From Lachnospiraceae bacterium (GTDB lineage: Bacteria > Bacillota > Clostridia > Lachnospirales > Lachnospiraceae): DNA of 64,000 bases. Shown piece by piece: positions 1 through 64,000 of this stretch. Made by a program: the position numbers and the translations under genes. Every line of letters begins with the position of its first letter. Position 1 is the first letter of the stretch. Under the pieces are notes generated by a model. It did not search any database and had not been told where the DNA came from. It was given only the letters and a program-made list of their open reading frames with translations. Location of the stretch: assembly GCA_021770785.1 (NCBI GenBank), contig JAETQH010000032.1:30004-94003 (forward strand). Direction: 5' to 3'.

Positions 1-249
1 TATATATTTTGCAGACAGCAGGCCGAACTGCTCCGTCACCTGCCTGGCATAGCCTAAAAATTCCTCCCCCTCCGGGGTAATCACAATGCCACGGTTAGAG
101 CGCAGAAAAATCTGTAATCCGATTTCCGTCTCTAATTCCTTCATATTTTCCGACAGGCTGGGCTGGGAAAGAAACAGCTGTTTTGCCGCCTCGTTCATGG
201 AACCGCATTCTGCAATAGTCAGTGCATATTTTAACTGCTGCAGTGTCAT
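1..249 (-). CDS. LysR-family transcriptional regulator, N-terminal HTH part (runs off left edge)
   Basis: Minus-strand translation MTLQQLKYALTIAECGSMNEAAKQLFLSQPSLSENMKELETEIGLQIFLRSNRGIVITPEGEEFLGYARQ is a classic LysR wHTH; ATG at 249 overlaps the YitT stop (ATGA). Confidence 0.9.
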   Translation of the reverse strand, partial: MTLQQLKYALTIAECGSMNEAAKQLFLSQPSLSENMKELETEIGLQIFLRSNRGIVITPEGEEFLGYARQVTEQFGLLSAKYI

Positions 250-1133
250 AGTGCCTGCCTCTTTTCTGCGTCTTCTAAATAGCGTTTTTTGCTGGAAAAT
301 CCTCTGCCCGAAACCTCGCTGACACGGTTAATAATAACAAACGCCTCCGGGTCTACTTGATGAATCAGTTTTTCCGTCCTTGCCAGTTCCCTCATGGAAA
401 CCACCGTGAGAAGCATTCGGGTTTCTTTTCCCAGATACCCGGTTTCACTGTTTAAAAGGGTGACGCCCCGGTCAATATCCGTCAAAACGGCGGAACGTAT
501 TTCCTCTATCCGGCTGCTGATCACCTTAATCTGCATTTTCGCTGTCCCTAACATCAGACATTTATCCAGCACCACGCTGTACACAATAATCAGCAAGAGT
601 CCGTATAAAATCTGTTCCCCGGTGCTTTTGAATGCCTGCAATAATAAGATAAGCATATCAAACACATAGATAGACCGGGATACCGGAATTTTAAAATATT
701 TTTTGAGAATCAGCGGCGGAATATCCATCCCCCCGGTGGAGGCACCCATCCGAAGCACCAGTCCCATGGCACCGCCGACGCAAATACCGCCGAACACAGT
801 ACAAAGTATCAAATCCTCCGTTATCCGGTAATCTCCCAGCAACCTTGTGATTATCTCTAATGCGATGGGGTAGCTAAACGTACTGATAATCGTATTTGCC
901 GCAAACTTCCAGCCAAAAACAGCCAGTCCCAACAAAAACATTGCCGCATTAAAAACAAATACAAATACCGACACCGGAAGCTCTGTCACGTGATTGACAA
1001 AGAGCGCAATACCCGTTGTTCCCCCGGTAATCAGCCCGCCGGGCAGGATAAACATTGCAATTCCGAATGCGTACAGGAAGTTTCCCATTATAACCGCTAA
1101 TGTTTCCAATAATCTTTTTAACACCTGATTCAT
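246..1133 (-). CDS. YitT family membrane protein (DUF161/DUF2179)
   Basis: Multi-TM N-terminus and C-terminal DUF2179-like domain (RMLLTVVSMRELARTEKLIHQVDPEAFVIINRVSEVSGRGF). Confidence 0.9.
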   Translation of the reverse strand: MNQVLKRLLETLAVIMGNFLYAFGIAMFILPGGLITGGTTGIALFVNHVTELPVSVFVFVFNAAMFLLGLAVFGWKFAANTIISTFSYPIALEIITRLLGDYRITEDLILCTVFGGICVGGAMGLVLRMGASTGGMDIPPLILKKYFKIPVSRSIYVFDMLILLLQAFKSTGEQILYGLLLIIVYSVVLDKCLMLGTAKMQIKVISSRIEEIRSAVLTDIDRGVTLLNSETGYLGKETRMLLTVVSMRELARTEKLIHQVDPEAFVIINRVSEVSGRGFSSKKRYLEDAEKRQAL

Positions 1134-1201
1134 CTCTTAATCTATTCCTTTTCCTATTTTCTTATCCTGAAACAGCGAAACATGACTATCCAGACAGTAC
1201 A

Positions 1202-1669
1202 CTAGTCCTCGTCCCCGAAATCCTCCACGTCAGCCCTGCGTGCCTTTCTTTTCGTTTTGCTCTCCTTTTCCAGCGCTGTCCGTATCAGGCTGCGGATTGC
1301 CTTATAAATCTCGCGGATAATGCTGAAAATAAAGAACATGACAATAAACCCGATAACACCGAACATAATATCCGCAAATTCCATATTTCCGGTATTGCTG
1401 ACTTTCTGCCCGATTTCAATGGCAAAAGTGATTACGATAATCAGCGTAAAGACATAAATCCACGCCACCACCATCACATGGTCATGGTTGGCCAGCCATT
1501 TAAACAGCGGGTAGATGACAAAAATAAGCGCCATACCAAGGATGCCGATAACCAGAAAATGCAGCTCCTTATCGGTAAAATTGTATTCATACGCATCATT
1601 GAGCGTTAAAAGCTTACTGTGTATCCGGGCAATCAAATCTATGATTCCATATAAAAATTCCTTCATGTT
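1202..1669 (-). CDS. small multi-TM membrane protein, unknown function
   Basis: ORF 1202..1747; likely start at MKEFLYGIIDL; several hydrophobic segments, charged C-terminus. Confidence 0.6.
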   Translation of the reverse strand, partial: NMKEFLYGIIDLIARIHSKLLTLNDAYEYNFTDKELHFLVIGILGMALIFVIYPLFKWLANHDHVMVVAWIYVFTLIIVITFAIEIGQKVSNTGNMEFADIMFGVIGFIVMFFIFSIIREIYKAIRSLIRTALEKESKTKRKARRADVEDFGDED

Positions 1670-1848
1670 TTCCTCCTGTTCTTTTCCGCAGCCACTGCCG
1701 CATTTAGGCAATGGCTGCGTACAATTTCGAAAATAGATTACCACCATTTTCTTTCCGGCACAAGTAAAAATTGTGGTTTAAATGAGATATAAAAAACACT
1801 GTAGCATCTACAGCAAACAGGGAGAGCCCTGCTCTCCCTGTCCGTCTC

Positions 1849-2418
1849 TTAAAACTTCATTCCTGCCATTTCCAAAAAATACTTATGCACCGACACATCC
1901 TCATTTAATTCCGGGTGGAATGCCGTTACCAGCTGCTTTCCCTGCCTTGCAGCCACAATCCTGCCGTTTACCTCCGCAAGAATCTCAGCCCCCTCCATCA
2001 CTTTTTCAATATAAGGGGCACGGATAAAGGTCATGGGAACCTTTCCCAAACCTTTTACTTCTTCTTCCGTATAGAAGCTGCCGAGCTGTCTACCATAGGC
2101 ATTTCTTTTCACCCGGATATTCATGGTGCCGAGGTACGTCTTATCCTCCGCCACTTCCTTTGCCAGAAGAATCAGCCCGGCACAGGTTCCGAACACCGGA
2201 AGCCCGGCATTGATTTTTTCCTGCAAAATCTCAAGCATTCCCTCTTCCCGCAGCAGCTTTCCCATCACCGTGCTCTCTCCGCCGGGAAGAATCAGGGCGT
2301 CAAAGGGCCGGTCTAAATCTTTTTTCTGCCGTATCTCAAAGTGCTCTGCCCCAAGGCGGTCAAGCATATATCCATGCTCCACAAAAGCACCCTGGAGGGC
2401 TAAAATTGCCACTACCAT
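1849..2418 (-). CDS. pdxT: pyridoxal 5'-phosphate synthase glutaminase subunit
   Basis: [48 protein letters not shown] motifs; adjacent to pdxS. Confidence 0.97.
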
Positions 2419-3299
2419 TATTTGCCCCTCTCAGCCATCAGAAGTGCGATTTCCTGCTCATTGATACCTACCATCGCTTCTCCTAAATCGGTGGAAAGCT
2501 CTGCGATTAATTTTGCATCGTTATAGTTGGTCACTGCTTTTACAATGGCTGCCGCACGTTTTGCCGGGTCACCGGATTTAAAGATACCGGAGCCTACAAA
2601 TACGCCCTCCGCTCCAAGCTGCATCATCAGCGCTGCGTCTGCAGGAGTTGCCACGCCTCCTGCTGCAAAGTTGACCACCGGAAGCTTTCCGTTGGTATGT
2701 ACGTACTCCACCAAATCATAAGGCACCTGAAGCTGTTTTGCCGCCTCGAAAAGCTCATCCTTCCGCATGTTCTGGATACGGCGGATTTCGGAATTCATCA
2801 TGCGCATATGACGGACTGCCTGCACCACATCTCCGGTTCCCGGCTCTCCCTTGGTACGAATCATGGACGCTCCCTCTGCAATCCGGCGAAGGGCTTCGCC
2901 TAAATCCTTCGCCCCGCAGACGAAGGGAACCTTAAATTCTGTTTTATTGATATGATATACGTCGTCCGCCGGGGAAAGCACTTCGCTCTCATCAATATAA
3001 TCAATCTCGATTGCCTCTAAAATCTGTGCCTCCACAAAATGTCCGATGCGGCATTTTGCCATAACCGGAATGGAAACCGCCTCCTGGATGCCGCGAATCA
3101 TTTTCGGGTCGCTCATACGGGATACACCGCCTGCCGCCCGGATATCCGCCGGAATACGCTCTAACGCCATAACGGCACAGGCGCCTGCCGCCTCTGCAAT
3201 TTTTGCCTGCTCCGGGGTGGTGACATCCATAATCACACCGCCCTTTAACATCTGTGCTAACTGTTTGTTTAAATCATATCTGTTTTCCTGCATTTCCAT
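2418..3299 (-). CDS. pdxS: pyridoxal 5'-phosphate synthase lyase subunit
   Basis: [90 protein letters not shown]. Confidence 0.98.
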
Positions 3300-3400
3300 T
3301 TTCCCTTTCCTGCATTTTTTCTTGTTTATAACGCATTATACAGGAAAATGGTATTATCAAAATAACCAGTTTTGCAATTTTTAACCATGCCAGTTAAGTT

Positions 3401-5148
3401 TTATTCATAGACTGTCTGTAAAAGCCTCTTCTCAAACTCATCATGAGTCAGAGGCTTGTCAAACAGATATCCCTGGGCAATATCGCAGTTCATCCCTTTC
3501 ATGTATTCCAGCTCCATCTCCGTCTCAATACCCTCGGAAACAATGGACATATCCAGTTCCTTTGCCATGCGGATAATATTTCCAATGACAACCCGGGAAC
3601 GGTTCTCGTCCACAGCCCCGTTATCTAAAAACGACTTGTCCAATTTTAATGTGTCAAAGCTCATATTCTGTAACATACTTAAAGAGGAATACCCCGTTCC
3701 GAAATCGTCCATGGAAGCAGATATGCCATAGCCATGCAGCTTGTTAATGCTGGAACTTAAATTCCTACTGCCTTCAATATAAGCCGTCTCCGTAAATTCA
3801 ATCTCCAAATGCTGCTTTGGTATACCCCATTTCTCCGCTACACGGTTGATGTACTCCGCCACCGTATCCTCCACAAAATGGTGTTTAGAGAAATTCACCG
3901 ATACCGTAACCACCTCAATTCCCCGCTCTAACCACTCCTTAATATGGCGGCAGACTGTTTCTAATACGTAGAAATCCAGTTTCTGCACCTGTCCGGTTTT
4001 CTCACAAATAGGGATAAATTCTCCCGGAGAAACCACTTTTCCGTCATGGTTCCAGCGTATCAGTGCCTCTGCCCCGGTAATTTTCCGTGTTTTCATGGAA
4101 ACCTTGGGCTGGTAATACACCTCAAATTCCCCCGCCTCTAATGCCGGCTCGATGGCGTGCATAATCAAATCCTCGCGGATTTTCCGTTTACGGATTTTCT
4201 CGTCATAATAGCGCACCGTTTGATTCTGCTCCCGGTTGATTTCATCATAAGTGGTAGACAGCTTTTCCATTATCATCTGGGGCGAAGTATCCGTGCCGTC
4301 CGGCATGTAAATGGCAACTCTGGCGGAAATAAAAACCTTTTTCCCGGTAATGGGCTCCTTGATACAGGAAACCGGAACTGCCTTTAACGCCTTAAGAATC
4401 AGTTCTAACCGTTCCCTGCGGATTACTCCCACAAAGTTATTGCCGCCCACTAGCGCCACTAATTCCTCCGCTGTCGCCATCTCCGCCACCGCGGCACAGT
4501 ATTCCCGCAATGCCGCATCACCCTGACGGAAACCGAACTTCTGGTTAATAAACTTAAAGTTATTGATATTAAAATAAATGGTGCTGTACTCTGCCAGTTT
4601 CCCCTCATTCAGCAGACGCTCCGTAAAATTCAGATAAGCATTGTAATTGGGAATGCCGCTTCTGATGTCAATCATGGAAATTCTGAAATTCTCATCTTTT
4701 ACATAATGCACACAATTTTCAATTCTGTTATAGCCGCAGGCAAAATCCCGGATATCCAACTCCCCAAACCTTTCTTTAAGCCTTCTGCGCCGTTCCTCTA
4801 AGGGCAGCTCCGGCAGATAGGGATTTTCCTCCTCCGGTATCTTCGCATTCGGTTTGCGGTGCTTCTGAAGCCGGAAAAAAAAGAGGGGGCTACAACAAGT
4901 GAAATCGGCTGTCCGCCCCGCAAATCCTCCAAAAATACCTTCGTGTCGTCCCTGTATTCCCTGGCGTTGTGATGACAGGTTTCCAGGCACCGTCCGCAGT
5001 GCAGACATTTTTCATCATCCACATGAATCTGATTCTTTCCGTTTTTTCTCACGGAAATATTCGCGCCTAACACAGGACAACCTGAAATGCACCGGTTGCA
5101 GCCGATACAATTCTCATTCGTATAGATTAATCCCTCATTTAACTTCAT
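3401..5148 (-). pseudogene. 4Fe-4S ferredoxin-type domain + GGDEF + EAL protein, split by a frameshift at a T8 tract and apparently missing its middle domain
   Basis: ORF 4798..5148 encodes CIGCNRCISGCP / CLHCGRCLETCHHNA then SLVVAPSFF; ORF 3401..5008 supplies the GGDEF-like and EAL (EALIRWNHDG...DDFGTGYSSLSML) domains in another frame. Confidence 0.75.
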
Positions 5149-5295
5149 ACCTAATTCCTTCCATCAGTATAAAAACATTCTTCTTCCCCCGCCTGTTTTT
5201 TCCTGTCCTGTCTTTTTAACACACTTTCCCTTTTTAAATAATTATACCCGTTCCTTTTTTTCCTTTCAACAAAATTCTGTTCTTCGCCCCTGCAA

Positions 5296-5341
5296 AAAAA
5301 CGACTGGCATAAGACTATCCTTTCTTATACCAGTCGTTTTT
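5296..5341. terminator. bidirectional-looking hairpin terminator
   Basis: AAAAACGACTGG...CCAGTCGTTTTT inverted repeat with A/T tails, just 3' of the PHP gene. Confidence 0.75.
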
Positions 5342-6122
5342 ACGGTCTTTTTAAAGTAACATCTTCTAATATCTTCAAGCCGAAACGCTCTGCCAGGTCA
5401 GCACATTTCCTGTAGCTTTTAATATCCCTGACCCCGTCTGCCTTGTGGGCGTCTAATCCAAACACCACATCATTGCCAATTTCCCCTGCCAGCTCCCAGA
5501 AACGCTCGTTGGGATAATTTCTGCCGGTCTGCATTCCAAGCACATTGATTTCTAACGGTATCCCCAGTTCCTTCATGGCAAGGCAGAGCCTCCTCATTTC
5601 CCTGTCATATACCCCAGGCTCTCCCTGATAATTGATTAAATCCGGGTGTGCCAGATAGGAATAACTGCCCGTTTTCATTCCCGCAATCACAGAATCCACA
5701 TAGGCGCAGATTCGGCTCTCCTCCTTCGTTGCCGCTCCCGCATAGGGTCCCTTCTCTTCACTGTCCCAAAAGTGCTGTCCCATAATCAGGTAATCACAGC
5801 CGAGGCTTCGTGCCATTTCCATCTGCTTTTCATAAAATTCCGGGATATATTCCGCCTCAAAACCTACGAAAAGCCGGATTTTGTCACGGTATTCCCTCGC
5901 CAGCTGCCGAATGCAGGACACATAGCCTTCCGCCTCCTCCATCCGCATCCGTATCCCGGAAACATAGCCCCCGGAAAAGGGGCAGGGAATATGGTCGGAA
6001 AACCCGAACTTTTTAATCCCCATACCGATTGCCGCCTCCACATATTCCCGCTCTGTGCCGGTGGCATGCTGACATCTTGCGGTATGGGCATGATAATTAT
6101 AAATGACAAACTCTTTTTCCAT
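5340..6122 (-). CDS. PHP-domain phosphatase (histidinol-phosphatase HisJ-like)
   Basis: NYHAHTARCQHATGTEREYVEAAIGMGIKKFGFSDHIP; GQHFWD; HPDLINY; GLDAHKADGV. Confidence 0.85.
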   Translation of the reverse strand: MEKEFVIYNYHAHTARCQHATGTEREYVEAAIGMGIKKFGFSDHIPCPFSGGYVSGIRMRMEEAEGYVSCIRQLAREYRDKIRLFVGFEAEYIPEFYEKQMEMARSLGCDYLIMGQHFWDSEEKGPYAGAATKEESRICAYVDSVIAGMKTGSYSYLAHPDLINYQGEPGVYDREMRRLCLAMKELGIPLEINVLGMQTGRNYPNERFWELAGEIGNDVVFGLDAHKADGVRDIKSYRKCADLAERFGLKILEDVTLKRP

Positions 6123-6126
6123 TTTA

Positions 6127-6894
6127 TTACCGCTTTCTTGCCTTTTGTCTCATTCTTTTCTGTTTCCGGTCTTTTAATACCAGATAACCACGCCCAATCC
6201 CAAGGGAAATCACCAGCAATGCTATTATTATATAGCACACCCCTACTCCAAGGGTTTCGGATCCCATTAGACTTAAGTCAAAACCAAACCATCCGGTGGG
6301 TGCACCAAAATTTAAAAAATTGTAGGGCGCATACTTCGTATCCCAGCGAAGTCCCAGTCCTGCCGCAATCACCACAAACGCCACATACAAAAGGACCGGT
6401 ATCACGGCAAAAATAACATGTAATTTATTAGACTGATAACGGTAATCAAACAGAATAAAATCCAGAATTGCCAGCACAGGTGTAATAAGATGCACGCATA
6501 AGCTGCCGGCCCCATTCTGCAGATACGCATGGACAAACCCGTTTGCGGATGTGGGCGCCAAAATTGTCAGGTAAATAAAAAATGTCAGGGTAATACTGAT
6601 GGTCGCCATATATTTTATAATATACTGCCAGTTTCTTTTATATACACGTTCCCCTTTAGAAAACAAAAGTATCATATCCGTCACAAGAAAAAGCAGAAGC
6701 GCCGCATCAATAAATACATTGGAAAGATTTGCAAAATACGTCCAGGACATCATATTTTTCATAGAACGGTACATGCCGTAAACTGATGCTGTGATTGCCG
6801 CCAGTTTTATTAGGATGCCCAACCACAGTTCCTTTTTCCGGTATACAATGATATCTAAATGTTCCATATTCTTTTCCTCCGTCTTATCCCTCAA
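6127..6894 (-). CDS. multi-TM integral membrane protein (Pr6Pr-like)
   Basis: Several TM segments; TYFANLSNVFIDAALLLFL. Confidence 0.5.
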   Translation of the reverse strand: MRDKTEEKNMEHLDIIVYRKKELWLGILIKLAAITASVYGMYRSMKNMMSWTYFANLSNVFIDAALLLFLVTDMILLFSKGERVYKRNWQYIIKYMATISITLTFFIYLTILAPTSANGFVHAYLQNGAGSLCVHLITPVLAILDFILFDYRYQSNKLHVIFAVIPVLLYVAFVVIAAGLGLRWDTKYAPYNFLNFGAPTGWFGFDLSLMGSETLGVGVCYIIIALLVISLGIGRGYLVLKDRKQKRMRQKARKR

Positions 6895-7399
6895 AGACTT
6901 CCTTTATGCTGTCATAATGCAGAAAAATTCCCTCTTTCGCAAGGCTCTCAATTTCCTCCTTTGACACCAGACGATAGCCTGCGGTTTCTTCCTCCTGCAG
7001 TTTGATGTCCTCTTCCCTAAAATCTCCGGTAAAGCGGTACACATCTACAAAGTAGTTGTCCCCCTCCCCCGGATTCTCTCTCTTATAGGAAAAGACATAG
7101 CCGCCGTCCCAGTCCGACACGTCAAGCCCCGTTTCTTCCTTCACCTCCCTCACTACTGCGTCTTTCGAAGATTCCCCTGCCAGAGCCGCACCGCCAGAAA
7201 CTTCCCACCAGCCCGGTGCCCAGGATTTTGTCATCACCCGTTTCGTAATCAAAAACCTGCCGTCCCCGGCAGCAATGACGCCAAGGACGGTCAGATGGTA
7301 TTCCCCTTCCCTTAAACACCAGTCGTTCCGTTTCATGGTGCGCCCGGTGGGCTGTTTATTTCCGTCATAGATATCCCAAAATTCAATTTTTTCTGACAT
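6884..7399 (-). CDS. NUDIX hydrolase
   Basis: GAALAGESSKDAVVREVKEETGLDVSDWD; likely start MSEKIEFWDIYDGNKQPTGR at 7399, not the longer ORF start. Confidence 0.88.
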   Translation of the reverse strand: MSEKIEFWDIYDGNKQPTGRTMKRNDWCLREGEYHLTVLGVIAAGDGRFLITKRVMTKSWAPGWWEVSGGAALAGESSKDAVVREVKEETGLDVSDWDGGYVFSYKRENPGEGDNYFVDVYRFTGDFREEDIKLQEEETAGYRLVSKEEIESLAKEGIFLHYDSIKEVFEG

Positions 7400-7655
7400 T
7401 TCCCTTCCCCTTTGTCCCTTAATCGTTACTTTTTTCCTGCCAGTGTCCTGCCTCATTGATAAGCAGGCAAGACATTCATGTACCGGCACGAATATGTAAC
7501 CTCCCGTTATTATATCCCACCCCCCGCAAATGCACAATGGTAATTGCGCAAAAAAAATTTTGAAGAAAAGACAACTCTTTTTGAAAAAGTACTGGAAGAA
7601 TAGAGAAAAACATGTAAAATAGTACTTAAGTAAGAACTTTTGGGGGGGAAGTATT

Positions 7656-8753
7656 TTGATTCGCAGAAAATTTGTAAGAACCAGACAATTAAAACCCGGC
7701 ATGAAAATAGACCATGCAGTGGTTGACCGCCTAGGACGCAACCTTGTGGCGCGGGGCGCTGTTTTAGATGAATACGTCATAGATTCTTTGCTTAAGCTTG
7801 GGATCATGAGCGTCTACATTCAGGACGGGGAATATGAGCCGGAAGAAACGGCACCTCCCATCTCTCCCGCCGCCCAGAGAAATATCGAAAAGCTCCACAC
7901 CGACGACCGTGCCAAGGTTACTCTGTCCGACAGTGTACGGAAGCGCGTGGCGGAGGGGATTCAGTTCGTTTACAACAATGCCGAATCAAAAGAATTATCA
8001 GACACCACCGACAGTATCGCAAACGACCTGCTTGCCACCATCGAATCCAACAACGCCATCGCCATTGACATCAGCGCTTTAAAAACCAGCGACGAATACA
8101 CCTTCAAGCACAGCGTGGACGTTGCCACCATTGCCATGATCGTTGCCAAAAAACAGGGGCTTCCCAAGGCGCAAATTCGGGAAATCGGCGTGGCCGGGCT
8201 TCTCCATGACGTGGGAAAAATAAAAATACCCACCGAAATTTTAAATAAACCGGGGCGCTTAGACGACAACGAATTTGCCATTATGAAGCAGCACCCGGTG
8301 TATAGTTATGAGCTGATTAAGGACCGGAATGATTTCGGACCCGCCGTGTCCTTAGGCGTGCTGCAGCACCACGAAAAAATCAACGGCTCCGGCTATCCCA
8401 TGAAAATGCCTGCCGAAAAAATCTGCCCCTATGCAAAAATTTTATCCGTGGCGGACATCTATGACGCACTGGTGACGGAGCGCCCCTACAAAGCCGCTTT
8501 CTCCCAGCGTGACGCCGTGGAAATGATTATGTCCATGACCGCCGAGCTGGACATGAACGCCATGAAAAGCTTCTTAGAAAGTATGATTTTGTACCCGGTG
8601 GACACCATCGTAGAACTCAGCAACGGTGAGAGTGCAAAGGTGGTGAAAAATAATCCCCACTATATCTTAAGGCCTGTGGTGGTGGGACTTACCAGCGGAA
8701 CCGTCTACGATTTAGGCGGGGACTTAAATTGCGCCAATATCATTATCCGGTAG
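7656..8753 (+). CDS. HD-GYP domain protein (putative c-di-GMP phosphodiesterase)
   Basis: HSVDVATIAMIVAKKQGLP, GLLHDVGKIKIPTEILNKPGRL, HHEKINGSGYP, DIYDALVTERPYK; TTG start. Confidence 0.92.
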   Translation: MIRRKFVRTRQLKPGMKIDHAVVDRLGRNLVARGAVLDEYVIDSLLKLGIMSVYIQDGEYEPEETAPPISPAAQRNIEKLHTDDRAKVTLSDSVRKRVAEGIQFVYNNAESKELSDTTDSIANDLLATIESNNAIAIDISALKTSDEYTFKHSVDVATIAMIVAKKQGLPKAQIREIGVAGLLHDVGKIKIPTEILNKPGRLDDNEFAIMKQHPVYSYELIKDRNDFGPAVSLGVLQHHEKINGSGYPMKMPAEKICPYAKILSVADIYDALVTERPYKAAFSQRDAVEMIMSMTAELDMNAMKSFLESMILYPVDTIVELSNGESAKVVKNNPHYILRPVVVGLTSGTVYDLGGDLNCANIIIR

Positions 8754-8792
8754 GCGGACATCCCCAAAGACATCGGACGGAGTTTAAAAAGT

Positions 8793-9659
8793 TTATGCGT
8801 GGGACAATGTGGGGAACATGAAATGTTGTTTTTCAAAGGTGATGAAATCTTCGCCTTTTACAAAAAGAGTGGTGTCCTCTTCCTTTCGTTCGCTGCATTC
8901 GTACCCAGTTAGGTCTGATGGAGTAAATCCCAGAGTAACTTTGTTTATGTCTCTGCTGAATGCTTTTATGGTTTCTTCCAGTACAATTTTGCTCTGAGAA
9001 AATACAGCGTGCAGCAACAATTCGCCGTCTTCTATTTCTGCGATGGCATAGGTATCTGTGGCTTCGTCATGATAGACGTTTTCCTGCATGAATTTTGTTA
9101 CATAGAACATAAATAATCCGCTGTTGTCTGTCATGTCGAACTGCCCTTGAAAGGTACTGGTTCGGATTGCATGTTCTAACCTTTTCCAGTGAGATTTTTC
9201 TTTCATGGGGACCGGTTTCATCGCAGCGTTTCCGGTGGAAGAGACAGCCTTGGAATATTGGTATTCCTTTGCTTTGCGGTAGCCGAATTTTGGATAAAAA
9301 TCAAGGACGCTGTCGTTGGCAAAAAGATAGAAACCATCTGCCTTTTCTCCGTAGTCTTTGTCGATTTCCTGCATAATTTCGCGTATCAAGCCCTGTTTTC
9401 GATAAGGTTCGGCTGTCATTACAGTTCCTAGCTGAATGTAATGTTTTATTGTTCCATTCCAATTCATGGCCATAATGTTGACGGAAACGTTGGCGGCTAC
9501 TTGCCCTTCATGAACGATGGAATAAGGGATATAGTGTTCTCCCCAAAATCCGTTTTTGTACCAGTCCTCGAAATTCAGATCGAAGGTGGTTTCCGCCAAC
9601 CGGTTAAAGCTTTGGCGTAAGGATTCGTTGTCACGGTAATTTTTGATGATTTCGCTCAT
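8793..9659 (-). CDS. GNAT family N-acetyltransferase
   Basis: QLGTVMTAEPYRKQGLIREIMQEIDKDYGEKADGFYLFAND. Confidence 0.8.
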   Translation of the reverse strand: MSEIIKNYRDNESLRQSFNRLAETTFDLNFEDWYKNGFWGEHYIPYSIVHEGQVAANVSVNIMAMNWNGTIKHYIQLGTVMTAEPYRKQGLIREIMQEIDKDYGEKADGFYLFANDSVLDFYPKFGYRKAKEYQYSKAVSSTGNAAMKPVPMKEKSHWKRLEHAIRTSTFQGQFDMTDNSGLFMFYVTKFMQENVYHDEATDTYAIAEIEDGELLLHAVFSQSKIVLEETIKAFSRDINKVTLGFTPSDLTGYECSERKEEDTTLFVKGEDFITFEKQHFMFPTLSHA

Positions 9660-9758
9660 CTGTTTTCTCCTCTCCCGTCAGATCCTCGTTTTTTAATTAT
9701 TTTTCAATTTTCGTGTTCCTACACTTCCCATTGCAGGCGTAACTCCTGCCTGATTTTT

Positions 9759-11483
9759 TTATTCTCTCTGTTCCGACTGTTGACCGGTCAAATAGAGTTT
9801 TTGGAAATAAACATTATTTTTCATCAATTCCACAAAAGTTCCCTGCCCTATGATTTTTCCCTGATAAAATACCAGAATTTTGTCAAAATCCGCAACGGAA
9901 TTTAATCGGTGGGCGATGGCAATGACGGTCTGATTTTTAAAATGGCAGAGAATTTCTGCCATCACCTGTTTTTCTGTCAGGTTATCCATAGCGGAGGTTG
10001 CTTCATCTAAAATGGTGATACCGGAAACATGATTTTCCTTTAACAGCAGGCGTGCCATCGCAAGACGCTGTTTTTCCCCGCCGGATAATGCGGTGCCCCG
10101 TTCTCCGATTTCCGTGTCCAGACCATTTTTCAGATTTCCAAGTAATGAGGACAGCTGCATTTTTTCCATTGCCTCATTCAATTTTTCTTCCGGCACATTC
10201 TTTCCAAACACCAGATTTTCCCGAAGGGTTCCGTCAAAAACCGGAGCGTCCTGTGAGAGATAATTGAAGCTGCCGTAGAGGTTATTCAGTTTCAGTTCCT
10301 TTAATTCTTTTCCGTCTATCTGAATGCTTCCGTCCTCATATTTTAAAAGTCCTGCCAGCAGCTTTGCCAACGTGGATTTACCTGAACCGCTCTCCCCTAC
10401 GAATGCTACTTTCTCCCCTTTCCCGATGGCGAAGGAAACATTTTTCAGCAGTTTTCCTTCTTCATTAACGTTCCCTTTATAGGAAAACGTAAGATTTCTG
10501 ACACAGATTTCTCCCTGCAGATTTGCAATGGAACTTCCCTGTTCTAACCTAGTATCCTCTTTTGTCTGTAAAAACTCTGCGTATCTGCGGTAGGCTGACT
10601 TATCAAGTTTATACTGCACATAGAGCACGTTAAAAATAGCAATGGGTGTATAGGCATTTTCAATTAGCATAAGTAATGCCACCGCGGAGCCGACGGAAAT
10701 ATCCTGACTACTCCAGACATAAATCAGAATACCGATATCCAACGCCGCCACTAACAATGCAAAAACAGTGAAAAATGCTTCGTGTATCAGGTTCATTTTT
10801 ACCTTTGAAGAAACAATCTCTTCCTTTGCAGCCTTCGCCTTTTTGATTTCTCCGGGAAATTGACGTTCCATGCGAAACACCAGCATTTCCATAAAACCTC
10901 TGACAAGGAAATGATTCAATCGTTCCTCCTCGTTTAATATTCTTTCTTTTAAACGGTACAGTACTTTTAACAAAATATTCGTCACAAGGAAAATAAAAAG
11001 ATAGCCGGATAAAATCATTCCTGTCACCGCTGGACTGATATTCCAGATAAAATACAGGGCAAAGCCTATGGTTGGAAGAAGCTGCCGAAACACACAGAAC
11101 CAGAAATCATATAGAACATTTTTTCCCGCTTCCGCTCCGTTTTCTATCCGCTGCACCAGTTTTCCCGTGCCGTTTTTCTGATACTCCTGATAATCAATAC
11201 GGCTGATTTTTTCAAGAGCCAGTAGTTTAAAATCCAGATAGATGCCATGCTGCAATTTTTTTGCCGGATACTCCTCTGCATAATTTAAAAGATAATTTAC
11301 ACTGAGGATTGCACCATACAGCAAAATGCCTGTCAATGCAAGATTTCGCTCCGCAAGTCCGTCTACGATTCTCCGGTAAAAATCCGCCTTGAAATTTTCC
11401 AAAAAAGCATTGCCTAAGCCGACGAGCAAATAGGCAAGCACCATAACTTTATTTTTCTTTAATACCGCTTTCATGTAACGCAT
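9759..11483 (-). CDS. ABC exporter, fused permease/ATPase
   Basis: Walker A GESGSGKSTLAKLL, signature LSGGEKQRLAMARLL, Walker B GITILDEATSAMD; N-terminal TM domain; likely start MRYMKAVLKKNK. Confidence 0.92.
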   Translation of the reverse strand: MRYMKAVLKKNKVMVLAYLLVGLGNAFLENFKADFYRRIVDGLAERNLALTGILLYGAILSVNYLLNYAEEYPAKKLQHGIYLDFKLLALEKISRIDYQEYQKNGTGKLVQRIENGAEAGKNVLYDFWFCVFRQLLPTIGFALYFIWNISPAVTGMILSGYLFIFLVTNILLKVLYRLKERILNEEERLNHFLVRGFMEMLVFRMERQFPGEIKKAKAAKEEIVSSKVKMNLIHEAFFTVFALLVAALDIGILIYVWSSQDISVGSAVALLMLIENAYTPIAIFNVLYVQYKLDKSAYRRYAEFLQTKEDTRLEQGSSIANLQGEICVRNLTFSYKGNVNEEGKLLKNVSFAIGKGEKVAFVGESGSGKSTLAKLLAGLLKYEDGSIQIDGKELKELKLNNLYGSFNYLSQDAPVFDGTLRENLVFGKNVPEEKLNEAMEKMQLSSLLGNLKNGLDTEIGERGTALSGGEKQRLAMARLLLKENHVSGITILDEATSAMDNLTEKQVMAEILCHFKNQTVIAIAHRLNSVADFDKILVFYQGKIIGQGTFVELMKNNVYFQKLYLTGQQSEQRE

Positions 11484-11731
11484 AACTGTACTCCTTTTCT
11501 TTTGGTTGAAACATTTGCTCCTGCTCTTTCCAAAATCCGTACAGTTGTGACTGCCAGCAAGTTTCTTTTTCCTCAGCACAATCTGCTAACAGTTTTTCCT
11601 CAACTGTACTGAGTTGTTACCTCGCTTCTGTCTCACGGAGAGCTCACCCCTTTCAAAAATATTTCATTTGTTACTTTTATTCCGAACTGCCGTCCGGCTG
11701 AATATCTGTCTGCCGACATACTGGTGTTACA

Positions 11732-12838
11732 CTAATTTTCCGTAAAAACCCAGTTCCCGAAACCGCTGTTTTTTGCGGCATGGTAGACAGGCTCTATCAC
11801 ATCTTTGAGCTGTCCTTTAAACTCTGTTTCCGATAAGCTCTGGCGGTACAGGCGGTGCCGGATGTCGCTATTATTCAGGTGCTCTTTGGCACATTTATCA
11901 AACTCCCGGTGCACTGCTTCATATTCCCACATCATCTGATAAGAAATATATTCCTGCTCTCCAAAGAGAGGAAAATAACTTTCCCAGTCCGGCAGATAGT
12001 TACTCTTCTTACTATTGATGCTTCTTGTGGTAGGGTGCAGATTCCAAAATTCGTCATGCGCCACATAAGACCACGGTACAAAATGGTCGATGGACAGTTC
12101 CTTCTCCGTCACCATTTCGTGATGAAATATTTCATGAACAGGGCGAAGTTCCATAATAAGCCGCCAGTATTTAATAACCTTCTCTAAATCCCGTGTCTGC
12201 GGCGGGCTGAGTTTGTTTGCAATTCCCGGCACGCTTGGATTGCGCTTTTGGAGATAGGTTATCATGTGATATTGCAGCCAGCCTTTGATAATTTCCCGGT
12301 TTTTCCGAAAATATAACTGCCATTCCGACTGGATATGAATGGTGGTGCGCAGTCCGTTGTATCTGTTAAAATAATAAATCAGATGTTTCTGCTCATTAAT
12401 TCTGCGAATCCTATCCTCCATACGGCTGTCTAATTCTTTGTTGCTCACCTCCGGCATAAAGGGTGCCTGCAGGCGGTAGGGAACATTTTTTATCAATGTC
12501 TTTTTTATCGTAAGTACTTCTTTATCACGGCAGTCCCGGAGATAACGCAGGATTTCCGATTTCTTTTCGGAAGGCTTTATATTGGTGGTTTCATGGATGT
12601 GGAGGACTGCCTTTTCCAGATTGTCCTTCGGTCCTAAATTCAGATGGTATTCCGACACCATGTACCATGCCGCCGCTATCATTTCGTCCACCAGTTCCTC
12701 AAAGGTAAAGACGGACTTTCCCTCTTCTAATTTTGTCAGGATTGCCTGAAACCAGAAAAATTTATAGCATTCACTTGTCTTATCAAAAATGCGCCCGAGA
12801 TAGGGTACCCCGAGTTCCTCTTCGTATGGCAGTTCCAT
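11732..12838 (-). CDS. HNH endonuclease-domain protein
   Basis: SIDHFVPWSYVAHDEFWNLHPTTRSINSKKSNYLPDW resembles DH-x-P...N-L-x-P...N-x-x-K HNH motifs. Confidence 0.7.
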   Translation of the reverse strand: MELPYEEELGVPYLGRIFDKTSECYKFFWFQAILTKLEEGKSVFTFEELVDEMIAAAWYMVSEYHLNLGPKDNLEKAVLHIHETTNIKPSEKKSEILRYLRDCRDKEVLTIKKTLIKNVPYRLQAPFMPEVSNKELDSRMEDRIRRINEQKHLIYYFNRYNGLRTTIHIQSEWQLYFRKNREIIKGWLQYHMITYLQKRNPSVPGIANKLSPPQTRDLEKVIKYWRLIMELRPVHEIFHHEMVTEKELSIDHFVPWSYVAHDEFWNLHPTTRSINSKKSNYLPDWESYFPLFGEQEYISYQMMWEYEAVHREFDKCAKEHLNNSDIRHRLYRQSLSETEFKGQLKDVIEPVYHAAKNSGFGNWVFTEN

Positions 12839-12850
12839 AGGTTTTTCCTC

Positions 12851-13555
12851 TTAAAGCTGAAATTTGTAAATATTGGGCACGCTTCCTTCTCCAAAGGTCT
12901 TAAGCGCCATGCGGTACATGGCTTTTCCGTGAATGCGGTCATGCCAGAGAAAGCGCCGGAAAACCTTCCGCAGCGACCACTCCTCCTCATAGCTGCCCAG
13001 CCATACTTTATTTTCCAGAAAATCCGGCGTCTTTTCTAGGAGCGCAAACCCCTTTTCCCGGCATTCTAAAATAGTGCCCCGGTTGTCTGCATTCACTCCG
13101 ATTTCCCCGAAATAATAATCGTTTACGTTTTTTGTATGCTGGTACATTTCTTCCGCCGTTCTTGGAATCTCTCCATAAAAGGTCTTTCTACGGGGTAAAA
13201 CGCTTTTCTGTTTATCGGGAATCGCTTCGTATAACTTCTGAAAATCCGCTGCCGATTTTAATGCCAGCGACTTTAGACGGTCATATTCCTCCGGTATCAG
13301 AGGCTTCCGTTCTTCCTCAAAAATCACATCGGAATCGGCGTCGCATATCTGAAGCCCGGATATTTTTTCCTGCACAATTTGCATGTCCATGGTTTCGACT
13401 GCTGCATCTGACCATGCAGAATATGAGGCTATTTCACGGGGCATTTTTTGCAGTGCGATCTCTAAATTTTCTCCGCGGGTATATGCCCCAATATAATCCA
13501 CGGAATATACAATACTGCCATTTTGATTATGTTCCCAGACGCAGCGGATTTTCAT
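12851..13555 (-). CDS. hypothetical protein with HicB-like N-terminus and DinB-like C-terminus
   Basis: N-term MKIRCVWEHNQNGSIVYSVDYIGAYTRGENLEIALQKMPREI resembles HicB; C-term TAEEMYQHTKNVNDYYFGEI ... WHDRIHGKAMYRMA carries DinB-like H...HxxxH. Confidence 0.5.
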   Translation of the reverse strand: MKIRCVWEHNQNGSIVYSVDYIGAYTRGENLEIALQKMPREIASYSAWSDAAVETMDMQIVQEKISGLQICDADSDVIFEEERKPLIPEEYDRLKSLALKSAADFQKLYEAIPDKQKSVLPRRKTFYGEIPRTAEEMYQHTKNVNDYYFGEIGVNADNRGTILECREKGFALLEKTPDFLENKVWLGSYEEEWSLRKVFRRFLWHDRIHGKAMYRMALKTFGEGSVPNIYKFQL

Positions 13556-13736
13556 ATCACAGGTTCCTCCAGTTCTGTTTCAGCCCTTATGCGAAACACA
13601 TAGTTATATTTTATCACAATTTTGCCGGGTTTCCATCTTTTATGCAAGATTTTGCTTTATTTAGCAAAAGAAAAATCAGCGTAAGGCGTTTTGACACCTA
13701 AAAGCATTACATATTCCATTTGTTTTTCTTACCCTC

Positions 13737-13787
13737 TTGACTTTTTGAACGTTGTTCGATACAATAAATTTGAACAACGTTCAAAAA
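13737..13787 (+). promoter_or_regulatory. SigA-type promoter with perfect TetR-type inverted-repeat operator
   Basis: TTGACT (13737-13742)-17 bp-TACAAT (13760-13765); TTTTTGAACGTTGTTC (13742-13757) and its exact reverse complement GAACAACGTTCAAAAA (13772-13787). Confidence 0.85.
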
Positions 13788-13798
13788 AGAGGTATCCT

Positions 13799-14371
13799 AT
13801 GGACAATAAAGAAGCAATCATACAGGCAACGATTGAACTCATCGAAGAAAACGGTGACCGTTTGGAAGAAATTACAATTCGTGAGATATGCAAAAGAGCC
13901 AATGTCGGATTAGGTCTTGTGAATTATCATTTCGGAAATAAGGATAAGCTCATTGAGCAATGCGTTGAGCGTATAATAAACGGGATTGTGGAGCAATTTC
14001 AGCACATACAGGAGAAAACGGAGGGGCTTACACCCTTTGAGAAACTGGAGTATCTCGGCAATATGACCCTTGATTTTCTGTTTGAGCATTATTCTGTATC
14101 CAAAATCTCTGTTCTTACCGATATGCAGACACCAAAAAGCAATGACAATACGAGCAGAACTTATGCGGCGTATTTGCCTCTTGTTGCAGCTTGCCGCCCC
14201 GACCTCGATGAAGCAGCCATAAAACGAAAGACCTTCTATTTGATTACGGTTATGCAGCAAACATTTTTGCGGTATGAAGTCATATCCCAGATGCTGGGTG
14301 TTGACCTTAGAGAAAGAAAAAGCCGCAAAGCATTTCATACACAGGTCTTGCACGATATTTTTGAGGTATAA
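13799..14371 (+). CDS. TetR/AcrR family transcriptional regulator
   Basis: MDNKEAIIQATIELIEENGDRLEEITIREICKRANVGLGLVNYHFGNKDKLIEQCVERI. Confidence 0.93.
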   Translation: MDNKEAIIQATIELIEENGDRLEEITIREICKRANVGLGLVNYHFGNKDKLIEQCVERIINGIVEQFQHIQEKTEGLTPFEKLEYLGNMTLDFLFEHYSVSKISVLTDMQTPKSNDNTSRTYAAYLPLVAACRPDLDEAAIKRKTFYLITVMQQTFLRYEVISQMLGVDLRERKSRKAFHTQVLHDIFEV

Positions 14372-14374
14372 TCA

Positions 14375-15091
14375 ATGAATATTACTGTGATAAACGGAAC
14401 AGAAAAGCACGGAGTGACCTATCGGCTGAAGGAGATTTTTTTGTCAGAGTTCAGGGATAAAGCGAACATCACGGAATACTATCTCCCAAAAGCTTGTCCT
14501 AGCTTCTGCACCGGGTGCACAAACTGCATATTAAAGGGAGAAAGCACCTGCAAAGACGCAGACAAAATAAGAAGTATCGATAAATCACTTTTGGAAGCGG
14601 ATTTGATTGTAATGACCTCTCCGGCGTATGTGTTTCACGCTACGGGTGCCATGAAAACATTCCTTGACCATTTTGCCTACCGTTGGCTGCCACACCGCCC
14701 CGCTCCGGAAATGTTTGGGAAGCGGGCGTTCATCCTAACACAATGCTTAGGGCAAGGAGCAAAATCTGCTGCAAAAGACATGAAGGATAGTTTATCCTGG
14801 TGGGGTATATCCAAAATTGAGGTATTTACCGGTGCATTGATGAGCGATATCGTCTGGGAAAAGCTTTCTGAAAAGAAACAATCCCAGCTTACAAGAAAGG
14901 TGAAAAGACTTTCCCGAAAGTTTGCACAGATTGATTACACGAAACCTGCACACACAAATTTGATTACCAAAGTCAAGTTTTCATTCTGCCGTGTTATGCA
15001 GAAATCATTACATAAATCAGACCCCGAATACCTCGACGGGCAATATTGGTCGCATCAAGGCTGGCTTGACAACATCAGACCGTGGAAATAA
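14375..15091 (+). CDS. NADPH-dependent FMN reductase / flavodoxin-like oxidoreductase
   Basis: NITVINGTEKHGVTYRLKEIFLSEF, CPSFCTGCTNCILKGESTC, TSPAYVFHATGAMKTFLDHFAYRW. Confidence 0.85.
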   Translation: MNITVINGTEKHGVTYRLKEIFLSEFRDKANITEYYLPKACPSFCTGCTNCILKGESTCKDADKIRSIDKSLLEADLIVMTSPAYVFHATGAMKTFLDHFAYRWLPHRPAPEMFGKRAFILTQCLGQGAKSAAKDMKDSLSWWGISKIEVFTGALMSDIVWEKLSEKKQSQLTRKVKRLSRKFAQIDYTKPAHTNLITKVKFSFCRVMQKSLHKSDPEYLDGQYWSHQGWLDNIRPWK

Positions 15092-15171
15092 ATTCATTTG
15101 TGCCATCTTAATGGAGCTTGTGGTAAGCAACGTCTCATCCGTCTTTACCACGCATATTTTCAGTAGAAATA

Positions 15172-15220
15172 AAAAAACAGCCGCCCTGCCCCCGTCAAGG
15201 GGGGGGACGGCTGTTTTCTT
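15172..15220. terminator. bidirectional terminator between convergent genes
   Basis: AAAAACAGCCG ccctgcccccgtcaagggggggga CGGCTGTTTTCTT. Confidence 0.75.
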
Positions 15221-16511
15221 ATTTCTCCAATTCCCAAATATGTTTATCATGCCGAAAATACAGACACACCGCAATCCCTGCAAAGGCAATCACGAAAAAC
15301 AAAAACGCTGCTCCCGAGCCTTTCCCCTGCCCGAACAGCCGGATTAGAATGCTGTCACTGCTGCAGGCTGCCATCAGTGGTTCAAACACTTTATCCACCA
15401 GCAGTCCTCCTAAGAAATATCCCACCGGAATCGTAAAAAACTGGAAAGAATTCCGCACGGAATACACTCTTCCCTGCATTTCCTCCGGCACCTTCAGGCG
15501 CATAATTGCATCCAGATTTGTATTCATCAGCGGTATTGCAATCCATCCGAGGAAACCGCCAATACACCATACCGGCGGAGTCCGTCCTAATGCCAGCATA
15601 AAGTTCTCAAAGCTCATGGAAAACAGCAGGCAGTTGCAGATGACCCGCACCCGGCTTTTCGGTGTTTTCATAAGGGAGGCAAGAATGCTTCCCGCCAACG
15701 TGGATATTCCAATGACCGCATTGACCATTCCAAGGACTTTCTCACTTCCGCCCTCTCTCGATAAAAGCATGGCAGGAAACGCCGCATCATAAACAGATGC
15801 CACCAGATTAATTGCTGCCAGGAAGAAAATTAAATCCAGAATACCCCGTTCCTTTTTCAGGTAAACAATTCCCTGCTTTGCGGAGGTTCTGAGGCTTTCC
15901 TGTTTCTGCACTTTCTCTCCGCCCTTCGGTATCCGTATTGCAAAGGCAAGTACGAGGAATGCCACCGTAAAGGTAAACAAATCGAAAGCAAACACAACAT
16001 TCATGCCTGCAAGCCCTAAAACAGCCGTCGCAATAATCGGCGTCAGAATAGAATTTAATGCGTTGGAAAAATAGCGCAATCCGCCGACTTTCTGATAGTG
16101 CTTCTCAGGAAGCACCCTTGTCACCGCCACCTCCGACGCAGGCTGCTGCACCGTATTCATCAGCCCGATGACTACATTTAAAAGATACAGATGCCAGATT
16201 TGAAGCTGCCCCTTTTGCAATAAAATTAAGGTAACAACCGTAGTTGCCGCTGCAATCGTATCACAAACCAGCATGGTTTTCTTTTTGTCCCACCGATCAC
16301 TCAATGCCCCTGCAAATATAGAGAATATAACATAGGGGGCATAAGAACAAACCATCAAAAGCGCTGTCTTAAGCGCTGACCCCTCCTGGCTGTAAGACCA
16401 GACCACCAGGGCATAGCTTGTCATACTGCTTCCCAAGCCGGAAAATGCCTGGGTAATCCAAAGCAACAAGAATGTCCGCATTTCCAATAATGTATTTTTA
16501 TAATTTTTCAT
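15219..16511 (-). CDS. MFS transporter (macrolide-efflux-like)
   Basis: 12-TM pattern, FAGALSDRWDKKKTMLVCDTIAAATTVVTL, LMNTVQQPASEVAVTRVLPEKHYQKVGGL. Confidence 0.88.
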   Translation of the reverse strand: MKNYKNTLLEMRTFLLLWITQAFSGLGSSMTSYALVVWSYSQEGSALKTALLMVCSYAPYVIFSIFAGALSDRWDKKKTMLVCDTIAAATTVVTLILLQKGQLQIWHLYLLNVVIGLMNTVQQPASEVAVTRVLPEKHYQKVGGLRYFSNALNSILTPIIATAVLGLAGMNVVFAFDLFTFTVAFLVLAFAIRIPKGGEKVQKQESLRTSAKQGIVYLKKERGILDLIFFLAAINLVASVYDAAFPAMLLSREGGSEKVLGMVNAVIGISTLAGSILASLMKTPKSRVRVICNCLLFSMSFENFMLALGRTPPVWCIGGFLGWIAIPLMNTNLDAIMRLKVPEEMQGRVYSVRNSFQFFTIPVGYFLGGLLVDKVFEPLMAACSSDSILIRLFGQGKGSGAAFLFFVIAFAGIAVCLYFRHDKHIWELEK

Positions 16512-16563
16512 ATAGACTTTGCTCCTTAAGGTATTCGATATTTTCCCGTATTTCGCAAAGTCC

Positions 16564-16638
16564 CAGGATAGTTATCCTGCTCCATGCTGCCCTATCCTAA
16601 AAGACTCTGCATGGAGCTTCTTCAATACATAGTAACAT
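16564..16638 (-). promoter_or_regulatory. candidate translation-coupled attenuator leader (13-aa uORF + hairpins) for the MFS transporter
   Basis: uORF 16638->16597 MLLCIEEAPCRVF* preceded by AGGAGAAAAGGGGG; 9-bp inverted repeat GCTCCATGC(16579-16587)/GCATGGAGC(16609-16617) whose 5' RNA arm lies in the uORF; palindrome CAGGATAGTTATCCTG (16564-16579). Confidence 0.6.
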
Positions 16639-16869
16639 TTGTATTTCCCCCTTTTCTCCTAATAAACTTATTGTAACACAGGGACTGGGAATGATAAAGT
16701 CTGAAAATTACTTAATCCGATTGTATATTTCAGTTTACGGAATGCCCCTTCTATCGCCCATCCGGCAAAAATAAAACAAGGGCGAAAAGCTTATCCTCAA
16801 GCCTTTCGCCCATCATTATCATAGAAGAATCATATTTACAGACTTTTTTCATAACCTCGGATTTGACCC

Positions 16870-17877
16870 TCAATGATGGCCGCCTCCATGACCAGACTGA
16901 TGATGACCCCCGCCGTTTCCTCCATGACTGTGCTCTCCAGTCTGGGTGCAACCCGCTACCCCACAGGAGTTATGCGTATGGTCTCCAGTCTGGGTGCAGC
17001 CCGCTACTCCGCAGGAGTTATGCGTATGGTCTCCAGTCTGGGTGCAGCCCGCTACTCCACAGGAATTATGCGTATGGTCTCCAGTCTGGGTACAGCCCGC
17101 TACTCCGCAGGAGTTATGCGTATGGTCTCCAGTCTGGGTGCAACCCGCTACCCCACAGGAGTTATGCGTATGGTCTCCAGTCTGGGTGCAACCCGCTACC
17201 CCACAGGAGTTATGCGTATGGTCTCCAGTCTGGGTGCAACCCGCTACCCCGCAATTATGATATGCATGCCCATCATCTGCACTGTGTGGGTAACAGTATT
17301 CTCCGTTATGCACATGCACTCCTGTTTCCGTACACCCTGCTACACTACATATGCCGTGGCTGTGCTCTCCGATTTGCGTGCAGCCGTCAATTCCGCAAGC
17401 TCCATGTGTATGGGCAGTTTCCACCGTGCAGCCTGACACCCCGCAATTATGGTATGCGTGCCCGTCACCTGTGCTGTGTGGATAATAATACTCTCCGTTA
17501 TGTACATGCACTTCTGTTTCCGGACACCCTACTACACTGCATATGCCGTGGCTGTGCTCCCCGATCTGCGTGCAGCCGTCAATTCCACAAAGACCGTGCT
17601 GGTGTACTTCTGTCTGTGTACATCCCGGAATCCCACAGGAAAACGCGACTTTATCTGTCTGAACCGCACTCTTAATCTCTACCTGTGCCGTCTTCCCGTT
17701 CACTACCTGTGCCGTATTCTCGTTCTCTGACTGTACCGTGTCTACAATCTTCGCTTGCACTGCCCCCTTGACTTCCACTGAACTTTTATTCATCTCATAA
17801 GAAACTACGCCACCTGATAGCATCGCAATCGCCACAAACGCACCGGCCAATAACACTTTTTTCTTTCCCATCCTCAT
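16870..17877 (-). CDS. secreted/membrane-anchored Cys/His tandem-repeat protein (putative metal binding)
   Basis: N-term MRMGKKKVLLAGAFVAIAMLSGGVVSYEMN signal/anchor; seven 16-aa repeats CGVAGCTQTGDHTHNS; His/Gly tail HSHGGNGGGHHQSGHGGGHH. Confidence 0.85.
   Translation of the reverse strand: MRMGKKKVLLAGAFVAIAMLSGGVVSYEMNKSSVEVKGAVQAKIVDTVQSENENTAQVVNGKTAQVEIKSAVQTDKVAFSCGIPGCTQTEVHQHGLCGIDGCTQIGEHSHGICSVVGCPETEVHVHNGEYYYPHSTGDGHAYHNCGVSGCTVETAHTHGACGIDGCTQIGEHSHGICSVAGCTETGVHVHNGEYCYPHSADDGHAYHNCGVAGCTQTGDHTHNSCGVAGCTQTGDHTHNSCGVAGCTQTGDHTHNSCGVAGCTQTGDHTHNSCGVAGCTQTGDHTHNSCGVAGCTQTGDHTHNSCGVAGCTQTGEHSHGGNGGGHHQSGHGGGHH
16933..17268. repeat. seven tandem 48-bp repeats within the Cys/His protein gene (last copy degenerate)
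   Basis: gtctccagtctgggtgcaacccgctaccccacaggagttatgcgtatg and near-identical copies at 16933, 16981, 17029, 17077, 17125, 17173, 17221. Confidence 0.95.
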
Positions 17878-18002
17878 CCTCCTCTTTTCTGTATATTTTT
17901 TATCTATAAAAATACTATAGCATGGCAATTTCCTCAAAGTCAATATAGCTGGATACAAATAGTGCCCCAAAAGGAAACATAATGACAATAACTCCTTGTT
18001 TT

Positions 18003-18698
18003 TCACTCTAATCCTTTTCTCCGGTACACTGTCACAAACAAAATTACTGCCACCAGCAGATTTGCCCCGGCAATGCATAAGCTCTCCGACATTTTCTGCC
18101 CGTTCCCCATGGAATTTAACAGCAAACTCATCTGCCCGGTATAACTATATTTTGCTACTTTCGCGATCCTCCCATTAAACATCGCCAGCATGGGAAGAAA
18201 CGCCAGAACCAGCATGACCGGAACCGTCAGGGAAGTTGCCATCATCTGTGTCCTGCTGTAAGTCCCAATCGCCGCCCCTGCCAGTATGGAAATAAGATTT
18301 CCCACTGCCATGGCAGCCAGAAAAAGCGCAAGCTCACTCCCCCGGTAGCCTCCGGCAAATCCGATTACCCCTGCCCCCAGCATACAAATCCCAAAAAGAT
18401 AAATACCTGCTCCCAGAAAATATTCTATGGCTTTCACATCTGACATCAAAAGCACCCGCAGGGTATTTTTTTCTTTTTCTTCCGCAAGAATAGCCGCCAT
18501 ACTCACCAAAGGTGCCATGCCAAGGTACATCACAGCAAAAAGGTTGGCAAAAAAATGCTCCGGCATTCCTTTTATCTCCATGGCATTCTCCATAATCACC
18601 GTCAAAACCGGAAACATTACAAACTGCACTAATATTTCCTTATTTTTAAAGGTATCCTTTCCCTGTTTCCATAAAATTGCTTTTATATGTGTTATCAT
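18003..18698 (-). CDS. ABC-2 type transporter permease
   Basis: 6-TM type protein directly downstream of the ABC ATPase. Confidence 0.8.
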   Translation of the reverse strand: MITHIKAILWKQGKDTFKNKEILVQFVMFPVLTVIMENAMEIKGMPEHFFANLFAVMYLGMAPLVSMAAILAEEKEKNTLRVLLMSDVKAIEYFLGAGIYLFGICMLGAGVIGFAGGYRGSELALFLAAMAVGNLISILAGAAIGTYSRTQMMATSLTVPVMLVLAFLPMLAMFNGRIAKVAKYSYTGQMSLLLNSMGNGQKMSESLCIAGANLLVAVILFVTVYRRKGLE

Positions 18699-18717
18699 TC
18701 CTCTAACCTCCTCCCTG

Positions 18718-19494
18718 TCAGTTCCATGAACACGTTTTCCAAATTAGGCTCTGTGGAATGAACTGTTTCGAGTCTTCCTTCTTCCAGATAAAACAACAAT
18801 TTCTCCGCACCGGATTTATCATGGGGCAGAACCACGCAACATGATTACATAATTTTTCCGCCTCCACCATGTTATGTGTGGTAAGAAAAATGGTTGTACC
18901 CTTCTTCTGTTCTTCCCGGATAAGCTTATATATCTCCGCTGCCGTTGCCGGGTCTAAGCCGCTGGTAGGTTCATCTAAAAAGAGAAGCTTTGGCTCCGCT
19001 AAAAGTGCCCGCGCCAGCAGAAGCCTGCTTCGCATTCCCTTGGATAAATTTGCTGCCGTAGTTTTTCTTGCCTGAAAAAGCCCCACTTTCTTTAACACTT
19101 CCTCTGTTTTTCTGATGGGAAGCCCCTGTAGCTTTGCGTAAAATTTTAAATTGTCATAGCAGGACAGGCGCTCATACAAACCAAAATTGTCCATCATCAT
19201 ACCGATTTCCCGGCAAATCGCTCCTCTGCCTGATGCCTCAGGGTTTTCCAACACCTCCCCAGGGGTGTCGCCACTGTTCGATTTACAGCGTCCGGGAATT
19301 CCAAATACCTCCGCAATCCCCTCCGTAGGAGCAAGCTGCCCTGTCATAATTTTTATAAGAGTGGTTTTTCCCGCTCCCGAGGGTCCTAATAAACCAAAAA
19401 TTTCTCCCTCCTCAACCTCAAGATTTACATGTTCCAACACTGACTTTTTTCCGAAACACTGTTTCACTCCGCTTACCTTTAGGATAGTTTTCAT
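18718..19494 (-). pseudogene. ABC transporter ATP-binding protein with frameshifted/deleted C-terminus
   Basis: Walker A GPSGAGKTTLIKI, LSKGMRSRLLLARALLAEPKLLFLDEPTSGLDP; after CNHVA the frame loses ABC similarity, while the alternate frame reads VVLPHDKSGAEKLLFYLEEGRLETVHSTEPNLENVFMELTGRRLEE*. Confidence 0.7.
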
Positions 19495-19967
19495 GAATTT
19501 TCCGCCTCCTTCAACCGCTGTAATGCCTCCTGCATTTTCCGGTTCTCACTTTTTTCCTTTAAAGTCGATACCACCGCACTCACTCCGGCGCAGATTCCAA
19601 AACAAAGGAAAAACATTGCCCAGGGCTGCCACATGTTTACGGGAAACCAGCCGCAGCCAACGATAAACGCCGCCAGAGCCATGATTTCCGCAGCAAACAT
19701 GCACACCGTCCTCACTGCCAACGGCATTTTTTTTATGAACATATCCGTAAAAAATAAAATTTGCAGCACAACGGTAATAACCGAAACCAAAAAAAATTCC
19801 AGCATGGTTTCTATGCCAAGTCCCGCCTTCCCAAAGGTAAAAATGGTGGAAATTTCTTTTGCTGTCTCCCCGAACAGCAGGCAAAACAGATTCAAACATA
19901 ACATACAAAACCCAAACACCTTAAAAACCATTCCCACATAATCAAATATCGTTCCTTTTTTTCTCAC
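19491..19967 (-). CDS. DUF3021-like 4-TM membrane protein
   Basis: 4 TM segments, directly downstream of LytTR regulator (typical LytTR-DUF3021-ABC arrangement). Confidence 0.7.
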   Translation of the reverse strand: MRKKGTIFDYVGMVFKVFGFCMLCLNLFCLLFGETAKEISTIFTFGKAGLGIETMLEFFLVSVITVVLQILFFTDMFIKKMPLAVRTVCMFAAEIMALAAFIVGCGWFPVNMWQPWAMFFLCFGICAGVSAVVSTLKEKSENRKMQEALQRLKEAENS

Positions 19968-19968
19968 C

Positions 19969-20409
19969 TTACATCACCCCCAGCCTTCTCTTTATTTCCT
20001 CTGCATACTGCCTCGATACCATAATCTGTTCTCCTCCCTCTAGCGTAAGCCTCAGTTTCCTGTCCACATCATTTTTCAGGGACTTAATATACCGCAGGTG
20101 CACCAGACAGGATTTGCTGACACGGAAAAATCCGCTTGCCATCAGCCGTTCCTCCATTTCATATAGCTTCAGCTTCGATTCATAATAGTCATCCTTGGTG
20201 TAAACAAAGGTTTTCCTCTCCACCGCCTCAATATAAATGATTTTTGCCACATCTAAAATATGGGTTTCCTCTCCCTTTGTCGCCATAAGCTGCTGGTTTA
20301 AAATCCGCAGCGTTGCCAAAATCTTCTCTATTTCCGGTGTCAGCTCGTGACAGGAAATCACAATTTCCGTATCTGTTTTCTCCGGGTCTACTTGGATTAA
20401 AATTTTCAA
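19969..20409 (-). CDS. LytTR DNA-binding domain regulator
   Basis: TTG start after GGAGGG; YIEAVERKTFVYTKDDYYESKLKLYEMEERLMASGFFRVSKSCLVHLRYIKSL. Confidence 0.88.
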   Translation of the reverse strand: MKILIQVDPEKTDTEIVISCHELTPEIEKILATLRILNQQLMATKGEETHILDVAKIIYIEAVERKTFVYTKDDYYESKLKLYEMEERLMASGFFRVSKSCLVHLRYIKSLKNDVDRKLRLTLEGGEQIMVSRQYAEEIKRRLGVM

Positions 20410-20511
20410 ATGTGCCGCCCTCCTTCTTCTGTAACTTATCATTGTTTCAGGAATAAAACAACCGCCCAAAACATAAGCTGCCGGATTCGCAGCATAAAAT
20501 TCCACAAAAAT

Positions 20512-20553
20512 TGGCAGAGGTTATTGCTTTTCATTGCCCAATAACCTCTGCCA
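20512..20553 (-). terminator. hairpin terminator of amidohydrolase gene
   Basis: 15-bp perfect arms TGGCAGAGGTTATTG/CAATAACCTCTGCCA followed on minus strand by ATTTTTG. Confidence 0.85.
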
Positions 20554-20559
20554 TGTTCT

Positions 20560-22164
20560 TTACCTATTCCGGTAGAGCGTCACCCCTCCCTTGATTGTCT
20601 CCGCCACCGCAATATCCTTTAGTTCCATTTTATCCACTTTCAACGGATTTTTCTCCAAAATCACCAAATCCGCCAGTTTCCCTGCTTCAATGGTTCCCTT
20701 TTTTTCTTCCTCATGATAAGCATACGCCGCATTGATGGTAATTCCCTTAAGGGCTTCAAATACAGAAACACACTGCTCTTCCCCGATTTTTACTCCCTTT
20801 TTCGTCCGGCGGTTCACCGCACACCAGACCGTCTGCATCATATCCGGTTTTAGCACCGGACAATCCTGGTGGAAATTATAGGGCAGCCCCCTCTCCAGGG
20901 CTGATTTCACCGGGCTGATACGCGCCCCCCGCTCCGTCCCCAAATTTTTCAGGTGCACATCTCCCCAATAATAAGTATGCGCTACAAAAATAGAGGGAAT
21001 CATACCAAGTTCCTTCATCTTATCCAACTGATCATCCCGTACCGTCTGGCAGTGTATCATCACCGGACGTAAATCCTCCTTCGGATTTCCCAGCTCTTCC
21101 AACGCCTTTTCATAACACCGGAGAAACTGATCCGACGCCGCATCTCCATTACAGTGCGCCAACAGCTGATACTTTCCCTCAATAGCAGCCTTTGCCGCTG
21201 CCGCCACCGTCTCGTCCGAATGAGTAGGATATCCGCAGTACTCCGTCTCCCCCTCATAAGGGCTGGTAAGCCACGCCGTTTTCCCCTGGGGCGAGCCGTC
21301 CAAAATTATTTTTGCTCCCCCAATCTGAAAGCGGTTCTTATATTTTCCTGCCGCCTCCGGATGTTCTTCTAACAGCTCCCCAATTCCCTTTTCATCCGTC
21401 ATAACATAAGCAACCACATCAATCTTAAACATTCCGCTGGCCGCCATCCGGAGAAATCCTTCCACACTCTCTTTCGTCGCACCGCCGTCCTGCACTGTGG
21501 TAATACCATATCTTAAATAAATATCCTGCACTTCCGCCATCTGCTGTACCGGATTCATTTTTATTCTGGAAAACGCCGTCATCAACACCGGAGTCATCAC
21601 CTCTAGCTCCTCTAAATACCCGTTGGGCGTCCCGTCCTCATATCTTCCAATCTTCCCGCTCTTCGGCTCCTCCGTTTCCTTCGTAATCCCCGCCAGCTTT
21701 AACAGCGGCGTATTCGCCACCGCCATATGCCCGGAAGTATGAAACAAACAAATAGGAATCTTATTCGAAATCCTGTCTAACACCTCCGCCGTAGGGTGCG
21801 CCTCTTCCTTCAAAAAGTTATGGTCATACCCCCTCGCCATAACCGCTCCTTCTTCCCCTACCGGGTGCTCTTCCAAATACCGCCTTAACACCTCTACAAT
21901 CTCCTCGAAATCCCCACACTCCGACAAATCCGCAAAAGAAGAAAACTGCGAATACATCCCAATATGGCTGTGCGGGTCAATAAAAGAGGGCATCATCGTC
22001 TTCCCCCCTAAATCCACTTTTTCGACTTCTTTCCCTGCAATTTTCTCCGCCTCTTTCAAGGTTCCCACATAACAAATCTTCCCCTCCGACACCAAAACCG
22101 CCTCCGGCGAATCCTCTTCCCTCTTCATCGTAATAATATCCCCACCATAAAACAATCTGTCCAT
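20560..22164 (-). CDS. amidohydrolase family protein (YtcJ-like)
   Basis: MMPSFIDPHSHIGMYSQ, ILDGSPQGKTAWLTSPY, LLAHCNGDAASDQ, NAAYAYHEEEKKGTIEAGKLADLVILEKNPL. Confidence 0.9.
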   Translation of the reverse strand: MDRLFYGGDIITMKREEDSPEAVLVSEGKICYVGTLKEAEKIAGKEVEKVDLGGKTMMPSFIDPHSHIGMYSQFSSFADLSECGDFEEIVEVLRRYLEEHPVGEEGAVMARGYDHNFLKEEAHPTAEVLDRISNKIPICLFHTSGHMAVANTPLLKLAGITKETEEPKSGKIGRYEDGTPNGYLEELEVMTPVLMTAFSRIKMNPVQQMAEVQDIYLRYGITTVQDGGATKESVEGFLRMAASGMFKIDVVAYVMTDEKGIGELLEEHPEAAGKYKNRFQIGGAKIILDGSPQGKTAWLTSPYEGETEYCGYPTHSDETVAAAAKAAIEGKYQLLAHCNGDAASDQFLRCYEKALEELGNPKEDLRPVMIHCQTVRDDQLDKMKELGMIPSIFVAHTYYWGDVHLKNLGTERGARISPVKSALERGLPYNFHQDCPVLKPDMMQTVWCAVNRRTKKGVKIGEEQCVSVFEALKGITINAAYAYHEEEKKGTIEAGKLADLVILEKNPLKVDKMELKDIAVAETIKGGVTLYRNR

Positions 22165-22341
22165 AATTTATCCTCCCTCTTCTCTATCCTATCCCCTTAT
22201 CCTATCCGCGATTTTTAGCCAACCTTGATTCAAACCCAAAAACCTCTACTACTCATTATACCACCTGCTATTATGGAAACAACCTTGATTCGGGTGTCAA
22301 AAGGGGGATCTCCCCTTTTTTGACGCCCAAAGCAATCCCCT

Positions 22342-22887
22342 CTACTTATCATCCTTCGATGAACTAGAAATCGTATAGCTCTCCTCTACCGGAACAACAA
22401 AGATTTTCCCGTCCCCGGAATTTCCTGTTTCCCCGGTCTGCGCATGATCCATCATGATATCAATAATCTCATTCTTATCCTCCCCTGTTAAACTTATTGT
22501 ACGATAGCCTCGTTCATTAAACTTTTCACTTAAAACAAATGCTTCTTTTTTAGAGCTACAAAATACTAGCCCTCTCACTCTGTCTCCGCAATATTCCTCT
22601 AACGCCTGTTGGAGCCGAATTTCATAGGCAATATTATGGTCGAACACCTGGTACACATCAAAATCATCGGTACGCTCTGGGGATGCTGTCATTCCAAGCC
22701 ACAATTCTGGTCTAAAATACTCCATAATATTTTGGTAACTAGCAGCTCCTATCCGATGAGCCTCCTCAATAACAATAATTTGAAATTGTTCCCTTGTAAA
22801 CCGTTGCAATGTCTCAGGCTTTGCTAGCATTTGCATAGTTGCAAAAAGATAATCTGCTTCATAATCCTTTTCATTTCCAGATAACAT
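22342..22887 (-). pseudogene. chimeric remnant: DEAD/DEAH helicase fragment fused to a P-II-like C-terminus
   Basis: EQFQIIVIEEAHRIGAASYQNIMEYFRPELWLGMTASPERTD then RGLVFCSSKKEAFVLSEKFNERGYRTISLTGED then KNEIIDIMMDHAQTGETGNSGDGKIFVVPVEESYTISSSSKDDK. Confidence 0.65.
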
Positions 22888-22954
22888 CCCAAAGGTTTTC
22901 GTCGTTCCAAAAACTTATTGATAACTAGCAATGCTCGCTTTACCCCATCGTTTC

Positions 22955-23335
22955 TCATTTTCCGCAGATTCCCTCAGTCCCATGACAACAGTACATTTTC
23001 AGCTCAATATTTTTTAAGCCAGCAAGCTTATCCAATGCCTCCGGTTGGTTAAACATCAAATAATCAGTAGTCAAAATACGCCCATGAATTTTGTTCTGCT
23101 CTAATTCTTTTAACGTCTGTAAAAGAGATGTAATTCCGCTTATCGTAATAAAAGCAACACTAACAGCAAATTCGTCACATGCCAAAAGTTCCTCTTCTAT
23201 CGTAGATAATACTTTACGCCCTTCTTTGTAATTGTTCGAAACAAATTGCGGTCTATAGGCAAGATTAGACGGATTTGAGGCACTGATAAATGCAGTGTCC
23301 AGTCCCTGCTGTAGTTCCTGATGGAATATATTCAT
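22955..23335 (-). pseudogene. N-terminal fragment (PLD-like) of a DUF3427-type DEAD/DEAH helicase
   Basis: MNIFHQELQQGLDTAFISASNPSNLAYRPQFVSNNYKEGRKVLSTIEEELLACDEFAVSVAFITISG; truncated. Confidence 0.6.
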
Positions 23336-23427
23336 AGTTTTATCCTTTCGTACAATGTAGAACCCTTTTTACACTATACCACTTTTTTTGCCATATCACC
23401 ATCCATCTTTTTACAACATCATAAAAG

Positions 23428-23452
23428 CCGGCAGCCCCTGCTGCCGACCTTC
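23428..23452 (-). terminator. probable terminator of the flxA-like gene
   Basis: Minus strand GTCGGCAGCAGGGGCTGCCGGCTTTTA. Confidence 0.55.
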
Positions 23453-23489
23453 TTTATTCCCCTATCTGTCCTCATCATTTATAATCAAA

Positions 23490-23638
23490 GTATGGAAACG
23501 GAACTTCTGATTGAAGTCATGTCCTTTGGTCCTATGCTTACGGTTTTAAGTAACGAACATTTTCTCAATCTTATTAAGTCACTCCTCCGCAGGCAAATGA
23601 ATTTGTTTAGCCCCGAATATCCACCGAAACATAGCTGA
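23490..23638 (+). pseudogene. C-terminal remnant of a WYL-domain transcriptional regulator
   Basis: METELLIEVMSFGPMLTVLSNEHFLNLIKSLLRRQMNLF* resembles the WYL C-terminal tail. Confidence 0.45.
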
Positions 23639-24395
23639 CTGCCCTTTTCTTTATCACCGTGTCTGCTGCTTCACTGTCTTTTGCAGTCTGCCCTGCGCCG
23701 GAAATCCCTATGCCCTTTTTCTGGCTGTCAGAAATAAGCCATACTTCTTTCTCGGTTTTATTCTGGTCAGCCTTACCGGTCTTTTCGTCTGACACTTCCA
23801 CCTTTGCCGCCTCTTTCATGACCTGATTCGCACCTTTCAGGCTGCTCATCTGCGCATAGGAAACATCCGAGACCTTCTTCTCTATCTCTGCAAGCTCCCT
23901 CTCCTTTGCCTCCACATTGCCCCGGGGGGCGTCCTGCTTTATCTCTGCCCTGAGTACTCCCGCCCTGCCTTCTAATTTCACTTTCACGCTGTCATGTGAC
24001 TGCGCCTGTTTTAAGGAAGTACCCGCAGAAATCATTGCCGACATACCTGTACCGGAAATTCCCATCCCTGTTCCCTGTGTGTTTGTGCCCGTGGTCTGAG
24101 CGCTTGCTGCCTGACTTTCTACCTTTTTCTGCTCCCGCTGCTGTTCCTTCTGTTTCTCCGCTAAATGCTGGCGCAGCTGGTTATTCAGGTCACTGATTTC
24201 CTGCTGAAGCTCCTGACGCTTTTTCATCTTTTCTTCTACACTCATTTTCTCGTCAGAAGAAATGTCCTGCATTTTTTTCTGGGTATCCATAATCTGCTGC
24301 TGGATATTTTTCGTGTACATATCCGTCGTGGGCGTAACCCGCAGCTGGTCAGCTTTTATGCCCATGCTCTGAATACTGCTAATTGCCATTTTCAT
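23607..24395 (-). CDS. FlxA-like domain protein
   Basis: Coiled-coil IQQQIMDTQKKMQDISSDEKMSVEEKMKKRQELQQEISDLNNQLRQ; low-complexity middle. Confidence 0.65.
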   Translation of the reverse strand: MKMAISSIQSMGIKADQLRVTPTTDMYTKNIQQQIMDTQKKMQDISSDEKMSVEEKMKKRQELQQEISDLNNQLRQHLAEKQKEQQREQKKVESQAASAQTTGTNTQGTGMGISGTGMSAMISAGTSLKQAQSHDSVKVKLEGRAGVLRAEIKQDAPRGNVEAKERELAEIEKKVSDVSYAQMSSLKGANQVMKEAAKVEVSDEKTGKADQNKTEKEVWLISDSQKKGIGISGAGQTAKDSEAADTVIKKRAVSYVSVDIRG

Positions 24396-24574
24396 AACCC
24401 TCCTTTTTCCCGATAAATAACGCTTCCCTGCTGCCTTTTCTAACTATATGCCGCTTGGAAAAGACTTTTACCAATGATGAAAATACAATCCGTATCTTAT
24501 AAAACCACTTATCTAATATTTCGGACTATTTTGTTAATTACTGAAGAGTTTTCGTAAAATAATCGCAAAGTAAC

Positions 24575-26848
24575 TCACTGTGTTCCTCTCACAAACCACT
24601 CCACCACCATCCGCTGCGCTTTTTTGTCATAATAAATATCCTGATATTCCGTTCCCGCTTTACTGGTACGACTCCCCAGCCACAAGCCCTCTTCCTTCCC
24701 GGCTTCCGTCACATATTTCTGTCTCCTGCCGTTCTCATAGCGTTCCCCTGCCAGCCCCAGTTCCTGTATCCTGCGGAAAATTTCTGCTCCCGATGTTTTT
24801 TTGACCTGCTCTCCTTCCCGGAGCTCGTTTAACCGTTCTGCCAGCTCCGGGGCAAGATACTTCTCCTCATAAGGAAACTTCCCTGCCTGCTCTCCGGTAA
24901 CGAAAAAATCTGTTTTCTCTATCTTCTGCCAATCCTTTCGTTTCTGCTTTCCTGTACCTCCACGGAGCTGCTCTACTTCTTCTAACGTTCCGAAATAAAA
25001 TTTTTCCTTTGTCCCCCCTGTAAGCCGTCTTATTTCTTCCAGAAAACGCTCTCCATATTTCACAAATTTATTTTCACCCACACCGCTTACCGCAAGCATT
25101 TCCTCTTTGGTGAGGGGCAGACGAATACACATGTCCACTAGCGTCTTATCGGAAAAAATGATGTAAGGAGGCATTCCCTCCTGTCTGGCGATTTCTGTAC
25201 GAAGCGTGCGCAGCTGTTCAAAAAATTCCAAACCTTTACTATTTAAAATATCCGATTTTCTTTTTCCCGCAGAAGAAATCTGACTTACAGAATGTTTTGG
25301 TTCCTCCTTTGGCTCTTTTAAAACAATCTTCTGGGTCCCCTGTAAAACTTCATCAGCTTTGTCTGTCAGCTTCAGCAGCGCATATTTATCCCGGGTGGAA
25401 ACCAGAAATCCATCTACTAGCATCTGGTTTATCAGCCGTTTTATTTTCTGTTCTCCCAAGTCTTTCAGGCTGCCAAAAGATTTGTAAGAAGAAACTCCAT
25501 ACTCTCTTAGTTTTGCCCTGTTGTCTCCCGCTAAAGTGCCGGCAATCACATTCACTCCATATCTCCCCCTCAGCTCCTTTACGCAGGAAATGATCGTCTC
25601 TGCCTCTGATGTCATATCAGCGGTAACAAATTCTTTTCGGCAATTAGAACAGTTTTCACAACACTCTGCGCCCTGTTCGCCAAAATAATTCAGGATATAT
25701 CTGCGCAGACAATTTGTTGTCAGGCAATAATAATTCATGCTGCGCAAACGCTCTGCATCCCTCTCACGGATATCCTCTAACTCTTCTTCTGTAAGTTCCG
25801 GATTCTCTTCTTTACTTTCCAGCAAAAACTGCGCAATCATTACATCTTGAGCAGAATATAATAAAATACACTCTGACGCCTCCCCGTCACGCCCGGCACG
25901 TCCTGCCTCCTGATAGTAATTTTCCAGGTTCTGCGGCATATTATAATGAATGACATAACGAACGTTTGATTTGTCGATTCCCATCCCAAAAGCATTGGTT
26001 GCCACCATGACAGGCATTTTATCAAAGACAAAGTCCTCCTGGTTCTGCCTGCGTTCTTCATTGGACAACCCTGCATGATATTTTGTCACCGCAATTCCTG
26101 CTGCCTCTATTTTTTCGTAGAGTGTGTCAACATTTTTTCTGGTAGAACAGTAAATAATTCCGCTTTCTTCTGTATGTTCCTTAAGATAATCCAGCACGTA
26201 CCCCGCCTTATTTTTCGGGATTTCCACCGCAAAAGAAAGATTTTTCCGGTCAAATCCTGTAACTAAAATCTCCGGCTGTTTTAAACCCAGCACGCAGGAA
26301 ATGTCCTCACGAACATTTTCCGTGGCTGTTGCGGTAAAGGCGCTTACAATGGGACGTGTCTTTAATTGCTTTAAAAACCGGACGATTTTTAAATAGCTTG
26401 GGCGGAAGTCCTGTCCCCACTGGGAAATACAGTGTGCTTCGTCCACAGTGAGCATGGAAATCTCCACCTGTGTGGCAAAGTGCAGAAACTCATAGGTTTC
26501 TAAGCGCTCCGGCGCAACGTAAATAATTTTATAACGGCCTTCTGCAGCAAGCTTCAATGCTTTCGTTATTTGATTTTCTGTCAGGGAACTATTGATATAT
26601 GCGGCGTGAATACCTGCCTGATTAAGGCTCTGGACCTGATCCTTCATCAGGGAGATAAGGGGTGATATCACAAGTGTAATACCGGGGAGCAGCAGCGCCG
26701 GAATTTGGTAACAGAGGGATTTTCCCGCTCCAGTGGGCATGATACCAAGTGCGTCCCTGCCCTCTAGTATGGCGTCTATGAGCTTTTCCTGCCCTTCCCG
26801 GAAGGTGTCATAGCCAAAATATTTTTTTAATGCTTCGTATTTGTTCAT
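24575..26848 (-). CDS. recQ: ATP-dependent DNA helicase RecQ
   Basis: FGYDTFREGQEKLIDAILEGRDALGIMPTGAGKSLCYQIPALLL, VDEAHCISQWGQDFRPSY, ATNAFGMGIDKSNVRYVIHYNMPQNLENYYQEAGRAGRDG, RQC and HRDC regions. Confidence 0.96.
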   Translation of the reverse strand: MNKYEALKKYFGYDTFREGQEKLIDAILEGRDALGIMPTGAGKSLCYQIPALLLPGITLVISPLISLMKDQVQSLNQAGIHAAYINSSLTENQITKALKLAAEGRYKIIYVAPERLETYEFLHFATQVEISMLTVDEAHCISQWGQDFRPSYLKIVRFLKQLKTRPIVSAFTATATENVREDISCVLGLKQPEILVTGFDRKNLSFAVEIPKNKAGYVLDYLKEHTEESGIIYCSTRKNVDTLYEKIEAAGIAVTKYHAGLSNEERRQNQEDFVFDKMPVMVATNAFGMGIDKSNVRYVIHYNMPQNLENYYQEAGRAGRDGEASECILLYSAQDVMIAQFLLESKEENPELTEEELEDIRERDAERLRSMNYYCLTTNCLRRYILNYFGEQGAECCENCSNCRKEFVTADMTSEAETIISCVKELRGRYGVNVIAGTLAGDNRAKLREYGVSSYKSFGSLKDLGEQKIKRLINQMLVDGFLVSTRDKYALLKLTDKADEVLQGTQKIVLKEPKEEPKHSVSQISSAGKRKSDILNSKGLEFFEQLRTLRTEIARQEGMPPYIIFSDKTLVDMCIRLPLTKEEMLAVSGVGENKFVKYGERFLEEIRRLTGGTKEKFYFGTLEEVEQLRGGTGKQKRKDWQKIEKTDFFVTGEQAGKFPYEEKYLAPELAERLNELREGEQVKKTSGAEIFRRIQELGLAGERYENGRRQKYVTEAGKEEGLWLGSRTSKAGTEYQDIYYDKKAQRMVVEWFVRGTQ

Positions 26849-27099
26849 ATAACGTTTTCTCCTGTTGTATATCATCTGGTAACATTTGTTTCATTTTTGT
26901 CTTTTATAGTATCATATTTTCAGTGATTTTTCAAAAAGTGCCAGGAAATTGCAAACTGCTGAAAATAAAAGCAAAAATAACAAAACCATTGGACAAAATA
27001 AATAGATAGATGTATAATTTTAATAGTTATTTTAGTTATTTTTTTGTTCTAATTTAAAAAATTAGGAAACAAAATAAAAAAACAAGGAGAAAAAGTGCT

Positions 27100-28809
27100 A
27101 TGTTAAAAAAACTCAACAACCTACAAATCAGAGATCGGCTCACTAGGGCATTTGTTACAATTGCCTGCATGTTAACCGTTGTTTCAGCTGTCATATTGAT
27201 TGCAATGATTATCATGTCCCGGATTTATTCCTCAACCATTGTCAACTACGGTTTTGCACAGGGCGATATCGGAAGGGCTATGACATATTTTGCAGACACC
27301 CGTTCCGCGATGCGCGGTATCATTGGTTATGATGATCAAGATGCGATTGATACGCTTCTTGAAAACCGTAATTCTTATAAGGAAAACTTTACAAAAGAAT
27401 TCAATAATCTTGAATCTGCAATGGTCACACAAGAAAACAAAGTGTTATATAGTGACTTGAAAGCGAAGCTGGCTGATTACTGGGTGCTTGAGGAGGAAAT
27501 TGTCAATCAGGGGGCCACGACTGACCGTGAACAGTGCAAACTGGCGCAGGATAAAGCTCTTGGCGAACTTGCCCCCATGTACAACGAAATCTATGAGGAA
27601 CTGACACAGATTATGAACATTAAGGTGGAAAGAGGACAGGATGTTTCTAGTCTTCTTACCATGGTTATCATTGGTCTCACCGTGATTATTGTTGTTATCA
27701 TTACAGGCTCCATTATGTTTGCACTCAGACTTGGAAAAGGTATTGCCAACGGTATCGCCGAACCTTTGGATAAGCTGCGGGATCGACTGGATACTTTTGC
27801 AAAGGGTGATCTCTCGTCACCGTTCCCGGTAGTTGATACAAAAGATGAGCTTGCCGAGATGGCTTCTGTTACAACCACAATGGCTTCCACGTTGCAGTTT
27901 ATTATTAATGATGTGGGAAATATTCTGAATGCAATGGCAGCCGCTGACTTTACCGTCACAAGCGGTGATCATTCTAAATATATGGGCGACTTCGAGATGA
28001 TTCTCACCTCCATGAAGCAGCTGAAAATACAGATGGTTGATACCCTGCAGTCTGTCAGTGAGGCATCTGCACAGGTAAATGCAGGTGCAAGCAACATGGC
28101 TGATGCAGCACAAAGCCTTGCAGAGGGCGCAACCGATCAGGCGGGCTCTGTTGAGGAAATGCAGGCAACAATCACAACCATTTCCGATGACATCAAGACT
28201 ACTGCAAATCAGGCGGGCGATTCTTATAATCAGGCACGCACATATGCCGATGAGGCAGAACGCAGCCACAAAGAAATGAAGACAATGATGGAAGCAATGT
28301 CCCGCATCAATGATGCATCACAGCAGGTTGGTAACATCATATCCGAGATTGAGGACATCGCATCACAGACAAATCTGCTCTCCTTAAATGCTTCTATTGA
28401 AGCGGCAAGAGCCGGTGAAGCCGGAAGAGGATTTGCAGTCGTTGCGGATCAGATCCGACAGCTTGCTGAGCAAAGTGCAAATTCTGCGGCAGAGACCAGA
28501 ACATTAATTGAGACTTCCTTAAATGCAATTGCTGACGGAAGTAAGACCGTGGACATTGTAAATGAAGCTATTGACCGTGTTGTGGAAGGTATTGAAATTA
28601 TCGCAAAATCTTCCCAGTACATCAGCGAGATGGCCAGCGAACAGGCAGAAGCTATGAAACAGACCGAAATCGGCATCAGCCAGATTTCTGAAATTGTACA
28701 ATCCAATTCCGCAACCGCAGAGGAAACTTCTGCTACAAGCGAAGAACTTTCCGCACAGGCAACGACGTTAGATTCCCTGATTAGCAAGTTCCGGCTTCCG
28801 ACCATGTAA
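27100..28809 (+). CDS. methyl-accepting chemotaxis protein
   Basis: Two TM segments, 4HB sensor, HAMP, hairpin [47 protein letters not shown]. Confidence 0.96.
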
Positions 28810-28828
28810 TTGACGGTTATACATACAT

Positions 28829-28858
28829 CAAGTAGGGAAGAGTCATCTTCCCTACTTG
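28829..28858. terminator. bidirectional terminator between MCP and GH13 genes
   Basis: CAAGTAGGGAAGA gtca TCTTCCCTACTTG, 13-bp perfect arms. Confidence 0.8.
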
Positions 28859-28903
28859 TTGCATCAGGTGCATGTTGCAATAGCAACGAATCACCTTTTT
28901 TCC

Positions 28904-30610
28904 TTATTCTCTAAACATAATCACCGATTTCTCTCCGGTTTTCGTACTAATTTCAAAGCTGTAATCCGACAAATCCGCTGTCAGCATCGCCTCACAGCCC
29001 TCTTTCTTCCACACAAAGCAAATTCCTGTGCCCTCTGCAGACACCGTAAATTCCGCATCAAATCCAAAGGCAGGGAAGCGACGGCGAAATTTCAGTAGCA
29101 TAAGCTGTTTTCTCACAACCTCCTTTTTCAATGCGGCTTTTGCCTCCGATAATTTTAGGCTGGTGCGGTTAATCTCCTTATGCCCTCCTGCACCTGCCCG
29201 TTTTACTGCCTCATAATCGTTGTTTCCTGCCAGAAGGTCTAAATACCATACCTGGGGTTTCCCCGGCATAAACAGCTGAAGCGCCCTTGCCAGCAGCAGT
29301 TTTCTGTCATTCTCCCCCAACGCACTGTAATATGTGGCATTAACCTGATAATAGACATTTTTCTGTCCGTGGAGGTTCTTTACCATGCCACCCCGGTCAA
29401 CCACGGTCCAAATCAGCTTTTCTATCCGTTCCTCCGGCAAAAGCCCTCTTAAATCCAGCAGTGGTATCCCGTCATGACACCCTAACATATTGACCACACG
29501 AATATCCTTTTCCCTTAACTCCGATGCCCAGGCTACGAGATATTTCCCCGAGCCGCTTTCTAATGCGTCAATCACCAGCCCCGGCAAAAAGAAATCATAA
29601 GTCATGTAGCCCTTTTGTGCCAGCTTTTCGTAAATTTTTTCACTGTAATCCGCATGAATTTCCGGCAAAAGCGAAAGCCCGTACCTGTCCGCCAGCTTCT
29701 GCACCTGTGCCAACAGTTCCCAGGTTCCCGGCTCATTTAAAAAATTTTTCTCTCCTGGTGCTTTCGGCGCATAGGCAAAAGCGTCTAACCGGATGATTTT
29801 CGCACCATACCCTGTCAGTTTCTTTAAGGTATCCTCATAGTATTCCCACACCTTGGGTGAACGGATATTTAAGTCCATCTGCCCTAAATATTTTGCATTA
29901 AATTCTAAAAATTCTGTCACTGTTTCCCGGCAGTTTTCATATGCAAAAAACTGCAGTTCCCGTACTAAAACTCCTTTTTCAAGCTGTCCGCAGATAAGCT
30001 CTGCCAGCTTCTCCGCCATTCCGTACTGCAGGTTTGTAATACGCATCATATCCTGCGCATCCGGCATTGGGTAACGGATTTCCTGATAAAATGTATTCCA
30101 GTAGGGCACTTTTTTCCCGTCCGGCAGCCTTACCATCAGGATTGGCAGCCCCGGCTTGCGGAAAAACATCTCTCTAATAAGCTCCGGCTCCGGTTCTATA
30201 TATCCTTCCGCTGTCATCTTTCCTTTTCCTTCCCAAAACTTGTTCCAGTCAATAAAAAAATCCCGGTACTCTGATTCTTCGCCCCACTTTAAAATATCCT
30301 GAAACTGTTTCGAGAGGACAGATGCATGGTTTAATACAAAATCCAGCTTCAAATCCATACCAAGGGCTTTTACTCTCTCTAAATCCTCCGGCTTTGCGTA
30401 TAATTGGTTCAGTTCATAATCTATGACAGAAAAGCCCCGGTCCAAATCCGAATGAAACAAACTCGGTAAAATATAAAAAGAGCAAAACGCCTCTTTTCCG
30501 CCGGTTTCCTCTAAAAATGCTACCATATCAGAAAGCGTTCCGCCGATACTGTCGGGATAAGCATTGAACATTGGCGCATTGTCCATCTTTCTCTTTTTGC
30601 TAGTCCCCAT
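28904..30610 (-). CDS. GH13_18 sucrose phosphorylase-like glycoside phosphorylase
   Basis: NHASVLSKQFQDILKWGEESEYRDFF, IIRLDAFAYAPK, LLPEIHADYSEKIYEKL, MLGCHDGIPLLDLRGLLPEE, YQVNATYYSALGENDRKLLLARALQLFMPGKPQVWYLDLLAGNND. Confidence 0.85.
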   Translation of the reverse strand: MGTSKKRKMDNAPMFNAYPDSIGGTLSDMVAFLEETGGKEAFCSFYILPSLFHSDLDRGFSVIDYELNQLYAKPEDLERVKALGMDLKLDFVLNHASVLSKQFQDILKWGEESEYRDFFIDWNKFWEGKGKMTAEGYIEPEPELIREMFFRKPGLPILMVRLPDGKKVPYWNTFYQEIRYPMPDAQDMMRITNLQYGMAEKLAELICGQLEKGVLVRELQFFAYENCRETVTEFLEFNAKYLGQMDLNIRSPKVWEYYEDTLKKLTGYGAKIIRLDAFAYAPKAPGEKNFLNEPGTWELLAQVQKLADRYGLSLLPEIHADYSEKIYEKLAQKGYMTYDFFLPGLVIDALESGSGKYLVAWASELREKDIRVVNMLGCHDGIPLLDLRGLLPEERIEKLIWTVVDRGGMVKNLHGQKNVYYQVNATYYSALGENDRKLLLARALQLFMPGKPQVWYLDLLAGNNDYEAVKRAGAGGHKEINRTSLKLSEAKAALKKEVVRKQLMLLKFRRRFPAFGFDAEFTVSAEGTGICFVWKKEGCEAMLTADLSDYSFEISTKTGEKSVIMFRE

Positions 30611-31589
30611 AGGACATTTCCTCTTTCTCCCTCATATTTTCCTTGTACTGTTCATAGCTCCACAATTCTCCTTCCTTTGAAAGTATAATCTTAGCCTTCT
30701 TTGCCTGCTGCTTTAATTCTTCCAGCTCGATTTCAAGCACTAGTGAGGTGAACGCGCTGTCCGTCTTTCCGTCCCGGCTGCGCTGCTTCCGATGGGTTAG
30801 AGTTTCCTCCGGGGTACTGTTTAAAAGCACCGGGATATCCACACCCTGATAAAAATCACTGTTCCCATGAGTCCATTCAATGAATAATAACCCGATTTCC
30901 GAAAAATCCACCTGCTGGAACCAGAGCTGTGTATCGTTCCGTCCCATACGTTTCAGCCAAATTTTCTCCACTCCCTGCTTAAACTGCCACACAATATGTT
31001 CCACTTCTGAAAAATTAATTTCCTCCGGCGTACCGAGATAACACTCTAAGCCTTCTCTTCCACCCTTCTGGTAGACGGAAAGCCACGGATAATTTTCAAT
31101 GTAAGCTTTATCCGCATCCTTTTCCTCTCCTTGGAGCTTCTGCAATATTGAAAACCTCTCTTCGGTGTAGCATTCCTCCTGTATCATGGCCCGAAGCCCA
31201 CTCTCCCGGAACATGTGCAGCCGCTCCGCATCGTTATACATGGGAATCCGTCTCGGATAATTATCGCCTGATAGGATATAGCTGCCAATCCCCGCCGTAT
31301 TAAAATAAAATGCCAGCAATGAGGCAATTTCAGACTTTCCTACCCCAGAGCCTCCACAGATGGCAATCACCGCCTTCTCCACCCTACACATTTCCAACAC
31401 TTGCGGCAGCTTCCCGCAAAGCTCCCGGAAAATAATCTGTGCCTTTCTGATATGCTCTGCACCAATGGAAATCCGGTCCCCCGGCATATCTCCCTGGGGA
31501 ATATGTTCCGGAAGCGCCGGAGGCTGCCAGCCGGACTGCAGCTTCTCCAGCTGGCTCTTTATGGCGTTTTTCTTATATGTGCACTCCAT
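30600..31589 (-). CDS. P-loop (uridine-kinase/adenylylsulfate-kinase-like) protein of unknown substrate
   Basis: Walker A ICGGSGVGKSEIASLLAFYF; YILSGDNYPRRIPMYNDAERLHMF; overlaps the GH13 start by 11 bp. Confidence 0.7.
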   Translation of the reverse strand: MECTYKKNAIKSQLEKLQSGWQPPALPEHIPQGDMPGDRISIGAEHIRKAQIIFRELCGKLPQVLEMCRVEKAVIAICGGSGVGKSEIASLLAFYFNTAGIGSYILSGDNYPRRIPMYNDAERLHMFRESGLRAMIQEECYTEERFSILQKLQGEEKDADKAYIENYPWLSVYQKGGREGLECYLGTPEEINFSEVEHIVWQFKQGVEKIWLKRMGRNDTQLWFQQVDFSEIGLLFIEWTHGNSDFYQGVDIPVLLNSTPEETLTHRKQRSRDGKTDSAFTSLVLEIELEELKQQAKKAKIILSKEGELWSYEQYKENMREKEEMSYGD

Positions 31590-31592
31590 GTT

Positions 31593-32768
31593 TTACCTCC
31601 TTTGCCTTGGATACTCCGCAAGGTTCTCTGCACCGTAACAGATTTCTCTACCCCGGAGCCATTCCTCATCTACACAGACGTATTTGATATTTTTTCGTGT
31701 GCCCCAGCTGTAGGCAATATGCAGTTTCCCATCTACCCCCTGCATAATTACCGGATATTCATAACGCCTGTTGTTAATATCGTTATACCGTCCCTCAAAG
31801 CCTTCCCCCGGTTCCACCACACGGCGGAAATTCCAGGTAATTCCATCGTCCTCTGAGATTGCCGCCTCCACCGGGCATCGCTGTTGCGGCCAGACGGTTC
31901 TCTCTCTGTCATCATTGTAGCGCACCGGATTGTATACCATTGCCAGAGCGCCGCTGTTTAAACGGATGGCCGAAATACTGGAATTATTGTTGGGAAGCTC
32001 CGTACGGACGGGTTCCGTCCAGGTATCGCCATAGTCCCTTGACACGGAGCGGTAGATATTATCCGCAAAACGGCTGCGAAGTAAAGACACCAGCTCTCCC
32101 GGGCGCACCTCGATAATATTTGCATGGACTCTTCCGGCGCTTTCCGACATGGTTACCTCCCGCCAGTTTTTCCCTTCGTCCTCTGAAATCTGGACTACCG
32201 TAATATCGCTGCCGTTCCGTGACTCATCTGGGAAACAAATCCAGTTTCCAAACACAAATCTGCCGTTGGAAAGTACCTGTATTTTCTGTCGACAGAACGA
32301 ACCGGGGCGTGAAAACATTGTGACAGTCTCTCCCCAGGTTTCCCCGTTATCAAAGGATTTTTTGCAGCGGATTTCCGCTGTATACTGCAGGTTAAAAAAC
32401 AGCTGGTTCTCCGGCGTCTTAGAAACCTGTGCCGTATACATCAGCCAGATTTCCCTCTCAGATTTTAAAAAGAGGGAGGGGTTCTGTTCGCTCCGCAGCT
32501 CATCATCCGATACTTTGACGGGTTTGCTCCACTGGGATTCCTCCGCCTTTAACCGGGAAATTACAATGCTGATATCCGCATTGCCTTCATCCGAGCCGGC
32601 AAACCAAGCTGCTAAGATATCTCCGTTGGGCAGCTCCAACAAATCGACGGCATGACAGCTCTCAAAAGGTTCATTGGGAATCAACGCTTCCACCGTATCC
32701 CTTTCCCGGTTTCGGTACAGCTTCCCATCCGGCTTTACTGCCGACAGCTCTATATACTCTCTGCTCAT
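31593..32768 (-). CDS. sialidase-like BNR/Asp-box protein (cytoplasmic, no signal peptide seen)
   Basis: Four Asp boxes: SFDNGETW, SEDEGKNW, SRDYGDTW, SEDDGITW. Confidence 0.85.
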   Translation of the reverse strand: MSREYIELSAVKPDGKLYRNRERDTVEALIPNEPFESCHAVDLLELPNGDILAAWFAGSDEGNADISIVISRLKAEESQWSKPVKVSDDELRSEQNPSLFLKSEREIWLMYTAQVSKTPENQLFFNLQYTAEIRCKKSFDNGETWGETVTMFSRPGSFCRQKIQVLSNGRFVFGNWICFPDESRNGSDITVVQISEDEGKNWREVTMSESAGRVHANIIEVRPGELVSLLRSRFADNIYRSVSRDYGDTWTEPVRTELPNNNSSISAIRLNSGALAMVYNPVRYNDDRERTVWPQQRCPVEAAISEDDGITWNFRRVVEPGEGFEGRYNDINNRRYEYPVIMQGVDGKLHIAYSWGTRKNIKYVCVDEEWLRGREICYGAENLAEYPRQRR

Positions 32769-32783
32769 TCATTCACCTTATTT

Positions 32784-33680
32784 TTAACCTTTCACGGAAC
32801 CTATCAGGATTCCTTTCTTAAAATATTTCTGTACAAACGGATAGACACAGAGAATGGGCAGCATAGCAATAACGATTGCTGCAGCTTTTAAATTCTCCTG
32901 ATTTAATGTCACACCGTTCACAATCGTATTGGAAAACGGGCTTTCCTGCGCTCCAATGATAACGCTTTTTAATACCTGCTGAATCGTTTTCTTCTCCGCT
33001 GTTTTTAAAAACATCTGCGGGATTAAATACTGATTCCAGATACTGACTGCATTAAATAACGCAATGGTGGCTATAATAGACTTTGAAATTGGTACATATA
33101 CATGCAGCATGGTTTTAAAATCCGTTGCTCCGTCCACGAATGCCGCCTCTTCTAGTTCTTTCGGCAGTCCTTCCAGAAAGGCTTTTGTAATAATCAGATA
33201 CTGTGTATTGATTGCGCCGGGGATAATCATCACCCAGATATTATCAATAAAACCCAGATTGCTGTACACAATATACTGTGGAATAATCCCCGCCTCGAAC
33301 ACCCAGGTAATAACAAACAACGTCATAATAAAGTAGCGCTGTTTTAACCTCGGTCTTGTAATGGCATAAGCTGTCATATACGTAAAAACCACCGCCACAG
33401 CTGTACCCGCTGCCGTATAAATAAAAGAATTTTTCATTCCCGTAAAAACATCAAACCGGGGATTCGTCAGCACATACCGGAAAGACTCCAGTTGGAAGCC
33501 CTTTGGGAAAAAGGTTACCTGTCCTCTGGTAAGATAAGTGCCGTCACTGGACGCAATAAAAAATATATACAAGAAAGGGCAAACACATAAAACGGCAATC
33601 AGCAAAAGTATCAACATATTTATGATGTCAAACGCACCGGTTCTCGACTTTTTCAGTCCTTTTTCCCTGCCTTGTTTCAT
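32784..33680 (-). CDS. carbohydrate ABC transporter permease (YtcP/MalG-type)
   Basis: EEAAFVDGATDFKTMLHVYVPISKSIIATIALFNAVSIWNQYLIPQMFL EAA loop. Confidence 0.93.
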   Translation of the reverse strand: MKQGREKGLKKSRTGAFDIINMLILLLIAVLCVCPFLYIFFIASSDGTYLTRGQVTFFPKGFQLESFRYVLTNPRFDVFTGMKNSFIYTAAGTAVAVVFTYMTAYAITRPRLKQRYFIMTLFVITWVFEAGIIPQYIVYSNLGFIDNIWVMIIPGAINTQYLIITKAFLEGLPKELEEAAFVDGATDFKTMLHVYVPISKSIIATIALFNAVSIWNQYLIPQMFLKTAEKKTIQQVLKSVIIGAQESPFSNTIVNGVTLNQENLKAAAIVIAMLPILCVYPFVQKYFKKGILIGSVKG

Positions 33681-33701
33681 TGTAATTCACTCCTTTCCTT
33701 C

Positions 33702-34664
33702 TTAAAACAATCTAGTTTCTGCATATTTATCCGCTAGCTTATTGGCAATAATAACCAACAGGAACGCCAGCACTGATTTCACCAGATTGACCGCTGTACC
33801 ATAGCTATAATTGGGGAATCCCGCTGACTCAAAAGCAATCCTGTATACATAGGTCTGAATTACATCAGCCGTATTTGCATTACTAGAATTGTACATCAGC
33901 AAAATCCGGTCTGTATCCACGGTAAAAATATTTCCGATATTGATAATCAACATGGTTATCACCGAAGTGGAAATCCCCGGCAGTGTGATATGCCACATCT
34001 TTTTCCAGCGGTTTGCTCCGTCTACCTCAGCGGCCTCATAAAGTGCCGGATCAATGCCGGCAATGGAAGCCATATAGATAATGGCGGTGTAACCAAAGGT
34101 CTGCCATATCTGCAAGAATACATAGATTGGCCGGAACCACTCTGGTCTTGCCATAAAGTTAATGGATTCCCCTCCCAGTTTGTTGATAAGTACATTCACA
34201 ATGCCGGTAGAAGGGCTCAGCACTGTATACATAATGCTAACCATAACCGCCGCCGAAATAAAATACGGCAAAAAGCTCATGGACTGGATTGCATTTTTTA
34301 TCCTGTTTCTCTTTACTTCATTTAGAAACAGTGAAAACAGCACCGGTATCGGGAATACGCATACCACAGATAGAAAAGCAAGGATTACCGTATTTGAAAC
34401 AAGCTTAATCATATACTTATCCTGAAATATCTGTTTAAACCACTTAAGCCCTACCCAATCACTGCCCAAAATCCCCTTAAAAGCACTGAAATCCTCAAAG
34501 GCAATCAGCATTCCTCCTAATGGCCCTAACTTAAATAAAATCAGGCTGATAATTCCCGGCACCAAAAGCAGATACAGCTGCCAGTTTCTATGAATATCCC
34601 TTTTCATCCTGGTACCCACACTGTGTACGGGTACCAAGGAACCTTTTTTTCTTTTTCCTTTCAC
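33702..34664 (-). CDS. carbohydrate ABC transporter permease (LplB-type)
   Basis: GTG start after AAAGGAAAAG; YEAAEVDGANRWKKMWHITLPGIS EAA loop. Confidence 0.92.
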   Translation of the reverse strand: MKGKRKKGSLVPVHSVGTRMKRDIHRNWQLYLLLVPGIISLILFKLGPLGGMLIAFEDFSAFKGILGSDWVGLKWFKQIFQDKYMIKLVSNTVILAFLSVVCVFPIPVLFSLFLNEVKRNRIKNAIQSMSFLPYFISAAVMVSIMYTVLSPSTGIVNVLINKLGGESINFMARPEWFRPIYVFLQIWQTFGYTAIIYMASIAGIDPALYEAAEVDGANRWKKMWHITLPGISTSVITMLIINIGNIFTVDTDRILLMYNSSNANTADVIQTYVYRIAFESAGFPNYSYGTAVNLVKSVLAFLLVIIANKLADKYAETRLF

Positions 34665-34707
34665 GTTATCTTTTCCTTTCTGAGAAAGACATTGGAAATG
34701 GGATCCC

Positions 34708-36327
34708 TTACTGAATTGTATTCTGATATGCTTCTGCTTGAATCTCTTCAATTCGTGACAAACCAAGCGCATCCATTTCCTCTATCATTGCATTCCAGTT
34801 TTCTTCATTTAATTCCGTATTGCCCACAATAAATCCGGTCAAAGCAGCACACTCTGAGTCAAATACTGCGGCAATCAGGTTAGAGAGTTCTTCTTCCTGT
34901 TCCGTGGTGTAGCAGACAACAGGTCTTTTCAAAAAGTTTTCCTCTGTAAAGCAACGGTTAGCAGCTTCTGCAATCAACTCTGTATTCCAGCTATAAAATG
35001 CCGCCTGGTCTACCGGTTTGCACACTGTCAGACGGTCGCTTAAGAAGGACCACTTCTTCTCTCCGTCTCCCTTAGATTCCTCTGTCTGGTAATCTACAAT
35101 GTACTCCTTGCTGCCGTCTGCATTTACTTGATAGCTCTCACCTTCCACACCCCAGTTTGCCAGCGTCATGCCTTCTTCACTATAAAAATAATCGGTAAAC
35201 TCTAAGATTGTGCGGATTGTATCTTCGGAGCACTCAGAATTTACTGCGATACAACAGTCACTTCCATATAAAAGGGACTTTGTCACCTTCATGGTATTCC
35301 CATTTTCATCCTGGAGAAAATCAAGTACTTGCATATTATAATCCGGATCGGTTTCCGGTCCTCCATTGGACATAAACCACTCCGCGCGGTTGTAATAATC
35401 ATAGAAAATGGATGCATTCCCCTCTAACGTCTGTGACTCCCAGTCACCCTCGCTATTGGTGCCTTCTACCCAGCTTGGATTTATCAAGCCTTCTTTATAC
35501 CAGGTTTTCATTGTCTCAATCCAGTTATATGCACCTTCTGCCCTGACATTGAAAGAATTATCCTTCTCATATCTATAATAAATTCCGCCGGATCCGTTTT
35601 CATCCACATATGAAGCTGCTCCGAACCATGCTGCAAAACGAAGTGCACTTTCCCTTCCACTGAGAGGGTAATAATTTGAATTGTCCGCTCCGTAGTACGC
35701 CTTTAAGGTTCGCATTGCCTCAGTAAAATCCTCCACAGTTTTGATGGAAAAGGCATCAATGCCCGCCTTCTCAAAATGGTCTGCACGGTATCCAATCAAA
35801 TCCGCAAACACCGGGGTTTCCTTCACCAATCCATAGATTGCACCGCTTTCGTCGCTAACATAAGTTTTATATTCTGGATTTGCATCAATGTAAGCCTGAT
35901 AGTTCGGCGCATATTCTTTAATATAAGGAGCAAGATCCGCAAATGCCCCCTGAGAACCGTATACCTTCGCCTGGGACAGCTTACACATGGTAGCCTCCGG
36001 CAATGTGCCACTGGCAATTCTCTGATCCACCTCTGTATAGGTATCTGAAGTTTCCTCCGGTCCGTCCACATATTCCACGGTAATTCCAGTATTTTCCTTC
36101 GCTACATCATACCAGTTCAGTTCCTCAATCCAGTCATGGTACTGAGAACGGATAAACATAGTGTAGCTTTTATCCCCTGTGTTTCCTGTGTCTGCACTTT
36201 CTGTCCCCGCAGCACTGCCACCTTGATTTGTCTCCGCATTTGTCCCCCCATTAGAACCACATCCCGCAATACTTACGGTAAGCATAACAGCTGCCAAAAG
36301 CAATGATAATACTTTTCTTCTTTTCAT
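34708..36327 (-). CDS. extracellular solute-binding lipoprotein
   Basis: Lipobox MKRRKVLSLLLAAVMLTVSIAGCGSNGG; LplA-like solute-binding architecture. Confidence 0.92.
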   Translation of the reverse strand: MKRRKVLSLLLAAVMLTVSIAGCGSNGGTNAETNQGGSAAGTESADTGNTGDKSYTMFIRSQYHDWIEELNWYDVAKENTGITVEYVDGPEETSDTYTEVDQRIASGTLPEATMCKLSQAKVYGSQGAFADLAPYIKEYAPNYQAYIDANPEYKTYVSDESGAIYGLVKETPVFADLIGYRADHFEKAGIDAFSIKTVEDFTEAMRTLKAYYGADNSNYYPLSGRESALRFAAWFGAASYVDENGSGGIYYRYEKDNSFNVRAEGAYNWIETMKTWYKEGLINPSWVEGTNSEGDWESQTLEGNASIFYDYYNRAEWFMSNGGPETDPDYNMQVLDFLQDENGNTMKVTKSLLYGSDCCIAVNSECSEDTIRTILEFTDYFYSEEGMTLANWGVEGESYQVNADGSKEYIVDYQTEESKGDGEKKWSFLSDRLTVCKPVDQAAFYSWNTELIAEAANRCFTEENFLKRPVVCYTTEQEEELSNLIAAVFDSECAALTGFIVGNTELNEENWNAMIEEMDALGLSRIEEIQAEAYQNTIQ

Positions 36328-36353
36328 CTTTTTCCTCCCTTGTATGTTTTTTA

Positions 36354-37394
36354 TTATGAACGTTCTGCAGCTTTATGGGCTGCAAAATCAGTTGCATACG
36401 CAATGGCATTTTCTAAGCTTAGTTCATTTGCCTGACCGCTTCCCGCCTCATCAAAGGCAGTGCCATGGTCTACGCTGGTTCGGATAATGGGCAACCCCAG
36501 CGTGATATTCACACCCTCCACCGCATTCCATTTTCCTGCTGTCCTGTCGTAATCAAAGCCCAAAACCTTAAGCGGAATATGCCCCTGGTCGTGGTACATG
36601 GCGACCACAATGTCGTACCAGCCGCCCTTCGCCTTGGAAAAAATCGTGTCCGGCGGCACCGGGCCCTCCACACAGATTCCCTCTTTTTTCATTTCCTCCA
36701 CGGCAGGCGCAATTTCCTCTATTTCTTCCCTGCCGAAAAGTCCTCCCTCCCCGCAATGAGGATTAAGTCCGGCAACGCCGATTTTAGGCTCCTTTATTCC
36801 CATATCTATACAAGCTTTCCGGGCAATGCGGATAATCTCCTCAATTCTTTCTTTTTTCACCAGACTGCAGGCCTCCCGCAGCGATACGTGGGTAGATACA
36901 TGCACTACCCGGATATTCTGATATGCTAACATCATCGTATAATTTTGGGTATTGGTAAATTCTGCATAAATCTCTGTATGTCCCGCAAAGTGATGTCCCG
37001 CCAAATTCATTGCCTCCTTGTTGAGGGCATTCGTAACGGTAGCAGCCACTTCCCCGGAAAGGGCAAGCTCAATGACTTTTTTCACATAAGTGAAAGCTGC
37101 GTTTCCCGCCATTTCGGAAATTTTTCCCATTTCCAGTTTTTCTATCTCCACTTGATGCATATCCAGCACGTCCACCGTCCCCGGCACAAACAGTGCCTCC
37201 CTGACATTTTCCACCGAATGAATCTGCAGCCCTGTCAATCCAGTATACTTTTTCGCCTGCTCTAATACCGCCACATCTCCTATTACCAGTGGTTTGCAGC
37301 GAGAATAAAGTCCTTCCTTCGCAAATGCCTTCAGGGTAATCTCCGGCCCAATGCTTGCTGGGTCCCCCATTGTAATTCCAATTACAGGTTTCAT
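36354..37394 (-). CDS. PdxA-family dehydrogenase (PdxA2-type, probably 4-phospho-threonate/erythronate dehydrogenase)
   Basis: KPVIGITMGDPASIGPEITLKAF, GHTEIYAEFTNTQNYTMMLAYQNIRVVHVSTH, GLNPHCGEGGLFGREE, MYHDQGHIPLKVLGFD, LPIIRTSVDHGTAFD. Confidence 0.93.
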   Translation of the reverse strand: MKPVIGITMGDPASIGPEITLKAFAKEGLYSRCKPLVIGDVAVLEQAKKYTGLTGLQIHSVENVREALFVPGTVDVLDMHQVEIEKLEMGKISEMAGNAAFTYVKKVIELALSGEVAATVTNALNKEAMNLAGHHFAGHTEIYAEFTNTQNYTMMLAYQNIRVVHVSTHVSLREACSLVKKERIEEIIRIARKACIDMGIKEPKIGVAGLNPHCGEGGLFGREEIEEIAPAVEEMKKEGICVEGPVPPDTIFSKAKGGWYDIVVAMYHDQGHIPLKVLGFDYDRTAGKWNAVEGVNITLGLPIIRTSVDHGTAFDEAGSGQANELSLENAIAYATDFAAHKAAERS

Positions 37395-37415
37395 CTTTTC
37401 CTCCTTCCTGCCAGA

Positions 37416-38324
37416 CTAGCAGATTCCATTCTTCCTATAGCTTTCCAGTACTCCGGCAATTGCTTTTATCCCTTCCTCCGAGACTTGATCAAAGGGCTTT
37501 CTGCAATCTCCTACCGGATAACCCAGCAGGGCAGCCGCTTTCTTAACTATGGTATTGGGGTTGCCGTAGCGGAAGCAATTCCTAAATTCCCGTATATTGT
37601 CCTGACATTTCCTTGCCGCTTCCTGATTTCCCTCTACATAATTACGGTAAATTCCTACCATATTTTCCGGAAACACATTTGCACAGCCTGCAACGCCTCC
37701 GGTTCCGCCCGCCATAAGATTCCACAAAATCAGAGAGTCATTTCCCGACAGAACGGCAAAATCTTTTTCTCTTGACACCTCAATATACTGCAGTATATTG
37801 TCGAAATTGCCGCTGCTGTCCTTGACAGCACTGATGTTTTCCACTTCTGAAAGCTTTTTTACACATTCCGGCGTCAGCGCATTTCCTGTCCTAACAGGAA
37901 TATTGTAAAGTACCACCGGAAGTGACACCGCCTCTGCCACCGCAGTGTAATGGGCAATCATCTCTTCCTGAGATAACTTTGCAAACCAGGGTGTAATAAC
38001 GGACAACACATCCGCCCCCAGCTTTTCCGCCGTCTGTGACAGTTCTATCGTCTCTCTGGTGCTGATGCAGCCTGTACCCGCATAAACCGGAACTCTCCCT
38101 GCCGTTTCCTCAATGACAGCAGCCAGAACCCGTTCCTTCTCTTCCCTGGACAAAATATAGCCCTCCCCGTTGGTTCCAAGCGCAAAAATGCCATGCACAC
38201 CAGCCTTAATCATCCGTTCTACCTGATTCCGCAGCTCTGATTCGTTTATCGCGCCATCCTCGTTCATAGGTGTAAGAATGGGAGGAATAATTCCTCTGAT
38301 TTTCTCTTTAATTGTCTTCTGCAT
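37416..38324 (-). CDS. DapA/NanA-family aldolase (dihydrodipicolinate synthase superfamily)
   Basis: IIPPILTPMNEDGAINESELRNQVERMIKAGVHGIFALGTNGEGY, VVLYNIPVRTG, SAVKDSSGNFDN (Schiff-base Lys). Confidence 0.92.
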   Translation of the reverse strand: MQKTIKEKIRGIIPPILTPMNEDGAINESELRNQVERMIKAGVHGIFALGTNGEGYILSREEKERVLAAVIEETAGRVPVYAGTGCISTRETIELSQTAEKLGADVLSVITPWFAKLSQEEMIAHYTAVAEAVSLPVVLYNIPVRTGNALTPECVKKLSEVENISAVKDSSGNFDNILQYIEVSREKDFAVLSGNDSLILWNLMAGGTGGVAGCANVFPENMVGIYRNYVEGNQEAARKCQDNIREFRNCFRYGNPNTIVKKAAALLGYPVGDCRKPFDQVSEEGIKAIAGVLESYRKNGIC

Positions 38325-38340
38325 GTTTCTCCCTCCTGCC

Positions 38341-39489
38341 CTACATAAGCTCTAAATACAGCCGCCTTGTGTCTTCCGCAGTCACTGCCTTTTTATTATT
38401 CTGTAAAAGCCGCGTTACTTTCATTCCTGCCTCCACAAGCTGGTCTAAATCTTCTTTTCCCACACCGAAGACTTCCAGCTTATCGGGTATTTTTAGCGTC
38501 TTTACAATACCGGATAATTCAGAAATAAGCCATTCACTCTTTTCTTCCTCTTTTCGGGCGTTCCCATGGCACACGGCATCATAAATCTCTGCAAATTCCT
38601 TGTGACAGGCAGCCCTGTTAAACCGCATCACCGGAACTAAAAGCATTGCGTTAGAAATGCCATGGGCGATATGGTATTTTCCGCCCAGCGGATAGGATAG
38701 CGCATGCACCGCCGTAGTACCAGAGGCGGCAATCGCCACGCCGCCGTAGAAAGCCGCCAGCAGCATTTTATTTTTTGATTCTATATTTTCCCTGTTCCGG
38801 CATGCCTCTATAATATTCCCAAAAATCAGTTTGAGGGCTTCTAGTGCAAATAAGTTGCTGAAAGTATTTGCCTTGTTTGAGGTGTAGCACTCTAACGCGT
38901 GGGATAATGCGTCCATTCCTGTTGCCGCCGCAATTCCCTCCGGCAACTCCCGTATCATATTTCCATCTAAAATTACCGTATCCGCCACTAGTTCCGAGTT
39001 TACAATGCCCACCTTTAACTCCTGCTCCGGCAGGGCAACGATACTGTTTGGCGTCGCTTCCGATCCCGTGCCCGCCGTGGTGGGAATCATAATGCTTTTC
39101 ACTCTTTTTCTTCCCAGCAGGGGCTGCTCCACATAATCGCTTACTTTCTCGCCCTGCACCGCTATGGAAGCCAGCTTTGCCACATCCATGACACTGCCGC
39201 CTCCGACTGCCACCACAAGTTCGGCACCACTTTCTAAAAAGCGTTCCACCACATCCTGCGCCTGCCGACAGGTCGGCTCCGCAGGAATGTCCTTTATGAC
39301 CTCCACGCTGCAGCCGCCTTCTTTTAACCACCTGACAGGTTCCTCTGTCAATCCCGCTTTATGAACGCCCGAATCGGTAAATACAGCGACTTTTTTGTAT
39401 CGCCCTTTTACTTCCTCTTCTAAAAACCGGAGAGACCCTGTCCCGTATCTGATATTCTGCGGTATTTTCACCGAAAATGAAATATTCAT
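38341..39489 (-). CDS. iron-containing alcohol dehydrogenase
   Basis: AVGGGSVMDVAKLASI, IPTTAGTGSEATPNSIVAL, GMDALSHALECYTSNKAN, AHGISNAMLLVPVMRFN. Confidence 0.94.
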   Translation of the reverse strand: MNISFSVKIPQNIRYGTGSLRFLEEEVKGRYKKVAVFTDSGVHKAGLTEEPVRWLKEGGCSVEVIKDIPAEPTCRQAQDVVERFLESGAELVVAVGGGSVMDVAKLASIAVQGEKVSDYVEQPLLGRKRVKSIMIPTTAGTGSEATPNSIVALPEQELKVGIVNSELVADTVILDGNMIRELPEGIAAATGMDALSHALECYTSNKANTFSNLFALEALKLIFGNIIEACRNRENIESKNKMLLAAFYGGVAIAASGTTAVHALSYPLGGKYHIAHGISNAMLLVPVMRFNRAACHKEFAEIYDAVCHGNARKEEEKSEWLISELSGIVKTLKIPDKLEVFGVGKEDLDQLVEAGMKVTRLLQNNKKAVTAEDTRRLYLELM

Positions 39490-40760
39490 CTTTCTTTACT
39501 CCTTTCAAAACCAAGTTTATTAATCACCCTTGTCACCAGCTCCTCATCACCGAAACCACCGGACTTGGATATGAGCCACATTTTCTTTTTTCCATCAATA
39601 ATCTTAGAGAGCACTGTTCCTGTCTCCACTTCCTCCATCGGAATAATCTGTCTGCACTCCATCTGTTTTAAAAAGCCTAATAACGTATCCCCGCCGATTA
39701 CCATAATCACAGCTTCTTTGCAGCCAATGATAAGGTTTCCCGCAATGCAGCCCAGCAGTTCGGAGATGTCTGTTCTTAAGTTTTCTTCCCCCCCCATCAT
39801 ACCCGAGAAATCAGGGATTTCCGTGTCCAGCAGCAGCATTTTTCTATCTGTAAATTCCCGACGCAACGATTCTAACCATCGGCTTCCCTCCTGTGTCCCC
39901 AGATAACCTCTTTTTTTCTGGTTGTTTTTCAGGGTGACATGGAAGGTTCCCTGCCTTTCCTCGCAGGCAATCTGTTTTCTAGAAATGTCACTGACACTTC
40001 CACACAGCACCAGCAGCGGGCAGGAAAATTTCTGCAAAACTTCCGTTTTCCTGTTAAAGTGAAATTTCTTGGACAGGAAAAAGGCAAACCCCGCACAGCC
40101 TGCCATCATGTGTATCCCATACTCGCACACCAGTTTCTCCGCAATAGCAGCCATTTCCTCTGTGGTTCCCGAATCATAAATCAAAATCCCCGGCGTCTTT
40201 AGGGAGGGCAGTTCATCTTCGCAGTGCATCCGATCCCTTACATAAACATGTTCCTGTAAAAATAAGTCCGCCACCCTTGAACTTTTCACCGGATCGAAGG
40301 GATCTTTTCCCAACAAGGTGTCTGCTATGGGAATTTGATTCACATAATGAATTCCCCCCACCGTATTCCTGCCTATCTGCGGATAGGCGGGCACCATAGC
40401 CAGGAACTTTTCACCGGACGCATCCAGCACGGCTTTTAGCTCTGCACCGATATTTCCGCGCAGTACAGAATCCGTCTTTTTGTACAGATAGGGCACTCCT
40501 CCCCGCACACATTTTCTGACAATCCCGTAAATAATACGGTACGCATCCCTTTTTTCCAGGTGGCGCGTCTCGGAATTTATTACCAGCACTTCGCATTCCA
40601 TATGAGAAATATCCTCTGCTTCAATATCCACATTTACCAGAGTAATGGTTTTCGCACCGCCTTTGGCAAACTGTATTCCGGTATCCAGGGCTCCCGTGAA
40701 ATCATCTGCTATAATTACCATTTTTACCGTTTCATTTTTATACTTTTCATTAAGTTTCAT
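39486..40760 (-). CDS. four-carbon acid sugar kinase family protein (DUF1537)
   Basis: VIIADDFTGALDTGIQFAKGGAKTITL, YKKTDSVLRGNIGAELKAVLDASG, SKSGGFGDEELVTRVINKL. Confidence 0.93.
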   Translation of the reverse strand: MKLNEKYKNETVKMVIIADDFTGALDTGIQFAKGGAKTITLVNVDIEAEDISHMECEVLVINSETRHLEKRDAYRIIYGIVRKCVRGGVPYLYKKTDSVLRGNIGAELKAVLDASGEKFLAMVPAYPQIGRNTVGGIHYVNQIPIADTLLGKDPFDPVKSSRVADLFLQEHVYVRDRMHCEDELPSLKTPGILIYDSGTTEEMAAIAEKLVCEYGIHMMAGCAGFAFFLSKKFHFNRKTEVLQKFSCPLLVLCGSVSDISRKQIACEERQGTFHVTLKNNQKKRGYLGTQEGSRWLESLRREFTDRKMLLLDTEIPDFSGMMGGEENLRTDISELLGCIAGNLIIGCKEAVIMVIGGDTLLGFLKQMECRQIIPMEEVETGTVLSKIIDGKKKMWLISKSGGFGDEELVTRVINKLGFERSKER

Positions 40761-40797
40761 TTTGAAACACCTTTACTTATTTTTCTTTTATGCACTT

Positions 40798-40826
40798 AAT
40801 ATATCATTAGTTGTTTCATTTCGCAA
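40798..40826 (-). promoter_or_regulatory. SigA-type promoter of the acid-sugar operon
   Basis: Minus strand TTGCGA (40826-40821)-17 bp-TATATT (40803-40798). Confidence 0.65.
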
Positions 40827-40879
40827 TCTATTTTTTATGATTTTTTACATTTTTGTGTTTCATTTTTTAACACTTGTGC

Positions 40880-40908
40880 TTTACAAGCTTATTTTTTATT
40901 TGTATAAT
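40880..40908 (+). promoter_or_regulatory. SigA-type promoter of the PrpR-like regulator
   Basis: TTTACA (40880-40885)-17 bp-TATAAT (40903-40908). Confidence 0.7.
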
Positions 40909-40939
40909 ATAGTCAAATACATTTTTATGGAGGATTTTT

Positions 40940-42718
40940 ATGAGAAAAATCAGAATTCTGGGAATTGCCCCCTACGAAGGAATCGCTACCTTAATGGAGC
41001 ATATTGCTTCCAAACGTGACGATGTAGATTTGAAAGTTTTTATAGGAGACTTACAGAACGGTGCAGCCATTGCAAAAAAATACGCCTCGGAAGGCTATGA
41101 CATCATCCTCTCCCGAGGCGGCACAGCCGAAATGATTCAGGCTCTAAATCTCCTTCCAGTAGTAAATATCTCCATTTCCATTTATGATATTTTCCGCTCT
41201 ATCCGGTTAGCAGACAACTCCCAGCAAAAGTATGCCATCATTGGTTTTCCGAGTATTACAAGAAATGCTATTTTTTTAAAAGACATGCTGCAAAGCCATA
41301 TGCCGGTCTACACCATTCATGATTCCGCCGAGACACAAAATACCTTAAAAGAATTAAAGGCCGCGGGATACGAAATGGTGGTCTGTGACGTGCTCTCCAG
41401 CTCCATTGCCGCTTATTTTAACCTCACCTCCATTCTAATTAGTTCCGGAGAGGAAAGCATCACCTCCGCTTTTGATATTGCCGTACAGATAGTAACCCAG
41501 CGCCTTGCTATCTCTGATGAGAATGCCTTATATAAGGAAATTATTGAAAATGAACCTTATCCGGTTGTGGTATACACTCCCGACGGCACACTTTTTTATC
41601 AGTCGCTAGTAACGCCTCTGCCGGAAAACATCTGCAATATCCTAAAAAATAAAATTTCTTCCGTGATAGATACGCACCCGCAGAAATTCCATTATGAGTA
41701 TTCCGGTCTGCTTTATGCCATAATCGGGAAAAAGTTTACCATCAAAGGAAAAAAACTGGTCGTTTATTATATCAATAAACGCAAGGTTCCTCTTGTATTA
41801 AGTAAAAACGGAATCCGATATACAAACCTGGAGCAGGCGCAGAACGATTTCCAGAACAGCTTTTACCGGATTTCCAACATCAATTCTTCCTGCCTTGGTA
41901 CCCTGGAAAAATATTTGGAGAGCAGCCTCCCCCTTGCTATCCTTGGAGAGCCCGGCACAGGAAAAGAAGCTTTGGCAAAATACAGCTATGTTCACAGCCC
42001 GCTTTCTTCTTCTCCTATGTCTATTTTAGATTGTGCGAAATTTAATGAAAAGCTTTGGAATTTTTTGACCTGTAATCATAATTCTCCCTTAAGCGATACA
42101 AATACTACCATTTACATAAAAAATATTCATACCCTGTCAGATGATTACTTTTATGAATTACTGAATATCCTGGATGATTTGAAGCTTTATCGAAGGAACC
42201 ATATTATATTTACCATCGACACTGCCCCAGGGGAGGCTGTAAGTGAAAGGATTTTAAAGCTCATCAATAACCTGCACTGCCTGACTTTAGAGACAGCCCC
42301 CCTTACAGACAATATGAATGACCTTCCCAACATTATCAGCCTTTACATCAACCACCTGAATATCCTCTATGGAAAGAATATTATCGGCTTGGAACCGGAA
42401 GCCCTTACCTTGCTGCAAAGCTTTCACTGGAGCCACAATTACGACCAGTTTATCCGCATTATCACGGAACTGGTGCTTTCCTGTGTCCCACCGGTTATCA
42501 CCACCGCTGCCACAAAACAGGTATTAAAAAAGGAAACAGGCTCCCCGGCTTTTGCTTCCGAAGGGACTTTTTCCGTAGATTTTTCCAACAAGACACTTGA
42601 TGAAATTAACCTTGAAATTATCCGGCAGATCCTATTGGAGGAAGGCGGCAATCAGAGCCGCACTGCAAAGCGTCTGGGCATCAGCCGCTCTACTTTATGG
42701 AGAATGCTACAAAAATAA
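40940..42718 (+). CDS. PrpR-N / AAA / Fis-HTH regulator lacking a GAFTGA motif
   Basis: PrpR_N-like N-terminus (IRILGIAPYEGIATLMEHIASKRDD...GYDIILSRGGTAEMIQ), GEPGTGKEALAKY, C-term HTH EIIRQILLEEGGNQSRTAKRLGISRSTLWRML. Confidence 0.88.
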   Translation: MRKIRILGIAPYEGIATLMEHIASKRDDVDLKVFIGDLQNGAAIAKKYASEGYDIILSRGGTAEMIQALNLLPVVNISISIYDIFRSIRLADNSQQKYAIIGFPSITRNAIFLKDMLQSHMPVYTIHDSAETQNTLKELKAAGYEMVVCDVLSSSIAAYFNLTSILISSGEESITSAFDIAVQIVTQRLAISDENALYKEIIENEPYPVVVYTPDGTLFYQSLVTPLPENICNILKNKISSVIDTHPQKFHYEYSGLLYAIIGKKFTIKGKKLVVYYINKRKVPLVLSKNGIRYTNLEQAQNDFQNSFYRISNINSSCLGTLEKYLESSLPLAILGEPGTGKEALAKYSYVHSPLSSSPMSILDCAKFNEKLWNFLTCNHNSPLSDTNTTIYIKNIHTLSDDYFYELLNILDDLKLYRRNHIIFTIDTAPGEAVSERILKLINNLHCLTLETAPLTDNMNDLPNIISLYINHLNILYGKNIIGLEPEALTLLQSFHWSHNYDQFIRIITELVLSCVPPVITTAATKQVLKKETGSPAFASEGTFSVDFSNKTLDEINLEIIRQILLEEGGNQSRTAKRLGISRSTLWRMLQK

Positions 42719-42825
42719 GATTATGCGGCTTCTAAACATTGGAAACCGCTCTGCAAATCACTTTTATTTACTTCTCTGATTTCTTATTGTGTGATTTTGC
42801 CGCTAACTCCAATTTGAATATTCCG

Positions 42826-43509
42826 TTACCTTGTGGGCATCTGAAAACCCACAAGTGCCTTGTTTAGATAGTCGTTAAATGGTTTCATAATTCGAAAAAG
42901 CTCTGCTGCTTTTGCAATAAATGCTTCTGCATCGTTTAGTTGTTGATCTTTTATAGGATATTGCAGATACCAACTCTTAAATTTTAAATATTCCGCTTGC
43001 GGATGTTCTTTTTCATATCCCGCAGGAATATTCTTTAATGCCTTTCCCTCTACAGTGAAATATTTTTCAAACTCCGGCTCACGGATAATCTTTTCCCATT
43101 CTTCGCCGTTCTGGGCAATATAATCCCGTATCATCGTTGTTGCATCCTTGAACATATCTGCAAACAAGCCGCCCCCTAAAAAGGATTGGTTGTCGGGCTT
43201 TATCATAAGATAATATCCGACAGGAACAGGCAGTTTCCCCTTCGAAGAAATATGGGCACGAAACGCAGGATTATAAGGTGATTTATCATGACTGAAACGG
43301 GTGTCCCTTACAATCTTAAAGGTAAGGTCTTTGGGCTTGTTATGTAAAATGGTATTGTCAAACTTTCCGATTTCCAGCATCAAAGCCTGCAATAATCCTT
43401 CAAACTCAACATTTGCTTTTTGGTAATCGTCTTTGTTCGCATGATACCATTCACGATTGTTATTCATGCTTAATGCCGATAAGTAATTTATCATAAACTG
43501 TATATTCAT
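42826..43509 (-). CDS. DUF2461 family protein
   Basis: MNNNREWYHANKDDYQKANVEFEGLLQALMLEIGKFD, RDTRFSHDKSPYNPAFRAHIS. Confidence 0.9.
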   Translation of the reverse strand: MNIQFMINYLSALSMNNNREWYHANKDDYQKANVEFEGLLQALMLEIGKFDNTILHNKPKDLTFKIVRDTRFSHDKSPYNPAFRAHISSKGKLPVPVGYYLMIKPDNQSFLGGGLFADMFKDATTMIRDYIAQNGEEWEKIIREPEFEKYFTVEGKALKNIPAGYEKEHPQAEYLKFKSWYLQYPIKDQQLNDAEAFIAKAAELFRIMKPFNDYLNKALVGFQMPTR

Positions 43510-43524
43510 AATCTGTCACCTCCT

Positions 43525-44376
43525 TCACGAATTCCGGATAATGGAAAGCTGCGTAGAAGCTAACAATTCCTTTATCAGATGTTTTGTTCGTTCCGGAGAT
43601 TCGTAGGGCTTGCAGAACAAAAAATCCTGTGATAATTCGTCAATATCTTCCATTGCATTTTTTACATCCATCATGGTCTGAAGAGGAATTACTGTAGCTG
43701 CTGTATAATCCAGCTGCAGCGGGTTTATCCTATGGCTTTGTATTGCATAATTCACCCTGTCTTTACACTTGCATCTGCCGCTGCCATATTCTCCGCAATA
43801 CTGTCCAAGAAAGTCTGCCATTTTTTTGCGTGTTCGGGAAAGCCTCTGGCGATACGCTTCAGGGGTCATTCCCAAAATATCTCCGGCAATGTGGCTGTCA
43901 AGCTTAAACATCGTACCCAATATGAAAATACATCTGCTTTCTACATCCAGGCATTGCAACATCACATTGGTGCAAGACATTTTCAGCTCTTCCGCTAATA
44001 TATCCTTTTCCACATTTTGCGTTAAATCCGGCAGTTTCCGTATTTTACCATTTTCTATGTCACCTGCATAATACTCAAAGCTCAACGGATAGTGGGCGAA
44101 CATATGCTTTTTATAATTTTTCAGATGATTAGCCGCAATACTGAATACCCACGTTGTAAATGAGCTATCACCTCTAAAAGATGACAGATGCATAATCATT
44201 TTTAATAGGATATCCTGCGTGGCATCCTCCGCATCTGCAAATGTACCAAGCATCCGCAGAGATAAATTGAACACAATATCCTGCACACCTGCAACAAGCA
44301 TTTCAAGGGCTTTTTTATCCCCGGCAGTGGCTTTATCAATCAAAGCCTGCCATTCTTCCTTCGTCTTTTTATTCAT
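43525..44376 (-). CDS. sigma-70 family (ECF-like) RNA polymerase sigma factor
   Basis: FNLSLRMLGTFADAEDATQDILLKMIMHLSSFRGDSSFTTWVFSIAANHLKNY; region 4 HIAGDILGMTPEAYRQRLSRTRKKM. Confidence 0.92.
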   Translation of the reverse strand: MNKKTKEEWQALIDKATAGDKKALEMLVAGVQDIVFNLSLRMLGTFADAEDATQDILLKMIMHLSSFRGDSSFTTWVFSIAANHLKNYKKHMFAHYPLSFEYYAGDIENGKIRKLPDLTQNVEKDILAEELKMSCTNVMLQCLDVESRCIFILGTMFKLDSHIAGDILGMTPEAYRQRLSRTRKKMADFLGQYCGEYGSGRCKCKDRVNYAIQSHRINPLQLDYTAATVIPLQTMMDVKNAMEDIDELSQDFLFCKPYESPERTKHLIKELLASTQLSIIRNS

Positions 44377-44532
44377 ATATTTTTACCTCCTAGTTAATTA
44401 GACAATGCTCCCTTGCCTGTGTGACAGAAAATAATTATTTTTTTTTACTTCAACTGCCTGTCCCTAACATGCTTTTCTAAAAGGTTCTCTATTTTTCATT
44501 ATACAAATCCCAAATTTGGTACATGCCCTCTC

Positions 44533-45597
44533 CTACTTACCTAAATATATCTTTTTCTGCTTCATATCTACTTTTGCAGTAACACTATATTGCAGCGCAC
44601 ATCTCGGTGTAGCATGTCCAAAATTTACATTATAAACAATTGGAAGTTTCTCATTGTCTATCTCCTTTATAACGATTTCTTTATATTCCTCATAATAGGC
44701 TTCATCTTGCGGTTTTCCAATCAAAACACCTTTAATTACATCGAATACACCTTTACTTTTAAGTGCACGTATTTCCCTTTCAAAGATGTCCGGCACCGGC
44801 TTTTCTTCACAGGTTTCTATAAATAAAATTTTTCCCCTCCATTCTTCTCTTTCCGGAAATAACCCGTATTTCTCACAGACCTCTTTTTCATCCTCATATC
44901 TGGTTGTGGTCAGTATGTCATAAATGCTTTCCAAACAACCGCCTAATAACTCACCCTGAAAAACTTCGCTGCCCTGCAGAAGTTCAAACCCCCGCTCTTC
45001 CTTATGTGCTATTCTATCTGTTCCAACTGCTGCTTTGGAAAAATCCTCTCTTTCCTCATACCAGATGTCACTGGATACAATTTCTCTGGATTCATTTCCT
45101 TCCAAATAGCTTTCAAATGCTGCTTTACTGTAGGGTAACATCTCATTGGCAATTTCACCCAAGTCACATATGAAATTTGGTCCATAATAAGTAGATAAAC
45201 CAAGTTTATAAAACATTAAATGATTAATTGTGGTATCGGAAAATCCGGTAAATAATTTGGGATGCTTTTCTACCGCCTCAATAAACTCTGCGTCTTCCAT
45301 CAAATAGGGTAAAAGTCTATAGGTATCATCTCCTCCTATTGCACAGATAATCCCTGCAATGGAATCATCCAAAAAGGCGTCCTTTAAATCCTTTGCTCTC
45401 GCCTGCGGATGTGTCTTTAAATATTCAATGCCCTTCAACGCATTTGGCATAAATACAGGCTCTAATCCATACTCCTGCAATCTCTTTACGCCAATTTCTA
45501 TATTGTGACTGCAAAATTCTTCGCCTAACATGCCGCTTGACAAACTACTTACAATTGCCACTTTATCGCCTTTTCTTAGTTTTCCTGCTTGCTGCAT
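44533..45597 (-). CDS. S66 family peptidase (LD-carboxypeptidase / MccF-like)
   Basis: KGDKVAIVSSLSSGMLGEEF, ICAIGGDDTYRLLPYL, FTGFSDTTINHLMFYKLGLSTYYGPNF, FGHATPRCALQYSVTAKVD. Confidence 0.9.
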   Translation of the reverse strand: MQQAGKLRKGDKVAIVSSLSSGMLGEEFCSHNIEIGVKRLQEYGLEPVFMPNALKGIEYLKTHPQARAKDLKDAFLDDSIAGIICAIGGDDTYRLLPYLMEDAEFIEAVEKHPKLFTGFSDTTINHLMFYKLGLSTYYGPNFICDLGEIANEMLPYSKAAFESYLEGNESREIVSSDIWYEEREDFSKAAVGTDRIAHKEERGFELLQGSEVFQGELLGGCLESIYDILTTTRYEDEKEVCEKYGLFPEREEWRGKILFIETCEEKPVPDIFEREIRALKSKGVFDVIKGVLIGKPQDEAYYEEYKEIVIKEIDNEKLPIVYNVNFGHATPRCALQYSVTAKVDMKQKKIYLGK

Positions 45598-45601
45598 AGT
45601 A

Positions 45602-46651
45602 CTACCCTTTCCTTTCTGTTTCTTTAAGAAGCTCCTGCCATCTCCTGTCATCTTTCATAAATCCATAGCTTTCCTCATCACGAAGGCCTTTCACCAGATT
45701 TTCTTTCATTTCTGCCAGGAACTCCGCTCCTATTTCCTTAAAGTCCATATGCTCATAAAGCGGTGCATTTCTGAAAGCCCAGATTTGTTCCACACAGGAG
45801 AGCATTTCTTTTACTGTATCAATCACCGTATCGGCATCTTTTTCCCTTACGGCAAGGTCAAGCACGGCAGAAATCTCATAACATTTCCCCATCTCAAAGC
45901 ACCTTGCCAGCTCTTTCTGTTTCTCTGTCAACCTGTGCGCCCTTTCTCTATCCTCCTCCTGCAAAGCAAGCTGGTACATCCCATGCAGTTCTAAGCTGGC
46001 TCTCTGATAATCCGAAAACAAAAGTTCTTCATACGCCTTATATGCCTCCCGAATCCGCCCTGTTTCAGCATAAATCTGCGCCTGCTTTCTTTTTCTTTCC
46101 GGGTTTTGGGTAGAGAAATATTCCAGATATTTTTCCGCTTCCCCGTACTGCTTTTTTCTCATATAAAATCCAACCAGAGAATCGGCTGCCCGGATGCGTA
46201 TTGATTCGTCCTTACTGTCTAATACACGGATGTATAATGAATATAAATATTTTTCATATTCTTCCTCCTTTGGAACTTCCTGCAGGATACGCTGTGCGTC
46301 AAAAATAACCGCAAAATTCAAAATTAGCTCTTCGCAATTCGGATATTCCTCTACCTTTTTCTTTGCCCACAGAAAAGCCTCCTCATATGATTTTTCTTTT
46401 AATTTCAAATCTACTTCATAGACAATCCCCTTTATTTCCTCCGCTGTGAGTTCCTCGCGAAATGACAATAATGTGTCTAATGAAATATCCAGTAACCGGG
46501 CAATGGGCGCTAAGAGCGTAATATCAGGATAGGAATTTTCATTTTCCCATTTATTCACCGCCGGAGCCGTCACACCAAGCCGTCCTGCCATTTCTTCCTG
46601 GGTCAGATTTTTGATTTTTCTGTATTTTCTAATTGTTTTCCCTAATGACAT
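45602..46651 (-). CDS. XRE-family HTH regulator with TPR-like C-terminus
   Basis: LGKTIRKYRKIKNLTQEEMAGRLGVTAPAVNKWENENSYPDITLLAPIARLLDISLDTLL. Confidence 0.93.
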   Translation of the reverse strand: MSLGKTIRKYRKIKNLTQEEMAGRLGVTAPAVNKWENENSYPDITLLAPIARLLDISLDTLLSFREELTAEEIKGIVYEVDLKLKEKSYEEAFLWAKKKVEEYPNCEELILNFAVIFDAQRILQEVPKEEEYEKYLYSLYIRVLDSKDESIRIRAADSLVGFYMRKKQYGEAEKYLEYFSTQNPERKRKQAQIYAETGRIREAYKAYEELLFSDYQRASLELHGMYQLALQEEDRERAHRLTEKQKELARCFEMGKCYEISAVLDLAVREKDADTVIDTVKEMLSCVEQIWAFRNAPLYEHMDFKEIGAEFLAEMKENLVKGLRDEESYGFMKDDRRWQELLKETERKG

Positions 46652-46851
46652 ACAAACATCTCCTTATGCTATTTTACATCGGCTTTCGCCAGTGTCGGTG
46701 TACATCAACGCTAATATAAGCATATCAGACAGATTTCACTCCGGCAACTGAGCCTCTGTTAAATATTTTTCAAGGAATTTAACTGGTGTTCATAACATTT
46801 CCATCTTTTTGTAAAATCATTTTCTCAGATTATTTTCTTTTTCCCGAATGT

Positions 46852-47637
46852 TTAATATTCTGTTATTTCATACGCTACATATTCATGACTAAAATGATAG
46901 CCCAGCTTCTCGGCTAATGCCACCGACCACATATTCTGCGCATCCCAGCTGGGATATAATTTTCTTTCCAGACACTCTAATATCAGCTTTGCGCCACACG
47001 CATATGCCAAACCTTTTCTTCTGTGGTCTTCTCTTGTATCAACTTCTATTTCAATCCCTTCCTGATATCTGCTATAAGAGGAAGCTCCCGCTACTAATTC
47101 TCCTTTCTTTAAAGCAACGACACCCAGCCCTAATTTTTTGTAGGTATCATAATCCTTAAATTGTGATACCAAATCATTGGCCCATCTATTCTTCTGGCAC
47201 AGTGCATATTCCTGTTCTTCCAGCAGTTTTAATTCATAGCCTTCCGGCAATTTCGAACTTGCATACTCTAATGTGTGGATATCAAAAATATCCTTTTCTT
47301 TTTTGATTGCATATCTTGAAACTTTCTTTGCTTTATGTCCGTAACATTTTTCAATCAACTCCGCCCATAGGTGGTTCTGCGGAACCATAATGATAAAATC
47401 CTGTTCGCAGTTTTCCGGTTTGAAGGTAACTAATTCTTCGCTTGGTTTTCCTGCATAAAAAGCAAAATCTCCTAATATTGCCATTGCTGCATCAGCGGAG
47501 GCATTTGTATATACATTTCCCATTACGCCTTGCAGGCAGGACCATATGATTGTTTCACTCCAGTTTCCAAATATCTCCTTTATAGCCTCTTTCAATTTGC
47601 AACCTCCACATTTTTCTATAAAAATACACTTTTTCAT
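46852..47637 (-). CDS. GNAT family N-acetyltransferase
   Basis: GASSYSRYQEGIEIEVDTREDHRRKGLAYACGAKLILECLERKLYPSWDAQNMWSVALAEKLGY. Confidence 0.88.
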   Translation of the reverse strand: MKKCIFIEKCGGCKLKEAIKEIFGNWSETIIWSCLQGVMGNVYTNASADAAMAILGDFAFYAGKPSEELVTFKPENCEQDFIIMVPQNHLWAELIEKCYGHKAKKVSRYAIKKEKDIFDIHTLEYASSKLPEGYELKLLEEQEYALCQKNRWANDLVSQFKDYDTYKKLGLGVVALKKGELVAGASSYSRYQEGIEIEVDTREDHRRKGLAYACGAKLILECLERKLYPSWDAQNMWSVALAEKLGYHFSHEYVAYEITEY

Positions 47638-47701
47638 ATACTACGCCTTTTTAGAATACCACAATACCTATTCCTTTCCAAGAAGCTCCTAACTCCGCTA
47701 C

Positions 47702-47801
47702 TGTGAAACTTCCGCGTTCGTCTGCCGAAGACTTCAGGTTGCGTATGATGCGAGGCACATTTTCACATGTGAAACTTCCACACTTGTCTGCCGGAAACTT
47801 C
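47702..47801. repeat. two 34-nt direct repeats, 66-bp offset
   Basis: tgtgaaacttccgcgttcgtctgccgaagacttc (47702) vs tgtgaaacttccacacttgtctgccggaaacttc (47768). Confidence 0.8.
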
Positions 47802-47813
47802 GGAATAAACAAT

Positions 47814-47936
47814 CGAGTAGGGAAAAATTTTTTCCCTACTCGCCGCGCGCCCCATGCGCCGCCTCAGCGGCATACTTCCTCTGCATGGGGCTGTGCATTA
47901 AAAAAGGTCAATCTACCACCCAAGGCAAATTGACCT
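47814..47936. repeat. cluster of three intergenic hairpins
   Basis: CGAGTAGGGAAAAATTTTTTCCCTACTCG (47814-47842); GCCCCATGC..GCATGGGGC; AAAGGTCAA..TTGACCTTT. Confidence 0.7.
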
Positions 47937-47986
47937 TTCCGGCAAAATACGCTTACCTTACCGTTTCTTACTTTTATGTTTACTTT

Positions 47987-48397
47987 CTATTTTAATCCGC
48001 TGTATTCCTCAGCCGATACCGCCTCGCACCATTCGTTCACCGTTTCTTCTCCCGGAACCTCAACTGCCAGATGTGCAAACCAGCTATCCGGTGAAGCTCC
48101 ATGCCAATGCTTTACTCCTGTCGGAATAACCACAACATCTCCGGGATGAAGTTCCCGGGCGTCTTTTCCCCATTCCTGATAATAGCCGCGTCCGGCTGTA
48201 CACAAAAGTATCTGCCCGCCGCCTGCTTTCGCATGATGGATATGCCAGTTATTCCGGCAGCCCGGCTCAAAGGTTACATTTCCTATAGCCACCCCCTCCG
48301 TGGTGAGCATGTTCAAGTAGCTCTGTCCCACAAAATACTTTGCAAACGCTTCATTTTTCCCGCCGGCCGGGAATACACTTACCTCTTCCGGTTTCAT
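47987..48397 (-). CDS. cupin-domain protein
   Basis: GNVTFEPGCRNNWHIHHAKAGGGQILLCTAGRGYYQEWGKDARELHPGDVVVIPTGVKHWHGASPDSWFAHLAVE. Confidence 0.93.
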   Translation of the reverse strand: MKPEEVSVFPAGGKNEAFAKYFVGQSYLNMLTTEGVAIGNVTFEPGCRNNWHIHHAKAGGGQILLCTAGRGYYQEWGKDARELHPGDVVVIPTGVKHWHGASPDSWFAHLAVEVPGEETVNEWCEAVSAEEYSGLK

Positions 48398-48448
48398 TCC
48401 AAATCCCTCCTAATCTGCTCTATCCATGTTCTGATTTCTTTGTCTGGT

Positions 48449-48541
48449 GTCACTCATCCTGCACCGCCGGATGAGTCAGACCAAGTCCTGTCCGGGTGTA
48501 ATAATCCCCGAAACAGTTCGCAGCCAGCCAGTAATTGATGT
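48449..48541 (-). pseudogene. carboxymuconolactone decarboxylase-family fragment
   Basis: Minus-strand HINYWLAANCFGDYYTRTGLGLTHPAVQDE* resembles the CMD xANCFGDFYTRxGL segment; no full gene. Confidence 0.5.
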
Positions 48542-48627
48542 GGCGGCTTTCCTCCGGGCCTGATTTTCAGAAATCCCTCATATTCTCACCGAAAATATCT
48601 ACCTAAACCTGTGTTCCAGATTCTCTT

Positions 48628-49140
48628 TTACTCTTTTTCTTCCAGCCATCTTTTTATTTCCGGTTCTGAATAATGAATACTTCCGCCGCGAAGCGCCAGG
48701 CCTTTCTTTACCTCTGCATTCGGGCATAACCGCCTGATATCTGACTCGCTGTGTCCCATTCCACTGCCCTCATGGGTGCAGAAGGGGAATATCGTCTTTC
48801 CGGAAAAATCAAAATGCTCCAGAAATGTGAATACAGCCATCGGCATCGTTCCCCAATAATTGGGATAACCAAGATATACGGTATCGTATCCGTCTAAACC
48901 GTTGGGATAGTCTTTCAGTTCCGGTCTTGCCCCGCGCCGTTGATCGGCTTGTGCCTGTGCGATACATTCGTTGTAATCCTTTGAATATTCCTGCACAGGC
49001 TGCAACTTAAATATTTCTGCGCCTGTCAGTTTCTGGAGGATATTCGCTGCCACCTCCGTATTGCCAACCGCCAGCGTTTTAATTACACCGCCCACATAGT
49101 TCTCATCTCCGCGGGAAAAATATGCAATGATTGCCGCCAT
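48628..49140 (-). CDS. flavodoxin family protein
   Basis: IIAYFSRGDENYVGG, GYDTVYLGYPNYWGTMPMAVFTFLEHFDFSGKTIFPFCTHEGSGMGHSESDI. Confidence 0.93.
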   Translation of the reverse strand: MAAIIAYFSRGDENYVGGVIKTLAVGNTEVAANILQKLTGAEIFKLQPVQEYSKDYNECIAQAQADQRRGARPELKDYPNGLDGYDTVYLGYPNYWGTMPMAVFTFLEHFDFSGKTIFPFCTHEGSGMGHSESDIRRLCPNAEVKKGLALRGGSIHYSEPEIKRWLEEKE

Positions 49141-49256
49141 GTCGCAAACTCCTTTCCTGTATCTGCTTTCATTATAGCTTCCATATCCTTGACAGAGAAT
49201 CTCCGATTTGTTATTATGGCATATACAAAAAGTAAATGCATTGCAGGAGGCTTTTT

Positions 49257-50144
49257 ATGTTCAACCATAATTTAACGACTTTCGTATATGTCGTAGACTG
49301 CGGTAGTTTTACAAAGGCAGCAGATAAATTATTTATTACCCCCACCGCTGTTATGAAACAGATTAATTCTTTAGAAGCTCATCTCAATTTAAAGTTGATA
49401 GAAAGGACAAGCCAGGGAGTCCGTTTAACCCCGGCCGGAGAAGTGATTTATAAAGATGCAAAATTTCTATTTGACTTTTCCAAGCGCTCTATAGAAAATG
49501 CAAGACACGCCATGGATATACACGACAGGACTTTTTGTGTAGGCACTTCTCTATTGAACCCTGCAAAGCCTTTCATGGATTTATGGTACAAAGTCAACGA
49601 CCAATTTCCCGATTATAAATTGCATTTAGTTCCTTTTGAAGACGACCACGAGGGCATTCTCTCTGAAATAGAACAATTAGGAACAAAATTTGATTTTCTA
49701 CTGGGTGTCTGTGACTCAAAGCAATGGCTCCACCGCTGCAATATGCTGCCCCTTGGGCGATATAAGAAAATGTGCGCTGTTTCCCGTGAGCATCCGCTGG
49801 CAGGAAAAAAATGTCTGGAGCTTTCTGATTTGTATGGCGAAACCTTGATGATGGTAAAAGAGGGAGACTCCGAAACGAATGATTTAATCCGAAGCGACCT
49901 GCGGAAAAATCATCCGGCAATCCAGATTGAAGATACTCCCCAGTTTTACGATATTTCTGCGTTTAACCGCTGCATAGAAACCGGGAATGTTCTGCTGATG
50001 CTGGAATGCTGGCAGGATGTACATCCGGCGCTTATCAGTATTCCGGTGAAATGGGAATACAGTCTGCCCTATGGACTTTTGTATGCCTTAAATCCAACGG
50101 ATGATGTGATGCGGTTTGTGAATGCAATAAAAAGTCTAAGTTAA
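49257..50144 (+). CDS. LysR family transcriptional regulator
   Basis: FNHNLTTFVYVVDCGSFTKAADKLFITPTAVMKQINSLEAHLNLKLIERTSQGVRLTPAGEVIYKDA. Confidence 0.93.
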   Translation: MFNHNLTTFVYVVDCGSFTKAADKLFITPTAVMKQINSLEAHLNLKLIERTSQGVRLTPAGEVIYKDAKFLFDFSKRSIENARHAMDIHDRTFCVGTSLLNPAKPFMDLWYKVNDQFPDYKLHLVPFEDDHEGILSEIEQLGTKFDFLLGVCDSKQWLHRCNMLPLGRYKKMCAVSREHPLAGKKCLELSDLYGETLMMVKEGDSETNDLIRSDLRKNHPAIQIEDTPQFYDISAFNRCIETGNVLLMLECWQDVHPALISIPVKWEYSLPYGLLYALNPTDDVMRFVNAIKSLS

Positions 50145-50236
50145 GTGCCGCCAATCAGCCACAGTTTTTAATTGATTTAACGATATTCTCCTTTCCCATA
50201 TGAATTGCACATCATCACCCCAGGCTTTTTTCAGTC

Positions 50237-50612
50237 ATTCAATATATACTGGACAGTCGTATCCTCCAGCCGAATTCGTTCATAGCCTACATTTTTCAGA
50301 AGCTCTGTAATCTCGGCATCGGACGGCACACGATTTTCCGTCTCATGCTCTTTTCCCCTTTCGGCTGCAGCGTTTTAAAAGCTCCGCAAAATAGGCAATC
50401 AAAACCTTTCCTGTTCCTGCGTTCTCCGTGTTCGTGTTGTCAACGCTCTCTGTACTGTTTTCTTCGTTATCCTGCACACTGCTCCCTACCGTCTGATCGG
50501 ATTCTGTCTGTGCGGGCGAATTATTGGTATTGTTTGAGTCATTTGCTGCTCCGCAGGCTGTCAGCCCAAGCAGCAGTACAGCAGTTAATACAAATGCCAT
50601 TTTTCTTTTCAT
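50237..50612 (-). pseudogene. truncated flavodoxin-type lipoprotein plus out-of-frame C-terminal remnant
   Basis: MKRKMAFVLTAVLLLGLTACGAAND..GKVLIAYFAELLKRCSRKGKRA*; downstream alternate-frame ETENRVPSDAEITELLKNVGYERIRLEDTTVQYILND*. Confidence 0.6.
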
Positions 50613-50633
50613 GATTTTTTATTTCCTTTCGTT

Positions 50634-51482
50634 TTATTGATGAATTCTCATAGCGTTTAAGGCTCTTGCCGTGCTGGAGGAATAATAGTTGATAAGCTCA
50701 CTATGCCCGATGTCCAGTGCTGCAATTGCGTCCATATCCTTGCTGTCCAACGTAAAATCCCATATATCAAAATTTTCTTCCATCCGATCTTTCCGAACCG
50801 ATTTAGGGATAACAACGACGCCCCTCTGAATATTCCATCGCAAAATTATCTGCGCCGTACTTTTTTGGTACCGGGTGGCGATTTTGCTCAGCAGGCGGTG
50901 ACGAAAAATATTTCTCTGACCTTCAGAAAGCGGACCCCACGCCTCCGGCTGAACCTTGTACCGACTCATTGTTTGAATTGCAGACTTTTGCTGATGAAAC
51001 GGATGAATCTCCACCTGGTTGACTGCCGGCTGTATTTCATGGTTCACACACAGATCCACCAGACGGGCCTCATCAAAGTTGCAGACTCCGATGGCTCGAA
51101 TGATTCCCTCTCGATACATTTCTTCCATAGCACGCCATGCTCCATAGTAATCCCCAAAGGGCTGATGGATCAGGTACAGATCCAGATAGTCAAGCCCTAA
51201 CTGTTTCATAGAAGTTTCTGCGCCCCTTTTCGCCCCTTCATAGCTGGTATCCTGCACCCACAACTTTGTGGTAATGAATAATTCTTCGCGGGGAATGCCG
51301 GATTTTTTGATAGCCACTCCGACGTTTTCCTCATTTCCATAGGCGGAGGCCGTATCAATCAACCGGTATCCGACGGAAAGTGCATCACTGACACATCTCT
51401 CACATTCCTCCTGTGAAATTTGAAATACGCCATACCCTTCCTGGGGCATCTTTACCCCGTTATCCAACGTAATATAATTCAT
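50634..51482 (-). CDS. aldo/keto reductase
   Basis: GYRLIDTASAYGNEENVGVAIKKSGIPREELFITTKLW, LDLYLIHQPFGDYYGAWRAMEEMYREGIIRAIGVCNF, VVVIPKSVRKDRMEENFDIWDF. Confidence 0.96.
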   Translation of the reverse strand: MNYITLDNGVKMPQEGYGVFQISQEECERCVSDALSVGYRLIDTASAYGNEENVGVAIKKSGIPREELFITTKLWVQDTSYEGAKRGAETSMKQLGLDYLDLYLIHQPFGDYYGAWRAMEEMYREGIIRAIGVCNFDEARLVDLCVNHEIQPAVNQVEIHPFHQQKSAIQTMSRYKVQPEAWGPLSEGQRNIFRHRLLSKIATRYQKSTAQIILRWNIQRGVVVIPKSVRKDRMEENFDIWDFTLDSKDMDAIAALDIGHSELINYYSSSTARALNAMRIHQ

Positions 51483-51780
51483 AGAAATCCTCCTTACTAT
51501 ATAATCTATCTTTTATCATCACATTGCTTTTTCTGACTTTATCTTAGCGTGCTTCCCTCAAAAAGTACAATGCCCGTTTTGCACTCCACTATAATTTGAA
51601 AACATACTAAACTGTTTCCGCAAACCTCCCTGCCACTGCCACATCCGCAGAATTAAATAGTTACTGTAAAATACTGCTTGCAGCAATCGGCAATTTTTAC
51701 GATAAACAACCATAAAATTCTCCCCATTTGCTTTGGAAGCTGTTATAATACAGACACATACTGCAAAGGAGGAGTTACTA

Positions 51781-52625
51781 TGGCCGAATTAAATCAGTTT
51801 TACCAACTGGTTGCCATTGCCGATACCGGCACACTTTCAAAGGCCGCAGAGCTTGTCCACATCTCTCAGCCGGCGCTTACCCGCTCCATACAGAAGCTGG
51901 AAGCCGAGTGGAATGTGACGCTGTTCGACCGACAAAAAAATAAAATAACCCTGAATCAGACCGGAGAAATTGCCGTCCAGTATGCCAGACGGATTCTGGA
52001 GGATGTAAATACAATGACAGACGCGATTCAGGCCTACGATCGAAGCCTGCGCACCATTTCCATCGGTTCCTGCGCTCCCGGACCTTTGTTGGAATTACTC
52101 CCGGAACTGACAGAGCGTTTCTATGGAATGGCACTGACTTCTGAAACGGTCAGTGCAGAGAGCCTGCTTCCCGGATTGGAAAAGGGAACCTATCAGTTAA
52201 TCATTACCGATGCAGAAGTGACCATACCTGATATTTTATGTCACCCATTTTGTAGTGAACAACTCTACCTTACCGTTCCTCCCGCTCATCCTCTTGCGAA
52301 TAGGAAAGAAGGAATTTATCTGGAAGATCTGGCAGGGGAAACCATGCTGCTGTTCAAAGAAATTGGTATCTGGAAGAACCGGGTTATCTTGAAAATGCCG
52401 CAGACTAAATTCATTCTTCAGGATCAGGATGAGGCATTCTCTGCGCTGATTCAGGTTTCTGCACTTCCGGCTTTCGCGTCCGACTTGACATTAAAGCACG
52501 GCGACCGATGGCAGAATCAAAACCGGTTGACGCTACCCATCCTTGACCCAGAGGCCCATGTGACTTTTTACTGCTCTGCACATAAATCCCGCAAGGCATA
52601 TCTGCCAGGTCAGCACAACTTGTAA
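51781..52625 (+). CDS. LysR family transcriptional regulator
   Basis: MAELNQFYQLVAIADTGTLSKAAELVHISQPALTRSIQKLEAEWNVTLFDRQKNKITLNQTGEIAV. Confidence 0.94.
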
Positions 52626-52674
52626 AAATCTGCTGCCCCACGCACACAATGGGCAGCAGATTACCTAAAACGCA

Positions 52675-53183
52675 TCAATCGTGAACCTTATAATTGGCAA
52701 GCAGCATCTCGCCGACGCCCGGAGCCTCCGGGTCGTGTTCTCCCTTACCGGTGTCCAGTCTGCGAAACTCCGCCATTTCGCTTTCTTCTGTAGACCAGAT
52801 CGGATACCCGACAAAAATCACATGGGCATCCGCAATCGGAATCTGATTCATAATTCACCGCCGCCAGAATAACCATTGGCATAAACCAGGTTTTTATCTA
52901 TATTGTAATAATTCAGAAGATAGCGTGTCAGAGCTATGGTCTGGTCTGCCGATGTTTCGCCCCAATCAGGATGTATAATTGTGGACATCACCCTCGGCCA
53001 CCTGAAAGAACAAATTTCCATCACTTGCCGTATCGCTGTATGTAAAACTTTCCGGGTAGTTCTTCATCGCTTCGATCTGTCTGTTCAGCGCCGGATATGC
53101 GGTGTCATCGGACGACCACAGGCGGTTACAGAAATCGCCAGAAGCAGTGCCAGCATCCCTGCTAAAATTTTAGATCCTTTCAT
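52675..53183 (-). pseudogene. multiply disrupted esterase/flavodoxin-like lipoprotein gene(s)
   Basis: Minus-strand pieces in several frames: KGSKILAGMLALLLAISVTACG; NYPESFTYSDTASDGNLFFQVAEGD; HPDWGETSADQTIALTRYLLNYYNIDKNLVYANGYSGGGEL*; PIADAHVIFVGYPIWSTEESEMAEFRRLDTGKGEHDPEAPGVGEMLLANYKVHD*. Confidence 0.6.
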
Positions 53184-53967
53184 GTTCACCTTCCTCCTGT
53201 AGTTCATTTGCCGCAATAATTTCCTGCAGGGAAATATGTTCATTTCTATAACGTGCCTTGGGATTTTTATCTGCCATGCGAAGCCCTATCGCTTTCTGCG
53301 GGCAATTCTGCACACAGGCCAGACAAAACTCACAAGTTTTCTGTTTCCGCTTCGCCTGCCCGTTTTCCACATAAAAATTCCCAACAGGACATACTTTTGC
53401 ACAAATTCCACAGCCAATGCAGCCCTCTTTCACTTTGATCTGACTACCGTTATTGAAAGCAGGAGCCAGACGGTTCATTTTTGCCACGCGGGCATGTAAT
53501 TTTCTCTGCTCTTTTGTGGCCTCCGGGACACCTCGCTTTCTTTCAGCTACTGCCTGAACAGCGATTTTAACCTGTTCCTCCACATTCTTTTCCAAAGCGG
53601 TTTCTTCTTCCATATCAAATACCGGAAGGTAGTTGTCCACCATTTTAATGGCCGCAATATAATCCACAAAGACGCCGTATTTTTCCGCAAGCTGCGCTGT
53701 AAACTCCGGCGAATCGCTCTCATCATGTCCATAGGTCAGAATAATGTACAGATACTCTGCTTCAAATTCCGATTCCTCAAGGAATTTCACCACCATCTTC
53801 GGCGGCTGTCCCGCAAAAACAGGGCATACAATTCCGATGGTATCGTCTGAAAACCTGCGCCGCTTGCCGCGCATAATCTGGGGGATACTGATCGGCGTAT
53901 CTGAAAATTGCTTGGCAACATACAGGCTGTTACCAGTTGCCGTAAAATAAAATACCATTTTTGTCAC
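53170..53967 (-). CDS. EFR1-type flavodoxin + 4Fe-4S ferredoxin protein
   Basis: FYFTATGNSLYVAKQF; CIGCGICAKVCPVGN; CEFCLACVQNCPQKAIG. Confidence 0.93.
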   Translation of the reverse strand: MTKMVFYFTATGNSLYVAKQFSDTPISIPQIMRGKRRRFSDDTIGIVCPVFAGQPPKMVVKFLEESEFEAEYLYIILTYGHDESDSPEFTAQLAEKYGVFVDYIAAIKMVDNYLPVFDMEEETALEKNVEEQVKIAVQAVAERKRGVPEATKEQRKLHARVAKMNRLAPAFNNGSQIKVKEGCIGCGICAKVCPVGNFYVENGQAKRKQKTCEFCLACVQNCPQKAIGLRMADKNPKARYRNEHISLQEIIAANELQEEGEHERI

Positions 53968-54000
53968 CTCTTTCTGTCCGAGTATTCAAAAATCAGTTAT

Positions 54001-54678
54001 TTATACCAGAAGATTTACCACCAGCCCGGTGGCAAAAGAAAATATCATAACAAATGCGATATAGAGCACAAAATTCTTTATTCCCAGGACGATCTTCAAC
54101 GCTCCCAGATTCGTGATCTTGGTGGATGGCCCGGTAATCATAAACGCCGCTGCGCTGCCCATACTCATTCCATCCATCAGCCATGCCTGGAGCAGGGGAA
54201 TGGTACCCCCGCCGCAGGCATATAACGGCACGCCGATGGTAGCTGCCATCAGGACGCCGAACGCCTCGTTACCACCAAAGAAAGTTGTCATCAGATCCTC
54301 CGGCACATAACGCTGGAACACTGCAGAGAGAAACACACCGAACAGGAAATAAAGACCTGTTGCCCGGATGTTCCGTCCGATATTCTTAATCAGACGCAGG
54401 AGCAGATTGGGGTCAGTGTCGTGATTATGGGGTTCCTCAAATCCTGCAAAATTAAAAAACGGCTTTCCTCTGCCGAGGAACCGGATTAACATCCCCGCCA
54501 GAGTCCCGCAGATAAAACAGGAAACAATGCGGACTGCCAAAGCAGTCGTTCCCAACGCTGTACTGTAAATAATAAGCTGTGGATTCAGCAGAATGGAACA
54601 CATCATAAATGAGGCCAGCCATTCATCCCGCATCCCGCTTTTGGAAAAGGAGGCTGCCAGGGGAATCGTGCCGTACAT
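54001..54678 (-). pseudogene. permease (DUF318/YraQ-like), N-terminally truncated
   Basis: CMYGTIPLAASFSKSGMRDEWLASFMMCSILLNPQLIIYSTALGTTALAVRI; only the C-terminal part present; reading frame upstream runs into the DUF362 gene. Confidence 0.65.
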
Positions 54679-55615
54679 GCAAAGGGGAGAAGCAATCCCA
54701 AGGAGGCTTGCCGGTACGGTTCATCACGCTGATATAGAGGATATTTCCGTCAAGGGCATCTACCACGGATTTACCAGCCTCCGCCATGCTCTCTGTAAAG
54801 GGATCCTGCTCACCGCCCCACGGACTGGTATGGCTTTCTCCTGCGGTGTGGATCAGACACTTTCCTTCCTGAGAGCCAAGACCGATGGAGATGTTTTTAA
54901 TCGCGCCGCCAAATCCCGCCATGGCGTGTCCCTTAAAATGAGAAAGCACCAGATAACCGTCATATTCCGCAAAATGGGCACCAACCAAATTTTCCGTAAG
55001 CCTTGTTCCGCCCTCTACCGGCAGACTAACGGAACCTTCCTCGTCCAGAACAACAAAGTCGGCTATGTCTGTAAATCCATGATCTTCCGCCACCTGATAG
55101 TGCATGGCGGTACCGGAACGCTGTCCGCCGTAAGCCGTATTATTTTCTACGATAGTTCCGTCCACCTGATGTACCAGATCGGCAATCAGGTTCGGGGCAA
55201 GATAGTTACTGGCAGGCGGCTCCCCGGTAGAAAGTTTCACTGCAATGTTGTCTCCCGTCAGTTCCACGCCAAGAGCGGCGTAAATATCCAGCATAGCCTG
55301 GGCGCTGATGTCTGAGGTATAGTAAACGACTGCATCGGAAGCTTCATCCCGATGTTCCAGAGAGGTCAGAGAAATCACCTCGCCGCCATTGGTTACAATA
55401 CTTTCTCCCGGTCCAGCTCCTTCATGGGGCTGGACCTGCATAGCCTCCCGGGCAGTTTGGGAAGTCTCCGATTCATCTTCCCGTGTTTCAGTCTGCGGCT
55501 GAGAAGCCCCTGAACGCTCACTGCTGTCCGTACTGCTGTTGCCACAACCGGCTAAAATAGAAGCCAGTAAGACAGTGCCTAAAAAGAGACAAAGAACTCT
55601 ATTTTTTCGCTTCAT
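54623..55615 (-). pseudogene. DUF362-domain lipoprotein, C-terminus replaced by out-of-frame permease sequence
   Basis: Lipobox LLASILAGCGN; VLSHFKGHAMAGFGGAIKNISIGLGSQEGKCLIHTAG then after YISVMNRTG reads GKPPWDCFSPLHVRHDSPGSLLFQKRDAG, the +1 frame of the permease. Confidence 0.7.
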
Positions 55616-55764
55616 ATAGTTTCCTCCTTGTAATGCTGCCGAAAAGATTTGCTTCCACCGGGCATTATCTTTTCTCCGTTATCCCTTTGCGGTTCCGACC
55701 GCTGCTCTGTATCCTCCTGCATATCAGAACTCTCTGCACCATACTTTTCGCATCTGATATTCAT

Positions 55765-56325
55765 CTACTTCAACTGCGCTCCGTCTTTGAAAGCATTGCC
55801 AACTTTATCGCCTAATTTGTAATAGCCATAATGCACCGTATCGTAGGTGATGGGGCTGAACAATTCCAGGCTGATCTCTCCGTCCTCACCAAGTACCCGT
55901 TCATCCACGCTGACATTGACGATTCGCCCCAGATACTTACTGTCATCAATCACTTTCACAAGTTCGCATTCCAGTGTCACCGGCAGTTCGTTGATAATCG
56001 GAGCATTGACAAAGCTGCTTTTTGTTGTGGTAAAGCATGCTTTTTCCATTTTCTCCGGCTCTTTGCTTCCGGATACAAGCCCCACATAATCGCAGGCAAC
56101 CAGATGTTCCACATCTGCTGCACTCACAGTAAAGGCTTTTGTCACCAAAAGATTTTCAGTGGTCTTATGTTGGGAAAGATCAATGATAATCTCATCCCTG
56201 CCCACGATGCCGCCCCATGCGGCGTTCATTGCATTGGGTTTTCCATTTTCATCATAGGTTCCGATAATCAGAACCGGCTGCGGAAAAAGAAACGGTTTTG
56301 CTCCAAAATTTTTTCTTGTTGACAT
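55765..56325 (-). CDS. flavin reductase family protein
   Basis: FLFPQPVLIIGTYDENGKPNAMNAAWGGIVGRDEIIIDLSQHKTTENLLVTKAFTVSAAD. Confidence 0.93.
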   Translation of the reverse strand: MSTRKNFGAKPFLFPQPVLIIGTYDENGKPNAMNAAWGGIVGRDEIIIDLSQHKTTENLLVTKAFTVSAADVEHLVACDYVGLVSGSKEPEKMEKACFTTTKSSFVNAPIINELPVTLECELVKVIDDSKYLGRIVNVSVDERVLGEDGEISLELFSPITYDTVHYGYYKLGDKVGNAFKDGAQLK

Positions 56326-56525
56326 TGTATTGTCCTCCTGTTTATTGTTTTTTCAATTCATTTGCCTTTCCCAAAAAGCTGCTGCATTGTCAAGCTTCCC
56401 TTGCTTTCAAATTACATTTTAGATGATGACTCCGAAAAAGTACAATACCGATTCGTCAATGCACTATAATCCACGTGCATACTAAGTCAAGAATTGAACT
56501 TGTATTTTTATTTCTCAACACTATA

Positions 56526-56572
56526 AAAGAGTAGCAGATAATGCGATCCCTCGCATATATGTGCTACTCTTT
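56526..56572. terminator. nested-palindrome hairpin
   Basis: AAAGAGTAGCA gata ATGCGA tccc TCGCAT atatg TGCTACTCTTT. Confidence 0.7.
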
Positions 56573-56816
56573 CTATTATGCACGATAGACCAGAGCATCT
56601 CCACTTTGTAGGAAATGGATTTTATGAAATATGAGTAAAAAGGTTATCAGTCAGTCTATACCACAACAAAACTGGCGGATGCTCTGCATGAGGCATTTGG
56701 CTTTTCTACTTCAAAGCAGATTATAGTTATATTTTACTCTTGCTTTCTGTCCATTTTCATAGAGGTCGACCACGCTCTCCTGCATGGTTTCTTTTACCGG
56801 AATAACATAATACACT

Positions 56817-58484
56817 CTATTCTCCTTCTGCAATCAAAACAGCCTGATACGGCAACAGTCTCTCTGTATTCCATCTGTCCTGATTGTCTAATATTCTTTT
56901 TCCGTTCGCTAGCTGTTTTGGAATTGCCGCTTCTCCCTCTCCAAAATTGACAAGAACCGCAACACGCTTTTCCCCATTGCTTCGATAGTATCCTATCAGT
57001 GCATCTTCGTCTGACTCAATCGGTGAAAAGTCACCGTATGTCAAAACATCGCTGTACTCGGATTGCTTTCGTAATGCAATCATTTTTTTATAAAAATGGT
57101 ACACGCTCTTATCGTTTTGCCTCTCTGCCTTTGCATTGATGGTTTCATAATCCGGATTTACTGCAATCCATGGCTCTTCCTCTGAAAATCCGGCATATAC
57201 GCTTTCATCCCACTGCATTGGAGTTCTGCTATTATCGCGTCCTCTTGCCCGAAAATACTCCATATCTTTTTGCGGATTCTCACCGTTTTTCACACTCTGC
57301 TCATATCGCTGAACTGCAAACGGATCCCTGATCTGGCTAATATCTGAAAATGGATAATTCTCCATTCCAAGCTCCTGTCCCTGATAGATAAACGGTGTTC
57401 CTCGAAGAAAGAAATAGAGTGCCCCAAGTGCTGTCTTACTCTCGTATCCGATGCTCTCTTCCGGAATGTATTTATTCACCGAGCGCGGCTGATCATGATT
57501 CTCAAGATATGGACTTCCCCATCCATATTTTTCAATCATATTCTGGCTTGCAAATATCTTTTCTCTCATTTCCCGAATTGTAAATCTCTTTTTCCATTCT
57601 TTTCCATTTGATTTTTCCACGTCCATGTCTGTATAGGAAAAATCAAATACTGTTGAAAAAAATCCATGTTCTCCGACAAATTCTTCCATCTTCCCTTCCG
57701 GAACACTCACCTCTGCCACCGTAAACATGTCGTATCGTTCAAATACTTCATCTCTCAGTTCTGCCAGATATGCCTCGATTCCATCCTGCATCAGAACATA
57801 TTTATCCACTGATACCATTCCGTCCGTGCCATCTGTCGGAAGTATGGTCTGTGCCAAAGCTTCTTTTGTCTTTTTAATATTTCCAATTGCATCAATTCGA
57901 AATCCGGCAATGCCTTTCTTTTGCCAGAACTTCATCATCCTGATGATTTCTTGGCGAACGTTTGGGTTCGCCCAGTTTAAATCAGGCTGCTCTTTCGAAA
58001 AAGAATGGAAGTAAAAACGATTGCTCTCACCGATTCTTTCCCAGGCACTTGTTCCGTTATAGCAGCGGATATTGTTTGGCTCTTTTCCGCTTGTCTCTTC
58101 GATTAAAAAGTAACCTGCATACTCGCCCTCCGGGTTTTTCACGGCCTCCTGAAACCACTTATGCTGATTAGAGCAATGATTTACAACCAAATCCATCAGT
58201 ATTTTTATGCCGCGCTCTTTTGCACAGGCAATCAGTCTTTCAAAGTCTTCATTTGTTCCAAAAACAGGATCTACATTATAATAATCTGCAATATCATATC
58301 CATTGTCCATCATCGGTGATACATTAATCGGACACAACCAGATTACATCAATTCCCAAATCCGCCAGATAATCTATTTTCTCAATAATACCGTTTAAATC
58401 ACCGATTCCATCTCCATTTGAGTCTTTAAAACTTTTCGGATAAATCTGATAAATAACGGACTTTTTCCACCACTTTTCTTTCAT
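56817..58484 (-). CDS. GH13 alpha-glucosidase / oligo-1,6-glucosidase
   Basis: WWKKSVIYQIYPKSFKDSNGDGIGDLNGIIEKIDYL, GFRIDAIGNI, TVAEVS, ENHDQPRSVNKYI. Confidence 0.95.
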   Translation of the reverse strand: MKEKWWKKSVIYQIYPKSFKDSNGDGIGDLNGIIEKIDYLADLGIDVIWLCPINVSPMMDNGYDIADYYNVDPVFGTNEDFERLIACAKERGIKILMDLVVNHCSNQHKWFQEAVKNPEGEYAGYFLIEETSGKEPNNIRCYNGTSAWERIGESNRFYFHSFSKEQPDLNWANPNVRQEIIRMMKFWQKKGIAGFRIDAIGNIKKTKEALAQTILPTDGTDGMVSVDKYVLMQDGIEAYLAELRDEVFERYDMFTVAEVSVPEGKMEEFVGEHGFFSTVFDFSYTDMDVEKSNGKEWKKRFTIREMREKIFASQNMIEKYGWGSPYLENHDQPRSVNKYIPEESIGYESKTALGALYFFLRGTPFIYQGQELGMENYPFSDISQIRDPFAVQRYEQSVKNGENPQKDMEYFRARGRDNSRTPMQWDESVYAGFSEEEPWIAVNPDYETINAKAERQNDKSVYHFYKKMIALRKQSEYSDVLTYGDFSPIESDEDALIGYYRSNGEKRVAVLVNFGEGEAAIPKQLANGKRILDNQDRWNTERLLPYQAVLIAEGE

Positions 58485-58500
58485 CTTACCATACCTCCCA

Positions 58501-59337
58501 TCACTTAATTGCTCCTGCCACTACTCCGTCAATAATCTGTTTTTGTAAGAATGCATAAATGATAATGACCGGAAGAATTGACATAATCAGCCCGGAGCAT
58601 ACGAGTGAATAGTCCACCGAATACTGTCCAAAAAATGAATACGTCATAAGCGGCAGCGTCTTTAACCGATTGCTCTGAAGTAAAATATACGGAAGCAGGA
58701 AATCATTCCAAATTGCAAGTATATCAAGTACCGCCACAGTCGAAATAATTGGCTTAAGCAACGGGAAAATCACCCTGAACAAAATCTGGAAATGATTACA
58801 TCCATCAATTGTCGCCGCCTCATCCAGTTCTACCGGAATACTTTTAATAAATCCTTGAAACATAAAAACAGCCATTGAAATATGCGCACCAACATAAAAT
58901 ACTACCACCATAAAAATATTGTCGACCGCGTTGATTGCAGCAAAGTTTTTTACAATCGGAATCATAATTGTCTGAAATGGAATAATCATGGATGCCACCA
59001 TAATCATGAACAGTATTTTATTTATTTTCCAGTTATTCCTTGCAAAAAAGTACGCACACATCACTGCAAACAGAATGATAAACACGATACTGAACACCGT
59101 GATAATAAGTGAATTTTTAAAGGTTCCCAGATAATTCATCGCCGTAAATGCTTTTGCATATCCCTGCAGATTGATTACTTGCGGAAACGACAATGGGTCT
59201 AATATAATCTCTTTGTTTGCTTTAAAGCTGTTTAAAAGTACCAGAAAAAACGGTATGAGAAACAAAATTAAAAGCAACGTAAAAAGAGCATAAATGACTA
59301 TCTGACCGGATTTGATTCTTATTTGCTGTTTTCTCAT
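58501..59337 (-). CDS. carbohydrate ABC transporter permease (MalG-type)
   Basis: DEAATIDGCNHFQILFRVIFPLLKPIISTVAVLDILAIWNDFLLPYILL. Confidence 0.93.
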   Translation of the reverse strand: MRKQQIRIKSGQIVIYALFTLLLILFLIPFFLVLLNSFKANKEIILDPLSFPQVINLQGYAKAFTAMNYLGTFKNSLIITVFSIVFIILFAVMCAYFFARNNWKINKILFMIMVASMIIPFQTIMIPIVKNFAAINAVDNIFMVVVFYVGAHISMAVFMFQGFIKSIPVELDEAATIDGCNHFQILFRVIFPLLKPIISTVAVLDILAIWNDFLLPYILLQSNRLKTLPLMTYSFFGQYSVDYSLVCSGLIMSILPVIIIYAFLQKQIIDGVVAGAIK

Positions 59338-60281
59338 TATGCCTCTACCTCCTTACTCTTTGACAACCCCACCTGTAATAACGTAATGACTGCAACAATC
59401 ACGAATAAAATCAATGCCTCTGCCTGTCCGACTCCGTATTGCTGAGACGTAAATGCCCGCTCATACACCTGCATTGCAACCAGCTTCGTCGATGCGAACG
59501 GTCCGCCGTTCGTCAGTGACATATTGACATCGTATGCCATAAATGCGGATTTGATGGACATGAAACCACAGATTGTAATGGACGGCATAATAAGCGGCAA
59601 AATAATATATCTTAATTCCTTCCATCCGGTAGCTCCGTCAAGCTTTGCCGCTTCCAACACATCTTTCGGAAGTCCGACGATACCGGCCATATATATTAAC
59701 ATGAGATATCCCGCTAACTGCCAGACCGCAACAACGATAAGAGATGCGAATGCTGTCTTCGGCTGACTGAGCAGATTTTTCTGTAATAACCCGATATGGA
59801 GCAAATCTCCAATAGTAGGAAGTGCTGTCGAGAAAACAAATTTCCAGATTAATCCCAGAACAACCCCTCCAATCAGGTTCGGTGTAAAAAATCCAACCCG
59901 GTAAATTCCCTGTGCTTTTATTCCTCTTGTAAGTCCATATGCGATAAAAAACGCCACGATATTCGTGATTACTACCACAAAAAGAACATATTCAAATGTT
60001 TTCAATAAAGACGTAATAAATTCCGCATCTTTGAATGCATTTACGTAATTTGTAAGACCAACGAAATGATATGAATCCGCCAAACCGTTCCAGTCAGTAA
60101 AACTCAACTGTACACCACTGATAAATGCTGCCCCTATAATTGCAAAAAAGAAAAATAATGCCGGGCCTGCAAAGCAGATGAAATTTTTGATATTTTTTGC
60201 TCTTTTATTTTTCATACAAAATTTATCTACCGGATTTTTTCTCTTTGGTGATCTTCGCATACTTGAACGGAGCGTTTTCAT
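59337..60281 (-). CDS. carbohydrate ABC transporter permease (MalF-type)
   Basis: LEAAKLDGATGWKELRYIILPLIMPSITICGFMSIKSAFMAYD; true start may be MKNKRAKNIKNFICF. Confidence 0.92.
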   Translation of the reverse strand: MKTLRSSMRRSPKRKNPVDKFCMKNKRAKNIKNFICFAGPALFFFFAIIGAAFISGVQLSFTDWNGLADSYHFVGLTNYVNAFKDAEFITSLLKTFEYVLFVVVITNIVAFFIAYGLTRGIKAQGIYRVGFFTPNLIGGVVLGLIWKFVFSTALPTIGDLLHIGLLQKNLLSQPKTAFASLIVVAVWQLAGYLMLIYMAGIVGLPKDVLEAAKLDGATGWKELRYIILPLIMPSITICGFMSIKSAFMAYDVNMSLTNGGPFASTKLVAMQVYERAFTSQQYGVGQAEALILFVIVAVITLLQVGLSKSKEVEA

Positions 60282-60382
60282 TCACACTGAAACACAGCCA
60301 CATGTACGAAGGTATCAAGCAGGACTCCATCGACTCCGGTTTCCTTTTCCATCTCAACGCTTTCAATGGTGTTCTCACTGTT

Positions 60383-60521
60383 CCACGAAAACCTCAAAGA
60401 GAGAACTGAAATGGCAAAATCCATGCTAGATGAAGACATTGATCTTGTAAAAATCATGAAAGTCACCGGGCTGACGGAGGCAGAACTTCTTCACCTTCAA
60501 GATGAAGCTGTAACAATATAA
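60383..60521 (+). pseudogene. C-terminal remnant of a Rpn / PD-(D/E)XK nuclease family transposase
   Basis: HENLKERTEMAKSMLDEDIDLVKIMKVTGLTEAELLHLQDEAVTI*. Confidence 0.5.
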
Positions 60522-60723
60522 CCCGTAAAACCAAGCTGCCCTTACCAAAACGGGCAGTTTTTTATGCCATAAACTCTGCTACCATTCCGTATCAACCCGT
60601 ATACCCTTTCTGCCATAATATTCACCTCTCTTCGCATTATGATCCGCACAAAAGCTTTTTTCATACAAAAACACTGCAAACATCTGCCACAGTGTCTTTT
60701 GTCGTTCCCTTATAAAATTTTTA

Positions 60724-60790
60724 AGCGTTTGCGGAAGGATTTGAACCTTCGGTGCGCTACCGCACACCACCTTAGCAGGTCGCAGAGCGG
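60724..60790 (-). other. tRNA-Ser(GCU)-like 3' fragment
   Basis: Minus strand CCTGCTAAGG + GGTGTGC GGTA GCGCACC (long variable arm) + GAAGG TTCAAAT CCTTC (T arm); no matching 5' acceptor. Confidence 0.35.
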
Positions 60791-60983
60791 AACGGACCAG
60801 GGATGATATGAAGAAACTTTATAATGTCCGGGCGAATATAAAACATTTGCTGGATATTCTATGAGAGTGTTTATTAACAAGAATTTGCCGAATCGAGTCT
60901 TGACAAAATGAAAGTTTTCTTTATAATAGTTCATTATAAAACCGTTCTAAATCGAACTAAATTAGCTGTAAAGGAGCGCAGAT

Positions 60984-61433
60984 ATGAAACGAATCACAGA
61001 TTATTTAGTGAATAACCGTCGGGTGATGAAACTACATGAAAATATGCTGAAAGATATTTGCGAAGAATATGAGCTTACTTTGACAGAAGCGATAATTATC
61101 AGTTTCCTGCATAACAATCCACAAAAAGATACTGCGGCTGACATTGTAGAACTGAGAATGCTGTCAAAAGGGATTGTATCGCAATCAGTAGAAAGCCTGA
61201 TTCAGAGATCACTTCTTCAGCGGGAACAGGACGCTATGGACCGAAGAAAAATCCATCTTACTTTAATGCCCTCCGCTCAAATCATAACCGAATCTATAGA
61301 ACAGATTCAAAAAAAATTTTATGAAGAAATTTTTGCCGGATTCTCTGAAGAAGATAAGGCGTTATTCAGCCAAATTCATAATCGTATCTCAGAAAATGTA
61401 AAAGCTGCTATGAACAGGAGGGCTAAGCAATGA
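60984..61433 (+). CDS. MarR family transcriptional regulator
   Basis: YELTLTEAIIISFLHNNPQKDTAADIVELRMLSKGIVSQSVESLIQRSLLQREQDAMDRRKIHLTL. Confidence 0.92.
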   Translation: MKRITDYLVNNRRVMKLHENMLKDICEEYELTLTEAIIISFLHNNPQKDTAADIVELRMLSKGIVSQSVESLIQRSLLQREQDAMDRRKIHLTLMPSAQIITESIEQIQKKFYEEIFAGFSEEDKALFSQIHNRISENVKAAMNRRAKQ

Positions 61434-62839
61434 ACAGAGAACAAGACACATTGGGTACAGAGCCGATTGGGAAATTGCTGCTAAAAATGGCACTACCCAC
61501 TGTAACGGCGCAAATTATCAATATGCTCTACAATATCGTTGACCGAATTTATATCGGACATATCCCAGAGGTTGGTTCGCTTGCGTTGACCGGCGTTGGT
61601 GTTTGCTTGCCGTTGATCATGATTGTAACGGCATTTTCCGCATTTGCCGGATACGGCGGTGCGCCGCGCGCCTCCATATACATGGGGAAAGGTGATGTTA
61701 AATCAGCAGAAAAAACGCTTGGCAACTGCTTTAGCGTTCAAATTATTATTTCTGTTGTATTGACAGCAATACTGCTACTTTGGAATCGCGATTTTTTGAT
61801 GGCATTTGGTGCTAGTGAAAATACGATTGAATACGGCAACAGATATATGAGCATCTACGCAATCGGTACTATCTTCGTACAGATCACCTTGGGCATGAAC
61901 GCTTTCATTACAGCACAGGGCTTTGCAAAAACAGGAATGCTGTCAGTGCTGATTGGCGCTGTGGCAAACATTATCCTTGATCCCATCTTTATTTTTGGCT
62001 TTCGCATGGGTGTGAGCGGTGCGGCACTGGCAACGATTCTCTCTCAGGCTATGTCTTCCGTTTGGGTACTGACTTTTCTGTTTGGGAAAAAGACACGGCT
62101 TAAGATCAGAAAAGAAAACCTGTTGTTGCAAAAGAAAATCATTTTGCCCAGTCTGGCGCTCGGTCTGTCTTCGTTTATTATGCAGTCCAGCGAGAGCATT
62201 ATTTCCATCTGCTTTAATTCCTCCTTACTCCGATACGGCGGGGATATTGCGGTTGGTGCCATGACGATTTTAACAAGTGTGATGCAGTTTGCCATGCTGC
62301 CGTTACAGGGACTTGGACAAGGAGCGCAACCAATCATGAGCTATAACTACGGTGCCAAAAATGCCACTCGGGTGAAAGCTGCTTTCAAACTTCTTTTGAA
62401 AGCAAGCCTTTGTTATTCTACCTTGCTTTGGCTGGCAGTCATGGTTGTTCCGCAAGGCTTTGTCGCCATGTTTACACCGGATCTAGAGTTGATAGAATTT
62501 AGTAAAACAGCTCTCCGTATCTATATGGCGTGTATGTTGCTCTTTGGCATACAAATGGCTTGTCAGATAACCTTTACTTCACTAGGGAATGCAAAAGCCT
62601 CTATTTTGGTTGCTGTTATGCGGAAATTTGTCCTGTTGATTCCTTTAATTTATCTTATGCCGCTAATTTTTTCATCTGACAAAACAACAGCTGTTTATAT
62701 GGCCGAACCGATTGCCGATTTTTTGGCAGTCACCTTTACAAGCATTCTCTTCACTTTTCAGTTCAAAAAAGCACTTTCCGAAATATCTGGAGAGAACATA
62801 AAAAACACCGTGCAAGGTGAAGGGCATATAAAAGAATGA
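61430..62839 (+). CDS. MATE family efflux transporter
   Basis: LLLKMALPTVTAQIINMLYNIVDRIYIGHIPEVGSLALTGVGVCLPLIMIVTAFSAFAGYGGAPRASI. Confidence 0.95.
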   Translation: MNREQDTLGTEPIGKLLLKMALPTVTAQIINMLYNIVDRIYIGHIPEVGSLALTGVGVCLPLIMIVTAFSAFAGYGGAPRASIYMGKGDVKSAEKTLGNCFSVQIIISVVLTAILLLWNRDFLMAFGASENTIEYGNRYMSIYAIGTIFVQITLGMNAFITAQGFAKTGMLSVLIGAVANIILDPIFIFGFRMGVSGAALATILSQAMSSVWVLTFLFGKKTRLKIRKENLLLQKKIILPSLALGLSSFIMQSSESIISICFNSSLLRYGGDIAVGAMTILTSVMQFAMLPLQGLGQGAQPIMSYNYGAKNATRVKAAFKLLLKASLCYSTLLWLAVMVVPQGFVAMFTPDLELIEFSKTALRIYMACMLLFGIQMACQITFTSLGNAKASILVAVMRKFVLLIPLIYLMPLIFSSDKTTAVYMAEPIADFLAVTFTSILFTFQFKKALSEISGENIKNTVQGEGHIKE

Positions 62840-62846
62840 GCAATGT

Positions 62847-63068
62847 ATGAGTTTTAAAGAATTTGATTTATCCGATTATATCCATGCTTTGGAGGATTTT
62901 AAGTCCAATCAGGCAGAGGAAGTTATCAGACACTGGGGAAGTGTTGAAAACTTTGATATGTTTATTCAGAAAATAAAAGATGATGAATCCGAAGTGGCAA
63001 AACTTGCCATTAAACAGTTTGGAAGCGTAGAAAAATATACAGAAGCCATGAAATATAACCGACAGTAA
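62847..63068 (+). CDS. small protein, TipAS-like
   Basis: SNQAEEVIRHWGSVENFDMFIQKIKDDESEVAKLAIKQFGSVEKYTEAMKYN; directly downstream of MATE gene. Confidence 0.45.
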   Translation: MSFKEFDLSDYIHALEDFKSNQAEEVIRHWGSVENFDMFIQKIKDDESEVAKLAIKQFGSVEKYTEAMKYNRQ

Positions 63069-63167
63069 CTATGAGGACGGAGCTTCTGATTATATTGTAA
63101 AAACATTTCGCTATTACTCGGACAATAATGCTCCCCAAAATAATTAGAGCCATTTTAGAGCCAAACG

Positions 63168-63413
63168 TCATAAAGCAACGCCGGAAATGCCCATTTTATC
63201 AGCATTTCCGGCGATTGTGTATTCTCGCTCTATGTATTCTTCCGTTATCGGGAACATATCCTGTATCAGAAATGCACTCTCCAGGCTGTCATCCAGTTTA
63301 ACGATATGGAGAATATCGCAAGGTTTCCCATTCTTTCTTCCATACAAAATATCTCCACTACCAACTACTAATTCTATAAACCTCTTATTGTCTATTTCAG
63401 TTCTTCTACCCAC
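63168..63413 (-). CDS. hypothetical protein overlapping the NUDIX 3' end
   Basis: 81-aa ORF, GTG start inside NUDIX gene; no recognised family. Confidence 0.35.
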   Translation of the reverse strand: MGRRTEIDNKRFIELVVGSGDILYGRKNGKPCDILHIVKLDDSLESAFLIQDMFPITEEYIEREYTIAGNADKMGISGVAL

Positions 63414-63807
63414 TTATCATCTTCCTTGTAAAAGAAATACTCACTGACATTTTCATCCAAAAATACTTCTAGCATTTTATCCATTCCATTAGCAAGTTCC
63501 CTTTGTTTCATTTCTTCTAATGTAGTCCAGTAAATTTCTCCCTCTTCAGAAGATGTTATTGTTCCTTCAAACTTGTCTGATTTATAAAACAGAACCATGT
63601 ATCTTGTACCATCTTCCTCCATCCAATCTTTAATTCCGCATAGCTGAGGTGATGAAATTTTCAATCCGGTTTCTTCAAACACCTCACGAATCACCGCATC
63701 AGTAAACGCTTCCCCTTTCTTAACATGTCCTCCCGGAAAAGTTATTCCTGAATAATCATCGTCTTTTTTATCTTGAACCAATACTTTGTTGCCATCAAAC
63801 ACTATAA
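63392..63807 (-). pseudogene. NUDIX hydrolase (8-oxo-dGTP diphosphatase-like), 5' end truncated by IS element
   Basis: GITFPGGHVKKGEAFTDAVIREVFEETGLKI; N-terminus begins only at FDGNKVLVQDKKDDD, abutting the IS end. Confidence 0.75.
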
Positions 63808-64000
63808 TGAACCCATAAATTAAGACAAAAAAATCATTGTTTCTAAGTTGGATTTCCCATATGATTTTTAAAGCGAAAGGAGTTCAAATATGGCAAGACA
63901 ACAACATTCACCAGAGGAGAAATCTAAACTTGTTCTTGAAGCAATTCGAGGCGAGCGTACCATCAATGAGATTGCTGCTGAGAACAACATTCATCCAAAC
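63808..64000 (+). mobile_element. left end of an IS3-family insertion sequence (runs off window)
   Basis: TGAACCCATAAATTAAGAC terminal sequence then OrfA start MARQQHSPEEKSKLVLEAIRGERTINEIAAENNIHPN. Confidence 0.8.
63891..64000 (+). CDS. IS3-family transposase OrfA (partial)
   Basis: HTH_Tnp_1-like N-terminus, preceded by GGAG. Confidence 0.85.

Follow-up and report, generated by a model that had tools for sequence, protein, structure and literature searches.

Which signal would govern the MFS pump gene of a Lachnospiraceae bacterium, and what part would the short open reading frame upstream of it (uORF) play? The gene lies in the 64,000-nucleotide stretch of DNA analysed here (the window). 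An earlier note had read the minus strand upstream of it as a ribosome-mediated attenuator of the pump, beginning with a 13-codon uORF and its Shine-Dalgarno (SD) sequence; that uORF is present as described (16638-16597). The features of the locus, in the order of transcription, are:

16670-16697, minus: promoter-like TTATCA-16-TACAAT, with TG before the -10 (consensus scan only)
16597-16638, minus: leader uORF, MLLCIEEAPCRVF and stop; ATG at 16638, stop TAG at 16599-16597, 13 codons plus stop
16609-16617, minus: A1, GCTCCATGC, 5' arm of helix P1, uORF codons 8-10 (covariation)
16603-16610, minus: A2, GCAGAGTC, partner of C in the predicted ON state (covariation)
16592-16598, minus: S2 5' arm, AGGATAG, overlapping the uORF stop codon (covariation)
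16579-16587, minus: B, GCATGGAGC, 3' arm of helix P1 (covariation)
16565-16571, minus: S2', the S2 3' arm, CTATCCT (covariation)
16555-16562, minus: C, GACTTTGC, shared strand, predicted to pair with D (OFF) or A2 (ON) (covariation)
16515-16527, minus: D, AAGGAGCAAAGTC, SD and spacer of the MFS gene (covariation, and co-adapted partners in the Cat, Vat and Cfr leaders)
15219-16511, minus: MFS efflux pump, 430 aa (PF07690; Mef-like, TIGR00900 below cut-off)

Architecture of the pump leader

The leader runs from the uORF through A1 (CTCCATGC), A2 (GCAAAGTC), the stop codon, S2, B, S2', C, a linker and D to the pump start, with A1 and A2 overlapping in GC. A purine-rich SD, AAGGGGG, lies about 8 nt 5' of the uORF ATG in the window, and the pump SD, AAGGAG, is found at 16527-16522 ahead of the MFS ATG at 16511. 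Within D, the part that pairs with C is GCAAAGTC (16522-16515), and the resulting C:D helix (GGACTTTGC:GCAAAGTCT), an SD-side helix absent from the earlier note, shuts the pump start site. The nearest named resistance family to the pump is Mef(A) (E 5.8e-32, far below the family cut-off). From its position, the promoter-like site would put the transcript start just 5' of the uORF; the consensus scan returned 2 sites versus 1.4 expected by chance, the one at 16670 being weak and near chance alone, and a -10-like site lies 5' of 40 of 65 orthologous uORFs (about 25 expected). A terminator-like site 5' of the leader (16811-16780) ends the preceding gene (16870-18078, minus), whose product carries many near-identical Cys/His-rich repeats (CGVAGCTQTGDHTHNS) and has no match in Pfam or NCBIfam. 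Genes for a TetR-type regulator and an FMN reductase-like protein (13691-15091, plus) are convergent with the pump gene.

Conservation of the leader and its use by other genes

A scan with one genome per species recovered 80 pump loci of 50-97% identity, mostly from Lachnospiraceae and Oscillospiraceae, with a few records labelled Christensenellaceae, Treponema or Alistipes and many metagenome-assembled genomes; their upstream regions are strikingly similar. A covariance model built on 50 orthologous leaders matches 74 of the 80 loci, and two of the remaining six have almost no upstream sequence. Because 74 of the 80 loci match and the core helices are each about 98% paired or better in 65 parsed leaders, the leader is not a chance pattern. 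It is absent from remote MFS paralogues (below about 40% identity), and occurs in 24 of 392 genomes of an even class sample and in 5 of 399 of a phylum-wide one. The window and ten orthologous loci match none of the 4227 Rfam models at the gathering score, and the literature searched gives no earlier description of the leader; subscription papers or unnamed motifs from large screens (for example, PMC8040213) may contain one. The leader belongs to an RNA switch that is widely conserved in gut Clostridia and apparently undescribed. Two loci (L133, L166) retain the leader intact but have just the C-terminal part of the pump gene behind it, which looks like a deletion of the remainder.

Three helices, A1:B (P1), A2+S2:S2'+C and C:D, are mutually exclusive and all conserved, with compensatory or one-sided changes. 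Counted on a tree of the pump proteins for the 65 parsed leaders, P1 has 99.8% of the cells of its eight core pairs paired and shows 7 compensatory branch changes, and C:D is 98% paired and shows 4, figures biased towards pairing by the placement of B, C and D partly by complementarity (at least six of eight bases). A2:C pairing is free of this selection; it is 98.8% paired and shows one-sided changes (45) but none that are double, the pattern expected since strand C must fit two partners. For unrelated column pairs the means are 0.11 compensatory changes and 3.8 breaks, and column counts with slid and shuffled controls agree with the tree result. S2 varies by clade (GGATAG/CTATCC, GGGCAG/CTGCTC, GAGGAC/GTCCTC, GGAACAG/CTGTTCC and AAGGCG/CGCCTT). 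The perfect 9-bp hairpin of the earlier note, GCTCCATGC (16617-16609) with GCATGGAGC (16587-16579), is confirmed as P1, and its proposal that AGGATAG (16598-16592) can pair with CTATCCT (16571-16565) holds, these being the two arms of S2. The same note had paired GCTCC of the uORF with GGAGC of the pump SD; this is possible in most leaders, but changes on the two sides do not track each other (1 double change versus 7 breaks on the tree), and as the main lock we rejected it in favour of the better supported C:D.

All 65 parsed leaders contain a short uORF, most commonly of the form M-x-L-x-x-x-x-APC(K/R)V-stop. An SD precedes all but one of these uORFs and every one has a start codon (CTG in L111); most terminate just 3' of A2, and their length 5' of A1 differs by whole codons among leaders. 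In three loci (L034, L041, L047) the stop after A2 is lost and the frame continues through B, with the RNA elements still conserved. Codon 3 has T at its second position in 63/65 leaders and is free at its third (30 changes on the tree); judged by this codon pattern, Leu3 is conserved as an amino acid. A different pattern is seen at codons 5 and 6 (16626-16621 in the window): codon 5 is ANT (Ile, Ser, Asn or Thr) in 71/87 leaders and codon 6 is GNN (Ala, Val, Asp, Gly or Glu) in 86/87, with 2, 11 and 5 changes on the tree at the first, middle and third bases of codon 5 and 1 at the first base of codon 6. This looks like a constraint on codon or nucleotide rather than amino acid. An NTG start codon in the +1 frame was considered as the cause of the conserved A-N-T-G and rejected: no SD is suitably placed, and TTG is the commonest form.

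The covariance model, together with an architecture search, also placed the switch ahead of other resistance-type genes. It lies 5' of CatA-like acetyltransferase genes at three loci (L131, L132 and L134, with uORFs MKFCIAVFPCKA, MKRGLDAAPCEA and MKRGLDNAPCEA, each ending in a stop), of which L132 and L134 have a Vat-like gene next. It also precedes a Cfr methylase gene downstream of an Lsa-type ABC-F gene (L135) and operons encoding a CD3324-family protein and a Vat-like acetyltransferase (L168, L173, L182). The Cfr protein scores above its NCBIfam cut-off; the CatA-like and Vat-like proteins score below theirs and so are named by homology. With L182 (positions 780-910 of that locus, on contig C80) the window's own genome carries the switch a second time, a copy missed by the genome model search. 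In most non-pump leaders C is matched to a different SD, for example AGGGCTC with GAGCCTT in L168 and GCTTCCT with AGGAAGC in L135. The Vat and Cfr leaders have their uORF in another frame, with a shared conserved LHA motif (MCVNTQKKNKAFLHAK..., MCINEKRKNDVFLHAK..., MKMQQNEALLHAES and stop, MFNMNIQVTHNRLHAK...). The leader is absent from 27 other CatA homologues and the Pusillibacter CatA, only three close relatives having it, from most Vat relatives, and from upstream of the plasmid genes cfr(C) and cfr(D) (L178, L181).

A predicted ribosome-dependent switch and competing mechanisms

The earlier note had proposed folding the leader with a ribosome footprint on the uORF. In such constrained folds, in which a ribosome-sized stretch is blocked along the leader and the RNA refolded, the start site opens at one narrow position only. 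The window leader is ON only with the leading edge at A1+4 to A1+6, where the A2:C probability is 0.79, 0.93 and 0.96 and that of C:D 0.04-0.21; at other edge positions A2:C is below 0.25, and with earlier or later blocks, including a ribosome at the uORF stop, C:D remains formed. The leading edge is taken as 15 nt past the first P-site base, so the ON position corresponds to a P site at codon 5 and an A site at codon 6, that is, to ANT-GNN; a shorter edge shifts the site by about one codon. In about 30% of leaders A2:C never exceeds 0.5 even at the best window, and start-site accessibility rises modestly on average, from 0.33 to 0.49. Among the Vat and Cfr leaders the predicted P-site codon is AAT in 3/4, and the fold scan gives a clean switch in L168 (0.25 to 0.75), a weak one in L135 and little or only broad opening in L173 and L182. 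For the Vat-type leaders we also considered a stall on the start codon, since L173 and L168 have an ATG at A1-10 and such a stall would suit start-codon-arresting drugs; it was rejected because L182 has ATA there and the longer LHA uORF crosses in another frame.

These folds suggest the following scheme. Without drug, ribosomes would complete the uORF, A1 would pair with B, and the free C would pair with D, closing the pump spacer and start region (OFF). A peptidyl-transferase-centre drug would stall the ribosome at about codon 5, with codon 6 in the A site; its leading edge would mask A1 and leave B single, and A2+S2 would pair with S2'+C, removing C from D so that the pump is translated (ON). 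As modelled by folding, a ribosome held in the uORF would thus free the start region; translation of the uORF, the stall, the drug class and export of the inducing drug by the pump we infer. The earlier reading of the locus as a ribosome-mediated attenuator agrees with the uORF in 65/65 leaders, the covariation in three competing helices and the constrained folds, and the leader is very probably a translational attenuator in which a ribosome stalled by drug at about codon 5 frees the pump start through helix exchange.

Other mechanisms would need the same elements to act differently. If transcription were attenuated as in mef/msr(D) or ermK, the stalled ribosome would block a terminator hairpin; the pump is Mef-like and several ABC-F resistance genes use a terminator-based layout (PMC12421871), but there is no terminator between uORF and pump in the window, the only such site (16811-16780) being upstream, only about one leader in seven has a T-run of at least five between C and D, and C:D shuts the start region instead. 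With no terminator in the leader the attenuator is therefore read as translational, and the transcriptional form is highly improbable. Just as improbable is a riboswitch or other ribosome-free RNA sensor to which the uORF would be incidental. Strong conservation of the RNA, which the stop losses in L034, L041 and L047 leave intact, would suit such a sensor; against it, SD, start and frame are kept, lengths change by whole codons, Leu3 is constrained as an amino acid, a different uORF, with a conserved LHA motif of its own, is maintained in the Vat and Cfr leaders, and folding predicts the OFF state except when a ribosome-sized block is placed at a single position. Cys10, present in most leaders, and the frequent Cys4 might recall a trp-type leader sensing cysteine starvation, a reading that we regard as scarcely credible: Cys4 gives way to Met, Ala, Ile, Glu or other residues, Cys10, for which L066 and L089 have Arg, falls where A1 and A2 overlap and are paired, a stall at Cys10 puts the ribosome edge at a predicted OFF position, and the genes sharing the switch are for drug resistance, not amino acids.

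Candidate inducers and relation to known leaders

For the translational attenuator, the candidate inducers are narrowed by the company that the leader keeps. Phenicols, streptogramin A and the lincosamide/pleuromutilin group, the drugs on which CatA, Vat, Cfr and Lsa act, all target the peptidyl-transferase centre. Since the genes sharing the leader all confer resistance to such drugs, this class is the likeliest inducer, ahead of macrolides; that peptidyl-transferase-centre drugs are both inducer and pump substrate is our best guess, made through guilt by association. The same attenuator induced by a macrolide seems unlikely: macrolides stall ribosomes on short nascent chains and the pump is nearest Mef(A) among named resistance families, though below the cut-off, but no Erm or Msr is found among the genes sharing the leader, and CatA, Vat and Cfr act on other drugs.

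Phenicols and oxazolidinones arrest ribosomes by a rule of penultimate Ala, less well Ser or Thr (PMC8987054), and this Ala rule misses the predicted stall position. We rejected it as proof of a phenicol inducer: following the rule, Ala6 would require a P site at codon 7 and Ala8 one at codon 9, and either position is predicted to be OFF. A paenilamicin- or orthosomycin-like inducer, considered for the GNN A-site codon, was also set aside as an analogy only: no protection against paenilamicin is known for CatA, Vat or Cfr. Paenilamicin stalling is strongest with G as the first base of the A-site codon (PMC11581978). One switch served by at least two uORFs and frames might itself mark a common sensor of peptidyl-transferase-centre drugs ahead of pump, acetyltransferase and methylase genes, in which the ANU-GNN pair of P- and A-site codons, through tRNA or mRNA identity, sets the stall instead of the nascent peptide; we hold this as a doubtful idea.

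The mechanism is already known, as in the ermC, cmlA, fexA and cat attenuators (PMC5418344). Like ermC, with its ErmCL leader, the locus combines a short uORF, exclusive hairpins and no terminator with a resistance-gene start that a stalled ribosome frees in ermC (PMC5418344) and would free here, but the uORF, the elements and the gene are others, strand C has A2 and D as alternative partners here, and the variable helix S2 is an addition that stabilizes the predicted ON state. The cmlA/fexA and cat attenuators likewise control an MFS exporter or a chloramphenicol acetyltransferase by translational attenuation (PMC5418344); compared by description, they differ in that one Clostridia leader family here serves pump, CatA-like, Vat-like and Cfr genes. 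The streptococcal mef/mel (msr(D)) leader also places a uORF 5' of an MFS pump, one that belongs to the same broad family (PMC4335068), but its control is transcriptional with a terminator. Of the erm/mef-type likeness drawn in the earlier note, the ermC half therefore stands; with a leader lacking a terminator and control read as translational, the mef/msr(D) half does not. In Escherichia coli, toiL of topAI-yjhQ similarly answers several classes of ribosome drug through one uORF and a change in start-site structure (PMC12121999); its genes and bacteria are different, and it also uses Rho-dependent termination. What we did not find in Rfam or the literature searched is the leader family, its sharing by several resistance-type genes with two uORF frames, and the codon signature.

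Inducible resistance in gut Clostridia is poorly mapped. The switch flags an uncharacterized pump family as a likely exporter of peptidyl-transferase-centre drugs, and its covariance model can be used to find more inducible resistance genes. The leader also lends itself to direct tests of codon-specific ribosome arrest by individual drugs, and the conserved ANU-GNN pair at the predicted stall site poses a sharp question.
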